In this document: positions 1-64,000 of the stretch, one piece after another | Position numbering within the stretch: position 1 is the stretch's first letter | Layout: each line of letters begins with the position of its first letter | Origin: an uncultured Methanobrevibacter sp. | Lineage (GTDB): Archaea > Methanobacteriota > Methanobacteria > Methanobacteriales > Methanobacteriaceae | Assembly (NCBI RefSeq): GCF_902784195.1 | Contig: NZ_CACZTX010000009.1 | Span: 62,001 to 126,000, forward strand | Reading direction: 5' to 3' | DNA length: 64,000 bases | Notes under the pieces: model-generated | Database searches by the model: none | Told to the model about the DNA's origin: nothing | Seen by the model: the letters and a program-made list of their open reading frames with translations, nothing else | Position numbers and translations under genes: made by a program

Positions 1-665
1 TCAGCAAATCCGGAACTATTGGACCAGTAAGAGGATGAAGGGTCATGCCCAATCAACCAAGTATTTCCAACTACCAGTTTCAAACTTGACAATGAATTTG
101 CTGCAAGTCTTGAAATCCTAAGTACAGGAGAGAAAACCTCCATACCACTGATTCTTGCAACTATCTCTAATACTCCAAAAGCAACTAATGCCGCTCCAAA
201 GAACATACCAATTCTCCTTAGTGTAAGAATGGATTTTTGTCTAAAAGATTTTGAAATAATAGTATACCCTATGAATAAACCGACAAACCATAATAATAAG
301 AAAGATCTATGCATTGCTCCTCCAAAGATAGTAATTGCTGCAAGAAGTATGTAAACTATCCTTTTCAGCCGCGCTACATTAACCCCCGACTCTTCCATCA
401 CCTTCAGCGAAGCTAATGCAGTCATAATAGCTAAAAGAGCAATTGGGCCGAATGGGTGAGTAAATTCATGCTGACCAAATGACAATATCAAGAACGCTAA
501 ATCCACTCCGAATAAAATTGCAAATCCTCCAGATAAGAATAGTGACAGGAAAGTGACTACACTTAATGAAAAAGGAACTAGATTTAGAACGAAAATCATG
601 GTAGCAAGTAAAATCAAACCTACTTCGACTATAAGTTGAAAATGATTTTGAGCTATCAATAACAT
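1..665 (-). CDS. Polytopic membrane protein, unrecognised (C-terminus beyond window)
   Basis: An open frame of 221 codons runs on the minus strand from an ATG at 665 to the first base of the window with no stop, so the C-terminus lies outside. The protein is strongly hydrophobic, with about six predicted membrane spans (the first at roughly residues 7-30). The last visible part (ending HDPSSSYWSNSSGFA) is polar and probably exposed. I do not recognise the family. It lies downstream of, and in the same direction as, the membrane-anchored protein at 955-1437 across a 289-base AT-rich spacer, so co-transcription is possible but not shown. Codon use and the absence of frame breaks support a real gene. 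Confidence 0.7.
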   Translation of the reverse strand, partial: MLLIAQNHFQLIVEVGLILLATMIFVLNLVPFSLSVVTFLSLFLSGGFAILFGVDLAFLILSFGQHEFTHPFGPIALLAIMTALASLKVMEESGVNVARLKRIVYILLAAITIFGGAMHRSFLLLWFVGLFIGYTIISKSFRQKSILTLRRIGMFFGAALVAFGVLEIVARISGMEVFSPVLRISRLAANSLSSLKLVVGNTWLIGHDPSSSYWSNSSGFA

Positions 666-954
666 GAAATCACACAATAATAATTTTAATTTTTAAATTT
701 TATATTTTATAAATTGAATAAAAATAATCTTTAAAAAGTCTAAAATAACTTTTAAGATTATATATACATCATTATTTTTATTTAATTAAGTATTTAAATA
801 TTAGTAAAAATAGGATTGATAATTAAAAATTAGGATTTAAAAATTAGAAATAATGATTTGAAAATAGATAGAGAAAAAGATAGCAAAATAAGATAAAAAT
901 AAAAAATTAAAAAAAGAAAGAGAAAAGTTAGTTTTGAAAAAGGATTCAAAACTA

Positions 955-1437
955 TTAAATTAACATGATTTTAATATTACCTAACAGGATATCCGGAATA
1001 ATTGGTAATGGATTTACATGTGTAATACTCATAGCAACAGCATCTCCACGAGAGTTTCCTTCAACCCAGTCATGTTGACGAATAGTATCTAAAATATTAT
1101 CCCCAAAGATGTGTGCAGCTGCTTGATCGTTAATAATCACTAAAATATGAGGGCTTACATCATATGTATATTCCATGATTTCCTTAGCATCCTGATATGG
1201 ATTATCAGTCATGTAAATGTTATGAAGGGTATGACCATTTGCATTATGTGAACTTCCAGGATAAATCCAAGTGAATCCACCATTTATACTCCATAAAGCA
1301 GCCATATCTACTCCAGGAATTCCTCCTTCAGTATCATCTTGAGCTAAAATCAAAATACCAGAAAATGCAGTTATCACAAAAAACAAAACAAAGACAACCG
1401 CTATGATACCTACAGCTTTTTTTAATGTAGTTGCCAT
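955..1437 (-). CDS. Membrane-anchored hypothetical protein
   Basis: A protein of 160 residues starting MATTLKKAVG. The ATG at 1437 follows GGTGGTGATAAA, a strong archaeal ribosome-binding site; an in-frame ATG 13 codons upstream has none and was rejected. Residues about 6-32 form one membrane span, followed by an exterior domain of about 125 residues rich in His, Asn and Asp (for example GSSHNANGHTLHN). This looks like a signal anchor with an extracytoplasmic domain. I do not recognise the family and assign no function. The polytopic protein at 1-665 lies downstream on the same strand, and lonB ends upstream at 1721. Confidence 0.7.
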   Translation of the reverse strand: MATTLKKAVGIIAVVFVLFFVITAFSGILILAQDDTEGGIPGVDMAALWSINGGFTWIYPGSSHNANGHTLHNIYMTDNPYQDAKEIMEYTYDVSPHILVIINDQAAAHIFGDNILDTIRQHDWVEGNSRGDAVAMSITHVNPLPIIPDILLGNIKIMLI

Positions 1438-1627
1438 TTTATCACCACCATAATTCATCAAATTGAAAAACGTCAATTGATAAAAATGAAATTTTCTTAT
1501 ATATTATTATAAGATGTTTTTACATCTAATTATTATTATAATCTATTTTTAATATATAAACTTTTTGCATATATAACAATAAAAAAGTGAAAAATAGCAA
1601 TGAAATAGGGGAATAACGAAATTAAAA

Positions 1628-1697
1628 AATTATAAAAAAATAATTATAAAAAATTATAAAAAAATAATTATAAAAAATTATAAAAAATTATAAAAAA
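1628..1697 (-). repeat. AT-rich tandem repeat downstream of lonB
   Basis: A run of imperfect tandem units of the form AATTATAAAAAA occupies this stretch just past the lonB stop codon. On the coding strand of lonB it reads as repeated T tracts (TTTTTTATAATT), the type of U-rich sequence at which archaeal RNA polymerase terminates. A role as a multi-step terminator is inferred. Confidence 0.5.
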
Positions 1698-1720
1698 GAA
1701 AAAAATAGAAAAATTAGAGA

Positions 1721-3823
1721 TCAGTTATGACTTGGATTAGACAAAGCCATAGAATCAGCGGATACTTTACTGGTTACAGCACCACTGATTTCTCTCATTT
1801 TCTTGATTAATCTTTCCTTTTTGCTACCATTGATTAAGATATTTTCTAAAACATCTTCGATGGTTTCAATAGGAATGATTTCAATCATGTCTTCATACTT
1901 TTTCTCAAGCATTACATCATCCATATTGGATTTAGGAAGTAAAACTTTCTTAATGCCTGCTTCTGCTGCCGCTTCAATCTTAGCAGTAGCTCCACCAATT
2001 GGCATTACATCTCCACGAACGCTTAAGGAACCGGTAAGTGCAACAGATTGATCAATAGGAATTCCTTCAACAGCAGAGATTACAGCTGCAGTTATTGAAA
2101 CACTTGCGCTGTCTCCTTCTACACCATCATAACTTTGCAAGAATTGGACGTGAATATCATGATTGGAAATGTCAACTTGAGTGTATTTTTTAATGATTGC
2201 ACTTACATTCTGAACGGAATCCAATGCAATTTCTCCAAGCTTACCAGTTACAATGATTTTACCTTCATTTTTACTGTTTGCAGGAGCCATTTCAGCAGCA
2301 ATTGGCATAACAATACCGCTTCTGTCACCCATAACTGCTAAACCATTGACCATACCGATTTTTCCACCAGAAGAGTGGAATACACTGTATTCTTTTCTTT
2401 GTATGATAGATCTGTCAACAATTTGCTGTTCTAAGGTTCTTGCAAATCTCTTAGCGGTTACAACATGCTCAGCAGTTACTAAGTCTGCACCTTCCTCAAT
2501 AGCTACATCACCAGAGGAACGTACTAAACCACCTAACTCCCTTAATCTGAGAGTCAATGCATTTTTTCTGCCTGCTCTACGTTTAGCTTCCAATATGATT
2601 TCATCAAGTGCATCGGTTGCAAAGTGTGGAATTCTTCCATCATTCTTAACTTCCTGAGCAACAAACTGGACAAGTTTTTTTCTGTTTTCTTCAGTATCCT
2701 CCATATAGTCCTTCATGAATACTTCATAACCATATCCTCTAATTCTTGAACGCATCGCAATGTGCATACCTTCGAGAACTTGAATGTTACCGGAAGCTAC
2801 AAGAACAAAATCACAAGGAACTGCTTGAGAACGAACCATTGCACCACTGCTGTTTTCACTTTGACCAGTGATTGCATATTTTTTCTCTTGCATTGCAGAT
2901 AAAAGCTCTTGTTGGGTTTTCATGCTCATTGTACCTATTTCATCAATGTATAAAACCCCTTTATGTGCCTTATGGATCATACCACTTTCAACACGTTCAT
3001 GTGCAGGAGTTCCAAGACCACCAGATTGGTAAGGGTCGTGTCTTACATCACCAAGCAATGCACCTGCATGAGCCCCAGTAGCATCCATGAATGGTGCGAA
3101 TCTTTTATCTCCATTGTTCACTAACAATTTTGGAGCGCTATTGGATACTTTAGGCTTGATCTGCATTGAAATAAATATAACAAGAAGTGCAGCAATAATA
3201 GCCTCAAATATTCTTTGATACATTAATCCAAGAACGAAAATAGCTGCAGTGACAAACATGGTAATCATCATCTTTTTCTCATCACCGCTTTTTGCATTAG
3301 CCTTGTTTGCCTTAACTATCTTTTTACCTTGACCTGCTGGCACAGTTCTGACCAATGGATAATTGCTGTCTTCTGGATTTGGATAAACCAATACATCCTG
3401 AAGCACTTCAGGAGGCAATAATTCAGCCATTCCTTTAGCTAACATTGACTTACCTACCCCGGGGTCACCAATAAGAAGAACATTTCTTCTTTGTTTAGCT
3501 GCCTTTTTAATAGTCTCAACAGACTCTTCATGACCAATGACCTGATCAATAAGCAAAGGAGGCACTTCTATATCTGCAGTATTTGAAATTGACTCATAAT
3601 CAAGCATAGGTTTGATTCTACGATTTCCACCATCATCTTCAACAAACTCGACTTCAAGGGAATCTTTTTCTTCAGCCTTAGTTTCTGCAATTTCCTCAAC
3701 TGCATCAGCATCAGCAGCGTTATCAGCTTCATCAATTATATTATCTTCTACAGAAGAGTCTACGATTTCTTCTTTAGACTCTAATTCTTCTACTTCTGTA
3801 GCAATTACTTTATCTTCTTCCAT
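1721..3823 (-). CDS. lonB: Archaeal-type membrane-anchored Lon protease (LonB)
   Basis: ATP-dependent serine protease of 700 residues that degrades damaged and regulatory proteins at the membrane. It begins with an acidic low-complexity extension of about 65 residues, then a AAA+ domain with Walker A GDPGVGKS (about 119-126), interrupted by two adjacent membrane spans (about 184-222), then Walker B GVLYIDEI. The C-terminal Lon protease domain has the catalytic Ser in GDSASV (about residue 572) and Lys in GGATAKIEA (about 615). The membrane insertion within the AAA+ domain and the lack of the bacterial N-terminal substrate domain are typical of archaeal LonB. The start follows GGAGGTTTTAT. The gene is divergent from cobQ and apparently monocistronic. 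The acidic N-terminal tail looks longer than needed for the core fold. Confidence 0.96.
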
Positions 3824-4153
3824 ATAAAACCTCCTAAATATTTTAATTTTACTTAATTTCTAGTTAATATGACGATTGTTTCATAAATTATTTTTAAATT
3901 ACCTCAATTTATAATCATATATTTTCATTATTAATATTACATTATATTAATATATATTAAACTACATTCTTAATAACTTTATGATTTTAGTTATATAAAA
4001 AGGTTTGTATTTTAGTAACTTTTATTAACTAAAATAACAGAATATGAAAATTCAAAATGGTTCCAAATAATTCAAACAAAAATATCAAATCAAATAAAAT
4101 TTATATTTTATAAAAAACAAATGAAACTAATATACAAGAATTTGGGTAAAATT
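3824..4153. other. Divergent intergenic region between lonB and cobQ
   Basis: 330 bases, very AT-rich, without a coding frame of note. It must hold the promoters of both divergent genes; several TATA-like stretches are present (for example near 3940-3960) but I cannot assign one to either gene with confidence. Confidence 0.5.
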
Positions 4154-5776
4154 ATGACAAAATGTTTAATGATTCAAGGAACTGCTTCCAATGCAGGAAA
4201 GAGTTTAATCGTTGCAGCACTTTGTAGGATATATACAAAAAGGGGATATAAGGTTGCTCCATTCAAATCACAGAATATGTCCTTAAACTCATACACTACA
4301 AAGGAAAACAAAGAAATTGCCATTGCACAGGTATTGCAGGCAAAAGCTGCAAACATAGAGCCTACAGTAGACATGAACCCTATTTTATTAAAGCCAAAAG
4401 GGGAATCATGTTCACAGGTAATCATCCAAGGCGAAGCAGTGGGAAACAAGGACTTCTTTAGAAAGTATGACAAGACAAAAGCTACCCAAAAAGACATAGA
4501 CAATAATCTAATGGACGATGAAGATTATAGAATCATAGCAAAAGAAGCTGTAATAGACTCATTAAACAACTTAAAGAAAGATTATGACATAATAATTATG
4601 GAAGGTGCAGGTTCCCCTGCTGAAATCAACTTAAGGGAAGGAGACCTTGCAAATATGGGTGCTGCAGAAATAGCTGATGCAAATGTGCTTCTTGTTGGAG
4701 ACATTGATAAGGGAGGAGTATTTGCATCAATAGCTGGAACATTCCTACTTCTTGATGATGCAGACAGATTAAGATTCAAAGGAGTTATCATAAACAAATT
4801 CAGAGGAAAACAGGAATTGTTATGCTCTGGAATCGAAAGATTAGAAGAAATCATTGAAGTTCCAGTCCTTGGAATAGTCCCATATGCAGAAAACCTGCAG
4901 CTTCCTGAAGAGGATTCCGCATCCCTAAAGGAACATGACTGGACTAAGGAATTCAAAAGCAATGATGATCATATAATAATTGGAGTAATCAAACTTCCAA
5001 AAATAGCTAATTTTACTGATATCGACCCATTTGATACAGAGGAAGACGTTGAAGTCAGGATGATTGAAGTCCATAACTATCAGGAAAAGATAAAGGACGT
5101 CGATGCATTGATCTTGCCTGGAACAAGAAATTCAACTGAAGACATAATGGAATTGGAAAAATCAGGCTTTGCAAACAAAATAAGGGAACTGTCAAATGAA
5201 TCCAAAATACCAATAATTGGAATCTGCGGAGGATACCAGATATTAGGAAATAAGATTTATGATAAGGACCACAAGGAATCAAAGCTTGATGAAGTTGAAG
5301 GATTAGGTCTTTTGGATATTGAAAGCGAATTCATTAGAGAAGGCAAAATCGTAAAGCAGAGCTTAGCTACAATAGAAATTGATGAAAGCCCTGATGATAA
5401 TGGCATGTTCCATGAAATCTTTTCCAAAATCAATGGCGAAGAGGTCACAGGATACGAATTGCACGAAGGAACTACAAACCTAATAAGTGCCAACCCATTA
5501 TTTAAGATAGAAAAGGGAATTGGAAACAATGACAATGACCAATTCGATGGAGCATACAGTGAAAATGTATTTGGAACCTATTTCCATGGAATCTTCAATA
5601 ACTACAATATCAGAAGGGAATTCCTAAACGCTTTAAGAAAAAGCAAAGGACTTGAAGAGAGAATTGGAGAAGACCCATTTGAAACAAGCGTAGAGAATTC
5701 ACTCGAAAAATTAGCGAATATTGTAGAGGAAGCTCTGGATATGGATTACATTGATAAACTTATTTTTGATGAATAA
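4154..5776 (+). CDS. cobQ: Cobyric acid synthase CobQ/CbiP
   Basis: Glutamine-dependent amidotransferase of about 540 residues that amidates carboxylates b, d, e and g of adenosylcobyrinic acid a,c-diamide in cobalamin biosynthesis; methanogens need corrinoids for the Mtr methyltransferase. The N-terminal dethiobiotin-synthetase-like domain has the P-loop GTASNAGKS at residues 9-17 and the family stretch KSQNMSLNSY. The C-terminal class I glutaminase domain has the nucleophile Cys in GICGGYQ and a catalytic His in FGTYFHGIF. I place the start at the ATG at 4154 (MTKCLMIQGT) because family members begin just before the P-loop; the ATG 11 codons upstream adds an unrelated extension. The gene is convergent with the thiolase gene and stands alone. 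Confidence 0.95.
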   Translation: MTKCLMIQGTASNAGKSLIVAALCRIYTKRGYKVAPFKSQNMSLNSYTTKENKEIAIAQVLQAKAANIEPTVDMNPILLKPKGESCSQVIIQGEAVGNKDFFRKYDKTKATQKDIDNNLMDDEDYRIIAKEAVIDSLNNLKKDYDIIIMEGAGSPAEINLREGDLANMGAAEIADANVLLVGDIDKGGVFASIAGTFLLLDDADRLRFKGVIINKFRGKQELLCSGIERLEEIIEVPVLGIVPYAENLQLPEEDSASLKEHDWTKEFKSNDDHIIIGVIKLPKIANFTDIDPFDTEEDVEVRMIEVHNYQEKIKDVDALILPGTRNSTEDIMELEKSGFANKIRELSNESKIPIIGICGGYQILGNKIYDKDHKESKLDEVEGLGLLDIESEFIREGKIVKQSLATIEIDESPDDNGMFHEIFSKINGEEVTGYELHEGTTNLISANPLFKIEKGIGNNDNDQFDGAYSENVFGTYFHGIFNNYNIRREFLNALRKSKGLEERIGEDPFETSVENSLEKLANIVEEALDMDYIDKLIFDE

Positions 5777-5878
5777 AAAAAGATAGAAATTGGAAAAATA
5801 AGAAAATAATAGTTAAAAAGTAAATAAAATAAGTAAATAAAAAAGTAAGAAAATAAAAAAAGTTAAGAAAGTAGAAAT

Positions 5879-7093
<1,215 letters not shown>

Positions 7094-8134
7094 CTATGCC
7101 ATTCTAAGTTTTCCTTTAAATTTAGCATAAACTGCATAATCAACGTAAATCTTTTTAGAGAGGATTTCTTCAGTTGTAGGAGCTAAATTTTTAACTTCTT
7201 CAATTCTGTCATTTACAGTTAAGGTAAATCCATCACTACCTGCACCTGAACCATAGGATACAATAAATATTTTATCTCCAGGTTCTGCTTTATCCAAAAC
7301 ATTGGAAAGTGCTAAAGGAACAGCACCAGAGTAGGTGTTTCCCACATTAGGAGTTAAGAGACCGTCTTTATATTGTTCTGGAGTAAATCCTAATTTTTTA
7401 GCTGCTCTTAAGTAAAATTTACCGTTAGGTTGATGGAAAATAGCATAATCATAATCCTCTACCTTTGAATCAGTTTTCTCAAGTAATCCTTTTGCTGCAC
7501 CTAATACATGTTTGAAATAAGCTGGATCACCAGTGAATCTTCCTCCATGACTTGGATAAGGTTGACCTTCTCTTCTGTAAAAGTCAGGAGTGTCAGTAGT
7601 AAAGCTGTAAGTAGTTCCAAAGTCAGCAATGGTATTCTTATTACCAATGATATAAGCTGCACCACCAGCAGATGCAGTGTATTCTAAAGCATCTCCAGGA
7701 GCTCCTTGAGAGGTATCAGCACCAATAGCTAAACCATATTTTATCATGCCAGAGTCCACTAAACCCATAGTAGCTTGAATTCCAGCAGTTCCTGCCTTAC
7801 AAGCAAATTCCAAATCTGCTGCAGTCATATCAGGAGTAGCTCCAATTGCTTCTGCAACGATTGTAGCGGTTGGTTTTACTGCATAAGGATGAGATTCTGA
7901 ACCAACATAAACTGCTCCAATATCTTGAGGGTCGATTTGTGCTCTAGCTAATGCATATCTTGCAGCGCTAACTGCAATGGTTGCAGTATCTTCATCAGAT
8001 GAAGGCACTGATTTTTCATTAACGATTAAACCGTTTGAGATTGAATCAGGGTTATCTCCCCATACCTTTGCGATTTCTTCTACTTTAATTCTATATGAAG
8101 GCACATTTGCCCCATATCCAACAATTCCTGCCAT
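7094..8134 (-). CDS. Hydroxymethylglutaryl-CoA synthase (archaeal type)
   Basis: HMG-CoA synthase of 346 residues that condenses acetyl-CoA with acetoacetyl-CoA to give HMG-CoA for the mevalonate pathway. It has the thiolase-superfamily fold with catalytic Glu80 ([11 protein letters not shown]), Cys112 (EFACKAGT) and His234 (AIFHQPNG), and the late motifs [10 protein letters not shown] and YGSGAGSDG. Length and motifs match archaeal enzymes rather than the longer bacterial or eukaryotic ones. The start follows TTGTGATTTA. It is the first gene of a two-gene operon with the thiolase, which lets the unfavourable thiolase reaction be pulled by channelled acetoacetyl-CoA. The promoter lies in the 446-base spacer upstream. 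Confidence 0.95.
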
Positions 8135-8580
8135 TAAATCACAACCATTTTATAATTTAGTCTTAATTGAAATAGCTAATAATTGCTATTAATTTAATTT
8201 TAATTTAAATAAATAAATATAATTTTTAATTTCAACAGTAGTTTTATCTTTTATTTTGTTTTTATAATGAAATATAAACTTAAAATGACTAAAAACTTAA
8301 AATATTCATTATAAGGTTATATTAATATAATATTATATTTTAATACATATAAACTTATTTAATAAAATAAGCAAAAAACAGCTAAAAATGAATCATTAAG
8401 CAATACTAAAAGAAGTTAATAAAAAATCATTGAATAAATATGGAAAAAAGCAGAATGTGAAAAAATCTCTAAAGAAAACTAATGGATCTAAAAAATTTGT
8501 AAATGATTTTTAAAAAATTAGAATAACTAGAAAATCTAGAAAAATAGCAAAAAAATTTTAGAAAAATAAAAAAAAACAGA
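8135..8580. other. AT-rich intergenic region with no gene found
   Basis: 446 bases between the HMG-CoA synthase start and the first tRNA-Gly. Only short frames are present, without ribosome-binding sites. The left part should carry the promoter of the HMG-CoA synthase operon and the right part the terminator of the tRNA-Gly transcript (A-rich on this strand, T-rich on the tRNA strand). Confidence 0.5.
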
Positions 8581-8654
8581 TGCAGCTGCCGGGATTCGAA
8601 CCCGGGTTGTAGGCTTGGAAGGCCCAAGTAATAACCAGACTATACCACAGCTGC
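8581..8654 (-). tRNA. tRNA-Gly (anticodon TCC)
   Basis: A full cloverleaf is present on the minus strand: acceptor stem GCAGCTG/CAGCTGC, anticodon stem TGGGC/GCCTA around the loop CTTCCAA (anticodon TCC), T arm CCGGG-TTCGAAT-CCCGG and discriminator A. CCA is not encoded. It reads GGA and GGG codons. It lies 13 bases downstream of a second tRNA-Gly and is probably on the same transcript. Confidence 0.96.
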
Positions 8655-8667
8655 AATATAAAAAAAG

Positions 8668-8741
8668 TGCGGCGTCCGGGATTTGAACCCGGGTCTCTAA
8701 CGTGGCAGGCTAGAGTCTTAACCAGGCTGGACTAACACCGC
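8668..8741 (-). tRNA. tRNA-Gly (anticodon GCC)
   Basis: Minus-strand cloverleaf with acceptor GCGGTGT/ACGCCGC (one G-T pair), anticodon stem CTAGC/GTTAG around the loop CTGCCAC (anticodon GCC), T arm CCGGG-TTCAAAT-CCCGG and discriminator A; no encoded CCA. It reads GGC and GGT codons. Together with the neighbouring TCC gene it covers all glycine codons. Confidence 0.96.
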
Positions 8742-8770
8742 AATATACAACATATAAATGTTAGTTAACA

Positions 8771-8782
8771 TAATATATAAAT
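8771..8782 (-). promoter_or_regulatory. TATA box of the tRNA-Gly pair
   Basis: On the minus strand ATTTATATATTA lies about 35 bases before the mature 5' end of tRNA-Gly(GCC), a good match to the archaeal TATA element and at a suitable distance for a short 5' leader. A second weaker match (CATTTATATG) is nearer, at about 8752-8762. Confidence 0.6.
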
Positions 8783-8845
8783 CTTTCTATAATTAAGATT
8801 TTTATTATATAAATAAGGAAAATGGGCAATAATTTAAATTAAAAT

Positions 8846-8858
8846 AAGGAAAATCCTT
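8846..8858 (-). terminator. Small hairpin plus T-rich tract after the half-size membrane protein pair
   Basis: AAGGA-AAA-TCCTT forms a 5-bp hairpin just downstream of the stop codon at 8865. On the minus strand it is followed by a T-rich tract, as expected for a terminator of the two upstream membrane genes. Confidence 0.4.
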
Positions 8859-8864
8859 AAAAAT

Positions 8865-9152
8865 TTAAATCAACTGATATATCAAAGGAAGCATTGATTG
8901 AATACCTAAAACAAATATAGCAAATCCACCAATAAACTCAATGTGTCTGGAATATTTCATAGCGGATTTTGTACCGAAAACACCTATAAACTGCCAAATG
9001 ATTACTGCTAATAAACTTAGTCCCGCAACAAGTAAAGGATTTGCTCCTTCAATAACACCTTGAGCGGATAAAACCAAGTTTTCAATGTTTCCGAAAATCA
9101 ATAATCCTAAGAAAGGCTTATATTCATTTAAAAAATCTTTCATTGAAGACAT
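8865..9152 (-). CDS. Half-size (three-span) membrane protein, pair 1 second member
   Basis: A 95-residue integral membrane protein with three predicted spans. Span 1 contains GNIENLVLSAQGV, span 2 contains VIIWQFIGV, and span 3 contains IEFIGGFAIFVLGIQSM. It is paralogous to 9160-9426, 18777-19046 and 19048-19335. Conserved charged and polar residues inside membrane span 1 (N, E, N), the glycine pair and the LGIQSM ending resemble one half of six-span transporters of the LysE/CadD/MntP/TerC type, where an NxxD/E motif sits in the first span. That kinship is inferred by eye, and the substrate is unknown. The gene starts 7 bases after the stop of its partner, which suggests co-translation and a heteromeric complex. 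Confidence 0.8.
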   Translation of the reverse strand: MSSMKDFLNEYKPFLGLLIFGNIENLVLSAQGVIEGANPLLVAGLSLLAVIIWQFIGVFGTKSAMKYSRHIEFIGGFAIFVLGIQSMLPLIYQLI

Positions 9153-9159
9153 TCTATCA

Positions 9160-9426
9160 CTAACCTCTAACTGCTTCTAGCATTGATTGAATACCTAAAA
9201 TAAATATGGCCAATCCACCAATGAATTCAATGTAAATTCCATAAGCTTCCAATTGCTGAGTACAAACAGTACCAATTATTAACCAACAAGTTACAACAAT
9301 TAAACTAAAAATCGCTAATTTTAAAGGATTTGCTGCTTTAACTACTCCTTGAGAAGCTAAAATTAAGTTCTCGATATTTCCAAAAATTATTAAGGAAATT
9401 AAACCAATTGATAAAGCCATACTCAT
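9160..9426 (-). CDS. Half-size (three-span) membrane protein, pair 1 first member
   Basis: An 88-residue three-span membrane protein with GNIENLILASQGV in span 1, CWLIIGTVCT in span 2 and IEFIGGLAIFILGIQSM in span 3. The start ATG at 9426 follows GGTGATTAG, a clear ribosome-binding site. It is the first gene of a tandem pair with 8865-9152, and the same pair organisation recurs at 18.8-19.3 kb. The conserved membrane Asn/Glu/Asn/Gln residues suggest ion or small-solute handling rather than a purely structural role. The family is unnamed to me; resemblance to half of a LysE-superfamily exporter is an inference. Confidence 0.8.
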   Translation of the reverse strand: MSMALSIGLISLIIFGNIENLILASQGVVKAANPLKLAIFSLIVVTCWLIIGTVCTQQLEAYGIYIEFIGGLAIFILGIQSMLEAVRG

Positions 9427-9729
9427 CTAATCACCATTTACACAATATGATTAAAATGATTGCTATTTTTTATTAGTTATTATTTCCGAACGGATTTAAA
9501 AAAAATATCAATGAAAAATAATAATTAATAAGAAATATAATCAAAATTAATCTTTAACATATTTTATTAACATTTAATCATATTTAAAATTTACTTAAAA
9601 AAATTAATTATTACCAAAAATTAGAAAAAATATATGAAATTGTTTATAAAAATAAAAAATAAGAAAAAAAGAAAAGAAAAGAAAAAATAAAAGGAAATAA
9701 CTGGATGTGAATGAAAAAAATAGATTTTA
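9427..9729. other. AT-rich spacer, no gene found
   Basis: 303 bases that should contain the promoter of the membrane protein pair and the 3' end of the methyltransferase transcript. Only A/T-rich sequence without coding signals is seen. Confidence 0.5.
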
Positions 9730-10407
9730 TTATTTTCTAGCAATAACGCAAAGCCATCCAGTGACTAATTCCCTATCTACACTATCAGGACCACTTTTTG
9801 AGAAACATATAATATCTGAAAATCCTGCCTCACGCAAATATTCATCAAATTCATCTTCAGAGAATATTTTCATATCCAAAAGATCAATGAGTTCCTTTTG
9901 ACGCTCATCCTCTTCATCAGGAATTGCCTCATTGCAGATGAACATTATTCCATCATCTTTCAACACTCTTCTGACTTCTTTGCAGTCATTCACAAAGTCT
10001 GGCCAGAAATAAACTGTTTCAAATCCAGTTACTATGTCAAAGGTATTGTCTTCAAATGGGAGTTCAGAGACAGACCCTTGAATAATCTCACATCTTCCTT
10101 CGCCAATAGCTTTTTGATTTAACTTTGTGGATTTCTCCACAGCTATTTCAGAATAATCAAGTCCATAAACCTTATTTTCAGTCATTTTAAGGAATCTTTC
10201 AACATTGACTCCTCCACCACAACCAATATCTAAAATAACATCATCCTTTAGAATATCCAAATGGCTTACACCCCATTGAGCAAGGCTTTCATGACTTTCA
10301 TTCATCCTATCCAATAATTTATCTCCCAATTCGCCAACAGGTTTTCGGGCATTAATGATCAGTTCCTTCTCTTCTTCACTTCTAATATTTTTTTCATTAT
10401 CAGCCAT
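9730..10407 (-). CDS. Class I SAM-dependent methyltransferase
   Basis: A soluble protein of 225 residues. The SAM-binding motif I is VILDIGCGGGVNVERF, followed by the acidic motif II region VYGLDYS and motif IV-like LPFEDNTFDIVTGFETVYFW, as in methyltransferases of the UbiE/Methyltransf_11 type. The substrate cannot be told from the sequence. The chosen ATG at 10407 follows AGGAGTTATAAA; an upstream in-frame ATG ten codons earlier overlaps this ribosome-binding site and was rejected. The C-terminal part (residues about 165-215) contains the DEDERQ and FSEDEFDEYLREAGF segments common to this family. The gene stands alone, with a small acidic protein gene upstream on the same strand. Confidence 0.85.
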   Translation of the reverse strand: MADNEKNIRSEEEKELIINARKPVGELGDKLLDRMNESHESLAQWGVSHLDILKDDVILDIGCGGGVNVERFLKMTENKVYGLDYSEIAVEKSTKLNQKAIGEGRCEIIQGSVSELPFEDNTFDIVTGFETVYFWPDFVNDCKEVRRVLKDDGIMFICNEAIPDEEDERQKELIDLLDMKIFSEDEFDEYLREAGFSDIICFSKSGPDSVDRELVTGWLCVIARK

Positions 10408-10546
10408 TTTATAACTCCTAAAATATACCATTTTCAATATCTATTTATCAATATAATCTTACCATTAATAATATCAATTGCATAGTTAATAAATTTTAGT
10501 ATCTCTGAAGAAAATGTTAAAATAATTAATGGAATATTAAAGAAGA

Positions 10547-10810
10547 TTATTCTTCAAAATAAACTTCTCTAATAAACTCATGAATGCCTATATCAATCAA
10601 GGCAAAATCATTGAAAAAACCCAATAGAGCCAATTCATTCAAGTCATTTTCCTCAAGATCAATTGGAACCTCAATTTCCCCATCACCTCCAGATTCAGAA
10701 GGTTCACAAGAACCATAATCAATGCTGTTTTTAACATACATGTCTTCCGTATAATTTTTATAATTACGCTCTTTTTTATTTTCCAAATCTTTTTTATTTT
10801 CCAAAGACAT
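10547..10810 (-). CDS. Small acidic hypothetical protein
   Basis: 87 residues, unrecognised. It starts with a duplicated lysine-rich segment (LENKKDLENKKER), then a Ser/Gly/Glu-rich linker with one Cys, then an acidic C-terminal half (DLEENDLNELALLGFFNDFALIDIG). The ATG at 10810 follows AAAGGATTTGATAAA, a good ribosome-binding site, which argues for real expression. There is no signal peptide or membrane span. It lies upstream of the methyltransferase on the same strand, 139 bases away. Confidence 0.6.
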   Translation of the reverse strand: MSLENKKDLENKKERNYKNYTEDMYVKNSIDYGSCEPSESGGDGEIEVPIDLEENDLNELALLGFFNDFALIDIGIHEFIREVYFEE

Positions 10811-11050
10811 TTTATCAAATCCTTTACATATTTTTAAAAATATTCTTGAATAAAGGTTGATTTTTAAAGAATATAAACATAAACAAAGAGCATTTGAAAA
10901 GTAATATTAAAAATAAAGAGTAATTAGTTAGTTAAATTAAAAATAAATCATATATAGTTTAATATATTAAAAAATAAGCATAATTATTAGAAATAGTTTA
11001 ATATAGTAAAAAAAGTAAAAAAGTAAAAAAGTAAAAAAAGAAAAGAAATA

Positions 11051-11153
11051 AACCTTAAAAAAGGTTCATCTAAATTAAAGCCTACCCCTTTACCAAAATA
11101 GGAAAAAATTTTGGTCAAGGTTTTGCGTTGCCGTAGGCAACGGAAAAGCTTGG
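11051..11153 (-). terminator. Three-hairpin terminator region of the thermosome gene
   Basis: Read on the minus strand, an 18-bp imperfect inverted repeat (arms 11115-11132 and 11136-11153, three mismatches, 3-base loop) begins immediately after the thermosome stop codon. It is followed by a perfect 8-bp hairpin ACCAAAAT/ATTTTGGT (11092-11115), then a 6-bp hairpin AACCTT/AAGGTT (11051-11066) and a long T-rich tract (about 11000-11050). The arrangement looks like a strong composite terminator or 3' stabiliser for a highly expressed mRNA. Confidence 0.65.
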
Positions 11154-12764
<1,611 letters not shown>

Positions 12765-13215
12765 TCTATACACCTCAATTTTTTTAATAAATAATTTTTT
12801 TGATAGATTAAATAAATATAAGTTAATTTAAATCATTGATAGATTCAACTAATTTAATAATATTTATTCTATAATAACAATGGGTTTAAAGTAATATATA
12901 AAGTTTTTGTTTTTATGATGAATTTTTATAAAATTATTATTTTAAATAAAAATATGATAAAAATAATAAACTTTGAATAAAATTATAATAATATATCAAA
13001 AATATGAACAAAATAATATAAATTTAATTTAGTTACAAAAATATATTAAAATTGAAAGTTCCTTTGCAGTTAACACTAGTTCCTTTGCAGTTAACACTAG
13101 TTCCGTTGCGGTAAACAATTGAAAGAGACATGGTGGGAGTGCATGTTTTCCAAAATGTTATTATAATAAGATTTACAAAATTTTAACTAATTATAATTGA
13201 CTTGGAGGTGATTTT
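12765..13215. other. Divergent spacer between thermosome and TMEM175-like gene
   Basis: 451 bases without a gene. The left part, AT-rich, must hold the heat-inducible thermosome promoter; the middle holds the 21-bp tandem repeat at 13057-13117; the right end holds the strong ribosome-binding site GGAGGTGAT at 13204-13212. Confidence 0.5.
13057..13117. repeat. 21-bp tandem repeat, three units
   Basis: Two identical 21-base units (13057-13077 and 13078-13098), each AGTTCCTTTGCAG followed by TTAACACT, are followed by a diverged third unit of 19 bases (13099-13117). The array is bracketed by the direct octamer ATTGAAAG at 13051-13058 and 13118-13125. It stands out as GC-richer than its surroundings and lies about 100 bases before the TMEM175-like gene. 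Confidence 0.85.
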
Positions 13216-14103
13216 ATAACAGATGAAGGAATAGAAAATCACAGCCCATCTAAGGATTATGTTGATGAAGATGTTGATGAAAAATATAAAGAATTGCAAA
13301 GACTAAAAGACGAGATTGAACGGCAAATAATCGAAATGGATGAAAATAAGGCTGTGAAAGTTCATAAAAAACTTGAAAATGCAAAGGGAAAAAATAAATT
13401 AAGTGAAAATATCAATGAAGAGAACATCGATGAAGAGATAAGGAAACTTGAAAAAACCAATAAAAAAATCAGCACTTATCAAAGATTCATGGATGCCTTT
13501 GAAAAAAACATTGACATTGATCCTGGAAGGCTGATGGGGCTTACTGATGGGATATTCAGTATAGTAATGACCCTTTTGATCTTTGGAATGGTCTTGCCGG
13601 ATAAGGAAATACTCAATTACACTGGATTCATAAATTTTTTAGGCTCCATCGGACCAATAGCTGGACTAATCATTGTGAGCTTCATTGTACTGGGTTCATT
13701 CTGGATTTACCATCATGAGTTCATGAAAATAAAAAGCTTGAATATGCCTTATCTATGGTTAAATATCTTTTATTTAGCATGCCTATGCTTCATACCTTTT
13801 TCAACATCAGTCATTGGAAACTATTCACATTTCTTCTTGGCAAATGTAATATTTGGAGTGAATATACTTTTAGTTATAATATTCTTTTTAATCATGTTCC
13901 ATTATGCACACAAGAGAGGATTCCTTGAAGAATACACAAGCGAAGAAGATAAAAAATATGTATTCCACACTTTGTATATGCTTATGGGTGTCACAATTAT
14001 CGTAAACCTACTTGACTTTAATGTAAACCCTAACTTCATTTACTTGTTCCTATTGATTCCTATCATTTCAACATTAAGACATATTCAGTACCTAATGAAA
14101 TAA
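13216..14103 (+). CDS. TMEM175/DUF1211-like potassium channel protein
   Basis: A multi-span membrane protein. After a charged N-terminal region of about 100 residues come the family signature RLMGLTDGIFSIVMTLLIF (the FSD-type motif of TMEM175 channels) and five further spans, including GSFWIYHHEFM. Known prokaryotic TMEM175 proteins are K+-selective channels; that function is inferred here. The start is unusual. A strong ribosome-binding site GGAGGTGAT at 13204-13212 is followed, at the normal distance, by ATA (13216), giving ATA-ACA-GAT-GAA in the frame of the gene. No ATG, GTG or TTG exists between this site and TTG at 13294, which lacks a ribosome-binding site. I therefore place the start at ATA 13216 (295 residues); TTG 13294 (269 residues) is the alternative. 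Confidence 0.8.
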   Translation: MTDEGIENHSPSKDYVDEDVDEKYKELQRLKDEIERQIIEMDENKAVKVHKKLENAKGKNKLSENINEENIDEEIRKLEKTNKKISTYQRFMDAFEKNIDIDPGRLMGLTDGIFSIVMTLLIFGMVLPDKEILNYTGFINFLGSIGPIAGLIIVSFIVLGSFWIYHHEFMKIKSLNMPYLWLNIFYLACLCFIPFSTSVIGNYSHFFLANVIFGVNILLVIIFFLIMFHYAHKRGFLEEYTSEEDKKYVFHTLYMLMGVTIIVNLLDFNVNPNFIYLFLLIPIISTLRHIQYLMK

Positions 14104-14329
14104 TATATAATAATTTATCAAATAGAGGAATTAGGTGAAGTAAAAATAAACTAAGACTTATAAAAAAAGTTAATAAATAACAAATAGTATAAAAAAAGCA
14201 TAAAGTCAAAGAAAAAACGATTTCATGAAAAATTCTAAAATTACATGAAATTCAAAAACGATGCAAAATTAAGCATATTAAAAAATAAATTCAAAAAAAA
14301 TAATAAAAAAAGAAAATAAGAAAGATTAA

Positions 14330-16003
14330 TTATTCTTCAGGTAAAGGAAGCTTTTGCCAGAAGAATATATCATTTTCTTTTTTAGCTACTTCAACATAAC
14401 CTTTTCTCTCTAAACTTTTAAGAATGTTCTTTGTATTACCAAATGAAAGATTCTTGAAAGCAAGATCATTAAGGTAGTCCTTTACAGACAATGTATCCAT
14501 AGCTTCATCTTCAGGTAACAAATGATAAATTTGAGACTGGATGGAATTTAAGTTCTTCAATTGAGGAGCAGTTAACTTATCATAGACAAACTTGAATTTT
14601 TCCAATTCCTCAACTGTTGATTTGTATCCTTCAATTTCATGTTTTAACTTTTCAACTTCCTCTGAATTATTCTGATTTGAAGCATTGCCAGCACCTGCAT
14701 CACTTGAAGAGGAATCAATTAAATTAGCCACATTTTCCAATTCCTCATCGCCAACAGCCCTAATCTTAAGCTTATTCTCTTTAGCCAATTCCAATTCTCT
14801 CTTGATGTCATTTAGCTCAAGCAATTCCCTATCTTCAACAGATGTCTTGTTAATGACTCCATCCTGAGACTGGTTATCCAAGAAGCTGTCATCAGACAAT
14901 TCAAAGAATAGGTCTTTCACTTCATTCAACCTTTGGATCTGCAAGTCCTTTTTAGACAATTCATTTTGAACTTTAGCATATTCCTCACGGGAAACAGACT
15001 TGTCTTTCAACAATTGTATCTGCACATCCTTCTCACGAATTGTTACATCACGTGAATCAAGTTCCCTTTGCAATGCCACAAGATTGTCCTTATTGACCAA
15101 ATTGTTCTTCAAGTCAAGGATCTCTTCATTCTGAGAAGCGATTTGATTATTAAGTGTCTGGATTTCAAGATTCTTTTCATCAACAGTGCTTAATGTATTA
15201 GCCAATTTGAGGTTAGCTTCATTTTCCTTGGTTTTTGCTTCATCCAATTGGCGTTGAACATCAGTCAATTTGTTTTCAGCCATCTTTAAGTCATTAGAAA
15301 TAGCTTGAATCTCATTGTCTTTAGAGCTGACATCATTCAATGCCTCTTTCAATTTAAGATTTGCTTGACCTAATTCTAAAGTTTTAAAGCTGTTAAATTC
15401 ATCATCAAAGGATTCCTTCATTTTAGAAAGAGATTCGTTTAAATCGGAAAGTTCATTAACCTTATCAGATAAGTTTCTGATGGTTTCATCCTTTGAATTC
15501 AATAGATCCTTGGATCTGTTCAATACTTCAATATTAGTATTTAAAGAATGAGTTAAGTTTTCTATTTCATAGTTTTTAGTTTTCAAATCAGCCTGATACT
15601 TAGCCTTCAAATCATAAATCTCATCGTTTTTTGCCTTGATGTCATTGTCAAACTTATCTAAAAAGTCGCTAAGCTCTAATCCTTTGCTTTTCAAGTCATC
15701 TTCAAACTGATTTTTTAAAGAAGAGATTTCATCATCTTTGATTCTTAAATCTTCATCATATCTAAGTTTTAAATCTGAAATTTCAATTTCATGTTTTTTC
15801 TTTAAATCAATAAGTTCTTCTTCTTTTTGTTTTAAAGACTGTTCAGATTCATTTTTTAGGGTTTCAAATTCATCATTGGACACTAGGGAATTTTGCTCAT
15901 CCTTTAATTGGGCAATTTCCATCTTAAGCTTGTTGATCTCCAAAAGGGAAGATTTCACTAATTTCTGTAATTTAAATATTTCACTAGAATTCTCAAAACT
16001 CAT
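14330..16003 (-). CDS. Long coiled-coil protein with C-terminal winged-helix-like domain
   Basis: 557 residues. From about residue 10 to 360 the sequence is an almost continuous charged heptad-type coiled coil (many KLK, DLK, ELS and EIS segments) with internal degenerate repeats such as DEIYDLKAKYQADLKTK. After a low-complexity Ser/Asn/Asp linker and a second short coil (about 430-465), the last 90 residues look like a compact helical, winged-helix-like domain (SVKDYLNDLAFKN, NTKNILKSLERKGYVEV). It may be a DNA- or chromosome-associated structural protein, but no ATPase head is present, so it is not an SMC protein. The start at 16003 follows GTGATAAA. The gene stands alone and its function is unknown. 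Confidence 0.75.
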   Translation of the reverse strand: MSFENSSEIFKLQKLVKSSLLEINKLKMEIAQLKDEQNSLVSNDEFETLKNESEQSLKQKEEELIDLKKKHEIEISDLKLRYDEDLRIKDDEISSLKNQFEDDLKSKGLELSDFLDKFDNDIKAKNDEIYDLKAKYQADLKTKNYEIENLTHSLNTNIEVLNRSKDLLNSKDETIRNLSDKVNELSDLNESLSKMKESFDDEFNSFKTLELGQANLKLKEALNDVSSKDNEIQAISNDLKMAENKLTDVQRQLDEAKTKENEANLKLANTLSTVDEKNLEIQTLNNQIASQNEEILDLKNNLVNKDNLVALQRELDSRDVTIREKDVQIQLLKDKSVSREEYAKVQNELSKKDLQIQRLNEVKDLFFELSDDSFLDNQSQDGVINKTSVEDRELLELNDIKRELELAKENKLKIRAVGDEELENVANLIDSSSSDAGAGNASNQNNSEEVEKLKHEIEGYKSTVEELEKFKFVYDKLTAPQLKNLNSIQSQIYHLLPEDEAMDTLSVKDYLNDLAFKNLSFGNTKNILKSLERKGYVEVAKKENDIFFWQKLPLPEE

Positions 16004-16297
16004 TTTATCACTTAAATATAACTTAATTTAACGTTAATCAAGATAGATTAATCCTTAATTAAAACTATTAATTAAATTTATGTTTAATCTCTTATTTAAA
16101 CTTAATTAATTATATTTATTAAATTTAATGAAATATTTAAGTTTTTTATAAAAAACTGGATAATTTTAAGAAAAATTAGAAAAAAATAAGAAAAAATTAT
16201 ATGAAAAAATCAAAAATAGCTGATTTGAAATAAAAAAATGATAATTATATGAAAAGAATAAAAAGAAATAATAAAGAATTGGATATTATTAGCAAAA

Positions 16298-17062
16298 TCA
16301 TAATCTATTTACCTGCAAATCCTTACGAGGGACGATTCTTTGGTATTTGACCTTAGGATAACCTATTACCATGCAAGAAACAACATCATATCCTTTTTCC
16401 AATTCAATAAGATTTCTAAGTTTCCTGCTTAGCTTTGTGCACATTACAAAAAATCCACTATATAGAACTCCAAGTCCAAGACTGTTAGCCATTATTTCCA
16501 TATATGCGCTTGCAAGACCTGCATTTATATTGCTTTTACTTGAAACGACTATGATCAATGGAGCTCCTTTGAAGAAGAAATCATCTGTCACTTCAATTCT
16601 TCTCAAATAACTGCTCAGATTTCCCACTTTTTTACCCTTTCTAAATAGGTTTACACAGATTTCCTCTGCTTCATCCTGTTTGGAACCGAGAATTGTATAT
16701 TTGACATTTTGAGAATTTGCACCTGTTGGAGCATATCTTCCAGCTTCCAGAATCATATTGATTTTTTCATCTTCGACCTCAATTGGTTTGAACTGCCTTG
16801 TAGTACGTCGGCTTCTCATTGCATTAAGAAGAGTGTGTTCATTTATTTCGCTCATAGACACTGCCATTTCCTCAGTGAAATCATAATTGACCATTTTAAT
16901 GGCACCTTCAGGACAAATGGCATAGCAATGTCCACATTCTATACAACCATTGTCATGGGTTTTTATTTTGCCATCCTCCAAATAAATGAATGAATTAGGA
17001 CAGTCATTTATGCAAGAGGAGCATGCAATACATTTATCATCATCAATTAAAATAGGATTCAT
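16298..17062 (-). CDS. Ferredoxin-nitroreductase fusion protein
   Basis: 254 residues. Residues 1-60 form a bacterial-type 2[4Fe-4S] ferredoxin domain with clusters CIACSSCINDCP and CIECGHCYAICP. Residues about 80-250 form a nitroreductase-family FMN domain, starting with the phosphate-binding motif SRRTTRQF and APTGANSQN. Such fusions are common in methanogens and clostridia and probably pass electrons from ferredoxin-type clusters to FMN for reduction of an unknown substrate. Start at 17062 after GAGGTAAAAAT. Cytoplasmic, apparently monocistronic, divergent from the secreted protein gene at 17266. Confidence 0.92.
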   Translation of the reverse strand: MNPILIDDDKCIACSSCINDCPNSFIYLEDGKIKTHDNGCIECGHCYAICPEGAIKMVNYDFTEEMAVSMSEINEHTLLNAMRSRRTTRQFKPIEVEDEKINMILEAGRYAPTGANSQNVKYTILGSKQDEAEEICVNLFRKGKKVGNLSSYLRRIEVTDDFFFKGAPLIIVVSSKSNINAGLASAYMEIMANSLGLGVLYSGFFVMCTKLSRKLRNLIELEKGYDVVSCMVIGYPKVKYQRIVPRKDLQVNRL

Positions 17063-17265
17063 ATTTTTACCTCTTTAGTTCCAACTAATTTATTAATTTA
17101 TAAACATCTTATTATAATTTGATGATAAAAATTTAAATATGTTATTATTTTGTTTAATAAAACCCTAGAATTAGAAAACTTTAATGATTTTTTATTTAAC
17201 TAGAAACATTTATTTATATAGGTTTAAACAAACTATTTTTAATGATATTAATTGGAGGCCATATC

Positions 17266-18393
17266 TTGTCTTATAAAAAATTCCTGTTATTAATTCTAAT
17301 CATTTTATCTTTGCTATGTTCCATTGCAACAGTAAGTGCTGAAAATAGTGGCATAGCAGATGATTCAAGAGATATTCCTGTTATTGATCATAATACACAG
17401 CCCTCAAACTACATTGAAGAGACTGGTGATTTAAGTATAGATGATTCTTCATCAAGTGAAGGGAACAGCAATTCTGTTTCAACTAATCAAAGCACACCTA
17501 TTGTATCTAATAATTCCACATTAGCCAGTAAAAAGGCCCCTCGCGTATGGATTAATAAAATGATAATCAAATCCAAAAAAACAGTTATAAAGCTAAAATC
17601 AGATAAGAAAGGAATTATTTATTATACCACAGACGGCAAGAATCCTACTCTAAACAGTAAAAAGTTCAAGAATAATATCACTTTATCTTCAAATAAGGTT
17701 TTGAAATATTTCATTCTCGCTAATGATGGAACCAAATCCAAAATATTCACATATAAAAGGATTTTAGGTAAAACTACAAAAGGCTATGTTGAAAAGTTGT
17801 ACTATGGCAATTTATCCTCAACCAAAACCATTGCCCTAATTGTTGGAGTTCATGTTCAAGAGAATGGAATGCATAAAGCGATGCAAAAAAGCCTGAAAAA
17901 CAAAAATGGAAAATTAAATAGAAGATTTGTCTTGTATTACATTCATGTGACTAAAGATAAGAACAGCTATTCTAAAAGCAGAATGAACGGTCAGGTTCTG
18001 GGTCAAAAATATGTTGTAAAGGACATATCTAAAGAAAATCCTCAAATAGTAACTGATATCCATGAAACAAACTACAGGCTTAGCGGATACAAGTATCCTC
18101 GATTTATTCACATGATTTCAAATAAAAAAATTAAAAGTGTTAAAATATCTAAAAAACTCCATAATAAGTCTTCGACTTATTTAAAAAGATTGCTTAAATT
18201 GGCACCACACATAAAAAGGTTTGATCCTCAATTAGGCTCAAGTCCTGCTTACATAACTGTTCCTATAGCAAATAAGGGTATTGTTTCTTATATTTATGAA
18301 ACAGAGGCTTCTTATTCAAAGAATCTTAAACAAAAATATGCAGACAAATATATTAAAGCTTTAAATAAAGTTAATTTGACTTTTAAGCATTAA
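17266..18393 (+). CDS. Secreted protein with chitobiase-like C-terminal repeat and M14-like metallopeptidase domain
   Basis: 375 residues. The start is TTG 17266, 7 bases after GGAGG, giving MSYKKFLLLILIILSLLCS, a signal peptide; the ATG at 17242 lies upstream of the ribosome-binding site. A Ser/Asn-rich linker follows. Residues about 95-155 resemble the CHB_HEX_C beta-sandwich (IIYYTTDGKNPTLNSKKF). Residues about 180-370 show the pattern H-x-x-E (GVHVQEN), LNRRF, a later TDIHE and a late YETEAS, which resembles zinc-binding M14 carboxypeptidase/AstE-type enzymes (HxxE...H, catalytic Glu). A clearly related domain occurs at 53079-53774. Action on pseudomurein or exterior peptides is a guess from location; the metallopeptidase assignment is an inference by pattern. 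Confidence 0.75.
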   Translation: MSYKKFLLLILIILSLLCSIATVSAENSGIADDSRDIPVIDHNTQPSNYIEETGDLSIDDSSSSEGNSNSVSTNQSTPIVSNNSTLASKKAPRVWINKMIIKSKKTVIKLKSDKKGIIYYTTDGKNPTLNSKKFKNNITLSSNKVLKYFILANDGTKSKIFTYKRILGKTTKGYVEKLYYGNLSSTKTIALIVGVHVQENGMHKAMQKSLKNKNGKLNRRFVLYYIHVTKDKNSYSKSRMNGQVLGQKYVVKDISKENPQIVTDIHETNYRLSGYKYPRFIHMISNKKIKSVKISKKLHNKSSTYLKRLLKLAPHIKRFDPQLGSSPAYITVPIANKGIVSYIYETEASYSKNLKQKYADKYIKALNKVNLTFKH

Positions 18394-18539
18394 TTTTTAA
18401 TTTTTAACCCTATTTTTATTAATTATTAATTTTTAATTTCTTTTTATTTTTTATTAATTTTTTAAGTTAGATTAATTTATTTCATTATTTGTGAATGTGA
18501 AAAAAAGTAAAAAAAATAGAAAAAAGAATTAATAAAAAA

Positions 18540-18613
<74 letters not shown>

Positions 18614-18669
18614 GGTTGAAAAATTATAAAAAAACAATATTATATTATACTTTAAATTATTTAACTATT

Positions 18670-18713
18670 TTGTTCTTAGCACCAAAATTTTTTGTTCTTT
18701 GCACCAAAATTTT
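18670..18713. repeat. 22-bp tandem duplication
   Basis: Two adjacent 22-base units, TTGTTCTT(A/T)GCACC followed by AAAATTTT, differ at one base. They lie between the tRNA-Lys 5' end and the stop of the membrane protein pair at 18777. They could be part of the tRNA promoter region or of the 3' end of the pair. Confidence 0.8.
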
Positions 18714-18776
18714 CTAAAAATAGATTGAAACTAAGAAATAGAATAAATAAAGAAAAGATAAGGGGAGGCAGAAATA

Positions 18777-19046
18777 TTATAACCCCATAGCTTCAAGCAT
18801 GGATTGAATACCTAAAACTATGATGGCCACTCCACCGAATATTTCAATGTAGTCTGCATATTTGATAGCCAGTTTTGTCCCATATGTTCCAAGCAACAGC
18901 CATATGACCACTGCAATCAGGCTCAATATGGACAATATAAATGGGTCTACATGTGCTACAGCACCTTGGGATGCCAAGATGAGGTTTTCAATGTTCCCAA
19001 AGATGAGCAGTCCTGTAAACTGGGCATAATCTCTTAAATTTATCAT
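18777..19046 (-). CDS. Half-size (three-span) membrane protein, pair 2 second member
   Basis: An 89-residue three-span membrane protein with GNIENLILASQGAV in span 1, VIWLLLGTYGTKLA in span 2 and IEIFGGVAIIVLGIQSM in span 3, paralogous to both proteins of pair 1 at 8.9-9.4 kb. I take the ATG at 19046 (MINLRDYA), which follows GGAGATGCATAAG; a longer in-frame version would overlap its partner by 41 bases. Its start lies one base after the stop codon of 19048-19335, so the two are almost surely co-translated. Function unknown; see pair 1 for the inferred resemblance to half of a LysE-type exporter. Confidence 0.8.
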   Translation of the reverse strand: MINLRDYAQFTGLLIFGNIENLILASQGAVAHVDPFILSILSLIAVVIWLLLGTYGTKLAIKYADYIEIFGGVAIIVLGIQSMLEAMGL

Positions 19047-19047
19047 C

Positions 19048-19335
19048 TTATGCATCTCCTTTAGCTTCTGAGATATGATGAACTGCATCGCGGATGGATA
19101 TGATACCTAATATTACAATCGCTAGTCCACCAAGGAATGTGATGTATTGGGAATATTGCATTGCGAAATCAGTTGCAACAAATCCTATAAATAGCCATAC
19201 AACGACAGCAAAAATACTCAACAATCCTAAAACTTTAGGATTTACACCTGCAACAACACCTTGCGATGCCAAAATAAGGTTTTCTATATTTCCAAAAATA
19301 ATTAGGCCTACAAAAGGCATGAATTCTTCCAACAT
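19048..19335 (-). CDS. Half-size (three-span) membrane protein, pair 2 first member
   Basis: A 95-residue three-span membrane protein with GNIENLILASQGVV in span 1, VVWLFIGFVATDFA in span 2 and ITFLGGLAIVILGIISI in span 3. It differs from its three paralogs in span 3, where the conserved Glu of IEF is Thr and the LGIQSM ending is LGIISI, so within pair 2 the two members are not equivalent. The start at 19335 follows GGAGAAATTTT. It has a charged C-terminal tail (EAKGDA) which contains the ribosome-binding site of the next gene. Confidence 0.8.
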   Translation of the reverse strand: MLEEFMPFVGLIIFGNIENLILASQGVVAGVNPKVLGLLSIFAVVVWLFIGFVATDFAMQYSQYITFLGGLAIVILGIISIRDAVHHISEAKGDA

Positions 19336-19907
19336 AAAATTTCTCCGTCAAATCAATTGAAAATTCAAATTCTTATTAATGAGATCAGTATCATGTAAAA
19401 TCCATTTAAAGTTCAATGAACACAATACCCATCTCATTATTAAAAAATTTAATTTTTACATATTCCTATTTATTATAGGGCATATATAATTTTTTTCTCT
19501 TTCATAAGTTTCAAAAAACACCTGTTTAAAGAGTAGGGTAAATAAATGGAACAATCTTTCAATGAAATTTTAAAATTAAATTTTAGAAGAAAAGTCATTT
19601 CATTAAATTGGCAATATCTTTTATCATGGATTACAATGAGTTCATGAATTGAATGAGAAAATATGATTCATGATAAAAATATCAAATAATGAAAAGCAGA
19701 TATTCATAGAATGAATGGGAAGATTTTATTTGGGCAAAAAACAAGAAACAAAACAACAATTGGCATCACTTGAAAAAGACATTACTGACAATATATTAGT
19801 GAAAAAAAACATGAAATACATATGGAACAATATAATGTAAAGTGTTAAAATAAACTAAAAAGAAAATTTAAGATTCATCTTATGAAAACTAAGGAAAAAT
19901 AAAAATG
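19336..19907. other. 572-base region with possible gene remnants
   Basis: This region between the membrane protein pair and the zinc-ribbon gene has a less extreme AT content than neighbouring spacers. Two short plus-strand frames are visible: 19546-19647 (33 residues, MEQSFNEILKLNFRRK...) and 19715-19840 (41 residues, charged). Neither has a good ribosome-binding site. They may be decayed pieces of a former gene. Confidence 0.4.
19715..19840 (+). CDS. Possible 41-residue charged peptide or gene remnant
   Basis: A frame from ATG 19715 encodes a peptide beginning MGRFYLGKKQETKQQL and continuing with a mixed-charge, helix-like sequence. Its amino-acid make-up looks protein-like, but there is no ribosome-binding site and an in-frame stop lies directly upstream. 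I list it as doubtful, more likely a remnant than a gene. Confidence 0.2.
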   Translation: MGRFYLGKKQETKQQLASLEKDITDNILVKKNMKYIWNNIM

Positions 19908-20711
19908 CTAATTTCTGGACAATAATCTTCCAAAGAAGGATCCCTTGTTTTTACCAACTTTAAGATCCAACCTAGACTCAAAATCAGGTTCAACCAATCT
20001 TATTTTCTCTTCATAATTCCTTATCTTTTTAATATGAACCTCCTGATCCTCTGCAAGCTTAATTATATCCAGATAATACCAAATTCCAGTCTTATATGAA
20101 TTTACAGCCAAATCATTATACTTGCCATCAAATACCCTTTCCAAATCATCACCAAAAGTGAAAAACAGTTTAGTCAATTCGAGAATGCGAAGATACCATT
20201 CCTTATTGACTCTTTGGGCATAGGCATCATTGGCCATTTTCCTTGTATTTGCATCCCCAGAATTCTTGAAAGTGACTGCAGTTATCTGAAATACGCCACC
20301 TACTTCCCAAATTGCTTCCATTTCCTTGTCTTCATCCATTTGACTATCCCTTATTGACTTTAGGATTTTAGGAGATATATTGGTCATTTTTCTAATATAT
20401 GGGATTATTTCAGTGACTTTTGCCTTATCTGCCTTCAGGTAAATTATATTCAATTGAGCGTTAAAATCGTTAGGATTTCTTTTAAAAGCGGATTCATAAT
20501 AGCTCAAAGGTTTTTTTGGATGAAAATCCTTAGTGTTTTCAGTTATGGAACCTTTTTTTGATTCAAAAGTCTTTTGATTTGATATCACATCATCAGTAAG
20601 TTCTATAACCTCAAATGCAGAATATTCTCTGCCACAGCCAGTGCAGATGTACATCTCTTCCCTTCTGGCAAACTTATTGCCTCCACATTCCTTGCAATGA
20701 ATTTCCATCAT
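19908..20711 (-). CDS. Zinc-ribbon protein with helical repeat region
   Basis: 267 residues. The N-terminus has a zinc ribbon, CKECGGNKF...CTGCGREY (residues about 6-30). After a charged linker, residues about 78-130 look like a TPR-type helical pair (YYESAFKRNPNDFNAQLNII), followed by more helices to a basic C-terminus. No membrane segment. It resembles other zinc-ribbon/TPR proteins common in Methanobrevibacter, including the shorter one at 26672-26971. The function is unknown. The start is one of two adjacent ATGs at 20711/20708 after GAGGATTATCAT. It is divergent from 20951-21583, with a strong palindrome between them. Confidence 0.7.
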   Translation of the reverse strand: MMEIHCKECGGNKFARREEMYICTGCGREYSAFEVIELTDDVISNQKTFESKKGSITENTKDFHPKKPLSYYESAFKRNPNDFNAQLNIIYLKADKAKVTEIIPYIRKMTNISPKILKSIRDSQMDEDKEMEAIWEVGGVFQITAVTFKNSGDANTRKMANDAYAQRVNKEWYLRILELTKLFFTFGDDLERVFDGKYNDLAVNSYKTGIWYYLDIIKLAEDQEVHIKKIRNYEEKIRLVEPDFESRLDLKVGKNKGSFFGRLLSRN

Positions 20712-20814
20712 ATGATAATCCTCTTTAAAAAAAATAAAACTCTTAAAAAAGCTTCTTATAAAAAGTAAACTTAACTATTAAAATTTAAAATATTATGTAA
20801 ATATTCTTTATAAT

Positions 20815-20839
20815 CTTATTTTACGAAACGTTAAATAAG
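20815..20839. promoter_or_regulatory. Near-perfect 11-bp palindrome in a divergent promoter region
   Basis: CTTATTTTACG-AAA-CGTTAAATAAG: two 11-base arms with one mismatch, 3-base spacer, between the divergently transcribed zinc-ribbon gene (start 20711) and membrane protein gene (start 20951). Size, symmetry and position fit an operator for a dimeric regulator. It also contains TTTACGAAAC, the ending of the 37-bp repeats found at 23-27 kb. Confidence 0.5.
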
Positions 20840-20950
20840 TATTTTGCTAAACTAATTAAGTGGTTTAACCATTTTGAAAAATAGAAATGTAAAAAAATAA
20901 ATACTTATAATAAAAATAGAATTAATCAAAAAGGTGAATGGGGTAAATTC

Positions 20951-21583
20951 ATGATAGGTGATGATGACTTTTTCATGCAGAATGCAGATTATCACTATGG
21001 AGCCAGCGATGCAGAGAAGATGTATGGAAGAGACTATGATGATTCTGATCTTGGAGGCTACTATCCAAGAAGTTATGGAGGAAATGGATCAAGTAGACAA
21101 AATGCTAGCTCCGAAAATGACAACAGCGGAAAATATTGCCTTGCAGGAATTCTGATTGTTCTTGGGATAATAGTTTTAGCAACAGTTGTTGTGCCTGCAG
21201 TTTCTGATTCATTGTCTAATACAGTAGTCATAGATGATTTGAAAATTACCCGATACATTCATTCAACCCAGTACAATTCAAAGGTTTCTATAGAAGAAGG
21301 ATATGAAATTACATACAATCAGAAAAGCTATGGAAGACATGCCATAAATGTTATATTCTACTCAAAAAATGGGAAAGTATTGTATAATGACAGCAACTAT
21401 GTGGGAACCTGCTATCTTGGAGATGTGCCATATCAAGTGCATTTGGATGAAAAAGCGGATTACGCAATATTTGAAGTATACAGAACCCATTTGGATTATG
21501 GCAAGTGCATATATCGTGAAAGAGTTGATGTTGACAATGTTAATGTAAAGAAAGAGTTTATTGATTATGATGCCATGCCATAA
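20951..21583 (+). CDS. Single-span membrane protein with acidic Tyr/Gly-rich N-terminus
   Basis: 210 residues, unrecognised. Residues 1-58 are hydrophilic, rich in Asp, Tyr, Gly and Ser (YHYGASDAEKMYGRDYDDSD). Residues about 60-80 form one membrane span (CLAGILIVLGIIVLATVVV). The remaining 130 residues look like an exterior beta-sandwich-type domain (VSIEEGYEITYNQKSYG). The topology with a cytoplasmic tail and outer domain is inferred. The ribosome-binding site is weak (AGGTGAATGGGG, then the ATG at 20951), so the start is uncertain. It converges with the phosphoesterase gene, and its stop codon lies in one arm of a long inverted repeat. Confidence 0.65.
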   Translation: MIGDDDFFMQNADYHYGASDAEKMYGRDYDDSDLGGYYPRSYGGNGSSRQNASSENDNSGKYCLAGILIVLGIIVLATVVVPAVSDSLSNTVVIDDLKITRYIHSTQYNSKVSIEEGYEITYNQKSYGRHAINVIFYSKNGKVLYNDSNYVGTCYLGDVPYQVHLDEKADYAIFEVYRTHLDYGKCIYRERVDVDNVNVKKEFIDYDAMP

Positions 21584-21698
21584 TTAAGTTCATAAAACCA
21601 TAGTTTTATGAAACTTCATAAAAACTAAAAAACAACTAAATTTGTAAAAGATTTTTATAATGACCTTTTAAAGCTATGGTTTATGAACTTAATTAAAC
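21581..21698. terminator. Bidirectional terminator: 22-23 bp inverted repeat between convergent genes
   Basis: Arms at 21581-21603 and 21674-21695 are reverse complements except for one extra A. The arms include the stop codon region of the membrane protein gene and the last codons of the phosphoesterase gene. Sequence in both arms (GTTCATAAAACCATAG type) and the adjacent GTTTTATGAAAC resemble the 37-bp repeat family at 23-27 kb. Confidence 0.6.
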
Positions 21699-22813
21699 TT
21701 TAAATTGTTTTTTATTTCTTCTGTCTTATTTTCTATAATTTTTGGGATTTCATTTATGTTTTCTTTAATGTTGTCTGTCTTATTTTCCATATAAACTGGG
21801 ATTCTTTTTCTTTTTGATTCTATAAAGTCACTAATATCATCAATATTTAGGAAATTGTCAACATCATCCCTTGTTGGGAAGATTTTCTTGGAATGAATAA
21901 CTGATAATGTTTGATTAACGTTTTTGCTTTCCTCATTTCCAATTTTTTCTTCAACTTCAGGACTTTTTAATCTAAAAATTGTAATTTCAGGGGCACAATT
22001 GATTCTAAGCCAGAAAACATTTGTTCCCAATCCCTTAGATGTATATTGCACCATATCCCCTACTTGATATTCTCCAACAGGGTATTTTCGAGAATAGTCA
22101 CTTCTTAAAATTGTGGTGTTGAGTCCAGGAATAATGAATTGTCCACCATGGGAATGGCCGGATATTTGAAGTGCAAATCTTCCAGTAGTGGCAGCAATGT
22201 CTGCAAAATCAGGTTCATGCGCAAGCATTATTGCAGGGCCCTGTTCAGGTATTTTAAGCATAACGGCATCAATGTCTTCCTTATTCAGTTTCATGCTGTC
22301 AACACCGGCAATGTGAAGATTAACCACTCCCTTTTCTGCATCCTTGGATATTGAATAGACATCATTGCTCACATCCATTATTCCTGCATTTTTCAAGATT
22401 TTCCTAATTTCCTCTGCTCCGTTCCAATGGTCATGATTTCCAAGCACTGCAAGGGATGCATCTTTAACTTCAATCATGGATAGGCATCGTTCAAGGTCTT
22501 CTGCAACATCATCAAGGACATAGGACACATAGTCTCCAGTAAGTGCAACCATATCTGGTCCCTGTCTGTTTACAATATCGATTACACCTTCCAAATACTC
22601 TGCAGTCAGCCATTGGCCAAGATGAAGATCAGATAGGTTCACAATTTTATAGTCATGGAAAACAGGGTCTAAATCCTTGATTTCAACATTAACCTCAACA
22701 ATATCATACCTGCTTTCATCAAATTCCATAGGTATGATCTTTTCTCGAGTGATTGTCATTCCCTTTTGTATCTTTTGTCGAGCAGTAAGTCCGAAGGGTT
22801 TTTCATTAGACAT
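21689..22813 (-). CDS. Calcineurin-like metallophosphoesterase with C-terminal extension
   Basis: 374 residues. The binuclear-metal phosphoesterase motifs are all present in order: VNLSDLHLG, ALTGDYV, VLGNHDHW, MLAHEPDF and ISGHSHGGQ (residues about 65-235), as in the YkuE-like membrane-associated phosphohydrolases. No membrane span precedes the domain. The last 100 residues are a charged, Lys/Glu/Asn-rich extension not found in the minimal family. The substrate is unknown. ATG at 22813 is preferred over the in-frame GTG at 22822; upstream AAAGTGA is a weak ribosome-binding site. A small membrane protein gene lies 69 bases upstream on the same strand. Confidence 0.88.
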   Translation of the reverse strand: MSNEKPFGLTARQKIQKGMTITREKIIPMEFDESRYDIVEVNVEIKDLDPVFHDYKIVNLSDLHLGQWLTAEYLEGVIDIVNRQGPDMVALTGDYVSYVLDDVAEDLERCLSMIEVKDASLAVLGNHDHWNGAEEIRKILKNAGIMDVSNDVYSISKDAEKGVVNLHIAGVDSMKLNKEDIDAVMLKIPEQGPAIMLAHEPDFADIAATTGRFALQISGHSHGGQFIIPGLNTTILRSDYSRKYPVGEYQVGDMVQYTSKGLGTNVFWLRINCAPEITIFRLKSPEVEEKIGNEESKNVNQTLSVIHSKKIFPTRDDVDNFLNIDDISDFIESKRKRIPVYMENKTDNIKENINEIPKIIENKTEEIKNNLKFN

Positions 22814-22882
22814 ATTTTTCACTTTTAATAATTATTCATGATAAAATTGATGATTACTTAAAGATTGATTTTTTCATATTTG

Positions 22883-23029
22883 TTATAGTAAAATATTCAA
22901 AATAATTAAAACCAATGTTATAGCAGATAGTACAATTAATAAAGTCCTGTTTTCTCTTTCCTTATCTTTAACTAAAAGCACTATAAGCACTATGATTAAT
23001 AAAATACTGATTATTGTTAAAATAGACAT
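22883..23029 (-). CDS. 48-residue two-span membrane protein
   Basis: A short gene on the minus strand starts at ATG 23029 after the very strong site GGAGGTAATAATT and ends at TAA 22883. The peptide starts MSILTIISILLIIVLIV and consists of two hydrophobic segments (about 1-20 and 29-48) joined by a charged turn KDKERENR, so it should form a membrane hairpin. No family recognised. It lies 69 bases upstream of the phosphoesterase and could be co-transcribed with it. The strong ribosome-binding site is the main support. Confidence 0.65.
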   Translation of the reverse strand: MSILTIISILLIIVLIVLLVKDKERENRTLLIVLSAITLVLIILNILL

Positions 23030-23196
23030 AATTATTACCTCCTTCAGTATGCATACCTATATTTTTTAAGGAATATATATCTTTTGAAGCTATCTTTAAT
23101 TTAAAAAATATTTTTTTAAAATTAAATAAATTATTACTTCTATTTTTGTAATTTATTTAATGTTTAAATTAAATCATTATATCAATTCAAATAATT

Positions 23197-23233
23197 GTTT
23201 AATTTAGTTCATTAAACCCAAGTTTTACGAAAC
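23197..23233 (+). repeat. 37-bp tandem-hairpin repeat, copy 1
   Basis: GTTTAAT-TTAGTTC-ATTAAAC, spacer CCA, then A-GTTT-TACG-AAAC. The two inverted repeats form adjacent hairpins, the second with a TACG tetraloop of the UNCG type. It lies 50 bases past the stop of the acyltransferase gene. Confidence 0.9.
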
Positions 23234-23283
23234 AAAGAGAAGATTTTAAATTTTAAAGAAAATATAAAAAAGAAGTTATGAAA

Positions 23284-24429
23284 TTAATCATAACCAATAA
23301 TGTAACCAGGAATACCTAATTTTCTAAGAACAGTAATTAAACCCCAACTACTAACAAATGTAAGAAATGCAAGTAAAAAATTCCAATAATAAGCATTGAA
23401 ATAATTAACATCAACAAGAAGGAATATTATAAGTAACATTGTTTGATGAGTTAAATAAATACCATAACAAGATCTACTTATTGATTTAATACCTACACTA
23501 ATTAATGGTTTTTTAAATAATAATGCAAATTTCTTAAATAAACCTTTAGTACTATCAAAATTAATATATTTCCAGAATAAAAATACTCCAGTAGCTTGAA
23601 GTATAACAACCAAACTTACATCCATATAAGAACGTGTATAAAAATTATAATGATGTAAGAAAACTGTTTTTTGAAATCCATTATGAAATATATCAAAATA
23701 TATAATAAATGTAGTTGTAGCAATAAATAATAATAAACCAATCCAAATTAACTTATTAGAACTTAAATTAAATTCATTATGATCTAAATAATAACCTAAG
23801 AACAAATATATTATTGGACCAATAAAGAAAGTTAAATTAAAGTAAGTAGAAGTATTGAAAATTTCTAAAGCTTGATAAATAATTACTGCAAGAAATGATA
23901 ATACTAAAAAATATTTAGCACCATAAACTTTGGTTTCCTTAATATAAGAATTAAAAATTGGTAAAGACAAATAAATACCAATTAACATCCATGCATACCA
24001 ATGTTGCAAACCAAAAGTTCTAGAAAATGCTCCTAATCCAGATAAACTAAATGTTAAATTTCCATGATAATAAGTATAAACAAGGGCAATAACTGTGTTC
24101 CATACTAAAAATGGAATTACAATACGCATAAATCTACCTTTAAGAAACTTTGGAATATCATCATAATAATCTCTTTCTAACATTAATGTTCCAAGAAGCA
24201 TTAAAAATATAGGTACACCAAAAGCCATAGTTGAAAATAAAACATATTCCTCATAAGTAAAAACACCTTTATGATTTAATAAAGTTGATGTATTAATAAG
24301 AACAAGAGACATTATACTTATAGCACGTAATTCATCAATGAATGCAATTCTTCTTTTTGGAATCCTTTTAGAAATATTTGAAAAGGGAATAGATGGAATA
24401 TATTTATCTGAAACCTTTAAAAAAGACAT
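23284..24429 (-). CDS. Membrane acyltransferase (acyltransferase 3 family)
   Basis: 381 residues with about ten membrane spans and the acyltransferase 3 signature near the N-terminus (RIAFIDELRAISIMSLVLIN, where the usual catalytic His of this motif is not evident). These enzymes transfer acetyl or other acyl groups to sugars or cell-surface polymers. Codon use is extreme: nearly every third position is A or T (ATA, TTA, AAT), more than in neighbouring housekeeping genes, which suggests transfer or relaxed selection. The gene sits in an AT-rich stretch flanked by direct copies of the 37-bp repeat (23197 and 25377). The ribosome-binding site is weak (AGTGGTATA before the ATG at 24429). Confidence 0.85.
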   Translation of the reverse strand: MSFLKVSDKYIPSIPFSNISKRIPKRRIAFIDELRAISIMSLVLINTSTLLNHKGVFTYEEYVLFSTMAFGVPIFLMLLGTLMLERDYYDDIPKFLKGRFMRIVIPFLVWNTVIALVYTYYHGNLTFSLSGLGAFSRTFGLQHWYAWMLIGIYLSLPIFNSYIKETKVYGAKYFLVLSFLAVIIYQALEIFNTSTYFNLTFFIGPIIYLFLGYYLDHNEFNLSSNKLIWIGLLLFIATTTFIIYFDIFHNGFQKTVFLHHYNFYTRSYMDVSLVVILQATGVFLFWKYINFDSTKGLFKKFALLFKKPLISVGIKSISRSCYGIYLTHQTMLLIIFLLVDVNYFNAYYWNFLLAFLTFVSSWGLITVLRKLGIPGYIIGYD

Positions 24430-25034
24430 TATACCACTAACACAAAAATCAAAATAATTTAAATATAAATATGTATATTCTCATAATATATAAAGTTAAT
24501 CAGACAAATAAGAATTAAAAAAATATTATTTAACTGTATAAAATTATTTAAAAAAGATAAAAATAATTAAACAATATTCATAAAAATCAATCAAAGACAA
24601 TAATTAAATCAAGAGAATATAAAATATATATGATAATTATTAAAAAGAAATTGATATTAATAAAATAACATCATTAAAAATATAAAAAATTAGAATTATT
24701 AAAAGCTATTTATTTAAAAATAAAGTCTGTTGAAAACTATTTTTTATAAAAATTTAAACTTAGTTAATACTTGAAAATCAATTTTAAGAAAGCTTATTCT
24801 AAAAATTTTGAGGACTTCAACAAATCCTAAAAATAAATTTTCTAAAAACTACTTATTTATAAATAAAATTATGCTAAATTTAATGATTTTAAAGCAATTT
24901 AATAAATTTATCTAAAATATTTACTATTTAATTAATAAATTAATGTTTTTTGAGAAAAAACCATTATTTAATAATTAAATATTGTGGAATATATACATCT
25001 TATCAGAAATAAATTAGACCTAACGATTTATTAA
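24430..25034. other. 605-base very AT-rich region, no gene found
   Basis: This stretch lies between the acyltransferase start and the stop of the small membrane ORF. It has only short frames with many stops. It probably carries the acyltransferase promoter; the rest may be decayed coding sequence, but I cannot identify a source. Confidence 0.5.
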
Positions 25035-25316
25035 TTATTTCAAGGTATGTGGAATAAATACTATGAAATTAATTATTGAAGAAACAAGAACTAAGATTAA
25101 GTTAAGTAAATTACTATTTAAAAAAACCAAAATACTAACAAGTAATAAGACAAAAGTCATAATACTTGCAAAAATTGCATCAGCCCTATTTGATTTAGGA
25201 GAAAACCTAACATTATCCTTAGATACAATATATAAATAAAATATAATAAAAATACCTAAAGTTATAGCAAAATCAAAATTAGAAGGTTTTACATCAATCC
25301 AAAACTGTAAAAACAT
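25035..25316 (-). CDS. Small membrane protein, probably a 5'-truncated gene
   Basis: 93 residues from ATG 25316 with three hydrophobic spans and a polar loop (SKDNVRFSPKSNRAD). There is no ribosome-binding site before this ATG. The frame stays open and hydrophobic for about 20 further codons upstream without a start codon, then meets the 37-bp repeat at 25377-25413. This suggests that the true N-terminus has been lost and that the repeat marks the break. Function unknown. Base composition is as AT-rich as in the neighbouring acyltransferase. Confidence 0.4.
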   Translation of the reverse strand: MFLQFWIDVKPSNFDFAITLGIFIIFYLYIVSKDNVRFSPKSNRADAIFASIMTFVLLLVSILVFLNSNLLNLILVLVSSIINFIVFIPHTLK

Positions 25317-25376
25317 ACAAACAAATAGTATAAATGAAGATAAATAAACTAAATATCTTTGAAGATTACTATAACC

Positions 25377-25413
25377 GTTTAATTTAGTTCATTAAACTAA
25401 AGTTTTACGAAAC
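25377..25413 (+). repeat. 37-bp tandem-hairpin repeat, copy 2
   Basis: Same sequence as copy 1 apart from the 3-base spacer (TAA). It adjoins the broken 5' end of the membrane ORF at 25035-25316 and lies 125 bases upstream of thi4. Confidence 0.9.
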
Positions 25414-25458
25414 AACTTTTATTTCCTTTTTTAAGTTTAATTCGCCGTTATAATAAAA

Positions 25459-25470
25459 TTTAAATATATA
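25459..25470 (+). promoter_or_regulatory. TATA box of thi4
   Basis: TTTAAATATATA lies about 70-80 bases before the thi4 start, a good match to the archaeal TATA element. No riboswitch-like fold is evident between it and the start. Confidence 0.5.
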
Positions 25471-25538
25471 AAAAGCTAAAATACTTATAATTGTTTTAAT
25501 TAATCAAAACAAAAATCTATTCAAATGGAGGTTTTATA

Positions 25539-26327
25539 TTGAAAAAATTGGATGATATTACAATATCAAAAGCGATTATACAGGAATATATGAATGATTT
25601 TTTAGATTACACAGATATGGATGTAGCCATTGGTGGGGGAGGCCCTTCTGGAGTCACTGCCGGATATTATCTTGCTAAGGCAGGATATAAGGTTGCATTG
25701 TTTGAGAGAAAGCTCAGCATAGGTGGAGGCATGTGGGGTGGTGGAATGATGTTCAATAAGGTTGTCGTTCAGGAGGAAGGAAAGAGAATCCTCGATGAGT
25801 TTGGAATCAGATCTAAAGTTTTTGAAGACAATTATTATGTTGTTGATTCGGTTGAATGCACTTCCACCTTATGTTCCAAAGCAACTCAAGCAGGGCTTAA
25901 AATATTTAATCTGATGTCTATTGAAGACTTGATGGTTAGGGAAAATGGAATAAATGGGATTGTATTGAATTGGAGCTCTGTAGAGATGTCTGGATTGCAC
26001 ATAGATCCATTGACTGTCAGAGCTAAGGCGGTCATTGATGCAACAGGCCATCCAACAGAAATCACCAAGATTGTTGAAGAGAAGATGGGAGGAAGACTGA
26101 ATACTGCAACAGGTAGGATAATGGGTGAGAAATCCATGTGGGCTGATAGGGCAGAATCCAAGATATTGGAAAATGTTACTGAAGTTTATCCCGGATTATA
26201 TGTTACTGGAATGGCTGCAAATGCAGTTCATGGCTCCCAACGCATGGGTCCTATATTTGGTGGAATGCTCTTGTCTGGTGAGTATGTAGCTAAAAAGGTC
26301 ATTGAAGACTTGGAAAATAGGAAATAA
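25539..26327 (+). CDS. thi4: Thiamine thiazole synthase Thi4 (sulfide-dependent archaeal type)
   Basis: 262 residues, NAD-binding Rossmann protein with the dinucleotide motif GGGGPSG (residues about 33-39) and the family stretch [14 protein letters not shown]. In archaea this enzyme makes the adenylated thiazole precursor of thiamine from NAD, glycine and free sulfide. The suicidal sulfur-donor Cys of yeast Thi4 is absent: the corresponding region reads [12 protein letters not shown], as in catalytic, sulfide-using archaeal forms. Start codon TTG at 25539 after GGAGGTTTTATA. Related proteins are annotated as ribulose-1,5-bisphosphate synthetase; thiazole synthesis is better supported. The gene lies between copies 2 and 3 of the 37-bp repeat. 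Confidence 0.93.
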
Positions 26328-26373
26328 TTTTCATTTTATTTTCTTATTCTTTTTACTTATTTTCTTGTTTTTT

Positions 26374-26410
26374 GTTTAATTTAGTTCATTAAACCCGAGT
26401 TTTACGAAAC
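26374..26410 (+). repeat. 37-bp tandem-hairpin repeat, copy 3
   Basis: Identical to copy 1 except for the spacer (CCG). It lies 46 bases downstream of the thi4 stop codon, a 3'-end position like copies 1 and 5. Confidence 0.9.
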
Positions 26411-26480
26411 GGATAATCTCAAACCATCAATTTTTACAAAAATTTAAATACAACAGAAAATATACTAATTTTTAACTATT

Positions 26481-26517
26481 GTTTAATTTATTTCATTAAA
26501 CCAAAGTTTCACGAAAC
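26481..26517 (+). repeat. 37-bp tandem-hairpin repeat, copy 4
   Basis: Differs from the others by TTTATTTC in place of TTTAGTTC in the first loop and GTTTCACGAAAC for the second hairpin, which makes the second palindrome perfect (GTTTC/GAAAC). It lies 70 bases after copy 3. Confidence 0.88.
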
Positions 26518-26671
26518 AACAAAAGCAGAATGATTCTTTTTATTGGAAACAATGTAAATGGAAAATAAGTAAAAGATTAATTTTTTTGATTTTTTATTTA
26601 TTTATTATTTTTTTAAATCTATTTGGGATTGTAATATTTTTTTAAATTGAGAAGAAAAGAGGAGTGATGAA

Positions 26672-26971
26672 ATGCCAATTTGTCCAAATTGTGGTTCATG
26701 GGTAGATGAAGGAGACAGCATATGCAGTTGTGGAGCCAGCGTAGGAGGCTTCTCTTCAGGAACAGAAAATTTTGAAAATGAAATCAGAGAACTGTATCGC
26801 CAAGCTCATGTATTCAGGGATAAAGGAAACTATTATGATGCAATCAAGTTGTATGAGGAAATCATCGATGAGATTGATAGAAGAAATCTTAATGACTGTG
26901 GGGACGCATGGTTTTTTAGGCCTAAAGCAGAGAAGGAATTGGAAGAAATAAGAAAACGTGCAAAACTTTAA
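26672..26971 (+). CDS. Small zinc-ribbon protein
   Basis: 99 residues. The N-terminus has a compact zinc ribbon (CPNCGSW...CSCGAS, residues about 4-21), followed by a Gly/Ser linker and a helical segment resembling a single TPR (YRQAHVFRDKGNYYDAIKLY). Start at 26672 after GGAGTGATGAA. It shares its plan with the longer protein at 19908-20711. The function is unknown; proteins of this type are abundant in Methanobrevibacter. Repeats 4 and 5 flank it. Confidence 0.72.
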   Translation: MPICPNCGSWVDEGDSICSCGASVGGFSSGTENFENEIRELYRQAHVFRDKGNYYDAIKLYEEIIDEIDRRNLNDCGDAWFFRPKAEKELEEIRKRAKL

Positions 26972-27015
26972 AAAAGAAGTGTATGAAATTATTAAAATAT
27001 TTTGAAACTTTTAGA

Positions 27016-27052
27016 GTTTAATTTAGTTCATTAAACAATAGTTTTACGAAAC
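27016..27052 (+). repeat. 37-bp tandem-hairpin repeat, copy 5
   Basis: Identical to copy 1 except for the spacer (AAT). It lies 44 bases downstream of the zinc-ribbon gene stop and between it and convergent asd. Confidence 0.9.
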
Positions 27053-27135
27053 ACTCTTTAAATATCAGGAAAAAATAGAAAAATAGAAAATAAAAATAAT
27101 TAAAAAAAAGTAAAAAAAAGAATTAATAAAAAATA

Positions 27136-28129
27136 TTATAATATTTGTTTATTAATCAATTCAGCATTCAAAATAGAAGCACCAGCAGCACCTCTAATTG
27201 TATTATGTCCTACAAGAACATATTTGAAGCTGTTATCAAATGCTTGATCTTTTTTGAGGTCTGTCATCTTCTTCTTTGACTATGACAGGTTGCTCTGGAG
27301 CGGAATGAAGACCTAATTCTTGAGGAAGTCCTCTAAAGTCAGCCATTGTCTTTTTGATTTTATCAATATCTGCCTCATCATCAAGCTCTACGAATACTGC
27401 TTCAGTGTGACCGTCAATAACAGGCACTCTGTGACAGGATGCGCTTAATGAGAAGTTTGCAGGTACAACTTCTCCACCGTCAAGTGAACCTAAAAGATGC
27501 AATGTTTCGCTTTCCATCTTTTCCTCTTCACCGCCAATGTATGGAACCAAGTTATCTACAATAGCCATTGAAGGAACACCATTATAACCTGCTCCTGAAA
27601 CAGCTTGCATGGTAGATACATAAATCCTGTTTATGTTGAAATTATCATAAATTGGCTTTAATGTCAATGTCAAAGCAATGGTTGAACAGTTAGGGTTAGT
27701 TACAATGAATCCGTCCCAGTTGTTGTTTTTCTGTTGTGCTTCAATCATGTCCAAGAATTGTGGATTGACTTCAGGAATTACTAAAGGAATGTCCTTTTTC
27801 ATTCTCATCGCACTAGCATTTGATGCCACAACAAAATCCTTTGCAAATTCTGGCTCGACTTTTGCAGCAAAATCAGCAGGAAGTGAAGAGAATACTATTT
27901 CAACATCCTTATCCATCTGTGCAGGGTCAGTTTCAATAACAGTAATGTCTCTTACAGATTCCGGCATTTCACTATTCATATACCAAGTGGTAGCGTCTTC
28001 ATATTTTTTGCCTGCAGATCTTCCGGAAGCTGCAAGTGCAGCAATTTCAAAATCAGGATGATCAGCCAACAATTGGATGAATCTTTGACCTACCATTCCA
28101 GTTGCACCAAGTACACCTACTTTTACCAT
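27136..28129 (-). CDS. asd: Aspartate-semialdehyde dehydrogenase, apparent frameshift near the 3' end
   Basis: The enzyme reduces aspartyl phosphate to aspartate semialdehyde for lysine, threonine and methionine. The N-terminus has the NADP motif [10 protein letters not shown], and the catalytic Cys is in [10 protein letters not shown]. The uninterrupted frame ends at 27236, 298 codons in, after ...[11 protein letters not shown]. Just downstream, in another frame, the conserved C-terminus of the family is intact ([20 protein letters not shown]) and ends at TAA 27136. The two join if one A is removed from the A6 run on the coding strand (T27250-27255), giving a protein of about 330 residues. 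The cause may be sequencing or assembly error, or a real mutation. Start at 28129 after GAGATGATTTAA. Last gene of the lysC-dapA-dapB-asd cluster. Confidence 0.9.
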
Positions 28130-28201
28130 TTAAATCATCTCGATAATCATAATTATTTTAATAAAAGTCTGATTTAAGGAAAAGGAATAGAATTATAAAA
28201 A

Positions 28202-29020
28202 TTAAATTCCTAAAACATCAGACATGTCGTTAACTTTTCCAGGTCCTGCTGAACCTACGAATCTTAAAGCTCTGATAACACCAGCAATAAATACTTCTCT
28301 GGTATGTGCCATGTGTTTCACTTCCAATCTTTCACCATCGCCAACATACAATACAGTGTGATCTCCTACAATGTCTCCACCACGTACTGCATGTATACCG
28401 ATTTCCTCTTTGGTTCTTTTACCTACTTGACCTTGTCTTCCATAGACGCCCACTTCTTCAGGGTTTCTTTCAAGAGCGTCAGCAACCACTTCAAATGCAG
28501 TCATAGCAGTTCCGGAAGGAGCATCTGCCTTTTGGTTGTGGTGAGCTTCAATGATTTCAATATCAAAGTCATTTAAGATAGGAGTCAAGTCCTTCAATAC
28601 CTTAAAGAATACGTTTACACCAATTGAGAAATTAGAGGAAATAACTGCCTTGATGTTCTTTTCCTTGATTACATCTGCATTCCCTTGCGCTTGCTCTTCA
28701 GTAAATCCAGTGGTACCGACCACTAAGTTTACGCCACATTCAGCAGTTCTTTTAATGGTTTCAACAGCAGCAGGAGCAATGGTAAAGTCTACCAATACTT
28801 CAGCGCCAGATTCTTTCAATGCTTTTTCCAAATCTTGGGAACCGACAATAGGAACTCCAATGTTTCCGATACCTGCTTTTTCACCTGCATCTACACCTGC
28901 TAAAGGAGTGTTAGGCATTTCAATAGCAGCTACAACTTCCATATCATCCTGTTCAGTAATTTTTCTTATAATTCCGGAGCCCATTCTTCCAGCAGCTCCA
29001 GTTACAGCAACTTTTATCAT
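28202..29020 (-). CDS. dapB: 4-hydroxy-tetrahydrodipicolinate reductase
   Basis: 272 residues. It reduces hydroxytetrahydrodipicolinate in the diaminopimelate/lysine pathway. The Rossmann motif is GAAGRMGSGI (residues 7-16) and the signature EAHHNQKADAPSGTA carries the catalytic His and Lys. I place the start at ATG 29020 (MIKVAVTGAAG) after TTAGATGATATT; the longer frame would add a hydrophobic 25-residue extension overlapping dapA and unlike the family. It lies 58 bases downstream of dapA and upstream of asd, all on the minus strand. Confidence 0.95.
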   Translation of the reverse strand: MIKVAVTGAAGRMGSGIIRKITEQDDMEVVAAIEMPNTPLAGVDAGEKAGIGNIGVPIVGSQDLEKALKESGAEVLVDFTIAPAAVETIKRTAECGVNLVVGTTGFTEEQAQGNADVIKEKNIKAVISSNFSIGVNVFFKVLKDLTPILNDFDIEIIEAHHNQKADAPSGTAMTAFEVVADALERNPEEVGVYGRQGQVGKRTKEEIGIHAVRGGDIVGDHTVLYVGDGERLEVKHMAHTREVFIAGVIRALRFVGSAGPGKVNDMSDVLGI

Positions 29021-29078
29021 AATATCATCTAATAATTTTGTAAATATAATCAAATTGTAAAAAAATAAGAAGTGGAAT

Positions 29079-29972
29079 TTATATAATTCCAGCATCTTCT
29101 AAAGCTTTTCTTAAGATTGCTTTGTTTTCTTCTAACATAGGAACTAAAGGTAATCTTAATGGACCTGCAGGCATTCCCATCATTTTCAATGCTTCTTTTG
29201 CAGGTGCAGGACTGGTTTCAATGAATAAAGCTTTGATTAAGTCATATTGTTTGTAGTGCAATTCCAACGCTTGATCATAGTTACCGTCTAAAATGCAGTT
29301 TACCATTTGAACCATGGTTCTTGGATCGATGTTAGCGGATGCACTCACCACACCTCTTGCACCAACAGACATTAAAGGAAGGGTCAATTCATCACTACCG
29401 GACAATATTACAATATCGTCTTCCAATCCTTCATCCCTTAAGAGTTTCATGGTTTTGGATACTTTGTCCACATCAGAGGAAGCTTCTTTTAAAGCAGAGA
29501 TATTGTCCACTTTTGCAAGTTCCACAATGGTTTCAGGAGCCATATCCAAACTGGTACGTGATGGGACATTATAAGTGATTAAATCAATGTCCACTGCATT
29601 TGCAATTTGGGTATAATGTTCAATAACACCATGTTGTTGTGGTTTATTGTAATATGGAGTGATCAATAGAGCCATGTCTGCTCCAGCATCATCTGCATAT
29701 TTGGTTAAGTCCAATGCTTCAGTAGTTGCATTACTTCCAGTTCCTGCAATGGTAGTTACCCTACCGTCAACTTCATCAATCATGATGTCAAGAACTCTTC
29801 TATGTTCATCATGGGTTAAAGTAGCAGATTCACCAGTGGTTCCTACAGCAACTAAACCGTCCACATCATTGTCAATCAACCAGTTAATATTTTGTCTGTA
29901 TCCTTCTTCGTCTATGGATCCATCCTCATGCATAGGAGTGACCATAGCAACAGCAGTTCCTTCAAAACGCAT
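29079..29972 (-). CDS. dapA: 4-hydroxy-tetrahydrodipicolinate synthase
   Basis: 297 residues, TIM-barrel aldolase that condenses pyruvate and aspartate semialdehyde, first committed step to lysine. Visible motifs are [14 protein letters not shown] (pyruvate binding), TYNVPSRTS with the catalytic Tyr, and [11 protein letters not shown] with the Schiff-base Lys. The start is ATG 29972 ([10 protein letters not shown]), 6 bases after GGTG; an in-frame GTG three codons earlier lies within the ribosome-binding site. It is separated from lysC by a 291-base spacer with a palindrome. Confidence 0.96.
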
Positions 29973-30106
29973 AAAAAACACCTTTTTACTATTATAATTA
30001 TTTTTGAATTTTTATTTCGATTATTTAATAAATCTAATCATTGATTTTTATTTCAATCTAATTTTAATTTCTAAAGAATCATATTAATTTCAAATACTTA
30101 ATCAGT

Positions 30107-30150
30107 TAAAGTTCGTATCATTAAAAACCAAATATTTTTACGAACCTTCA
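30107..30150. promoter_or_regulatory. Palindrome in the lysC-dapA spacer
   Basis: GTTCGTA (30111-30117) and TACGAAC (30139-30145) are inverted 7-base arms around an AT-rich loop. The block resembles a diverged 37-bp repeat (CATTAAAaAC, CCAAA, TTTTTACGAAcC). It could end the lysC transcript or regulate dapA. Confidence 0.4.
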
Positions 30151-30263
30151 AGGATTGTAAATAAAAATTAATTACAATAAAAAACGAACAGAAGATTTTA
30201 CTTCTCTTAAATGAAAATAAAAGTAAACACTTCTTTATTGGGTAAAAATAATAAAAGCGAGAG

Positions 30264-31481
30264 TTATAAAACTCCCTTGATTAAGTCGTATGCTACCTTA
30301 CCATCTTCCCAGTTAATGAATAAGACAATAGCAGTTTGGGATGATGAGATTTCGACAATGTTTATGTGTGCTTCCTTAAGTGGATTGGTGATTTCAGTGA
30401 TTACTCCAGGAGTTTCAATAAAGTCTGGATTAATCATGGTTAACATTGCAATGTCCCTTCCTAAGGATATTGAGCTTAAGCTGTCTTCAGCAATGACTAA
30501 ATTATGCAATAAATGGTATGCTTCATCAGCATCACATTTATCCAAGAATAAGGTAATTGAATTTTGACCTGCAGAAATTCCATAAATGTTAATGTTAGCT
30601 TCCGCTACCAAAGTTGTCATTTTTGCAAGGAGTCCAATTTGATTAAGCAAATCTTCCCCAACTAAAGCAACTACAGAGATAGGTTCAGGATGCAAGCATA
30701 CTGATTTGCTCATGGAATCTTCGAAGGGACCTACAATCTCAGTCCCAGGGTCAGACAAATCACCTTTTTCAAAGCTAATGATTTTCGCTTTTATTTCAGG
30801 ATCTTTAAATCTTAAAGCATGAGGGTGTAAAACTTGAGCTCCATGAGTAGCTAAATCTCTCATCTCTTCAACAGAGATGTAATCTAATTTTTCAGCTTCA
30901 TTGATTTTTCTTGGATCAGTGGACATTACTCCATCCACATCAGTAACGATAATCACATTATCTGCATTTAAGCAATGACCTAATAGGAATGCAGTTACAT
31001 CACTTCCACCTCTTCCTAAGGTAGTCACTTCTCCATTTTCAGTCCTTCCCAAGAATCCGCAGACAACTGGGATGATTCCTTGCTCTAAAAGTCCTAAAAG
31101 CCCTTGAGCTTGTTCTTCAGTTCTTTCAAAGTCAATTTGAGCTTTTCCATAGTTGTCATCAGTAATTACAGGCCATAAATCATGACTTGGATCTATATAT
31201 TCAGATTTTACACCTAAGGATTCCAAGACTGATGAAAATACTCTGATGCTGGTTCTCTCACCCATGGATAAAATTTCCGCCAATTGCTTTTCAGTAACTT
31301 CTTTTCCAATGGATTCATCAGCAATAGCTACTAAGTCATCAGTAGTCTTGTTAATAGCTGATACAACAACCACAACCTTCTTTCCTTCCATATATGCATT
31401 TACGATAGATTGTGCAGCTTTTCTAATTCTTTGTCCATTTCCAATCGAAGTACCGCCAAATTTGGCTACAATTAATTCCAT
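30264..31481 (-). CDS. lysC: Aspartokinase
   Basis: 405 residues. It phosphorylates aspartate at the entry of the lysine, threonine and methionine pathways. The amino-acid kinase domain begins [12 protein letters not shown] and includes [13 protein letters not shown]; two C-terminal ACT domains (about residues 260-405) suggest feedback control by an amino acid. Start ATG 31481 (MELIVAKFG) after GGTGTGTAAACAA; the in-frame GTG four codons before is part of the ribosome-binding site. First enzyme gene of the minus-strand cluster lysC-dapA-dapB-asd, with rps17e and aroQ upstream. Confidence 0.96.
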
Positions 31482-31819
31482 TTGTTTACACACCTTTTCT
31501 TTTAAATTAAAAATAAAAATAAAATTTTGATAAATTATATTTTATAGACTATTATCCATTTATTAATTATATTAAAGGGTATTTATATATTTAATTATTA
31601 ATTTTAGATATTTTTATATAAAATACAGAATTTGTTAATAATAAATAGTGAATAATTAATAAAAATCCAAAATAAAAGAATCCAAAAATTGATAAATCAG
31701 TGAAAATTTAAAAAAATTTAAAATTGATATAAAAATTATAAAAAATAGCAGATTAAAATTAATTAATCTAAAAATAGAAGATTAAAATAAATTAATCTTA
31801 AAAAAAGTAAAAAATAAAA
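31482..31819. other. AT-rich spacer between rps17e and lysC, no gene found
   Basis: 338 bases. It should include the rps17e terminator (T-rich on the minus strand near 31740-31815) and the lysC promoter. Repeats of AGATTAAAATTAATTAATCT type occur around 31750-31800, forming weak AT palindromes. Confidence 0.5.
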
Positions 31820-32017
31820 TTAAGCTTGGTTTGCTTGTTGTTTTACTAATCTAGTAATGTAACCAGCAATTTTATTTCTTAAGTGTTTAGTACTTACAGT
31901 AGAGTACTCTGCCACTAATTTTTTGTTTTCTTCAAAATCAGTGGTAAATTTGCCTTGGTGAGTTTCAATTAATTCTTTTGATATACGTTTTACGAATGAA
32001 GTTCTAATGTTTCCCAT
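31820..32017 (-). CDS. rps17e: Ribosomal protein S17e
   Basis: 65 residues, basic, a small-subunit ribosomal protein shared by archaea and eukaryotes. The sequence begins [20 protein letters not shown], the S17e hallmark, and continues with [21 protein letters not shown]. The start is the ATG at 32017 after GGAGGAATGATT; an in-frame ATG two codons upstream is too close to the ribosome-binding site. The ribosome-binding site lies inside the end of aroQ, whose stop codon is two bases upstream, indicating translational coupling. Confidence 0.95.
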
Positions 32018-32019
32018 AA

Positions 32020-32343
32020 TCATTCCTCCAAAATTTCTCTTTGTTTATTTTTATTTAAAGTTGTTAGCATATCCATAATATCGCTAAGAATATCGTTATC
32101 AATGTTCAAGTCTTCAGCTAATTTATTTACTTTGGCATGAACTTGTTCTTCTCTTGATTTATCATAAATTTCCATGCCTAAAAAAACTTTAGCTAAAACA
32201 ATACTCCTAGCAAGTGAAGTTCTTTCACTTATTAAGTTAACTAAATCATTATCAATTTCATCGATTCTTTTTCTAGACTTTTCAAGAATATCCTGAGCTT
32301 CTTCCTCATTTTCAAATAAGCCCATAATCTCTTTCTTATCCAC
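32020..32343 (-). CDS. Chorismate mutase (AroQ type)
   Basis: 107 residues, all-helical chorismate mutase that turns chorismate to prephenate for phenylalanine and tyrosine. The core starts [20 protein letters not shown] and includes the substrate-binding pattern of Arg, Lys and Glu ([30 protein letters not shown]). Start codon GTG at 32343 after GGAGTTATTTTT. It is directly upstream of and coupled to rps17e. The archaeal shikimate kinase gene is about 1.1 kb away on the same strand, with a radical SAM gene on the other strand between them. Confidence 0.9.
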
Positions 32344-32527
32344 AAAAATAACTCCATAGTTTTGATAATAATTATACTTTATATTTCATCTTATATAAAC
32401 ATGCTTATTGAAATTAACTTTTCTTTGTATTAATTTTTATCAAATTCTTTTCAAATGCTCTCAGAAATAATTTAATATATTAAAACCAAAAATAAAATAA
32501 GAAAAAATAGGAAATACAAGTGAAATC

Positions 32528-33397
32528 ATGCATTACGTTAACGCTAAAAGCATTTTATCCAATAAGAATGGTATGAACCTATACAGAGGATGTTCACATG
32601 GCTGCATCTACTGCGATTCAAGAAGCAATGTCTACAATATGGACCATGCATTTGAAGACATTGAAGTAAAGGCAAATGCAACAGAACTCCTAAAGAAAGC
32701 CCTTAAGAATAAAAAGGAAAAGGTCATGATTGGAACAGGATCTATGACAGACCCATACATACCTCTTGAAAGGAAGATACAAAGTGTAAGGGAATCCTTG
32801 GAACTCATTAACAAATATGGTCATGGATTTACTTGCATCACAAAATCAAATCTAATACTCCGGGACTTGGATTTGCTTAAAGAGATCAATGAAAAGGCAA
32901 AAGTAGTCATTCAGATGACCTTGACAACATACGATGAAGAATTGTGCAAAACACTTGAACCTAATGTTTGCACTACAAAGGAAAGAGTAAAGGTATTGAA
33001 AATTCTAAATAAACACAATATACCTACAATCGTTTGGCTATGCCCTATTCTTCCATTCATAAACGATACAGAAGAAAACATCAATGGAATACTTGACTAT
33101 TGCATAGACGCAAATGTCAAGGGAATTATCTGCTTTGGAATGGGAATGACATTGAGAGATGGAAACATGGAATATTTCTATAGCAAGCTAGACAAGCATT
33201 TCCCTGGACTTAAGGAAAAGTACATCAGGACTTATGGAAACAGCTATGGAATAGCTAGCCCAAATCAAAAGGAACTAATGAAGATTTTCTATAAACGAAC
33301 AAATGAAAACAATATGATGAATAATCCAGAAGAAATATTCACATATCTTCATGAGTTTCCAAGCAAGGATAAAACTAAGCAGACCACTTTATTTTAA
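32528..33397 (+). CDS. SPL-family radical SAM protein
   Basis: 289 residues. The [4Fe-4S] binding motif is CSHGCIYCDSR (residues about 22-32), in the spore-photoproduct-lyase-like context GMNLYRGCSHGCIYCDSR. This family occurs widely in archaea and bacteria without known function; DNA repair or nucleic acid modification is only suggested by distant kinship. A TIM-barrel-like middle region follows (GTGSMTDPYIPLE, TKSNLILRDLDLL). The start ATG at 32528 has a weak ribosome-binding site AAGTGAAATC. The gene stands alone between aroQ and aroK, on the opposite strand. Confidence 0.88.
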   Translation: MHYVNAKSILSNKNGMNLYRGCSHGCIYCDSRSNVYNMDHAFEDIEVKANATELLKKALKNKKEKVMIGTGSMTDPYIPLERKIQSVRESLELINKYGHGFTCITKSNLILRDLDLLKEINEKAKVVIQMTLTTYDEELCKTLEPNVCTTKERVKVLKILNKHNIPTIVWLCPILPFINDTEENINGILDYCIDANVKGIICFGMGMTLRDGNMEYFYSKLDKHFPGLKEKYIRTYGNSYGIASPNQKELMKIFYKRTNENNMMNNPEEIFTYLHEFPSKDKTKQTTLF

Positions 33398-33466
33398 AAA
33401 AATAGTGTAAAAATAAAAAAAAATAGTAAAAAATAAAAAAAGAAAAAAAGAAAAAAAGAAGAATAA

Positions 33467-34375
33467 TTAAATTATTCTTGTTCCCCTATTGTCCACATTT
33501 GTTTCAATGACTCTTCCATCATATGATGCCCAAGCATCCTTAACACCATCAATGGAACTTTCATCAACAATAGCTACAAATGAAGATCCAGTTCCGGACA
33601 ATCCAGAAGCAAGTGCACCAGCTTGAAGTGCATCAAGAGCTATATTGTTATCAAAACCTAATACATTACCATACAAGAGCCCATTTAATGTCAATGCTTC
33701 AAGATAATCTCCATCAAGTGCCTTATTGAATGCTATTCTTACAAATGGAGCAACCAATTTCATCCTATCCACATCAGAAGAACCGCTTAATGATTCCTTA
33801 TCTGGCATAAAGACCAAAATATCATAATCAGGCATTCTTTCCTGATGCAAAATTTCCCTATTTCCATTATCTGTAATTGTTAATCCTCCAAAGAAAGATG
33901 CGGAAGCGTCATCAAAAGCTCCAGTAATTGTAACTCCCGCTTCAAGGGATGCATCAATACCCATGTTTATCATTTCCAAATCTGTCAATGGCTCAAGGCA
34001 AAACTCGCTTGCAACCAATGCAGCGGTAGCCATGACAACAGCATTGGATAATGCACTGCTTGAAGAAAGCCCAGAACCTAAAGGCAAATTGGATTTTGTC
34101 TTGACTTCAATTCCCTGCCCATTTCCAAAATCCAAGCTAGGTATGATATCATCGAAATCCAATGCACTGCCTATCTTATAATAGTCTAAAACCTGTTCCA
34201 CACATAAATTCATTAAATGAGGGTCAGCCCCTATATCTGATGAGCAGTTGACACCCACATCAGAAAACTTAGCCTCTGCCTCAATACCCAATCCTATACC
34301 GAATGCAGAACCGAAACCGGTTGAAATAGCATTGATTATTGTTGCAGAACCTGGAGAAAATACTGTTTTAGTCAA
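33467..34375 (-). CDS. aroK: Shikimate kinase, archaeal GHMP type
   Basis: 302 residues. It phosphorylates shikimate before chorismate synthesis. It belongs to the GHMP kinase superfamily, unlike the bacterial P-loop AroK: the N-terminus SPGSATIINAISTGFGSAFG and ATP-binding motif LPLGSGLSSSSALSN (about residues 97-111) are characteristic of the archaeal enzyme, and a third motif SGTGSSFVAI is near the C-terminus. The start codon is TTG at 34375 after GGTGATTTT. Functionally linked to the nearby chorismate mutase gene. Confidence 0.95.
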   Translation of the reverse strand: MTKTVFSPGSATIINAISTGFGSAFGIGLGIEAEAKFSDVGVNCSSDIGADPHLMNLCVEQVLDYYKIGSALDFDDIIPSLDFGNGQGIEVKTKSNLPLGSGLSSSSALSNAVVMATAALVASEFCLEPLTDLEMINMGIDASLEAGVTITGAFDDASASFFGGLTITDNGNREILHQERMPDYDILVFMPDKESLSGSSDVDRMKLVAPFVRIAFNKALDGDYLEALTLNGLLYGNVLGFDNNIALDALQAGALASGLSGTGSSFVAIVDESSIDGVKDAWASYDGRVIETNVDNRGTRII

Positions 34376-34665
34376 AAAATCACCAATTATCTTATAAATC
34401 TATATATTAATTTTAAAATCAAATGATATATATTTAATGTAAATCATTGAAAGTATTTCTAAATTTTATAAATATTTATGTGAATCATTGAAAGTATTCC
34501 TAAAAGCATTTCTAAATTTCATAAAAAAATAAAATTATAAAAATAAACTTTATATTAATGTAAATAAATATATTATAATACAAAATTTTTTATAAACGAA
34601 TTTTTAAGAATAATGCAAATTTATTGAATCGAGATAATTTAAAAATATAACTAAGATGTGATACT

Positions 34666-35496
34666 ATGAGTGAAAATAATATAAATTGGCTTAACATTGG
34701 AATAGGTGCCTTTATTATATTGGCCATAGTATTGCTTTTAGTTCTCCTTTTGCCATTTGGAAATATGGTGGAGCAACAAGATGAGATAGCAGTCATAACA
34801 ATCAATGGAGCAGTTACATACGACTCATCTAACTCAACCAGAATATTTACCAGTGCAAGCCAAATAGAAAATGCATTGAATGAGGCAAATTCAAATCCAA
34901 ATGTTAAGGCTATTGTATTAGACATAAACAGTAAAGGCGGAAGCCAAGTGGCTTGTGAAGAGATAGCTGACGATATTGAAAAATCATCTAAACCTGTAGT
35001 TGCATACATTGGTGATAATGGATTGGATGAAAGCTATTTGATTGCAAGCGGTGCAGATGCAATTGTTGCAAGCTCATCCTCATCAATTGGCGGAATCGGC
35101 CTTAGCTTTATTGACAGCAACAAATACTCAAAAACAAAGCTTACTGGAGTTTATAATGAAGATTATCTCAAATTGAAAAAATCAAATGAAAGCAATCCAG
35201 ATAATCTTTTGAATGGTCAAAAGATGATTGATCAGGATTACACACAATTCATTAAAGCAATAGCTGAAAATAGAAACTTGAAACCTAATTATCTTGCAAA
35301 ATTGGCTCATGGCAAAAGATATAATGGAAATGAGGCTAAAAATTTAGGCTTGATTGACAAGATTGGCAATAAGAATAATGCTATTAAATTAGCGGCTTCT
35401 AAAGCAAATGCAACTAATTACACTGCATTCAATTATCCTAAATCAAAGAAAAGCTTAACTGAAACTTTAAGTGAAAACAAGATATTCAATTTATAA
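34666..35496 (+). CDS. sppA: SppA-like membrane serine protease (peptidase family S49)
   Basis: 276 residues. One N-terminal membrane span (about 11-32) is followed by an exterior S49 domain. The family features are VKAIVLDINSKGGS (residues about 80-93), the Ser nucleophile region LDESYLIASGADAIVA, then SSSIGGIGLS, and a catalytic Lys candidate in LNGQKMIDQDYTQF; HGKRYNGNEAKNLGLID ends the domain. SppA-type enzymes degrade signal peptides left in the membrane after protein export. The residue before the catalytic Ser differs from the usual SGGYY. Start at 34666 after GTGATACT. Monocistronic. Confidence 0.88.
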   Translation: MSENNINWLNIGIGAFIILAIVLLLVLLLPFGNMVEQQDEIAVITINGAVTYDSSNSTRIFTSASQIENALNEANSNPNVKAIVLDINSKGGSQVACEEIADDIEKSSKPVVAYIGDNGLDESYLIASGADAIVASSSSSIGGIGLSFIDSNKYSKTKLTGVYNEDYLKLKKSNESNPDNLLNGQKMIDQDYTQFIKAIAENRNLKPNYLAKLAHGKRYNGNEAKNLGLIDKIGNKNNAIKLAASKANATNYTAFNYPKSKKSLTETLSENKIFNL

Positions 35497-35731
35497 ATAA
35501 AAAATTTTCACTTTTCAATATTAACATTATCAAAAATCATTAGCCAATCTATTTTTTATCTATTTTTTATCTATTTTTATTTTGAGTTTCTATTTAAATA
35601 GGAATATTTATATACTAACGAACAATAATATATAAATAAATTTATAAAAGTTAAAGATTTTTATGAATTTATAATTACAATTTAACTAAAAACAAATAAG
35701 ACTTAATTAATTTTTAAACAAAGGTGATAAA

Positions 35732-35983
35732 ATGGTACACAAAATAGAAGTATTTACCTCACCAACCTGTCCACATTGTCCAGGTGCTGTGCAAGTTGTT
35801 GAAGAAGCAAAAGCAAAATTAGGAGACGAAATTGATGTGCAAATCCTCAGCATTGCTGATCCTGCTAACAGAGATCTAGCTATTGACTATGGAGTTCATG
35901 CAGTTCCTGCAATTGCAATTAACAATTCACTTGCATTCATTGGTGCTCCAACACTTGAAGAATTATTAGAAAGATTAGAATAA
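35732..35983 (+). CDS. Thioredoxin/glutaredoxin-like redox protein
   Basis: 83 residues with the active site CPHC (residues about 12-15, TSPTCPHCPGA) and the cis-proline motif HAVPAIAIN. Small proteins of this kind in Methanobacteriales and Methanocaldococcus have glutaredoxin size but thioredoxin-like activity; the reducing partner is unknown. Start at 35732 after AAAGGTGATAAA, an optimal site. Cytoplasmic and monocistronic. Confidence 0.93.
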   Translation: MVHKIEVFTSPTCPHCPGAVQVVEEAKAKLGDEIDVQILSIADPANRDLAIDYGVHAVPAIAINNSLAFIGAPTLEELLERLE

Positions 35984-36212
35984 TTGCAAAAACAATTTTC
36001 TAATATTTTTCTCTTTTTTTACTATTTTTATTAAAATTAAATTTAAAACACTCATTTTAAAAACATATTCTTACTATTTTTAAATCAATCCCACTATTTT
36101 TCTAAACATTTTATATAAGAATAAATAGAATTAATAAGATATATTATAATATTAATTAAATATTAAGTTCAAACATTAAGTTCAAATATTCTAAATTGAA
36201 AGAGGTTAAAAC

Positions 36213-37316
36213 ATGAAATTTGCTATGGTTGGACAGTTCCCACCACATATTGGAGGAGTTGGAGTTCATATACACACATTATCAAAGGAATTGGTCAGAC
36301 AAGGCCATGAAGTGTATGTAATAACCTATCCCCATGAGGACATTAAGGACATTGATGGAATCCATGTAATCGGCACAAAGGGAGTTAATATCCCAGGACT
36401 AAGAGGATTATTCTTTGCAATAAACGCAACAAGAGAGCTAAAAAAACTCATTGAAAGGGAAAACATAGACATAATCCACGGCCATTATCTGCTTCCCGCA
36501 GGATGGTCAAGCGTTAAGGCAGGGAAATCAACCCATACCAAAACCTATGTGACTTCACATGGATCTGACATGTTTGAAACCTATAAAAAGCAAAAGTTTA
36601 CTAGACCTCTCATCAATAAAGTGCTTAATGATGCTGATGTGATTCTTGCGGTAAGTGAAGCTTTGAAAGATGAAATCATAAAGACAGATATTCCAAATAT
36701 TAGAGAAAAGACAAGATTGCACTGGAATAGTGTAGATGTGAGTAAGTTTAAAACTACAGAAGAAAACAAAGACAAATTTAAAAAAGAATTGGTTCAAGAA
36801 TTCAACATAGATGCTGACAAACCCATCATTTTATTTGTCGGAAATATAATTAAAAGAAAGAATGTTGACTTGCTTATTGAAGCTAAAAAAGAAATGAATG
36901 TGAAAGCGAATATTGTCATAGTTGGTGATGGCCCTCATTCAAAAGAGCTAAAGGCAAAATGTGAAAAGGAAAATATTGAAAATGTTTACTTTACAGGTTC
37001 CAGAGGAGATGTTGAGGACATAATACCAAGCTGTGACATCCTAGTATTGCCATCATTCAGTGAGAGCTTTGGACTTGTACTTATTGAAGCATTATCCTGT
37101 GGAAAGCCAGTTATTGGAAGCAATGTTGGGGGAATAAATGAAATAATCACTGAAGATGTTGGCTTGTTGATTGACCCAAATGCCCCATCAGATTTGGCTA
37201 ATGCAATTGATAGAGTCTTAAGCGATAAAGAATTGATGGAAAAGTTCAAGTCAAATGCAAGGGATAGGGCAAAGGACTTTGGAGAAACCAAATTGCCTTA
37301 TGATGAATTGAATTGA
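36213..37316 (+). CDS. Glycosyltransferase family 4 (GT-B fold)
   Basis: 367 residues. The N-terminal acceptor domain has the glycine-rich GQFPPHIGGVGVHIH loop. The C-terminal nucleotide-sugar domain has FVGNIIKRKNVDLLIEA and the EX7E motif in SFSESFGLVLIEALSCGKPV, followed by NVGGINEII. It probably adds a sugar from an activated donor to a cell-surface glycan or lipid; donor and acceptor cannot be told. No membrane span. Start at 36213 after GAGGTTAAAAC. The gene stands alone, which gives no clue about its glycan. Confidence 0.93.
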   Translation: MKFAMVGQFPPHIGGVGVHIHTLSKELVRQGHEVYVITYPHEDIKDIDGIHVIGTKGVNIPGLRGLFFAINATRELKKLIERENIDIIHGHYLLPAGWSSVKAGKSTHTKTYVTSHGSDMFETYKKQKFTRPLINKVLNDADVILAVSEALKDEIIKTDIPNIREKTRLHWNSVDVSKFKTTEENKDKFKKELVQEFNIDADKPIILFVGNIIKRKNVDLLIEAKKEMNVKANIVIVGDGPHSKELKAKCEKENIENVYFTGSRGDVEDIIPSCDILVLPSFSESFGLVLIEALSCGKPVIGSNVGGINEIITEDVGLLIDPNAPSDLANAIDRVLSDKELMEKFKSNARDRAKDFGETKLPYDELN

Positions 37317-37539
37317 AATTAAAATTATTTAAAAATATCATTATAAAATTTAAAGATTATAAAAATTATTAAAACATTTTCAAAATTGATTTAAATTAAT
37401 GAAATTGATTTAAATTAAAAAATAATAATTATTAAGCCAAATTATAATCAGATTTTGGATAATAGTTATTAATAATAAAAAATAAACTAAATTAAAGAAA
37501 ACATATTCATAAATTATAATTAATTTAAGAGGTTATCAA

Positions 37540-38010
37540 ATGGGAGAAAAGGAATTTACCCACCTAACTGAAACTGGAGTTCATATGGTGGAAGTTGGAG
37601 CTAAGCCACAGCAAAGAAGAACTGCAGTGGCAAGCGGAAAGATTCATCTTCAAAAGGAAACAATTGACATGATCAAGAATGCAGAAATCAAAAAGGGAAA
37701 TGTGTTGACAACTGCCCAAATAGCTGGAATTCAAGCTGTCAAAAAGACATCTGATATCATTCCCCTTTGCCATCCATTGAACTTGAGTGGAATCGAAATA
37801 GAATTTGATGTTGGAGAAGAGGAAATCACTGCAACTTGCGAATGTAGATTGACTGGACAAACCGGTGTGGAAATGGAAGCAATCACTGGAGTAAGCGTAG
37901 CATTGCTCACCATTTGGGACATGACAAAAGCAGTGGAAAAAGATGAAAACGGACAATATCCAGACACTAAGATTTCTGACATAGTTGTTTTAAAGAAAGA
38001 AAAATTGTAA
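37540..38010 (+). CDS. moaC: Cyclic pyranopterin monophosphate synthase MoaC
   Basis: 156 residues. It converts 3',8-cyclo-7,8-dihydro-GTP to cyclic pyranopterin monophosphate in molybdopterin synthesis, needed for formylmethanofuran dehydrogenase. The signatures HMVEVGAKPQQRRTAVASG, KKTSDIIPLCHPL and the C-terminal GVEMEAITGVSVALLTIWDM with KAVEKDENGQYPDTKI are typical. Start at 37540 after GAGGTTATCAA. The DNA helicase Hel308 follows on the same strand 124 bases downstream. Confidence 0.96.
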   Translation: MGEKEFTHLTETGVHMVEVGAKPQQRRTAVASGKIHLQKETIDMIKNAEIKKGNVLTTAQIAGIQAVKKTSDIIPLCHPLNLSGIEIEFDVGEEEITATCECRLTGQTGVEMEAITGVSVALLTIWDMTKAVEKDENGQYPDTKISDIVVLKKEKL

Positions 38011-38134
38011 TTAAAATTTTTTTTGAAAATATTTTGATCAAACTTTTTCTAAAAGTTTGTTTTCAAATGCTCTAAGAAAATCAAGATTATTTATTAAATA
38101 CAAACATATTATAAAAACTATTAGACTGATTAAT

Positions 38135-40207
38135 ATGGAAAACATCCCTGAAAACATTAAAACAATAATCAATAGCTGCTATCCATACATTGAGGATTTC
38201 AACCCTGCCCAAAAGGCAGTGATTGAATCAGGATACCTTGAAAACAATAGGAATTGTGTCATAGCGATTCCTACTGCCAGTGGGAAAACCGTGCTTGGAA
38301 TAATGGCAGCTCTCAAATCCATTTTAGATGGTGGAAAAGCGGTTTATGCTGTACCTCTCCTTTCAATCCAAAATGAGAAGGTTAAGGAATTCAAGAAATT
38401 CGAGGAATTTGGAATCAATGTAGGAAAACACCCATCATCTTCAGACTTGTCAGTTATGGTCTTTGAATCATTTGATGCATTAACCAGATTTTCATGGGAT
38501 GCCTTAAGGGAAGTCGACACATTAATCATCGATGAGTTCCATATGATTGGAGAATTTACAAGAGGCCCTACAATCGAATGTGCAATCACAAGGGCAAAAA
38601 TAATCAATCCAAGCTTAAGAATCATTGCATTGTCTGCAACACTTGAAAATATGGGGGAAATCGAAAGCTGGTTGGATGCAACTGTTGTAGAACATGACTA
38701 CAGACCAGTGCCATTGAACAAGGATGTGTTGGATGCTGAAATGTTCAATACAAAAAACAAGAATGATGTGGTTGTAAAAGTTATTGAAAAGGCAATATCC
38801 GATGATGCACAGGCATTGAGCTTTGTATCAACCAGAAGATTTACAGAAAGCCTTGCCAATTATGTTGCAGGAAAATTGAAAAAGAAAACTACTGCAGAAC
38901 AAAAGAAACGCTTCAAGGAAGTGGCTGATAAGTTGCTTGCAGTGCCTGAGAAAAAGGGATCAAGACCAACCTCAACTTGTCTTAAATTAGCGGAAAGCTG
39001 TGAAAACGGTGCTGTTTTCCACCACGCTGGCCTTTTCAGTGAACAAAAGGAAATCATTGAAGAGGAATTCAGAAATGGAAATATATTGATGATTGCAGCT
39101 ACTCCAAGCTTAATGTATGGAGTTAACCTTCCTTCAAAGTATGTGGTTATCAGAGACTATACAAGATGGACTTCAGATGGTCCCCAAGCAATTCCTGTTT
39201 TTGATTATGAGCAAATGTCAGGTAGAGCAGGAAGGCCTCAATATGATGATACAGGATATTCCTATTTGATTGCTAAATCCATGGAAGAGGCAATTACACT
39301 TGAAGAGCGTTACATTAACGGTCAAGTGGAGCCTACAAACTCTAAATTAATTGAAAACAAGGATGCTGTTTTCAAGCAAATAATTGCACAAGTGGCATCC
39401 ACTCTATCAAAAACTCCTGAAGAGCTTCAAGACTTTTTCACCAAAACATTTTATGGATATCAAATGACTGCAAATTCTTCAATGAGCTTCTTTGCTGAAG
39501 AAAGCTTGAAATTTGAAATCATGAATGCTTTGGAATTCTTGCTTCAAAACCAGATTTTGCAGGCAACACCAAGTGGACTCAAAACAACCCCATTCGGTAA
39601 TCTAATTGCAAGATCCAATTATAGTGTTGAAACCGCTGTAAAAATCAAGGAATATGCAAACAATCTCGATAACTTTAAGCCTGAGGAACTTATTTACCAA
39701 TTAGCCCAAACTCCAGATATGCCTCTTATTGCATTTAAAGGCAGAAAATCCAAAGACCCTGTTCGTGAAATGCTATCAAACTATGGATTGTTTGCAATTG
39801 ATATTGGAAACCCAGAAGCAACAGCAGTCTCTTTAATTGAATGGATAAATGAAAGGACAGAGTACCAAATTGAAAATGCTTATCATGTATACTCATCTTC
39901 TACCAGACGCTCTGCATATGAAGCTTCATTGCTTGTAAGGTTTACAAAGAACACCCTTGAAGTCCTTGGAAAATACTCCTATTCAAAAGATTTGGATTTC
40001 CTTTCTGCAAGACTTTATTATGGTGTAAAGGAAGACATAATACCTCTTGTAATTGGAGTGAAACGTTTAGGAAGACGTCGTGCAAGAGCATTGGTTGATG
40101 TATTTGGCGATGATTTGAGACCATATTCAGAAAAAGAGCTTCAAAAAGTTGATGGAATCGGTCCAAAATTAGCTCAAAACATTAAGAAATTTGCAGATAA
40201 TTATTAA
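38135..40207 (+). CDS. hel308: ATP-dependent DNA helicase Hel308
   Basis: About 690 residues. Superfamily 2 helicase that unwinds lagging strands at stalled forks (3' to 5'). It shows the Q motif FNPAQKAVIESG, Walker A IPTASGKT (about 45-52), DEFH box (133-136), motif III ALSATL, motif VI QMSGRAGRP, a winged-helix and ratchet region, and a C-terminal helix-hairpin-helix (KVDGIGPKLAQNI). I place the start at ATG 38135 (MENIPENIKT); the longer frame from 38057 adds 26 basic residues foreign to the family. No strong ribosome-binding site is seen. Confidence 0.95.
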   Translation: MENIPENIKTIINSCYPYIEDFNPAQKAVIESGYLENNRNCVIAIPTASGKTVLGIMAALKSILDGGKAVYAVPLLSIQNEKVKEFKKFEEFGINVGKHPSSSDLSVMVFESFDALTRFSWDALREVDTLIIDEFHMIGEFTRGPTIECAITRAKIINPSLRIIALSATLENMGEIESWLDATVVEHDYRPVPLNKDVLDAEMFNTKNKNDVVVKVIEKAISDDAQALSFVSTRRFTESLANYVAGKLKKKTTAEQKKRFKEVADKLLAVPEKKGSRPTSTCLKLAESCENGAVFHHAGLFSEQKEIIEEEFRNGNILMIAATPSLMYGVNLPSKYVVIRDYTRWTSDGPQAIPVFDYEQMSGRAGRPQYDDTGYSYLIAKSMEEAITLEERYINGQVEPTNSKLIENKDAVFKQIIAQVASTLSKTPEELQDFFTKTFYGYQMTANSSMSFFAEESLKFEIMNALEFLLQNQILQATPSGLKTTPFGNLIARSNYSVETAVKIKEYANNLDNFKPEELIYQLAQTPDMPLIAFKGRKSKDPVREMLSNYGLFAIDIGNPEATAVSLIEWINERTEYQIENAYHVYSSSTRRSAYEASLLVRFTKNTLEVLGKYSYSKDLDFLSARLYYGVKEDIIPLVIGVKRLGRRRARALVDVFGDDLRPYSEKELQKVDGIGPKLAQNIKKFADNY

Positions 40208-40383
40208 TTAATTATCTCTTTTCTATTTTTTAAAAAAAAAATTAATGTTAAATTTAAAAAAAATTATTTACTATTTTTAAAAAGAGATTTTGAATATTTG
40301 AAAAAATATGAAAAATAGATAGATTTTGATTTTAATTATATAAAAAAATTTTAAAAAAAAGAAAAAATAAAAGAAGAGGATAA

Positions 40384-40686
40384 TTATCCTCCACCTTCAC
40401 AACCTTGAATGTCATTTAAGTTGGCATTGAGTTCTTCATAGCCTTCCTTAATGTCCTTGACTTGCTCAAGAGTGTCTTTATCAAGGTTATCTGAATCAAC
40501 GATGTCTTTTTCATTAACCACTTCTAAAGAATCAGCTGCATACCATAAGGCAGGTTCATCTAATTTTACCCATTGCTCGTTGTCTTCTTCTTTCAAATCA
40601 ACAACTTTACTTATGGTACCAGTACCGGTATATCTTATAAAGGAACCTATATCAATGGTTTCTCCTCGAATATCACAAATACTCAT
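40384..40686 (-). CDS. Small archaeal protein, probably DUF2098 family
   Basis: 100 residues starting MSICDIRGETIDIGSFIRY. The beta-rich core GSFIRYTGTGTISKVVDL...WVKLDEPALWYAADSLEVV matches my recollection of the DUF2098 family, conserved in methanogens with unknown function. The C-terminal 40 residues are acidic and helical. ATG 40686 follows GGTGATAGT; the longer frame to 40719 lacks such a site. It lies 58 bases downstream of the broken PRC-barrel gene on the same strand and may share its transcript. Confidence 0.75.
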   Translation of the reverse strand: MSICDIRGETIDIGSFIRYTGTGTISKVVDLKEEDNEQWVKLDEPALWYAADSLEVVNEKDIVDSDNLDKDTLEQVKDIKEGYEELNANLNDIQGCEGGG

Positions 40687-40744
40687 ACTATCACCAATAG
40701 GTTTTAATAAAGTCTTCAAAGAAGAAAATAAATAGAAATTTAAT

Positions 40745-41034
40745 TTAGTCTATTTTTACTTCAGCCTCTTCTTCAGCCTCTTCTTCTGCTTCTTCTTCAT
40801 CTTCAACAATTTCAGCTTCAACTTCTTCCACTTCTTCTTTAGCGTCTTTAGCTTTTTCAGCTTCTTCAATTGCAGCTTCTTTGTTGATTTCCTAGAGATA
40901 AAGTTTTTCTTAAGGACAATGGTTATTGCATTGATTTTACCTTCTTTAGGATCAAATTCAGCATCATCAATTTTACCTACTTCATTTGCATTAGCATCTA
41001 AAGCCATCATACCTAATAATTGTTTAATTTTCAT
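40745..41034 (-). pseudogene. PRC-barrel protein gene, disrupted by frameshift and probable internal deletion
   Basis: The first 49 codons from ATG 41034 encode the first half of a PRC-barrel domain (MKIKQLLGMMALDANANEVG, EFDPKEGKINAITIVLKKNF). After that the open frame becomes a nonsense Lys/Leu-rich run. The downstream sequence in another frame reads as a sensible acidic tail (EINKEAAIEEAEKAKDAKEE, then many Glu, ending VKID at TAA 40745), with a TAG just before it at 40892-40894. The second half of the barrel (normally an acidic strand and an IGDYVLL-type segment) is missing, so a deletion at about 40890 that also shifted the frame is likely. The start retains a strong GAGGTAATAGA site. 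Confidence 0.7.
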
Positions 41035-41338
41035 TCTATTACCTCAATTATTATTTTTCATGAAATTATGTTAAAACTAATCAAATATGGTTTGATTATT
41101 TGGAAATGGCCATATAACTAAAAAGTTATTTTTAACATAATCACCATTAATTAAGAATATGATTTGAAAATTATATAAACTTATCTAAATATTTTTTTAA
41201 AGCAATAAAATTTATATAATTATGATAATAAATTAATATTTTAAAAACAAATATAATTACTATAAAATATCATTATAAGAAAATCAAAAACAAATCTTAA
41301 TAAAAATCATTAAAAAAATTTTATCGAGGGTGAACCTA
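41035..41338. other. AT-rich divergent spacer, no gene found
   Basis: 304 bases between the PRC-barrel gene and elp3, both transcribed outward. It must include both promoters. An AT-rich inverted element near 41085-41135 (ATATGGTTTGATTATT...CATATAAC) is weak and not assigned. Confidence 0.4.
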
Positions 41339-43045
41339 ATGGAAGAAGCATGTCGAATTATCATAGAAGATATCATAAATGGGAAAATAACTACTCGTCG
41401 TGAGCTCGAAGTGGAAAAAAGGCAGCTCTGTAGAGATAGAAACCTGAAGAAATTTATGAGCAATTCTGTAATCCTAGAACATGCTAGCCTTGAGGAAAAG
41501 AAAATCGTTTCTAACCTTTTAAGAAAGAAACCAACCAGAACAATCTCTGGAGTGGCAATTGTTGCAGTGATGTGCCATCCACACCAATGCCCTCATGGAA
41601 GATGCTATTATTGCCCTGAAAGTGACATTGCACCTCCAAGTTATACTGGAGAGGAGCCTGCAGCACTTAGAGGAAGAATGTTTAAGTTCCATCCATATGT
41701 CCAGTGCTACAATCGTCTAAAGCAATTGCATAAGGTAGGCCATCCAATAGATAAGGTTGAACTCATCATCATGGGAGGAACCTTCCCATCAAAGGACATA
41801 TGCTATCAGGAATGGTTCGTTTCACAATGTCTAAAGGCAATGAGTGACTTTGGAGTGATCCTTGAAAACATAACTGAAATTGGGGATATTGAATCATTCA
41901 ATAAAGAAGACCTTTTAAAGTATCCCCCATATAGCAACAATGCACTTAAAACTTATCCTCCAAATGATAATGTGCTAATAGATGACATCCAAAGAATTAA
42001 CGAAAGCTCTAAAGTAAGATGCATCGGAATGACCTTTGAGACCCGACCGGACTACTGTAAGGAGCCTCATGTTGACAGAATGTTGAATATGGGAGTTACA
42101 AGGGTTGAGTTAGGTGTTCAAACCATCCATAACCACATTTATGAAAAGATCAAAAGAGGACATACCGTTGAGGATGTCATTGAAGCAAACAGGATTCTAA
42201 GGGATTCTGGGGTGAAAGTGGCTATGCACATGATGCCTGGGCTTTTTCCTCTTGCAAGAGATGAACCTAGAATAGAGCAATGCCCAGAAAAAGATTTGGA
42301 AATGTTTAAAACCATCTTTACAAATGAAAACTTCAAGCCGGATATGCTCAAGATTTATCCTTGCCTTGTTACAGATGGAAGTGAACTTCACAAATTATGG
42401 AAAGAAGGGAAATACAGACCATATAGTGATGAAGAAGCTGTTGAACTGATAGTTCAAATCAAGAAGATCTTGCCGAAATGGGTAAGAACCATGAGAATCC
42501 AAAGGGATATTCCATCCACATTAATTGAAGATGGAGTGAAAAAATCAAACCTTGGGGAATTGGTCTACAATCGTCTTGAAGAAGAGAATATCAATTGCCA
42601 ATGCATAAGATGCAGGGAAATTGGCCATAAGAAGACCAAGGAAGAGTATTCAATTGATGATTACAAATTATTTGAAGAGGATTACATTGCTACCGAAGGC
42701 AAGGAACACTTCCTATCCATAGAAGATAAGAATGAGGAAAGCCTTGCAGGATTCCTAAGATTAAGAATGCCTTCCGAAAAAGCTCATAGAGAAGAGATTG
42801 ATAATAAAACAGCTATTGTTCGTGAATTGCATGTTTATGGAAACATGATAAAGATAGGGCAGAAAGGAAGTGATATCGGACAGCACACAGGCTTTGGTGA
42901 AAAGTTGTTGAAACGTGCTGAAGAGATAAGTATCGACCAGAACAAGGAAGAGCTATTGATTATCAGCGGCATTGGAGCCAGAAATTATTACCGCAAATTC
43001 GGTTATGAACGTAAAGGCCCATATATGGCTAAAAAATTGGTTTAA
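41339..43045 (+). CDS. elp3: tRNA uridine(34) acetyltransferase Elp3 (radical SAM-GNAT)
   Basis: 568 residues. Archaeal Elp3 starts the formation of 5-carboxymethyl-type modifications on the wobble uridine of tRNAs, using acetyl-CoA and SAM. The N-terminal tRNA-binding segment is followed by a radical SAM domain with the cluster motif [10 protein letters not shown] (near residue 85) and by [13 protein letters not shown] zinc-binding [10 protein letters not shown] segment leads to the C-terminal GNAT domain ([39 protein letters not shown]). Start ATG 41339 after GAGGGTGAACCTA; the in-frame GTG four codons earlier lies in that site. Confidence 0.97.
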
Positions 43046-43346
43046 ATAGCACTTAAATATTTGTTTTATTAAAAAAACATCAAAAGTTGAAACAATCAGA
43101 CAAGTCAAAAGTATTATATAGTTTGAAGTTAAACTAACTATTATATACATATAAAACTAATATTAAATTAACTAATATTAAATTAATGATTAAAATTATG
43201 AAAAAATGATTAAAATTTAATATTAATTATGAAAATTATATTTATTGGAGATTAAAATTTAATCAATTATTGAAAAATAATTGAATGATTACTGAATTAA
43301 TCTTATTGGAGATTAGAATCGTTTTAAAAATAGGGAGATGACTTAA
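43046..43346. other. AT-rich spacer upstream of deoC with a direct repeat
   Basis: 301 bases. The 13-mer TTATTGGAGATTA occurs at 43242-43254 and 43303-43315, 61 bases apart, both before the deoC start. It contains GGAG but is not at ribosome-binding distance. Otherwise no gene is seen. Confidence 0.45.
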
Positions 43347-44072
43347 ATGATCAACAAAGCTGAAAAACTTGCAAAAGCTATTGAATTTACTCATTTAGAT
43401 AATACTGCAACCATTGAGGAAATGAAAGCATTCTTCGCAAAAGCAAAGGAATATCCTTTTTATGCTGTTGTAGTTTTACCTCATTTTGTTAAACTAGCAA
43501 AAGAAGAATTGAAAGACACTGACATGAAAGTGGTGACTGTTATTGACTTCCCATTAGGTGCAGGAAACACCGAAGGAAAAATAGCAGAAGCTAAAGCTGC
43601 AATTGCAGATGGTGCAGATGAAATCGACATGATGGCAAATATCCCATCAATTAAAGAACGTGACTTCGAATACGTTAAAAATGATATCAAAGCAGTTAAA
43701 GAAGCAATTGGAGACCACATACTCAAAGTAATTATTGAAAACCCTCTTCTTAATGAAGATGAAATGGCTGGAGCTTCCAGAATGTGTGAAGAAGGAGGAG
43801 CAGATTACGTTAAGACCTCAAGCGGATTCAATGGAAAACAACATTTCTATTCCTTGATGGAAAGTTTAAGAATTATGAAAAAGAATGCTCCGCATCTTGA
43901 AATGAAAGCAGCTGGCGGAATTGATAACTATAAGTTAGCAAATAATGTTCTTGCTGCAGGAGTAAGCAAGATTGGAACTTCTTCCGGACACATCATTATG
44001 GATCAACTTAATCATGTACTTGATAATCAGAAAGTGGATCCTAATCAAAAAACAGGCCCAAGACTTATTTAA
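43347..44072 (+). CDS. deoC: Deoxyribose-phosphate aldolase
   Basis: 241 residues, class I TIM-barrel aldolase that reversibly cleaves 2-deoxyribose 5-phosphate to glyceraldehyde 3-phosphate and acetaldehyde. The Schiff-base Lys is in ADYVKTSSGF, the second catalytic Lys in MKAAGGI, and the Asp-containing TVIDFPLGAG and LKVIIENPLL motifs are in place. Length is normal. Start at 43347 after GGGAGATGACTTAA. In archaea it probably acts in deoxynucleoside degradation or pentose recycling. Monocistronic. Confidence 0.95.
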   Translation: MINKAEKLAKAIEFTHLDNTATIEEMKAFFAKAKEYPFYAVVVLPHFVKLAKEELKDTDMKVVTVIDFPLGAGNTEGKIAEAKAAIADGADEIDMMANIPSIKERDFEYVKNDIKAVKEAIGDHILKVIIENPLLNEDEMAGASRMCEEGGADYVKTSSGFNGKQHFYSLMESLRIMKKNAPHLEMKAAGGIDNYKLANNVLAAGVSKIGTSSGHIIMDQLNHVLDNQKVDPNQKTGPRLI

Positions 44073-44241
44073 ATAAATTATACAAAATTTTATAATTTAT
44101 TTATTTTCTTTTTTATTTCTATTTTTTCAAATTTTAATTATCAATAACATTCTTTTTTTGAAGCATTTTAAAATCTGCTGGTTTTATTTTTAAAAAAATA
44201 GTTCGTATATAATAAAACTAAATATTCCTCGATAAAAAAAG

Positions 44242-44314
<73 letters not shown>

Positions 44315-44317
44315 AAA

Positions 44318-44389
44318 TGGACCGAACGAGATTCGAACTCGTGATCACCGCCATGTCAAGGCGGTATCATACCCCTAGACCACCGGTCC
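44318..44389 (-). tRNA. tRNA-Val (anticodon GAC)
   Basis: Minus-strand cloverleaf: acceptor GGACCGG/TCGGTCC (one G-T pair), anticodon stem CCGCC/GGCGG around the loop TTGACAT (anticodon GAC), T arm ACGAG-TTCGAAT-CTCGT, discriminator A. It reads GTC and GTT codons. The anticodon is GAC (valine), not GTC (aspartate). Confidence 0.95.
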
Positions 44390-44418
44390 TTCTTACTCAT
44401 TAAAATATGTTTATAATT

Positions 44419-44430
44419 ATATATAAATGT
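44419..44430 (-). promoter_or_regulatory. TATA box of the tRNA-Val/tRNA-Phe transcript
   Basis: On the minus strand ACATTTATATAT lies about 35 bases upstream of the tRNA-Val 5' end. A similar block (TTAAAATATGTTAATAATTA) near 44550-44575 looks like a duplicated, tRNA-less copy. Confidence 0.6.
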
Positions 44431-44659
44431 TTCTAAATCAATAATTTTAGAAAATTAAAATTAAGAAATTTCATTTAAAAATAACTCTTTTTAAAAACAA
44501 AATCTTAAAAAACCGATGCCTAGAGCCTAACAAATAAAATGACAGACATATTAAAATATGTTAATAATTACATATAAACTTAATGGAAAACCATGTGAAA
44601 AAATTTTTAATTATTAAGAATAATATTTAAAAAAGTTAAACAGTATTAAAAAACAGTGC

Positions 44660-44717
44660 AAATAGATAAAAATATGTAAAAATAGATAAAATATGTAAAA
44701 ATAGATAAAAATAGACA
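44660..44717. repeat. Short AT-rich tandem repeat
   Basis: About three imperfect units of the type AAATAGATAAAAATATGTA lie downstream of the histone terminator. Function unknown. Confidence 0.6.
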
Positions 44718-44737
44718 GAAATTTTAAAAAAAAAATA

Positions 44738-44763
44738 ATTGGCCAATAAAGATCTTGGCCAAT
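44738..44763 (-). terminator. Hairpin-plus-T-tract terminator of the histone gene
   Basis: ATTGGCCAA-N8-TTGGCCAAT is a perfect 9-bp inverted repeat. On the histone strand it is followed directly by a run of nine to ten T residues. It lies 32 bases after the histone stop codon and has the shape of a bacterial intrinsic terminator. Confidence 0.8.
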
Positions 44764-44794
44764 AGTTAACAGTTAAAAACTAGAGATAACAAAC

Positions 44795-44995
44795 TTATTT
44801 GATTGCTAATTTGATATCTTCAGCTTTTACGGTTTTTCTACCAGCGTGGCGTGCGAAATTAACTGCTTTTTTAGCTAATTCGTCACCTTTTTCTTCAAGA
44901 GCTTCAGCTAATGCAACTTTTGCATCATCACTAATTCTTTGTGCGCCAGCATTTTTTAAGATACGACCGACAGGTGCGATTGGTAATTCACTCAT
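44795..44995 (-). CDS. Archaeal histone
   Basis: 66 residues, a histone-fold protein that wraps DNA as dimers and longer stacks. The sequence begins [20 protein letters not shown] and contains [18 protein letters not shown] in the central helix and [18 protein letters not shown] at the C-terminus, the HMf-type pattern without tails. The start follows GGAGGTGAAAAT, and a TATA box lies about 40 bases upstream, so the leader is short and the gene is probably highly expressed. A strong terminator follows. Monocistronic. Confidence 0.97.
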
Positions 44996-45620
44996 ATTTT
45001 CACCTCCAATTGAAAGTGTGTTCTACCTAGTATATAAATGTTTTGTTTTTTTAAGGCCATTAAATCACTTATTATTCAAAAAATAGTTGTAAAAATATAG
45101 ATTTTTTAATAATGAGAAATATTAAAACTAATTAAAAAAATTTAATAAAAAATATATGAAAAAAAGGTATTTAAAAGCCATAGAACTCTTAAAAAATAAA
45201 CCTTTTAAAAACTCTTAATTCTTTAAATAAATAGCCAAATATCTTTATTTTATTAAATAAATAACAAATAGTCTTTAAAAAAAGCAAAGAAAGAAAATTT
45301 TCTTTAAAAGGTAAATAAAATATAAATTAGTCTTTAAAACAAAAATACAAGATAATTTAAAAGTTATTTAAAAAAATAACTAATTTTAAAAGAGTTTTTT
45401 ATCTAAATTTTCTAAGAATTTTCTAAATTAGAAAATAATGAAAATATTAGTGTAAAAGTAATAATAATTAGAAAAAATTCCTTAAAAAAATAATTAGGGA
45501 ATTGATAATTTCATAAAAGTAAAATAAGAAAAAATAAAGGATAAAATAAATGCTGAATAAAATGAAAAATTAAATGAAAAATTAAATGATAAAATAAAAG
45601 AATAAGAAAAGAATAAAAAA
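44996..45620. other. 625-base AT-rich region, no gene found
   Basis: The longest gene-free stretch in the window, between the histone start and the methylthiotransferase stop. Except for the histone promoter at its left end it has only homopolymer-rich sequence with short frames and a weak palindrome (TTTTCTAA...TTAGAAAA near 45415-45440). No RNA gene could be recognised. Confidence 0.5.
45031..45039 (-). promoter_or_regulatory. TATA box of the histone gene
   Basis: On the minus strand AAACAAAACATTTATATA places an A-rich BRE-like element before ATTTATATA. The distance of about 40 bases to the start codon allows a 10-15 base leader holding GGAGGTG. Confidence 0.65.
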
Positions 45621-46895
45621 TTAGATCTTATGACCAATCAGATAAGTTCCGGTTGTCTCATCAATATGAACCTTGATAAACTCACCTAATTCGACATCCT
45701 GAACAACTACTGGAATATATGAATCGGTTTTTGCAATGAAACCACCTTTGGAACCTTTACCAACAACCAATGCATTTAATTCCTTACCCTTTAGGCATTT
45801 GTTTTCCTCTTCAATAATTCCAAATTTATTATCGGATAAAATTTTGGATCTTCTTTTCATATCCTCAAATGGAATATTTGGAAGATCAGATGAACTTGCA
45901 CCTTCCCTATGCTGATACTTTGATAAATGAATCAAATTGAATTTTATCTCTTCAATCAAATCTGCAGTCATCAAAAAGTCCTCTTCAGTTTCTGTAGGAT
46001 AACCTATAATGATATCTGTAGCCAATGTAAGGTTTGGGATTTCCTCCTTAAACCTATAAACAATTTTCTTATAATCTTCAACAGTGTGATTCCTTCTCAT
46101 ATGCTTCAAGACTGCATCACTTCCAGATTGAATAGGCAAATGGATGAAATTGTATACCTTTTCCATCTTAAATGCATCAATTAGATTCTCAAGGTCATTT
46201 CCTATGTTTTTAGGGTGCATCATTCCAACACGAACTTTAAAGTCACCATCTAAACCAGCCACTTCCTTAATCAAGTCAGATAGCTTTTCACCAGTGTCCT
46301 TTCCAAATGCAGAAGTGTCTTGAGCTGTAAGCTCAATTTCTACGCAACCATCTTCAATAGCTTGTTTTGCTTCCTTTACAATATCCTCAATCGGATAACT
46401 GTTTAGATGGCCCCTTGCAAAGCGAGTGCAACAGTAACTGCAGGAACCTAAGCAACCTTCACATATTTGGATAACATGAACATATGGGTCCTGACGTATT
46501 TTAGGAACACAAACTTTAGGCTCATCTGAAAAGCCAAACTCTCTGGAAACTTCCCCACCAATAGCTGACTTGACAACATCAGCAGTCTTGTTCAATTGGT
46601 GAGGACCAATCCAAGAGCAGTTCGGTCCAATTGCATCAAGCTTTTTAGGATCCACTTCAACCATACATCCTGCAACAATGATTTCCTTATCTGGAAATTC
46701 CTCTTGAAGCTTTTTGATTCTATTTATCACCTTGCTTTCAGTAGGCAATTTTACATAACAGGTGTTTACGATGATTGCATCAGCTTCCTCTTGATTATCT
46801 ACAATATCAATGGAATTGGCATTTAAAATACCTGCCATAATTTCAGAATCAGCTTGATTGAATGTGCATCCGTAAGTTTCTATAAATACTTTCAT
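45621..46895 (-). CDS. tRNA threonylcarbamoyladenosine (t6A37) methylthiotransferase
   Basis: 424 residues. Radical SAM methylthiotransferase of the archaeal/eukaryal CDKAL1 (e-MtaB) group that converts t6A to ms2t6A at position 37 of tRNAs. The N-terminal UPF0004 domain has cluster Cys residues in ETYGCTFNQAD, VNTCYV and AGCMVE. The radical SAM cluster motif is CLGSCSYCCTRFARG, and a TRAM domain closes the protein (LNALVVGKGSKGGFIAKTDS). I place the start at ATG 46895 (MKVFIETYGC) after GAGGATAAT; the longer frame adds a hydrophobic stretch unlike the family. It lies 88 bases downstream of the zinc-finger gene. Confidence 0.95.
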   Translation of the reverse strand: MKVFIETYGCTFNQADSEIMAGILNANSIDIVDNQEEADAIIVNTCYVKLPTESKVINRIKKLQEEFPDKEIIVAGCMVEVDPKKLDAIGPNCSWIGPHQLNKTADVVKSAIGGEVSREFGFSDEPKVCVPKIRQDPYVHVIQICEGCLGSCSYCCTRFARGHLNSYPIEDIVKEAKQAIEDGCVEIELTAQDTSAFGKDTGEKLSDLIKEVAGLDGDFKVRVGMMHPKNIGNDLENLIDAFKMEKVYNFIHLPIQSGSDAVLKHMRRNHTVEDYKKIVYRFKEEIPNLTLATDIIIGYPTETEEDFLMTADLIEEIKFNLIHLSKYQHREGASSSDLPNIPFEDMKRRSKILSDNKFGIIEEENKCLKGKELNALVVGKGSKGGFIAKTDSYIPVVVQDVELGEFIKVHIDETTGTYLIGHKI

Positions 46896-46983
46896 ATTAT
46901 CCTCTAAAAATAAAAATAGATTATATGGGATTGAATATATCATCCCAATAGAAAATTTTAAATTGTTTTAAATTGTCGTTAAA

Positions 46984-47625
46984 TTAACTTTTATGTTTAT
47001 TCAAAGGTTTTGCTTGAACAATGAATTTAGTCAAATCATAGTCATAATTATTGAACTTAACAGGTTTTGCATAAACCCTTTTAATTACTCTTGCCTTAGC
47101 ATAACCCTTAGTGGTTTTTCTCTCTTCTGTCTTAATCACATGAACTCTTGCAATATACTTGTCAATTTTTAGAATATCATCAACAGCTATCTTGAAGTCA
47201 CGTTCAGTTTCACATTTAAATGAAGCGACTTTTCCATGCAAATCTATTGAAACACCAAAACGTGCAGGAATCTCTTCAGAGGATGCCCAAATGGTTTTGA
47301 CATCTTTTGCAATAGCTTTCTTAACTCTCTTTTCTCCTTCAAGCTCTAAAGAAGTGATCTTCACTTTTCCAAGCTCTGACATTAGGAAATCCCCAACAAC
47401 AAGTTGTTCATCAGGGAATAAGTCAATGAATATCTTATGAGTATCTTCATGTTCACTAATGATTAATCTGAATGGTTTTGGGTTATCCTGAGAAATTCTT
47501 TCATTATAAACAGATCCGCATTCATCACATTTCAATAGGAATTCTCTAATTTCCTTATTTTTGCCTTTGATAAGCTTATTCTTTAAAATGACTGCTTCAT
47601 CAGATCCGCAAACTGGACAAACCAT
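46984..47625 (-). CDS. HVO_0476-type zinc-finger protein
   Basis: 213 residues. The N-terminal zinc ribbon is CPVCGSDE...CDECGSVYNE (residues about 3-40). The rest is a beta-rich basic domain (DFLMSELGKVKITSLELEGE, ARVHVIKTEERKTTKGYAKA). The sequence fits an archaeal family annotated as HVO_0476 zinc-finger proteins; the function is unknown, and nucleic-acid binding is inferred from the basic, ribbon-containing architecture. The gene is upstream of the tRNA methylthiotransferase on the same strand, so a role in translation or tRNA modification is possible. Start at 47625 after GAGGTGAAAAT. Confidence 0.82.
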   Translation of the reverse strand: MVCPVCGSDEAVILKNKLIKGKNKEIREFLLKCDECGSVYNERISQDNPKPFRLIISEHEDTHKIFIDLFPDEQLVVGDFLMSELGKVKITSLELEGEKRVKKAIAKDVKTIWASSEEIPARFGVSIDLHGKVASFKCETERDFKIAVDDILKIDKYIARVHVIKTEERKTTKGYAKARVIKRVYAKPVKFNNYDYDLTKFIVQAKPLNKHKS

Positions 47626-48074
47626 ATTTTCACCTCGTTATCTTCTGTTTTTTTTCATTAAAAACACAGCTAAAAATTTATCTAAAATTTGAAATCTCAA
47701 TAAAAATAATAAATTAAAACATATTAATTTTTCATGACTTGAAAAATTAAGAAAATAATTAAAAATAGCTATGTCATTAATTTTAATTAATAAATTATTT
47801 TGATTATTATAATATTATAGATTAAGTTAATTATAAACTTATGTATTAATCATAATTAATTTTAAAAAAATTAATTTTAAAAGATCATTTCGATTTAAAA
47901 AAAATCATCACAAAAATATGAAATAATATAATTTTTCTAAAAAATCTTAAGTAAAAAATAAAAGAAAGATATATTTCAAAATGATATCCTTTAAAATAAA
48001 TGTTTGATTGATTTAATAAATAGTTTACCAGAACAACACTGGTTTAAATATATCACCAATCAATTTAATTAAAC
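47626..48074. other. AT-rich spacer, no gene found
   Basis: 449 bases between the zinc-finger gene start and the hacB stop. Very AT-rich with only short frames. It contains the promoter of the zinc-finger gene and the 3' region of hacB. Confidence 0.5.
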
Positions 48075-48560
48075 TTATTCTTTTTCTTTTAAATAATGTT
48101 TAACTAGACCACCATCAGACAATATATTTATCATGAATTCTTCAAAAGCTTGGAATTCCACTTCAATGTTTTTAGTTTCATTGACAATGATTCCATGCTC
48201 CAAATCAACTGATACGATATCGCCATCATCTGCTTCAATGTCTGCAACCACAACAGGAAGACCTATGTTGATTGCATTTCTATAGAAGATACGTGCAAAT
48301 GATTTTGCAATGATTGCTTCAACTCCTGCTGCCTTGATAGCCACTGGAGCCTGTTCCCTTGAAGAACCGCATCCGAAGTTTTCACCAGCAAGTATCAAGT
48401 CACCTTGCTTTACATTTTTGGTGAAATCCGCTCTTTCTCCTTCAAGAACATGTTCTGCCAAATCCTTTGGATTGAATGTTCTTAAATATCTTCCGGGAAT
48501 GATGACATCTGTGTCAATGTTATCTCCAAAATTCCAAACCTTTCCTTTAATTTCAGCCAT
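48075..48560 (-). CDS. hacB: 3-isopropylmalate dehydratase/homoaconitase small subunit, HacB-like
   Basis: 161 residues, swivel domain of an aconitase-superfamily enzyme. The active-site signature is GENFGCGSSREQAP (residues about 62-75). The substrate-specificity loop reads GRYLRT: in characterised Methanocaldococcus enzymes YLRT marks the homoaconitase small subunit (chain elongation to 2-oxosuberate for coenzyme B), while YLVY-type loops mark isopropylmalate isomerase (leucine). I therefore favour HacB; leuD is the alternative. Start ATG 48560 (MAEIKGKVW). The large subunit gene is not in this window. Confidence 0.88.
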   Translation of the reverse strand: MAEIKGKVWNFGDNIDTDVIIPGRYLRTFNPKDLAEHVLEGERADFTKNVKQGDLILAGENFGCGSSREQAPVAIKAAGVEAIIAKSFARIFYRNAINIGLPVVVADIEADDGDIVSVDLEHGIIVNETKNIEVEFQAFEEFMINILSDGGLVKHYLKEKE

Positions 48561-48640
48561 AGTATTCACTACATATATAAAAATTTAATAAAATTCAAAA
48601 AATAATTAAAAAAATAAAAAATAGTTACGATTTAGGATAA

Positions 48641-49621
48641 CTATTTTTCAATTACATAACCATGGTTTTGTGCTTTGGTTACTTTTACCTTATCCTTACC
48701 TACAATCTCTTCAGCTGCCTTTACGATATCCTTATTGTCATCATCGAAGACAGTGTATAAGGTAGGGCCGAATGAACTGATACCAGTACCATAAGCTCCT
48801 GCATCGTCAAGCGCTTGCATAGTAGGCAAGTAATGTGGGTCTAAACTGTGTTCAAGTTTATTGAAACCAACTTTTTGAAGTTCCTTGATTGCCCAACCGA
48901 AGTTAACAATGTCCTTTTCAAGCAAGAATGGGAGCAAGTTCATTAAGATTAAATGTGAAACCTGTTCAACTTCAGTTTTTGGAATTGGACAGTATGTTTG
49001 GAAAACATTTACTTCCTGTTGGTCATGCATATGCTCTTCCACTTCAGGCATAGCAAGCAAGATGTTCCATTCTTCAGGGAACTCATATCTTGCAATCAAT
49101 GTAGCAGGTTTTGCTTTAGATGCAGAAGATGGCAAGAATCCCGGCTTTTCTTCTAAACTGTGTCCCCCATCAACAATAAACCCGCCTAAGTCATGTGCAA
49201 AAGTACCAATACCAGAGGTTCCTCCTCTGCCGACCATAGTACTTAATTCTCTGCTTGTAAATTTAAGTCCTGCAGTTTCAGTCATTAAGTGAGCGGTACA
49301 AACTGCAATTTGAGTACCGGAACCTAATCCTGAATGAGCAGGGTATGCTTCTAAAACTTTAAAATGGAATCCAGATTCAATATCACAAATCTTTGCAATT
49401 TTTTCTGCAGCATTTGGAATCTTTTCTAAACATTCCTCTCTGGAATCCTCTCTAATGCCATCAGCAAATTCTAAGGTAAATCCTTTTTCATTGGTTTCTT
49501 CACTTTCTAAAACAAATTGTGGATCGCTAAGTGCGAGACCTATACCACCATCAATTCTCTTATATGACCCGTTTAAATCAATAAGAGACATATGTAATCT
49601 TGAAGGTGCTCTAATAATCAT
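48641..49621 (-). CDS. mptG: Beta-ribofuranosylaminobenzene 5'-phosphate synthase
   Basis: 326 residues, GHMP-superfamily protein that condenses p-hydroxybenzoate or p-aminobenzoate with phosphoribosyl pyrophosphate, releasing CO2 and PPi, in methanopterin biosynthesis. The N-terminus MIIRAPSRLHMSLIDLNGSY with GGIGLALSDP is the hallmark; the nucleotide-type motif is EAYPAHSGLGSGTQIAVC, and GRGGTSGIGTFAHDLGGF follows. Start at 49621 after GGTCGTGAAATT. It is upstream of hacB (80 bases) on the same strand and downstream of the MJ0619-like radical SAM gene, making a stretch devoted to methanogenic cofactors. Confidence 0.95.
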   Translation of the reverse strand: MIIRAPSRLHMSLIDLNGSYKRIDGGIGLALSDPQFVLESEETNEKGFTLEFADGIREDSREECLEKIPNAAEKIAKICDIESGFHFKVLEAYPAHSGLGSGTQIAVCTAHLMTETAGLKFTSRELSTMVGRGGTSGIGTFAHDLGGFIVDGGHSLEEKPGFLPSSASKAKPATLIARYEFPEEWNILLAMPEVEEHMHDQQEVNVFQTYCPIPKTEVEQVSHLILMNLLPFLLEKDIVNFGWAIKELQKVGFNKLEHSLDPHYLPTMQALDDAGAYGTGISSFGPTLYTVFDDDNKDIVKAAEEIVGKDKVKVTKAQNHGYVIEK

Positions 49622-50060
49622 AATTTCACGACCATTTTTATACTATTCAATAATGGAAAAGATAAAAAATTTCAATTTATCCCATTAACTCCAAATATCA
49701 AATGTTATAATTTTAATTAAATTACAATATTTAACAAACTTAAATATTTCAATATTAATATATTAATTTTATTATATAAACTTATTGAAAAATTTTTATA
49801 AAAATGGCTTAAAATTAGAAAATAATGTAAGAAAAAATAGAAAAAAGACTAAAAATTGAAAAATTATAGAATAATAGAAAAAAATGAAATGAAATAAAAA
49901 AATATCCTAAAATATAAACCAAATGAAAGATATCCTAAAATAGAAACTAATTAAAAAATTATAAAAAAATAGAATGAAAATAGAAAAATAAAAGAATTTG
50001 ATAAAAAAAGAAATGAATTTAATAAAAAAAGAAAAGAATTTAAAAAACAATGAAGATTAT
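49622..50060. other. A-rich spacer with short direct repeats
   Basis: 439 bases without a gene. The block ATATCCTAAAATA occurs near 49902 and again near 49930, and units of the type GAATTTAATAAAAAAAGAAA are repeated at about 49990-50040, just past the stop of the radical SAM gene, where they read as T-rich terminator-like tracts on the minus strand. Confidence 0.5.
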
Positions 50061-51590
50061 CTAATCTTCATCTTCCTCTTCTTTTCCAGTCTTGTCATTG
50101 AATTCAGTCATTTTCTGAGTTAATGGAACTGAGAATTCATCTTCAATGCCTTGTCTGTAAATGGAGTTCATGGTACAGAATGGAATGACTCTTCCATCAG
50201 GCACTGCATAGTGAATAACACAGTCTTTTACCCTATCAGTGTCGAAGTTGAATGGGTCCATGAAATGCATACATGAAATGAGTAATGAATTTACATGGAA
50301 TTCACCTAAAGCATCATAAGATTGATCTTTAAAGATATCAAAAATAATCTTTTTCATATCCAATCCAGATGGTGCCTCTTCTTCCTTAAAGATTTTATTG
50401 AAGTTTTTAGTAGCACTAGCAAAAATTCTGGACTTGATTGCAAATGAACCGGATTCCAATTTTTCAGTGTATTTGTTTAAGAACACTAAGAACTTATCAA
50501 TATCAATGAATCTTGTAATAGGAATGATTTTACCATCTTCAATGAATATGTAAGTAGCTGAACCGCAGTGTTGATGACAGTTTAAGGTTACTGGAGGTTC
50601 TTCATTTCTTAAAGCTCCAATAAATTCAGATACAGGTTGTACAGATGTAGCTGAATAGAAATCATCCTTGGAGATTTGACCTTCAGTTTGTTCATCAACT
50701 AAGTTCAAGAAGTCAGGAATTGTGATTCTTTGCTCTTCAACTTGGTCAGATGGAGTTCTTCCAGAGAATGATACAGGTTGGAAATTGACACCATGAATAA
50801 TATCAATGTTTTCAATAGCAAATCTGATAATGTCTCCAACTTGCTGGTCATTAACACCTTTTACAACGGTAGGTACAATTACAACACCTAAACCTGCTTC
50901 TCTACATTTTTCAATTGCTTCCAATTTAACATCCAATAGGTTTTTGCTTCTTGCAATTAAATAAGGCTCTTCAGTAACACCATCAAATTGTAAGTAAACA
51001 GTGTTTAATCCTGCATCTTTTAATTCTTGAGCATAGCCTTCTTTTTTAGCAATTCTTATACCATTGGTAGCTATTTGAGTATGATTGAATCCTTCTTCCC
51101 TAGCCATTCTGATTAAATCAGGCAAATCTTTTCTTACAGTAGGTTCACCACCAGCATATTGAATAGCTGGTGCAGGAACAGGCTTTTCACTTCTTAAGTT
51201 CCTGAGCATTTGACGGATTTCATCTTGAGTAGGTTCAAATAATTTCTTGGAAGTTGCTGCATTAGCAAAACAGATAGGGCATTTCAAATTGCATCTGTTT
51301 GTCACATCAATTAATCCTAAAACTGTGTAAGATTCGTGCTCTGAACAAATACCACAATTTGAAGGACATTTTGCAACTTTTTCCACCATAGGATTTTCCA
51401 AGTCTTGAGTGATTGGGTCAACTTGATCAATTCTGTTGTATAACTCTGCATCACTCCAATAAGTATTATTAAACTCCCCATGTTCTGGACATTCTTTTTT
51501 AATCCAGACTCTTCCGTCCTCTTCATAGACCTCCGCATCTAAAGGCTTAAGGCATATAGGACATAAACTAGTTGTATTTTTAATATGCAT
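50061..51590 (-). CDS. tes: Radical SAM enzyme of the MJ0619 type (tetraether lipid synthase Tes / pterin methylase candidate)
   Basis: 509 residues. N-terminal zinc-ribbon-like Cys pairs (CPICLKPLDAE...CPEHGEF) and a further Cys cluster (CPSNCGICSEHES) precede the radical SAM motif CNLKCPICFANAA (about residues 96-108). The C-terminal half contains conserved Cys residues (NCHQHCGSA, RVIPFCTMNS). MJ0619, the prototype, was first linked to methylation of the pterin of methanopterin and later shown to belong to the tetraether synthase (Tes) group, which joins two archaeol chains to make GDGT lipids. Context allows both: mptG lies downstream and carS about 0.8 kb upstream. Start at 51590 after GGTGAAAAG. 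Confidence 0.88.
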   Translation of the reverse strand: MHIKNTTSLCPICLKPLDAEVYEEDGRVWIKKECPEHGEFNNTYWSDAELYNRIDQVDPITQDLENPMVEKVAKCPSNCGICSEHESYTVLGLIDVTNRCNLKCPICFANAATSKKLFEPTQDEIRQMLRNLRSEKPVPAPAIQYAGGEPTVRKDLPDLIRMAREEGFNHTQIATNGIRIAKKEGYAQELKDAGLNTVYLQFDGVTEEPYLIARSKNLLDVKLEAIEKCREAGLGVVIVPTVVKGVNDQQVGDIIRFAIENIDIIHGVNFQPVSFSGRTPSDQVEEQRITIPDFLNLVDEQTEGQISKDDFYSATSVQPVSEFIGALRNEEPPVTLNCHQHCGSATYIFIEDGKIIPITRFIDIDKFLVFLNKYTEKLESGSFAIKSRIFASATKNFNKIFKEEEAPSGLDMKKIIFDIFKDQSYDALGEFHVNSLLISCMHFMDPFNFDTDRVKDCVIHYAVPDGRVIPFCTMNSIYRQGIEDEFSVPLTQKMTEFNDKTGKEEEDED

Positions 51591-51943
51591 CTTTTCACCA
51601 CAATTGATTTTTTTAATCCATGATCTGTGTAAATATAATTCTTAAAGTTAGTATTCCTAAACAATAGTTTAATAAAAAGCTCATTACTAAAAATAGTAAA
51701 CTGAACTAAGCTTTTAAAAAACTTACATTAACATGATATATTTAATATATCCTTTTTAATATTTAAACTTAATATATAAAATAGCATAAGAACTGAAAAA
51801 ATGACAGATAAATAATTCAATGAAACACTGAATGATATGGCAAAAAATATAACCAGATAATGAAATCCATATTAAAGTTTTATAAATCAGTTTAAATAAT
51901 ATATAATTAAGAAAACATATTTTAAAGAATTTAGGTGCATGGC
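51591..51943. other. Divergent AT-rich spacer, no gene found
   Basis: 353 bases that hold the promoters of the radical SAM gene (minus) and the small protein gene at 51944 (plus). TATA-like sequences are present near 51740-51790 and 51895, but none can be assigned firmly. Confidence 0.45.
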
Positions 51944-52243
51944 ATGAAATTAAGTGAATGGATTAAAGCAAATAACATACCTAATAACAGAATTTTAAAA
52001 GTCCTTGAATATTACGAAAGCATAGACCCAATAACATTCAACGACCCAGAAGATGTCAAATCGGAAGTTGAGGAACACGGATTAAGATGGGTAGCAAACA
52101 AATATGGAGTTCGTGAAAAAGAGCTTAAGGAATATGGTTGGAGATTTAAGAAACGAGATGAGAAAGGTAAAAAAAGAGAGGAAACTCCAATCATTAAAAC
52201 AAATGAGCAAAAGCCATTAGTTGATATTTTTGATGATGAATAA
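51944..52243 (+). CDS. Small soluble hypothetical protein
   Basis: 99 residues, starting MKLSEWIKANNIPNNRILKV. Two short helical blocks look like a small helix-turn-helix unit (EVEEHGLRWVANKYGVREKE), then a basic stretch (WRFKKRDEKGKKREE) and an acidic tail ending DIFDDE. No family recognised; DNA binding is possible but unproven. ATG 51944 follows AGGTGCATGGC; the in-frame GTG three codons earlier is part of that site. Convergent with carS. Confidence 0.65.
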   Translation: MKLSEWIKANNIPNNRILKVLEYYESIDPITFNDPEDVKSEVEEHGLRWVANKYGVREKELKEYGWRFKKRDEKGKKREETPIIKTNEQKPLVDIFDDE

Positions 52244-52363
52244 TTTAAAAATAGAATAAATCATTAAGAAAGGTAATGATAGATTAAAAGTTAAAAAACA
52301 AAAATAGAAAAATAGTTAAAAAATAGAAAAAAGGACTTTAATACAGGACTAATAAACACAGAA

Positions 52364-52939
52364 CTAATACCAAACATCCTTAATTCCAAGCAAATAAGCA
52401 ATCATATTAGAGCCTAAATGCAAAATAAGAGTTAAAACAGCAACTATAATGAAAAATTCCCAGCTGATCTTAACGACCAATAAGCTTAAAATCAATGCAC
52501 CTACTACGAAATCCAATTGGTCCATAATAGGAGCTGGCTCTCCACTTTGAAGGCCAATCCTTCTTTTTATGAAACTTCCAACTAAATCTCCTAACAATGC
52601 ACCGAAAGCCATTAGGAATCCTAAGATTAAACCACCGGTTATGCTACCATAAACTGGAAGATCTATTATCCCACCAGTCAAGACACTTAAATCTCCATAA
52701 AAGGTACCGATAATTCCCAATACTCCACCAACAATGGTCCCAAGAATTGTACCATTTATTAGGCCTTTCCATGTTACACCATTACCAATAAGCCTACGCC
52801 CATCCTTGCATTCCTTTCCACCGTCAACTGGTGTTCCTCCACCGAATGCAAGACCGCTAAGGTTAGCGACATAAGCAGGTAGCATAAAATATATTGCACC
52901 TGCAACAGCAATCAGTAAATTAAAAATTTCAATTTCCAT
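52364..52939 (-). CDS. carS: CDP-archaeol synthase CarS
   Basis: 191 residues, integral membrane enzyme with about five spans that activates unsaturated archaetidic acid (digeranylgeranylglyceryl phosphate) with CTP to form CDP-archaeol, precursor of all archaeal phospholipids. Family signatures are GGGTPVDGGKECKDGRRLIGN and GALLGDLVGSFIKRRIGL with EPAPIMDQLDFVVGAL. Start ATG 52939 (MEIEIFNLL) after GAGGCAAATA. It lies downstream of the metallopeptidase-like gene and convergent with 51944-52243. Confidence 0.95.
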   Translation of the reverse strand: MEIEIFNLLIAVAGAIYFMLPAYVANLSGLAFGGGTPVDGGKECKDGRRLIGNGVTWKGLINGTILGTIVGGVLGIIGTFYGDLSVLTGGIIDLPVYGSITGGLILGFLMAFGALLGDLVGSFIKRRIGLQSGEPAPIMDQLDFVVGALILSLLVVKISWEFFIIVAVLTLILHLGSNMIAYLLGIKDVWY

Positions 52940-53078
52940 TATTTGCCTCAAAATAAAATAAATTCGTTATTTCTCATTTAAAACTATATTTTTAATTATT
53001 AATAAATTTAAGCATATAAACTTATGGGTAATTTATTGGGTATTGAGTCAACAATTATTTGTTCACTTAAAACCCATT

Positions 53079-53774
53079 TCACTTATTATTAATCAAATGA
53101 TTATAGGAAGCCTCCAACAGCCTATAGGATCCTACAAATGCTAATGTTTTTGTATCTGTTTCAGGAATTTCATAAACGAATACAAGGGTTCCAGTTTCAA
53201 CTAAAGGAGTGTCTACCTTTTTGATAGATGTACTTTTTGCAGGCCTTGTCTTATTTCTTTTATAATAGTTAAACCCAATATCACTTGTCACTTCTTCAGC
53301 CAAATCCACAGATGCATTATCCATTGTAGGGGTTGCTATATAATATCCTGCCCCATAGCTTGGCTCATGGTCATGACCTATAATGACTAAATCAGGATTT
53401 AATTTAGCCACATCGCTAACTACATAATCATGAACAAGGGACTCCCCATTGGCTCTGCCTCGATTAAAGTCCTCAGGAGAATCTGTTACCTTAACCTGAT
53501 AGTTTATGACTTCCACATCACCATGAGAAAATGCGAAGGCTCTGCAAACTAGAGGGAGAATGAACTTATGAAGTTTTTCTCTTGAATGCATACCTGAAAC
53601 AACTGCGATTTTCACAGTTGTATCCTCTGAATGAGTATAATTGACCTTAGTTACACTGCCTAAATTATTCTCACCTATAATTTCACTGCTGCCTTCAGTT
53701 AAAACGAAAAATCCTAAAATAACTGCGATAATAATTATTAAACTAATTATGATGATTCTAGCCTTTTTACCCAT
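53079..53774 (-). CDS. Membrane-anchored M14-like metallopeptidase-type protein
   Basis: 231 residues. An N-terminal signal anchor (residues about 6-26) is followed by an exterior domain related to the C-terminal part of 17266-18393. Shared elements are H-x-x-E (SGMHSRE against VGVHVQE), RANGESLVHDYVVSDVAKLN against RMNGQVLGQKYVVKDISKEN, a later His-Glu (GHDHEP against TDIHET), and a C-terminal Glu strand (VFVYEIPE against SYIYETEA). This pattern resembles the zinc ligands and catalytic Glu of M14 peptidases. Function is inferred. Start at 53774 after GTGATATT. Neighbours are mfnF upstream and carS downstream. Confidence 0.72.
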   Translation of the reverse strand: MGKKARIIIISLIIIIAVILGFFVLTEGSSEIIGENNLGSVTKVNYTHSEDTTVKIAVVSGMHSREKLHKFILPLVCRAFAFSHGDVEVINYQVKVTDSPEDFNRGRANGESLVHDYVVSDVAKLNPDLVIIGHDHEPSYGAGYYIATPTMDNASVDLAEEVTSDIGFNYYKRNKTRPAKSTSIKKVDTPLVETGTLVFVYEIPETDTKTLAFVGSYRLLEASYNHLINNK

Positions 53775-53832
53775 AATATCACGAAATTTAACTAAATGTA
53801 AAAAATTTATAAAGAAATTTATCTAGAAATTT

Positions 53833-53886
53833 AGCTAAGAATTTATAAAGAATTTATAAAGAATTTTAAGAATTTATTAAGAATTT
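53833..53886 (-). repeat. 12-bp AT-rich tandem repeat between mfnF and the metallopeptidase-like gene
   Basis: Four imperfect units of AAGAATTTATAA-type sequence fill the 3' region of mfnF. It may serve as a T-rich terminator on the minus strand. Confidence 0.6.
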
Positions 53887-54907
53887 AATCTAAATAATTT
53901 TTCATCATGATTGCAGTACCGATAGCTGGAGCTACTGTACACTCATCATCACTGTAAAAGTCCCCCATGGACTTTACATCAAGACCTAAGAGCTTAGCTG
54001 CTTCAGCACATAAAATGTCTTTTCCAAGACCAGTTACAATCACTTTATCCAATCCTTCCCTATCTGAAACTTCCTTAAGGCCTGCAGCTATTTGCTTAAC
54101 CTGCTCCTTATGAATATAATCTGCCATTTCCTTAATGTCATCCATTGACAATATATCCAAATCTGCACAGACAACTCTTGAAATTCTTCTTGCAGATTCC
54201 TCTTTAGATTTACCTGCACCATCACAGGTAGCGCAAACATAATCCTCATCTTTAATCAAATCAAGGACATTATAAACATCAGCAGTTATTGCAAAAAGTT
54301 CTGAAGCAACCCTGTAGGTTTCTCCATTAAGGGGAATTGAATCTACAAAGCTTGTTAAATTGGTTCTTAATGTTCCTGTATAGACAAGCTCACCAGTAGA
54401 GGATCTTTCAAAATCGGTTCTGCCCTTAGCACATTCCTTTCCATCCTTGATTGGAATGATGTCTGTGGTTGTGCTTCCAGTATCTACAAAAATGCAATCC
54501 TTTTCAATTTCGGCAACAATGTGTGAAGTGGCAATCCAGTTTGCAGCTGCAACTTCAATAGGGTTTGCAATGAGTTCAGCAAGTGACAATACCTTATCTG
54601 TACCGATATACGCAACAGGACAGTCAAAGAGCTTTTCGCATGTGGTTGCAATATCCAACACTCCTTGTGCCTTTGTCTCAAAAGCATCAACTAACTCTGC
54701 AGTCATGGAAATTCCTACAGCATCTATCTCATCAACTGGACAAATCTTTTCTATCAAATCGTATAAGACATTTCCCAATCTCTCATTTTGAGACCACATA
54801 GGTAAGTATTCAAATACAGTTTGAATATCCTTTATTTCACCATTTTCATATTCCACAATTGCCAAATCGGTATTTGCACCACCGATATCAAAACCTGCTA
54901 TTTTCAC
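53885..54907 (-). CDS. mfnF: MfnF, methanofuran biosynthesis (hydantoinase/oxoprolinase superfamily)
   Basis: 340 residues. MfnF joins the furan precursor to gamma-glutamyltyramine, forming the ether link of the methanofuran core. The protein has the ASKHA-type nucleotide-binding pattern: GFDIGGANTDLAI at the N-terminus, FVDTGSTTTDIIPI in the middle, and VTGLGKDILCAEA near the C-terminus. These are typical of the archaeal hydantoinase-like group. The start codon is GTG at 54907 after GGTGATAAT. It lies 87 bases downstream of mfnD, which makes the gamma-glutamyltyramine substrate, a strong contextual support. Confidence 0.9.
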   Translation of the reverse strand: MKIAGFDIGGANTDLAIVEYENGEIKDIQTVFEYLPMWSQNERLGNVLYDLIEKICPVDEIDAVGISMTAELVDAFETKAQGVLDIATTCEKLFDCPVAYIGTDKVLSLAELIANPIEVAAANWIATSHIVAEIEKDCIFVDTGSTTTDIIPIKDGKECAKGRTDFERSSTGELVYTGTLRTNLTSFVDSIPLNGETYRVASELFAITADVYNVLDLIKDEDYVCATCDGAGKSKEESARRISRVVCADLDILSMDDIKEMADYIHKEQVKQIAAGLKEVSDREGLDKVIVTGLGKDILCAEAAKLLGLDVKSMGDFYSDDECTVAPAIGTAIMMKNYLD

Positions 54908-54994
54908 ATTATCACCAAATAAGTATAATTTTCCCCTATTTTTTCCTAAAATTCATAATATTTGAAAACTAATTTTCATTATTATTTTCATTAT

Positions 54995-56170
54995 TTATTT
55001 TTCCAATTTTATTTCTAAAATTCCATCATCATTCTTATAGAAGCTTGCTTTAGAACTATAAGTTATTTCGCCAATATTTTCAACACCTATCTTTTTATCA
55101 ATCAAATCAATGATTGTTTTAGCAATATTGATGTTTATGATTTTTTGAAGTCCCACATAGGAAGTTGTGAATCTGGAGTTTATCTCCAAAAGATAAATGT
55201 AATCATCTTCAATTATAAAATCAATTCCTATAAAACCTTTTAGACCTGGAACATATTCACATGCCTTTTTTGCATAATCAAAGACCTTATCCTTAAGGGG
55301 ATGCTCATAAGGAACATATCCTCCAAGATATTCTCCACCATTTTCATCGATTTCAACGATTTGCTTATTCAAGCTTATAGGAAGAGCTTCCTTGCCATCA
55401 CTGATTAGACAGACACTGCAAACGTCACCTTCAATGTATGGCTGAACGATGAATCTGGAACCTTCACCATAAATTTCCTCCAAGTCATCAATATCCCTTT
55501 TAGATGCAATTATCTTGATATCATCACAATCCACACCAAAACGTGGCTTTGCAATGAGCTTGTTCTCTTTAACTACATCCCTATCTGAATTATCCAACAC
55601 TGGAATGTCTTTAGGCTTTTGCATTATAGGAACTGCATTGTCATTGCTTCCATCACCATAATCCCCATTGATGGTGTCAAAGAAGATTTGAATAGCCCTT
55701 TTCCAATAGGTTTTCTTGTTCAAGAGAATATTATATGTCATTGGCTGAGGAATCCTATTCGCCAAATAATCAAAGGTTTCATATTTGTCAGATGCAAGGT
55801 TCACAGCAAAATGGTCACTGCCGTAAACCTTTATATCCTTGGATTCAAGCAATTTAGTTAAATTGTATAGGTTATTGTCATTTTCAGCAGCAATGAACAT
55901 TGCCCTATCAAATACATAAGCTTCCCTTTCAATCCAATCGTCAAGAGCTTCTTCAATAACTACAGTTTTTATATCAAAGTCAAAGTCATCAAAGATGTTT
56001 TCAAACTGTTTTGCAAGCAAAACAAAAATGTCCTCATCCTTCAAATCAGTTACAAGTGATCTTATCAACTCTACAGCTTCTGAAACTATTGATAAATCTT
56101 CTACGCCAGAAGCAGTAAAGTATTCAAACACCAATATTGAATCATCATTCACATCTTTTAAATTAAGCAT
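54995..56170 (-). CDS. mfnD: Tyramine-L-glutamate ligase MfnD (ATP-grasp)
   Basis: 391 residues, ATP-grasp ligase that joins glutamate to tyramine through its gamma-carboxyl group in methanofuran biosynthesis. Visible features are the N-terminal VFEYFTASGVEDLS, the substrate-proximal SDKYETFDYLANRIP, the ATP-grasp core (AKPRFGVDCDDIKII, FIVQPYIEGDVCSVCLIS) and the metal-binding end GIDFIIEDDYIYLLEINSR. Start at 56170 after GGTGGCAATAT. It starts 9 bases after the wecB stop and is followed by mfnF. A longer insert (about 165-185) holds a Gly/Asp/Asn-rich loop. Confidence 0.9.
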   Translation of the reverse strand: MLNLKDVNDDSILVFEYFTASGVEDLSIVSEAVELIRSLVTDLKDEDIFVLLAKQFENIFDDFDFDIKTVVIEEALDDWIEREAYVFDRAMFIAAENDNNLYNLTKLLESKDIKVYGSDHFAVNLASDKYETFDYLANRIPQPMTYNILLNKKTYWKRAIQIFFDTINGDYGDGSNDNAVPIMQKPKDIPVLDNSDRDVVKENKLIAKPRFGVDCDDIKIIASKRDIDDLEEIYGEGSRFIVQPYIEGDVCSVCLISDGKEALPISLNKQIVEIDENGGEYLGGYVPYEHPLKDKVFDYAKKACEYVPGLKGFIGIDFIIEDDYIYLLEINSRFTTSYVGLQKIININIAKTIIDLIDKKIGVENIGEITYSSKASFYKNDDGILEIKLEK

Positions 56171-56179
56171 ATTGCCACC

Positions 56180-57511
56180 TTAATTAGCATAATCCTCATA
56201 GATAATTGTTAATCCATTTAAATTCAAATCATCATAAGGGAATTTAATTTCTTCACCGTCAAAAGCAATCTTAATCAATGAATTGTTGTTTTTCTCAAAC
56301 TCATTCACACTTATAGCCTCATCAATGACTTTCATCTTTCTTGTAAAGCTTGACATCACTTCATCAGGAGCTTCCATTTTTAAGTTATCATTTTTATCTG
56401 CATCTTCTATGATTTTAATCATTAGCTCTGCTGCATTTCCCATTCCATATGGGTTTTTAGCGGATTTCATCTTATTTGCAAACTCTTCATCATCCAAAAT
56501 TCTTCTTGCATTTTCAAGTATGACTTCCTTATCGGAACCTACAAGGATGTTTCCACCTGCAGTTACGGTTTCAGGCCTTTCAGTATTGTACCTTAAGGTA
56601 AGTGCAGGTACATCAAGAGTGATCGCTTCCTCTTGAAGTCCTCCAGAATCTGTTAGGATAATTGTGGATTTTGAAATGAGAAGAAGGAAGTCAAGATAAC
56701 CGACTGGTTTTATGATATGAACATGTTTGAGGTCATTTAATCTATCAAACAAGCCGAAGTTCTCCATTGTCTTCTTGGTTCTTGGATGAATTGGGAAGAT
56801 GATGTTCATGTCATCAAGTTCCTCCAAAGCTTCTATGATATTTGTTAGTCTTTCCTTATCATCAACTGTCTCTGCCCTATGCATTGTTAGGGTAAGGATG
56901 TTTTCCATATTGTCAATATCAAGTTCAGCGAGACCCTCATCGTATTCCTCTATTTTTCTGCTTTTGGATATTTCAAGGTTTCTGAAACATGCATCCACTA
57001 CAGTATTTCCAGTAATGAATATTCTTTTTCTTGAAATTCCTTCCATAGCAAGGTTAATTGCAGACTCTTCAGTTGGAACAAAGTATAGTTTGGAACATAT
57101 GTCTGCAGCAAGCCTGTTGATTTCTTCGGGCATAGTCTCATCAAAAGAACGAAGCCCCGCTTCCACATGACCTACTGGAATGTGCAATTTGCTTGCAACA
57201 AGTGTACCTGCAAGCACTGCATTTGTATCTCCCTGTACAAGCAGGATATCAGGTTTTTCATCTAAGAGAACCTCTTCAATACCTTCCATCATTTTGCCAG
57301 TCTGCTTTCCATGTGAACCTGATCCAACATGAATGTTATAGTTAGGGGTAGGCAATTTCAAGTCAATGAAGAAATTTTCAGACATTTCCTTGTCATAGTG
57401 CTGACCAGTGTGAATCAAAAGCAATTGATGGCCTCTCTTTTCAATCTCATCCATGACGGAAGCCATTTTGATTATTTCAGGCCTTGTTCCAAGTACAATA
57501 GCTATTTTCAT
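56180..57511 (-). CDS. wecB: UDP-N-acetylglucosamine 2-epimerase with C-terminal extension
   Basis: 443 residues. It interconverts UDP-GlcNAc and UDP-ManNAc for surface polysaccharides and glycans. The GT-B-like fold has GTRPEIIKMASV at the N-terminus, HTGQHYDKEMSENFF, the EAGLRSF motif, and TDSGGLQEEAI near residue 285, then RYNTERPETV. The core ends near residue 370; the last 70 residues (from about 375) form an extra segment with a beta-rich end (LIKIAFDGEEIKFPYDD) absent from typical members. Start at 57511 after AGGATGTTTAAAA. First gene of a wecB-mfnD-mfnF set, although its pathway is different. Confidence 0.94.
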   Translation of the reverse strand: MKIAIVLGTRPEIIKMASVMDEIEKRGHQLLLIHTGQHYDKEMSENFFIDLKLPTPNYNIHVGSGSHGKQTGKMMEGIEEVLLDEKPDILLVQGDTNAVLAGTLVASKLHIPVGHVEAGLRSFDETMPEEINRLAADICSKLYFVPTEESAINLAMEGISRKRIFITGNTVVDACFRNLEISKSRKIEEYDEGLAELDIDNMENILTLTMHRAETVDDKERLTNIIEALEELDDMNIIFPIHPRTKKTMENFGLFDRLNDLKHVHIIKPVGYLDFLLLISKSTIILTDSGGLQEEAITLDVPALTLRYNTERPETVTAGGNILVGSDKEVILENARRILDDEEFANKMKSAKNPYGMGNAAELMIKIIEDADKNDNLKMEAPDEVMSSFTRKMKVIDEAISVNEFEKNNNSLIKIAFDGEEIKFPYDDLNLNGLTIIYEDYAN

Positions 57512-57764
57512 TTTTAAACATCCTATAAGTTAGTTGATAATTTAATTAAAATCGATTATTTGGTTTTGAAAAATTCTTTATTAATTTATATTATATAAAG
57601 TTATGTTCTTTAAATAATATATAGTTTAATTAATTTTTAATAAATATCTTTAAGTGATAGCAGTTTCCTTTAAAAAATATTAATTTAATTCATATTGGAA
57701 AAATAAAAAATGAAAAAATAAAAAATATATAATTAAAATGTTTAAATAATTATTGAGGGCAAAT

Positions 57765-58442
57765 ATGAACCAAGAACTGATCATAAACAATAAACACTAT
57801 AAAAAGGCAGAAAATTTAGAATCATTAAACATGTTTAAGGGACAGCTCTATGAAACAATTGTCACCACGCAAAGTAATGACCAAGTTAAAAATGCTGCCC
57901 CAATAGGAGTTATCTGCAAGGATTCAAATCATGTTGTCATTCATTTGGACAATTGTGTTCACACCCATCTAAACATTATGGAAAATGGGGAATTGATTGT
58001 GAACATTACAAAAGACCCACTTATTTTTACTTATTCTACTCTTGGAGAACTGGAAGAAGAGTATTTTGGAGAGTTCAATGAATTCCCTATGATAAAGGAC
58101 TCATTAGGATTCTTTAAGGCTCATGTTGTAAAGACAATAGAGAAGAAAAGAGAGAATGACTACAACAATGGAATTGGAAATGTAGTGACTTGTGAAGTGG
58201 AAGACATTTACATTAGTGATAATAACGAGATTGTTCCTTTAAACAGAGCTATGAATGCCGTTATAGAAAGCTTGGTTTATTACTGCAGATTTGACCATAA
58301 ATATAAGGATAAACAGGATATCATTTGGACTCACATGAAAGAGCTTAATAGAGTCTGTCAAAAAGTTGGAAATGAAAAGGAAAAGAAATCCATGAAACTT
58401 ATCATAGATAAATTAAAAGAGAATCATATTTATTTAGAATAA
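57765..58442 (+). CDS. DUF447-type flavin-binding split-barrel protein
   Basis: 225 residues. The N-terminal half resembles an FMN-binding split barrel (LYETIVTTQSNDQVKNAAPI, GVICKDSNHVVIHL), followed by a helical C-terminal half (NRAMNAVIESLVYYCRF). This matches the archaeal DUF447 family, of unknown function and common in methanogens. ATG 57765 follows GAGGGCAAAT; a TTG four codons before lies in that site. It is divergent from wecB. The biochemical role is not known. Confidence 0.8.
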   Translation: MNQELIINNKHYKKAENLESLNMFKGQLYETIVTTQSNDQVKNAAPIGVICKDSNHVVIHLDNCVHTHLNIMENGELIVNITKDPLIFTYSTLGELEEEYFGEFNEFPMIKDSLGFFKAHVVKTIEKKRENDYNNGIGNVVTCEVEDIYISDNNEIVPLNRAMNAVIESLVYYCRFDHKYKDKQDIIWTHMKELNRVCQKVGNEKEKKSMKLIIDKLKENHIYLE

Positions 58443-58604
58443 TATCTAACAAATTTTTTAAAAAATGAATATAATTCAGAAAAAATTAATAAAAATAGCT
58501 AAAAAAATGATAAAAAATAAAAAATTTAATATATTGGTTTCTAAAAAAATATTATTAACAAAGGATAATGTAAATTATTCTTTAAAAATTATGGAGGATG
58601 TGAA

Positions 58605-58808
58605 ATGGCTGAAACAATAGATAAAGTAATTGTAATTGTTGGATATCTTCTTGCTATATTCATACCTTTATTAGGTTTAATTGCAGGAGTAGTATTATAC
58701 TTTGTAAAAAAAGAAGACCCATTCTACCAAAAACATGCAAAATACATTATAATCGTTGCAATAGTTGTTTGGGCTTTAAGCGCTATTTTAGTAGGTTTGT
58801 TGAGTTAA
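58605..58808 (+). CDS. Small two-span membrane protein
   Basis: 67 residues with two membrane spans (about 8-32 and 47-66) joined by a charged loop (KKEDPFYQKHAKY). The plan resembles DUF4870-like or PLDc_N-type small membrane proteins, but I cannot name the family. A very strong ribosome-binding site GGAGGATGTGAA precedes ATG 58605. It is monocistronic, between the DUF447 gene and truA. Confidence 0.75.
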   Translation: MAETIDKVIVIVGYLLAIFIPLLGLIAGVVLYFVKKEDPFYQKHAKYIIIVAIVVWALSAILVGLLS

Positions 58809-58930
58809 AACACACCTTAATTTAAATTAAAAAATTTTTTCAATATTTTCTTATTAATTAATCCACTTTAATTAATAAGAAATTTCTATTTTTATAATCT
58901 TTTTAAAATAATAAAAAATAAAATAAAAAT

Positions 58931-59815
58931 CTATTTTTCACTATCAGTTAAACTTTCTAAACTTTTTAGCATGGATTCACTAACGGAATAGGTCTTTTGC
59001 AAATCAAAGAGATTATCTACCAGATATCTTCTGAATCTCTCGCATGCATAGTCATCATATCTGAATCTTATTCCATCATATTCAATGTCCATTAAAATTA
59101 GATTTTCAGGCTCTACAACCTTGATGTATGCTCTTGGTTCATCTTCTTCAGGATCCAGCAATCCTCTTACATCATCAAGAGTTAGCTTTCCATAGTTTAC
59201 ATCCAGGAAAACTCTCATCATCTTACGGACCATATTCCATAAGAAGCTTTCACCATAAATGTCTACAAAAATAGGGCTATACGTTTTATTTAAATGAGCA
59301 AAATTATTGTTCTTATTCTTATCATCCTCATTTATTGTTGGGCAGGATATTTTGATATCTTCAATTGTTCTTTCAGTTGTCTTCTGCTTTCTTTTTGTAA
59401 AATTAGTGAAGTTATGAGTTCCCTTAAATACCTCTGCAGTCTGCCTTAAGAGATCAATATCCAAATCCTCTTCAAAAAGGATGTAACGATACCAGCGCAT
59501 TTGGGCATATCTTGGCTTGAATCCAAATCTAACCGGTGCCCAAGCAATTATCTGAATATCCTCGGGCAAGCTGTTGTTTATCTGATTGACACGAACCTCC
59601 TTCTCGCTTTGAAAGCTTATTACATTTCCTAGACTGTGAACTCCAGCATCTGTTCTTCCAGCTATCCTGAACCTTGAAGCCTTTAAATCATCAATGTATC
59701 CCAATTTTCTAAGATGATAAATCAATTCCTCTTCAACGGTTCTTACATCAGGCTGTCTTTGAAATCCATGAAAGTGAGTTCCAATGTAAGCAATCTTTAA
59801 AGCAGTTCGTTTCAT
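58931..59815 (-). CDS. truA: tRNA pseudouridine synthase A (TruA)
   Basis: 294 residues. It converts uridines 38-40 in the tRNA anticodon arm to pseudouridine. The catalytic Asp is in RIAGRTDAGVHSLG (about residue 57), and the FLWNMVRKMM helix and RWYRYILFEEDL segment are typical. The insertion of about 30 residues (near 165-190, with DKNKNNNF) is unusual but within family variation. Start ATG 59815 (MKRTALKIAY); the in-frame GTG three codons upstream is part of the ribosome-binding site GTGATTGTT. Divergent from nudC. Confidence 0.95.
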   Translation of the reverse strand: MKRTALKIAYIGTHFHGFQRQPDVRTVEEELIYHLRKLGYIDDLKASRFRIAGRTDAGVHSLGNVISFQSEKEVRVNQINNSLPEDIQIIAWAPVRFGFKPRYAQMRWYRYILFEEDLDIDLLRQTAEVFKGTHNFTNFTKRKQKTTERTIEDIKISCPTINEDDKNKNNNFAHLNKTYSPIFVDIYGESFLWNMVRKMMRVFLDVNYGKLTLDDVRGLLDPEEDEPRAYIKVVEPENLILMDIEYDGIRFRYDDYACERFRRYLVDNLFDLQKTYSVSESMLKSLESLTDSEK

Positions 59816-59961
59816 AACAATCACAAAAATAATAATTTTGAGTATACTTTTATAACAATTTTAATTACTAATACAATTTGTATTATAATTTTATTATTAA
59901 TTTTTTTATTAAAAATATAAATATTTAGCTATTTGTTAAAAAAAATCGAGTCTCAATAATT

Positions 59962-59970
59962 AAAAATATA
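59962..59970 (+). promoter_or_regulatory. TATA box giving a probably leaderless nudC transcript
   Basis: AAAAATATA lies about 28 bases before the nudC ATG, the usual distance from TATA box to transcription start. No ribosome-binding site is visible between them, so transcription may begin at or next to the start codon. Confidence 0.5.
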
Positions 59971-59994
59971 AACTAAAATAACATATTATAAAAT

Positions 59995-60897
59995 ATGAAA
60001 ACACAACACGATACAAAGGAATCACTAAGCTTATATGATAATTATAAAATAGGTCTTAAAGCTAAAGATACTGAAAAAAAATTTTATTTCATATTCAGTG
60101 ACAGAAATCTTCTATTGATTGACAATCAACTTCCATTACTCAAGGACTTGAATGAAATTGACATCCATGAAGAGGATGTTAAAAACTGCATTTACTTTGG
60201 AGAATTTTACCTTAAGGACGCTTATGCAGTTGAACTCGCTGAAGACTTTGACATTGAAGCTTTTAAGGAAGAGAATGAAGAGATCAATTTAAAATTCATC
60301 AATCTTTATGAAGTTTTTGACATTAACGAAGAAACCTATTATCTTAGTGGAAGAGCCATTCAAATCATCGATTGGGAAAACAACCACCAATATTGTGGAA
60401 GATGCGGTGCAAAGACAGTTACATCTGATGTGGAAATGGCTAAAGTATGCCCTGAATGTGGATTTACAAGCTTTACAAGGATTTGCCCTGCAATAATTAC
60501 CACTATCATCAAAGAAGATGATGAAGACCTTGATGAAAATGGAAATCCAACCAAAAAGATTTTGATGGCAAGACACTCATACCATGAATATCCAAGATAT
60601 GCTTTGATTGCAGGATTCTTGGAAGCTGGAGAAAGCGTTGAGGAAGCTGTCAAAAGAGAGGTTATGGAAGAAGTTGGAATTGAAGTTGAGGATGTCCAAT
60701 ACTTCGGAAGCCAATCCTGGCCATTCCCAAACTCCTTGATGATCGGTTGCATCTGCAAATACAAGTCTGGTGAAATCAAGGTAGATGAAAATGAAATCAC
60801 CAAAGCGAAATGGTTTAAAAAAGAGGAAATAGAGCAACCGCCATCAAATATTTCAATATTTTCCAGATTACTAAAGAATTTCAAGGAAAATTACTGA
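59995..60897 (+). CDS. nudC: NAD+ diphosphatase NudC (Nudix hydrolase)
   Basis: 300 residues. It cleaves NADH/NAD+ to NMN(H) and AMP and may remove NAD caps from RNA. The N-terminal domain is followed by a zinc ribbon (CGRCGAKT...CPECGFTSF, residues about 132-165) and the Nudix box GFLEAGESVEEAVKREVMEE (about 206-225, with VGIE after it). The NudC-specific SQSWPFPNS follows the box, separating it from other Nudix proteins. A short insert (EDDEDLDENGNP) precedes the Nudix strand. Start ATG 59995 with no ribosome-binding site; see the TATA box entry. Convergent with the ABC transporter. Confidence 0.94.
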   Translation: MKTQHDTKESLSLYDNYKIGLKAKDTEKKFYFIFSDRNLLLIDNQLPLLKDLNEIDIHEEDVKNCIYFGEFYLKDAYAVELAEDFDIEAFKEENEEINLKFINLYEVFDINEETYYLSGRAIQIIDWENNHQYCGRCGAKTVTSDVEMAKVCPECGFTSFTRICPAIITTIIKEDDEDLDENGNPTKKILMARHSYHEYPRYALIAGFLEAGESVEEAVKREVMEEVGIEVEDVQYFGSQSWPFPNSLMIGCICKYKSGEIKVDENEITKAKWFKKEEIEQPPSNISIFSRLLKNFKENY

Positions 60898-60984
60898 AGA
60901 ACCATTTTAATTCATTTTTTGATTTCATGTAATTTCATGAAATCTAAAATTTACTTATTTTAAATTAAAATCTTAAAAAAAGAA

Positions 60985-61041
60985 AACTAAAAAAGATGTT
61001 TTAAAATTTAAGAGGTTGAGAGAATAACATCTTTTTTAGTT
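60985..61041. terminator. Bidirectional terminator: perfect 16-bp inverted repeat
   Basis: AACTAAAAAAGATGTT (60985-61000) and AACATCTTTTTTAGTT (61026-61041) are exact reverse complements around a 25-base loop, between convergent nudC and the ABC permease gene. The right arm resembles the last codons of the permease gene (AACATCTTTTTTTG at about 61096). Confidence 0.75.
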
Positions 61042-61086
61042 ATGAGGCGTTTAATTTATTTAAACAATTTAATTAAATTAATTAAT

Positions 61087-61812
61087 TTAAAGAGGAACAT
61101 CTTTTTTTGTAAAGTAAATATATGAAACAGTTATTCCAATTATGAAAGTAGCTAAGATTACACCATATGGAATCATCATACTTACGCTATAGTCTGCTAT
61201 CTCCCCTGATGAAATCAGATAAGGACATGCCCAAGGGACATATGGAGCCCAACTTTGACCATGAACCAATAGATTAACTAAAGTCAATGTTGCACCACCA
61301 ACCATTGCAGGAACCATATTTGTAATGAACAATGAAATGAACACAAATGGGGAAAATGTCAGGAACAACAATACATTTGCAAATAGCAATTCTGCAAAAC
61401 TATTAATGAATAGCTGCAATGAAAATCCACTAAGTCCTGCTACAAAACCAAATGCAAGAGTTGATATGCTTGTCACCACTGTTAAGATTAAAATCCAAAT
61501 TAGGAACATGACATATTTGGAAATCAAGAATTTTCCTCTGGATATTGGAACAGTCAGCATAGTCTTTAATGTATGTTCATTGTATTCCCTTCCAAAAAGG
61601 TAGGAAATTATTATTGAAAACAAAAGAATTGCAAACAATGCAGACATATACATATTCACAGTGGAGAATAAAGCATCAAAGCTTTGTGTTTCATCAAAAG
61701 CAAATGTTGCAATGAACATTAAAACTGAAGGCAATGCTGCCATAAGTATGCTCAATAAGAATATCTTTGATCTCTTTAGCTTTAAAAATTCCATTTTTAT
61801 AAAAGTAAGCAT
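61087..61812 (-). CDS. ABC-2 type exporter permease
   Basis: 241 residues with six membrane spans, in the ABC-2/lantibiotic-immunity type (NatB/BcrB-like). The N-terminus MLTFIKMEFLKLKRSKIFLL is a basic amphipathic helix typical of the family, followed by the YLFGREYNEHTLKTMLTVPI coupling-loop motif. Substrate unknown; relatives export peptides, bacitracin-like compounds or sodium. Start at 61812 after GGTGATTAG. It lies 57 bases downstream of its ATPase gene and forms a two-gene operon with it. Confidence 0.9.
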   Translation of the reverse strand: MLTFIKMEFLKLKRSKIFLLSILMAALPSVLMFIATFAFDETQSFDALFSTVNMYMSALFAILLFSIIISYLFGREYNEHTLKTMLTVPISRGKFLISKYVMFLIWILILTVVTSISTLAFGFVAGLSGFSLQLFINSFAELLFANVLLFLTFSPFVFISLFITNMVPAMVGGATLTLVNLLVHGQSWAPYVPWACPYLISSGEIADYSVSMMIPYGVILATFIIGITVSYIYFTKKDVPL

Positions 61813-61869
61813 CTAATCACCTTATTAATAAAAATAATAAATTAAGAATAACATATAAGATTAAATTTT

Positions 61870-62850
61870 CTAAGTGTTGGAAATTATTCTTGTAAAGAAC
61901 TCTTCCAAGTTCTCTTCACATAGATTCACTTTTCTGACTTTGATTCCAGAACTTACAAACAAGCTATTGAACTCATCCCTTAAATCCAAATTGGAAAGCA
62001 AATGAATGGTACCGCCAATAATCACCCCATCACTGTTTTTATTAGAATCCAAATCATCAATATATTCGCTTAAATTACGTTTAAAGCAATAATCTACATT
62101 TTCCTTCATTCCTGTTTTATTCATGAGGTCAATTGCAAGATCAATGTCTGAAACCTCAAATTCAACGAATTTGTTTAATCTATTGTGAAGCTCTTCTCGA
62201 CTTATCTCATCTATTAACACGCCATTATCCATAAATCCAATTACATCAGCAATGTTTTCTATTTCACTTAGGATATGGCTTGAAATCAGGATTGTCACAC
62301 CATAATCACAAGATAGCTTTTTAAGTAAATCTCTGATTTCCTTAATTCCAAATGGATCAAGGCCATTAATAGGTTCATCAAGAATCAACAATTCAGGATT
62401 ATGCATAATTGCAGCTGCTATTCCTAAGCGCTGTTTCATTCCCAATGAAAAATCCTTGAATTGCTTGCTCTTTTCATGGTCCAAATTAACCATCTCCAAA
62501 ACCATCTTGACATTTAGAGGATTATAGTTTCCTCGAAGCCGAGCAATGATTTCTAAATTTTCATAAGCGGTTAAATTCTCATAGAATCCAGGAGTCTCTA
62601 TAATTGAACCTATGTTAGAATAAACATCTCTTGCATATCTTTTAGGATCTTTCCCAAAGAGAAGAATCTCCCCGCCACTTGGATGCACAAGGTTTAGAAG
62701 CATACACATGGTTGTGGTTTTTCCAGCCCCATTCTTACCTAAAAGGCCATAGATCTTTCCCTTTTCCACATGCACATCTATGGAATTCACAACTAAGTTT
62801 TCTGAATACCTTTTGGATAAGTTAGTTGTTTCAATAACATAATCAGTCAT
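61870..62850 (-). CDS. ABC exporter ATP-binding protein
   Basis: 326 residues. The ATPase domain shows Walker A GLLGKNGAGKTT (about residues 37-48), the ABC signature FSLGMKQRLGIAAA, Walker B LLILDEPINGLDPFG and the H-loop ISSHILSEIE. A C-terminal accessory region of about 100 residues (after 215) is typical of drug and lantibiotic exporters. Start ATG 62850 (MTDYVIETTN) after AAAGGTGATATG; the ATG directly before it and a longer frame are less well spaced. Operon with the permease. An upstream palindrome suggests regulated expression. Confidence 0.92.
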   Translation of the reverse strand: MTDYVIETTNLSKRYSENLVVNSIDVHVEKGKIYGLLGKNGAGKTTTMCMLLNLVHPSGGEILLFGKDPKRYARDVYSNIGSIIETPGFYENLTAYENLEIIARLRGNYNPLNVKMVLEMVNLDHEKSKQFKDFSLGMKQRLGIAAAIMHNPELLILDEPINGLDPFGIKEIRDLLKKLSCDYGVTILISSHILSEIENIADVIGFMDNGVLIDEISREELHNRLNKFVEFEVSDIDLAIDLMNKTGMKENVDYCFKRNLSEYIDDLDSNKNSDGVIIGGTIHLLSNLDLRDEFNSLFVSSGIKVRKVNLCEENLEEFFTRIISNT

Positions 62851-63265
62851 CATATCACCTTTGATAATAAAATAATAATAAATTATAATAAACAATAATT
62901 TTAAATGAATTTTTTCAAACTTTTTATAATTGAAGAAATAATTTTTTCTAAATTTATTTGAATATTATGTGCACAAAATAATCAAAGGAGGAAATTAGAA
63001 ATATGTAATTAATTTTTTACTTTTGTCAAAAATTATTTACTTTTGTAAAAAATACATTACATATGTAATAATTATTTTACATCATATATAAATGTTTTGT
63101 TAAAATCAGCACAAACTTTATGAGATTATTGAAAAAGAAGAACTAAATTCCATATGAGAAAAGTATAAAATAAGAAATAAATTAATAATATAAAGTGAAT
63201 ATATTATAATATTATAATTGTTAATAATTCAAATTATAAATTCAAAGATTTAAAAAGGAATCAAA
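62851..63265. other. Divergent regulatory region between the ABC operon and hisA
   Basis: 415 bases without a full gene. It contains a perfect 14-bp palindrome (63056-63069), the direct repeat TTTACTTTTGT at about 63017 and 63037, a TATA-like CATATATAAAT near 63083-63093, and a strong Shine-Dalgarno site (AAAGGAGG, 62984-62991) followed by ATG-TAA at 63003. The last may be the relic of a lost gene, for example a regulator, but nothing else remains to show it. Confidence 0.5.
63056..63069. promoter_or_regulatory. 14-bp perfect palindrome ATTACATATGTAAT
   Basis: This palindrome, with partial copies nearby (ATATGTAATT at 63001-63010, ATTTTACAT at 63075-63083), lies in the region shared by the ABC exporter operon and hisA. 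It has the size of a binding site for a TetR/MarR-like dimer. No regulator gene is adjacent. Confidence 0.45.
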
Positions 63266-64000
63266 ATGTCATTTCAAGATAATAAAATGCTAATTATGCC
63301 TGCTGTAGACATTAAGAATGGAAAATGCGTACAGTTAGTGCAAGGGGAACCTGGAACCGAACAGGTAATTATTGAAAATCCTGAAAAGGTTGCTAGAAAA
63401 TGGGAAGATTTAGGTGCAGAAGTTGTTCATGTTATTGACCTTGACGGTGCACTTGAAAGCACAACAAACATTGAAACAATTAAGAAAGTGCTTGATGAAG
63501 TAAGCGTTCCCATTCAACTTGGAGGGGGCATAAGAAGCATTGAATATGCAGAAGAGTTGCTCAACCTTGATATTGATAGATTGATTATTGGAACCATGGG
63601 AATCAAGAACCCAGAAACAATAACTAAACTATCTGATGAATATGGCAGTGAAAGGGTAATGATTTCCCTTGACAGCAAAGACAACAAGGTTGTCATAAAA
63701 GGTTGGCAGGAAAAGATAGACAAGTCTGCAACTGAAATAAGCAAAGAATTCCAAAATCTTGGTGCAGGAAGCATATTGTTTACAAATGTTGATGTGGAAG
63801 GATTGCTTGGTGGATTCTATGTGGATCCTGTCATAGACCTTGTAAACTCTGTAGACATTCCAGTTGTATACTCTGGAGGCGTTACAAGCTTGGATGACCT
63901 AAAGCAACTCCAAACAACCGGTGCAAAGGGAGTTGTAATCGGTTCTGCATTATACAAAGACAAAATAAATCTTGTTGATGCTTTGGAATACCAAGATATA
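63266..64000 (+). CDS. hisA: HisA, phosphoribosylformimino-5-aminoimidazole carboxamide ribotide isomerase (partial)
   Basis: 245 codons from ATG 63266 to the window end with no stop yet. HisA catalyses the Amadori-type isomerisation of ProFAR to PRFAR in histidine biosynthesis. The (beta/alpha)8 barrel shows the catalytic Asp in MPAVDIKNGKCVQL, the phosphate-binding QLGGGIRS and VVYSGGVTSL, and GAKGVVIGSALY near the end. The length already equals a whole HisA, so only a few codons are missing. The ATG is preceded by AAAAGGAATCAAA. Divergent from the ABC operon. Confidence 0.94.
   Translation, partial: MSFQDNKMLIMPAVDIKNGKCVQLVQGEPGTEQVIIENPEKVARKWEDLGAEVVHVIDLDGALESTTNIETIKKVLDEVSVPIQLGGGIRSIEYAEELLNLDIDRLIIGTMGIKNPETITKLSDEYGSERVMISLDSKDNKVVIKGWQEKIDKSATEISKEFQNLGAGSILFTNVDVEGLLGGFYVDPVIDLVNSVDIPVVYSGGVTSLDDLKQLQTTGAKGVVIGSALYKDKINLVDALEYQDI

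Follow-up and report, generated by a model that had tools for sequence, protein, structure and literature searches.

A separate clade of Cas1-Cas2 proteins in methanogens very likely integrates gene-sized DNA fragments beside a leader, which would make its arrays an integron-like archive built from CRISPR parts. This conclusion is drawn from the anatomy of the loci rather than from witnessed integration events. With hardly less confidence, the clade can be regarded as having probably shifted from immune memory to gene capture, so that gut methanogens, including M. smithii, would file DNA of relatives, phages and their own chromosomes into leader-anchored repeat arrays independently of integrons and Xer modules. 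The arrays look like an unrecognised kind of DNA archive that holds gene-sized pieces in place of 35-letter snippets. No description of such arrays was found in the titles and abstracts of CC-licensed literature, and an earlier description elsewhere, such as in bioRxiv or subscription journals, is possible.

Repeat array of the window and the donor of its first insert

The window, that is, the whole stretch of 64,000 nucleotides analysed from the genome G000, contains five copies of the 37-bp repeat GTTTAATTTAGTTCATTAAACNNNAGTTTTACGAAAC, all on the plus strand, between 23197 and 27052, and the repeat occurs in 0 of 100 shuffles. The first half of this repeat is palindromic around 7 central bases. 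Copies 1 (23197..23233) and 2 (25377..25413) match the pattern with zero mismatches, in agreement with a sequence-only reading that had described the segment between them as an inserted or rearranged piece bounded by direct repeats. Copies 3 (26374..26410) and 5 (27016..27052) were located by the pattern search, and copy 4 (26481..26517) has 2 mismatches. A degenerate repeat-like copy at 21578..21614 (plus strand, 6 mismatches) may be due to chance. The repeat is present in 13 of the 41 genomes searched, all of the same genus and mostly clustered on one or two contigs, and the reversed control pattern gave no match across all 41; G000 has six matches, five of them in this array.

The repeats separate four inserts. 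Insert 1 (23234..25376, 2143 bp) contains an acyltransferase gene on the minus strand (23284..24429; Acyl_transf_3, E 4.7e-31) and a membrane-protein gene, also on the minus strand, which is cut at the insert edge (25035..25376). The description of this segment as AT-rich, with extreme A/T third positions in the acyltransferase gene, is borne out by a GC content of 0.204 in the interval versus 0.317 in the window and a GC3 of 0.107 versus 0.289-0.354 in three neighbouring genes. Between the two genes, the gene-free stretch of 605 bases (24430-25034) contains no ORF of at least 60 aa, and the membrane ORF indeed stays open from 25316 to 25376, with stop codons met inside repeat copy 2. Insert 2 (25414..26373, 960 bp) holds thi4 on the plus strand (25539-26327), insert 3 (26411..26480, 70 bp) corresponds to the terminal 70 bp of an insert that measures 212 bp in G016, and insert 4 (26518..27015, 498 bp) holds a small plus-strand gene (26672-26971) whose TPR match is weak (E 8e-4) and falls short of the Pfam cut-off. 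The trailer-side flank adjoining asd (27053..27118) recurs in the relatives G016, G012 and G009. Alignment to relatives, named in the sequence-only reading as a check, revealed that G016 and G005 carry at the place of insert 1, between the phosphoesterase gene and thi4, a 668-bp zinc-ribbon insert instead. Beyond the view of that reading, the repeats belong to a Cas1-Cas2 system, and further inserts contain thi4 and the TPR gene. Rfam gave no match for the window stretch, L143 or the canonical control L156, and since the canonical control likewise has none, this result is uninformative. On contig C1 of G000, at about 139.4-140.2 kb (L019 9419-10199), part of the array occurs a second time: the final portion of insert 3, one repeat and the greater part of the TPR insert, followed by a degenerate repeat in inverted orientation. 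The asd gene of the window (27145-28129) has about 15 codons missing near its end and then continues in another frame (residues 1-294 and 310-347); asd is intact with 349 codons in most relatives, and the defect is either a mutation or a sequence error.

All 2143 bases of insert 1 align at 99.4% identity to G047:C2, a 118-kb contig of a genome belonging to another genus of the same family. Three repeat patterns are absent from the 14 kb fetched around this donor region, with up to 9 mismatches allowed. The membrane gene is complete (125 aa) in G047 and in G023, a second species of the genus of G047. As the full-length gene of G047 has 125 codons, the window copy, with 113, lacks the first 12; the search for a full-length protein including the upstream open codons, another of the suggested checks, thus ended in these two homologues, and the gene is cut at the edge as had been supposed. 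The AT-richness of insert 1 is a property of the donor, the GC content being 0.204 in the window and 0.214 in G047 and the GC3 of the acyltransferase gene 0.107 and 0.113, respectively. Judged from these alignments, insert 1 is a captured fragment of another methanogen's chromosome, with the repeats as its exact bounds. A mobile element (IS or MITE) ending in the repeats was rejected, as the 2143-bp segment occurs in G047 without the repeat. The repeats were also considered as a replication origin or partition site, which was rejected on the ground that they frame different genes in each genome and accompany cas1-cas2. As a donor, the 3170-bp contig G045:C53 (L077) matches at 100% and was rejected, since it carries the window repeats and thi4 and was judged to be misbinned; it is assigned to another genus, yet is identical to the window over the insert.

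The same donor region was found in a second array. G013, a member of the genus of the window, carries 1942 bp of it at 96% identity between copies of a different 37-bp repeat, as the first insert after cas1 and beside an intact cas2-cas1 pair. This piece begins 32 bases further in and ends 183 bases earlier than insert 1. Since one donor region with different ends is enclosed by different repeats, two species took up the region independently. Within insert 2 of the G013 array, a 160-bp piece shares 93% identity with the final part of the adjacent cas1 gene (L066 6840-6995 and 9778-9937).

A separate Cas1-Cas2 clade and its leader-anchored repeats

The array of G005 contains Cas1 (PF01867, E 2e-72) and Cas2 (PF09827, E 6e-15), and broken or remnant cas copies occur in G008, G018 and G011. 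Going by PMC2812497, G011 corresponds to M. ruminantium M1 and G061 to M. smithii PS. M. smithii PS, of a cultured species, has an array of this type beside an intact cas1, and M. thaueri SIG19 is a further named member. A Cas1 match at 1e-30 was obtained in 48 of 138 genomes of the family. When a wider Cas1 alignment was searched against 151 genomes of the phylum (the 138 of the family and 13 others), 34 loci scored 453-576 bits and the other 18 scored at most 386, including the broken M1 copy; one contig scan found only six loci. In the Cas1 tree, 35 clade rows (34 different) form one branch against 10 canonical rows with a support of 100/100, from which a separate Cas1-Cas2 clade within Methanobacteriaceae is recognised by phylogeny, the family being named from the named members. 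The catalytic E, H and D of Cas1 are retained in 34, 35 and 35 of the 35 clade rows, respectively. The aspartate after the first strand of Cas2 is present in all 10 canonical sequences, and several clade members have N, E or K instead. No Cas1 was found in viral contigs.

Up to 20 kb were fetched around 32 clade loci and 8 canonical loci. Linkage of a repeat to cas1 was scored as a 37-mer located 20-500 bp after cas1 and recurring with at most 3 mismatches, in loci with at least 600 bp after cas1; this holds for 22 of 26 clade loci and for none of 96 Markov shuffles, the best of which had 9 mismatches, and the remaining six of the 32 end at most 270 bp past cas1. In 22 of 23 loci, the leader length is 111-117 or 197-200 bp; that of L153 measures 167 bp, because its Cas1 match stops at residue 315. 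There are three unrelated repeat families, each associated with its own cas1. The inserts are gene-sized: with boundaries set by repeat copies of up to 7 mismatches, 65 inserts at 23 loci range from 204 to 4299 bp (median 891). L128 is the same contig as L092, and the insert count uses one of the two, while the counts of 22 of 26, of 35 Cas1 rows and of 35 loci include L128 or both; L155, whose cas1 is broken and absent from the tree, contributes to the insert count. Repeat spacing in the 8 canonical controls is 64-79 bp (about 73 bp).

These features bear on the idea that the loci are decayed ordinary CRISPR arrays, in which short spacers were lost or replaced. The 37-bp repeat, the leader and cas1-cas2 are all CRISPR-like, canonical arrays of the same family also use 37-bp repeats, and the canonical loci L160 and L161 each have one extra repeat copy more than 2 kb away, L160 having a single short spacing. 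Nevertheless, most loci combine gene-sized inserts with an intact cas1-cas2 and exact repeats, none of the 65 inserts is shorter than 204 bp, and Cas1 forms its own clade; decay is therefore the least credible of the explanations weighed here. Among the loci fetched, none of the clade had its repeats separated by many spacers of 30-40 bp. With the PADLOC library at 1e-10, no Cas family was detected among 79 neighbour proteins of at least 110 aa at 8 clade loci, cas1 and the inserts being left out of this set, and the same library detected Cas10, Cas6 and Csx1 at 5 canonical loci. Effectors elsewhere in these genomes could act in trans.

Gene neighbourhoods are relevant to another explanation, in which a tyrosine recombinase (XerA or another integrase) swaps cassettes at the repeats, as in integrons and Xer-dif modules, and the cas genes are bystanders. 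Proteins of PF00589 occur in 16 of 19 genomes of the same genus, 4 of 87 neighbours match PF00589, and a neighbour family, a probable tyrosine recombinase, accompanies 9 of 35 clade loci; moreover, the palindromic first half of the repeat and the flank-linked variants suggested exchange inside the repeat. This family compares with cas1 at 34 and cas2 at 30 of the 35 loci. The next families after cas1 and cas2 reach 9 loci, and no other family is common to more than 9 of the 35. The three repeat families tied each to its own cas1 also speak against a recombinase, and site-specific cassettes carry their own site, of which the four end-to-end sources described below have none. A bystander role of the cas genes is accordingly considered very improbable, and the integrase of choice would be the Cas1-Cas2 pair.

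Several loci depart from the common arrangement. L126, L140 and L148 have cas1 and 9.5 kb downstream in which no recurring repeat was found. Several repeats are inverted or lie beyond cas1-cas2, for example in G005, where a leader-like flank with a repeat lies on the cas2 side; L124 has five repeat copies on the cas2 side, and another hit at this locus was discarded as AT-rich noise. In the genome of the window (99.77% complete), cas1 of the separate clade was not found, so the window array is probably an orphaned remnant. The three loci without a repeat, the inverted or far-side repeats and the lack of a clade Cas1 in G000 count against the proposal. Capture before the loss of cas1, or exchange with another strain, would explain how G000 holds a near-identical donor piece without a clade Cas1. 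Variant repeats form a second cluster, with a flank resembling a leader, in G009 and G016 (L022 1834-6147; L023 9002-9876), and cas1 of the separate clade was not found in either genome. In G005 and G008, cas1 is directly followed by a duplicate of the final 28-31 codons of asd (L011 1837-1920; L015 4385-4477), as if the cas module had once been inserted at the 3' end of asd. Upstream of cas2, a short element with a common, TATATNGGGTAKGTTTCCA-like core occurs twice in G005 (L011 195-330), and a related pair lies upstream of cas2 in M. ruminantium M1 (L067 8280-8408); the element is possibly a regulatory or RNA element.

Sources and variation of the inserts

Four inserts match repeat-free source DNA from the first base to the last, and the array repeat is absent at the ends of these sources. 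They are insert 1 of the window, from G047 (99.4%); two inserts of G056, one of 529 bp from its own chromosome (99.2%) and one of 414 bp from G086 (86.7%); and a 616-bp insert of G005, from G013 (97.1%). Another G056 insert (s9) matches M. smithii over its middle only and was left out of this count. The first G056 insert stems from the interior of a conserved gene. Inserts of G056 (82%) and G116 (70%) contain DNA related to that of the head region of vir080, a phage of Methanobacteriales. At L143 6780-9402, L144 11603-13757 and L142 6041-7559 lie these vir080-like stretches and the overlapping pieces of the G056 insert that are seen again in the array of M. smithii PS. Individual arrays also include captures that overlap one another and differ in their ends. 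A plasmid search with the G056 array and phage searches with the window, L137 and L138 arrays gave no match.

The arrays of relatives adjoin asd-dapB-dapA-lysC, and the segments between their repeats vary. One left flank, slightly varied, precedes five repeats (L011, L013, L015, L022 and L023) with five different right flanks, and the asd-side right flank follows five repeats, each with a different left flank. The thi4 insert matches a copy in G018 (92.8%) up to its left end, the other end running off the contig. The window and G005 share both ends of this insert, which in G016 extends 63 bp further on one side. Such ends are compatible with exchange between strains, and M. ruminantium M1 has a DDE transposase between repeats. 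These two observations would fit homologous recombination between repeats or flanks, or ordinary transposons landing in old CRISPR arrays. However, sources without the repeat offer no homology at their ends for recombination, and the cargo belongs to many unrelated families: 116 insert ORFs scanned gave 101 Pfam families, none with more than three members. Either process is a highly unlikely origin of the arrays as a whole, and capture by Cas1-Cas2 is the preferred reading.

According to this proposal, Cas1-Cas2 would take up DNA fragments that measure about 0.2-4 kb, have arbitrary ends and derive from the chromosome of the cell itself, from other methanogens or from a phage relative, and would integrate them at the junction of the leader and the 37-bp repeat, presumably catalysing the insertion itself. 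The repeat would be duplicated at each integration, so that inserts stack between repeats, and neither an effector nor guide-RNA machinery would be involved. Inserts lying wholly inside one open frame amount to 7 of 23 in the first place and 3 of 42 later (p = 0.026), a weak signal consistent with entry at the leader end. Inserts with a complete ORF do not differ in this respect (16 of 23 versus 26 of 42, p = 0.6), and complete insert ORFs of at least 80 aa run along the array direction in 45 cases and against it in 31. Inserts with useful intact genes may be retained by selection. A further point against the proposal is that a known Cas1-Cas2 complex measures short spacers, so that the handling of long DNA would require a different arrangement.

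Comparison with known systems

CRISPR integrases are known for short, fixed-length spacers. If the proposal is true, the existence of a natural relative acting on gene-sized DNA would revise ideas of what Cas1-Cas2 is capable of, and a two-protein integrase would be available for study. It would also explain gene uptake between rumen and gut methanogens and bear on the step between Cas1-type transposition and CRISPR memory. The idea can be tested now, since an intact cas1 adjoins such an array in the cultured species M. smithii.

The loci share with the CRISPR-Cas adaptation module the cas2-cas1 pair, the catalytic triad, the leader, the 37-bp repeats, and inserts of both foreign and self DNA. 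They differ from it in having inserts of 204-4299 bp in place of near-constant short spacers of about 35 bp, in the absence of effector and crRNA-processing genes at 8 clade loci, and in the replacement of the catalytic aspartate of Cas2 in several members. Pdif modules of Acinetobacter, which depend on 28-bp Xer sites, resemble the arrays in that genes framed by short repeats are shuffled between genomes, whereas the repeats described here follow cas1. Casposons are transposons that carry a fixed set of genes between terminal inverted repeats. They have in common with the clade a Cas1-type enzyme linked to kilobase insertions in methanogens (PMC6977970). In contrast to the casposon arrangement of Cas1 without Cas2 plus a family B polymerase, the clade loci have Cas2 (30 of 35) and, apart from cas1, share no other family at more than 9 of 35, and their inserts are mutually unrelated. 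Integrons, including the archaeal ones (PMC9668308), likewise are arrays of captured genes with short repeats and an adjoining integrase gene, the integrase being the tyrosine recombinase IntI there and presumably Cas1-Cas2 here. The four end-to-end sources described here, unlike integron cassettes, lack the array repeat as a recombination site at their ends, the inserts may be gene fragments, and the probable tyrosine recombinase near 9 of 35 clade loci is not a constant companion, which would set these arrays apart from the integrons that they resemble in layout.
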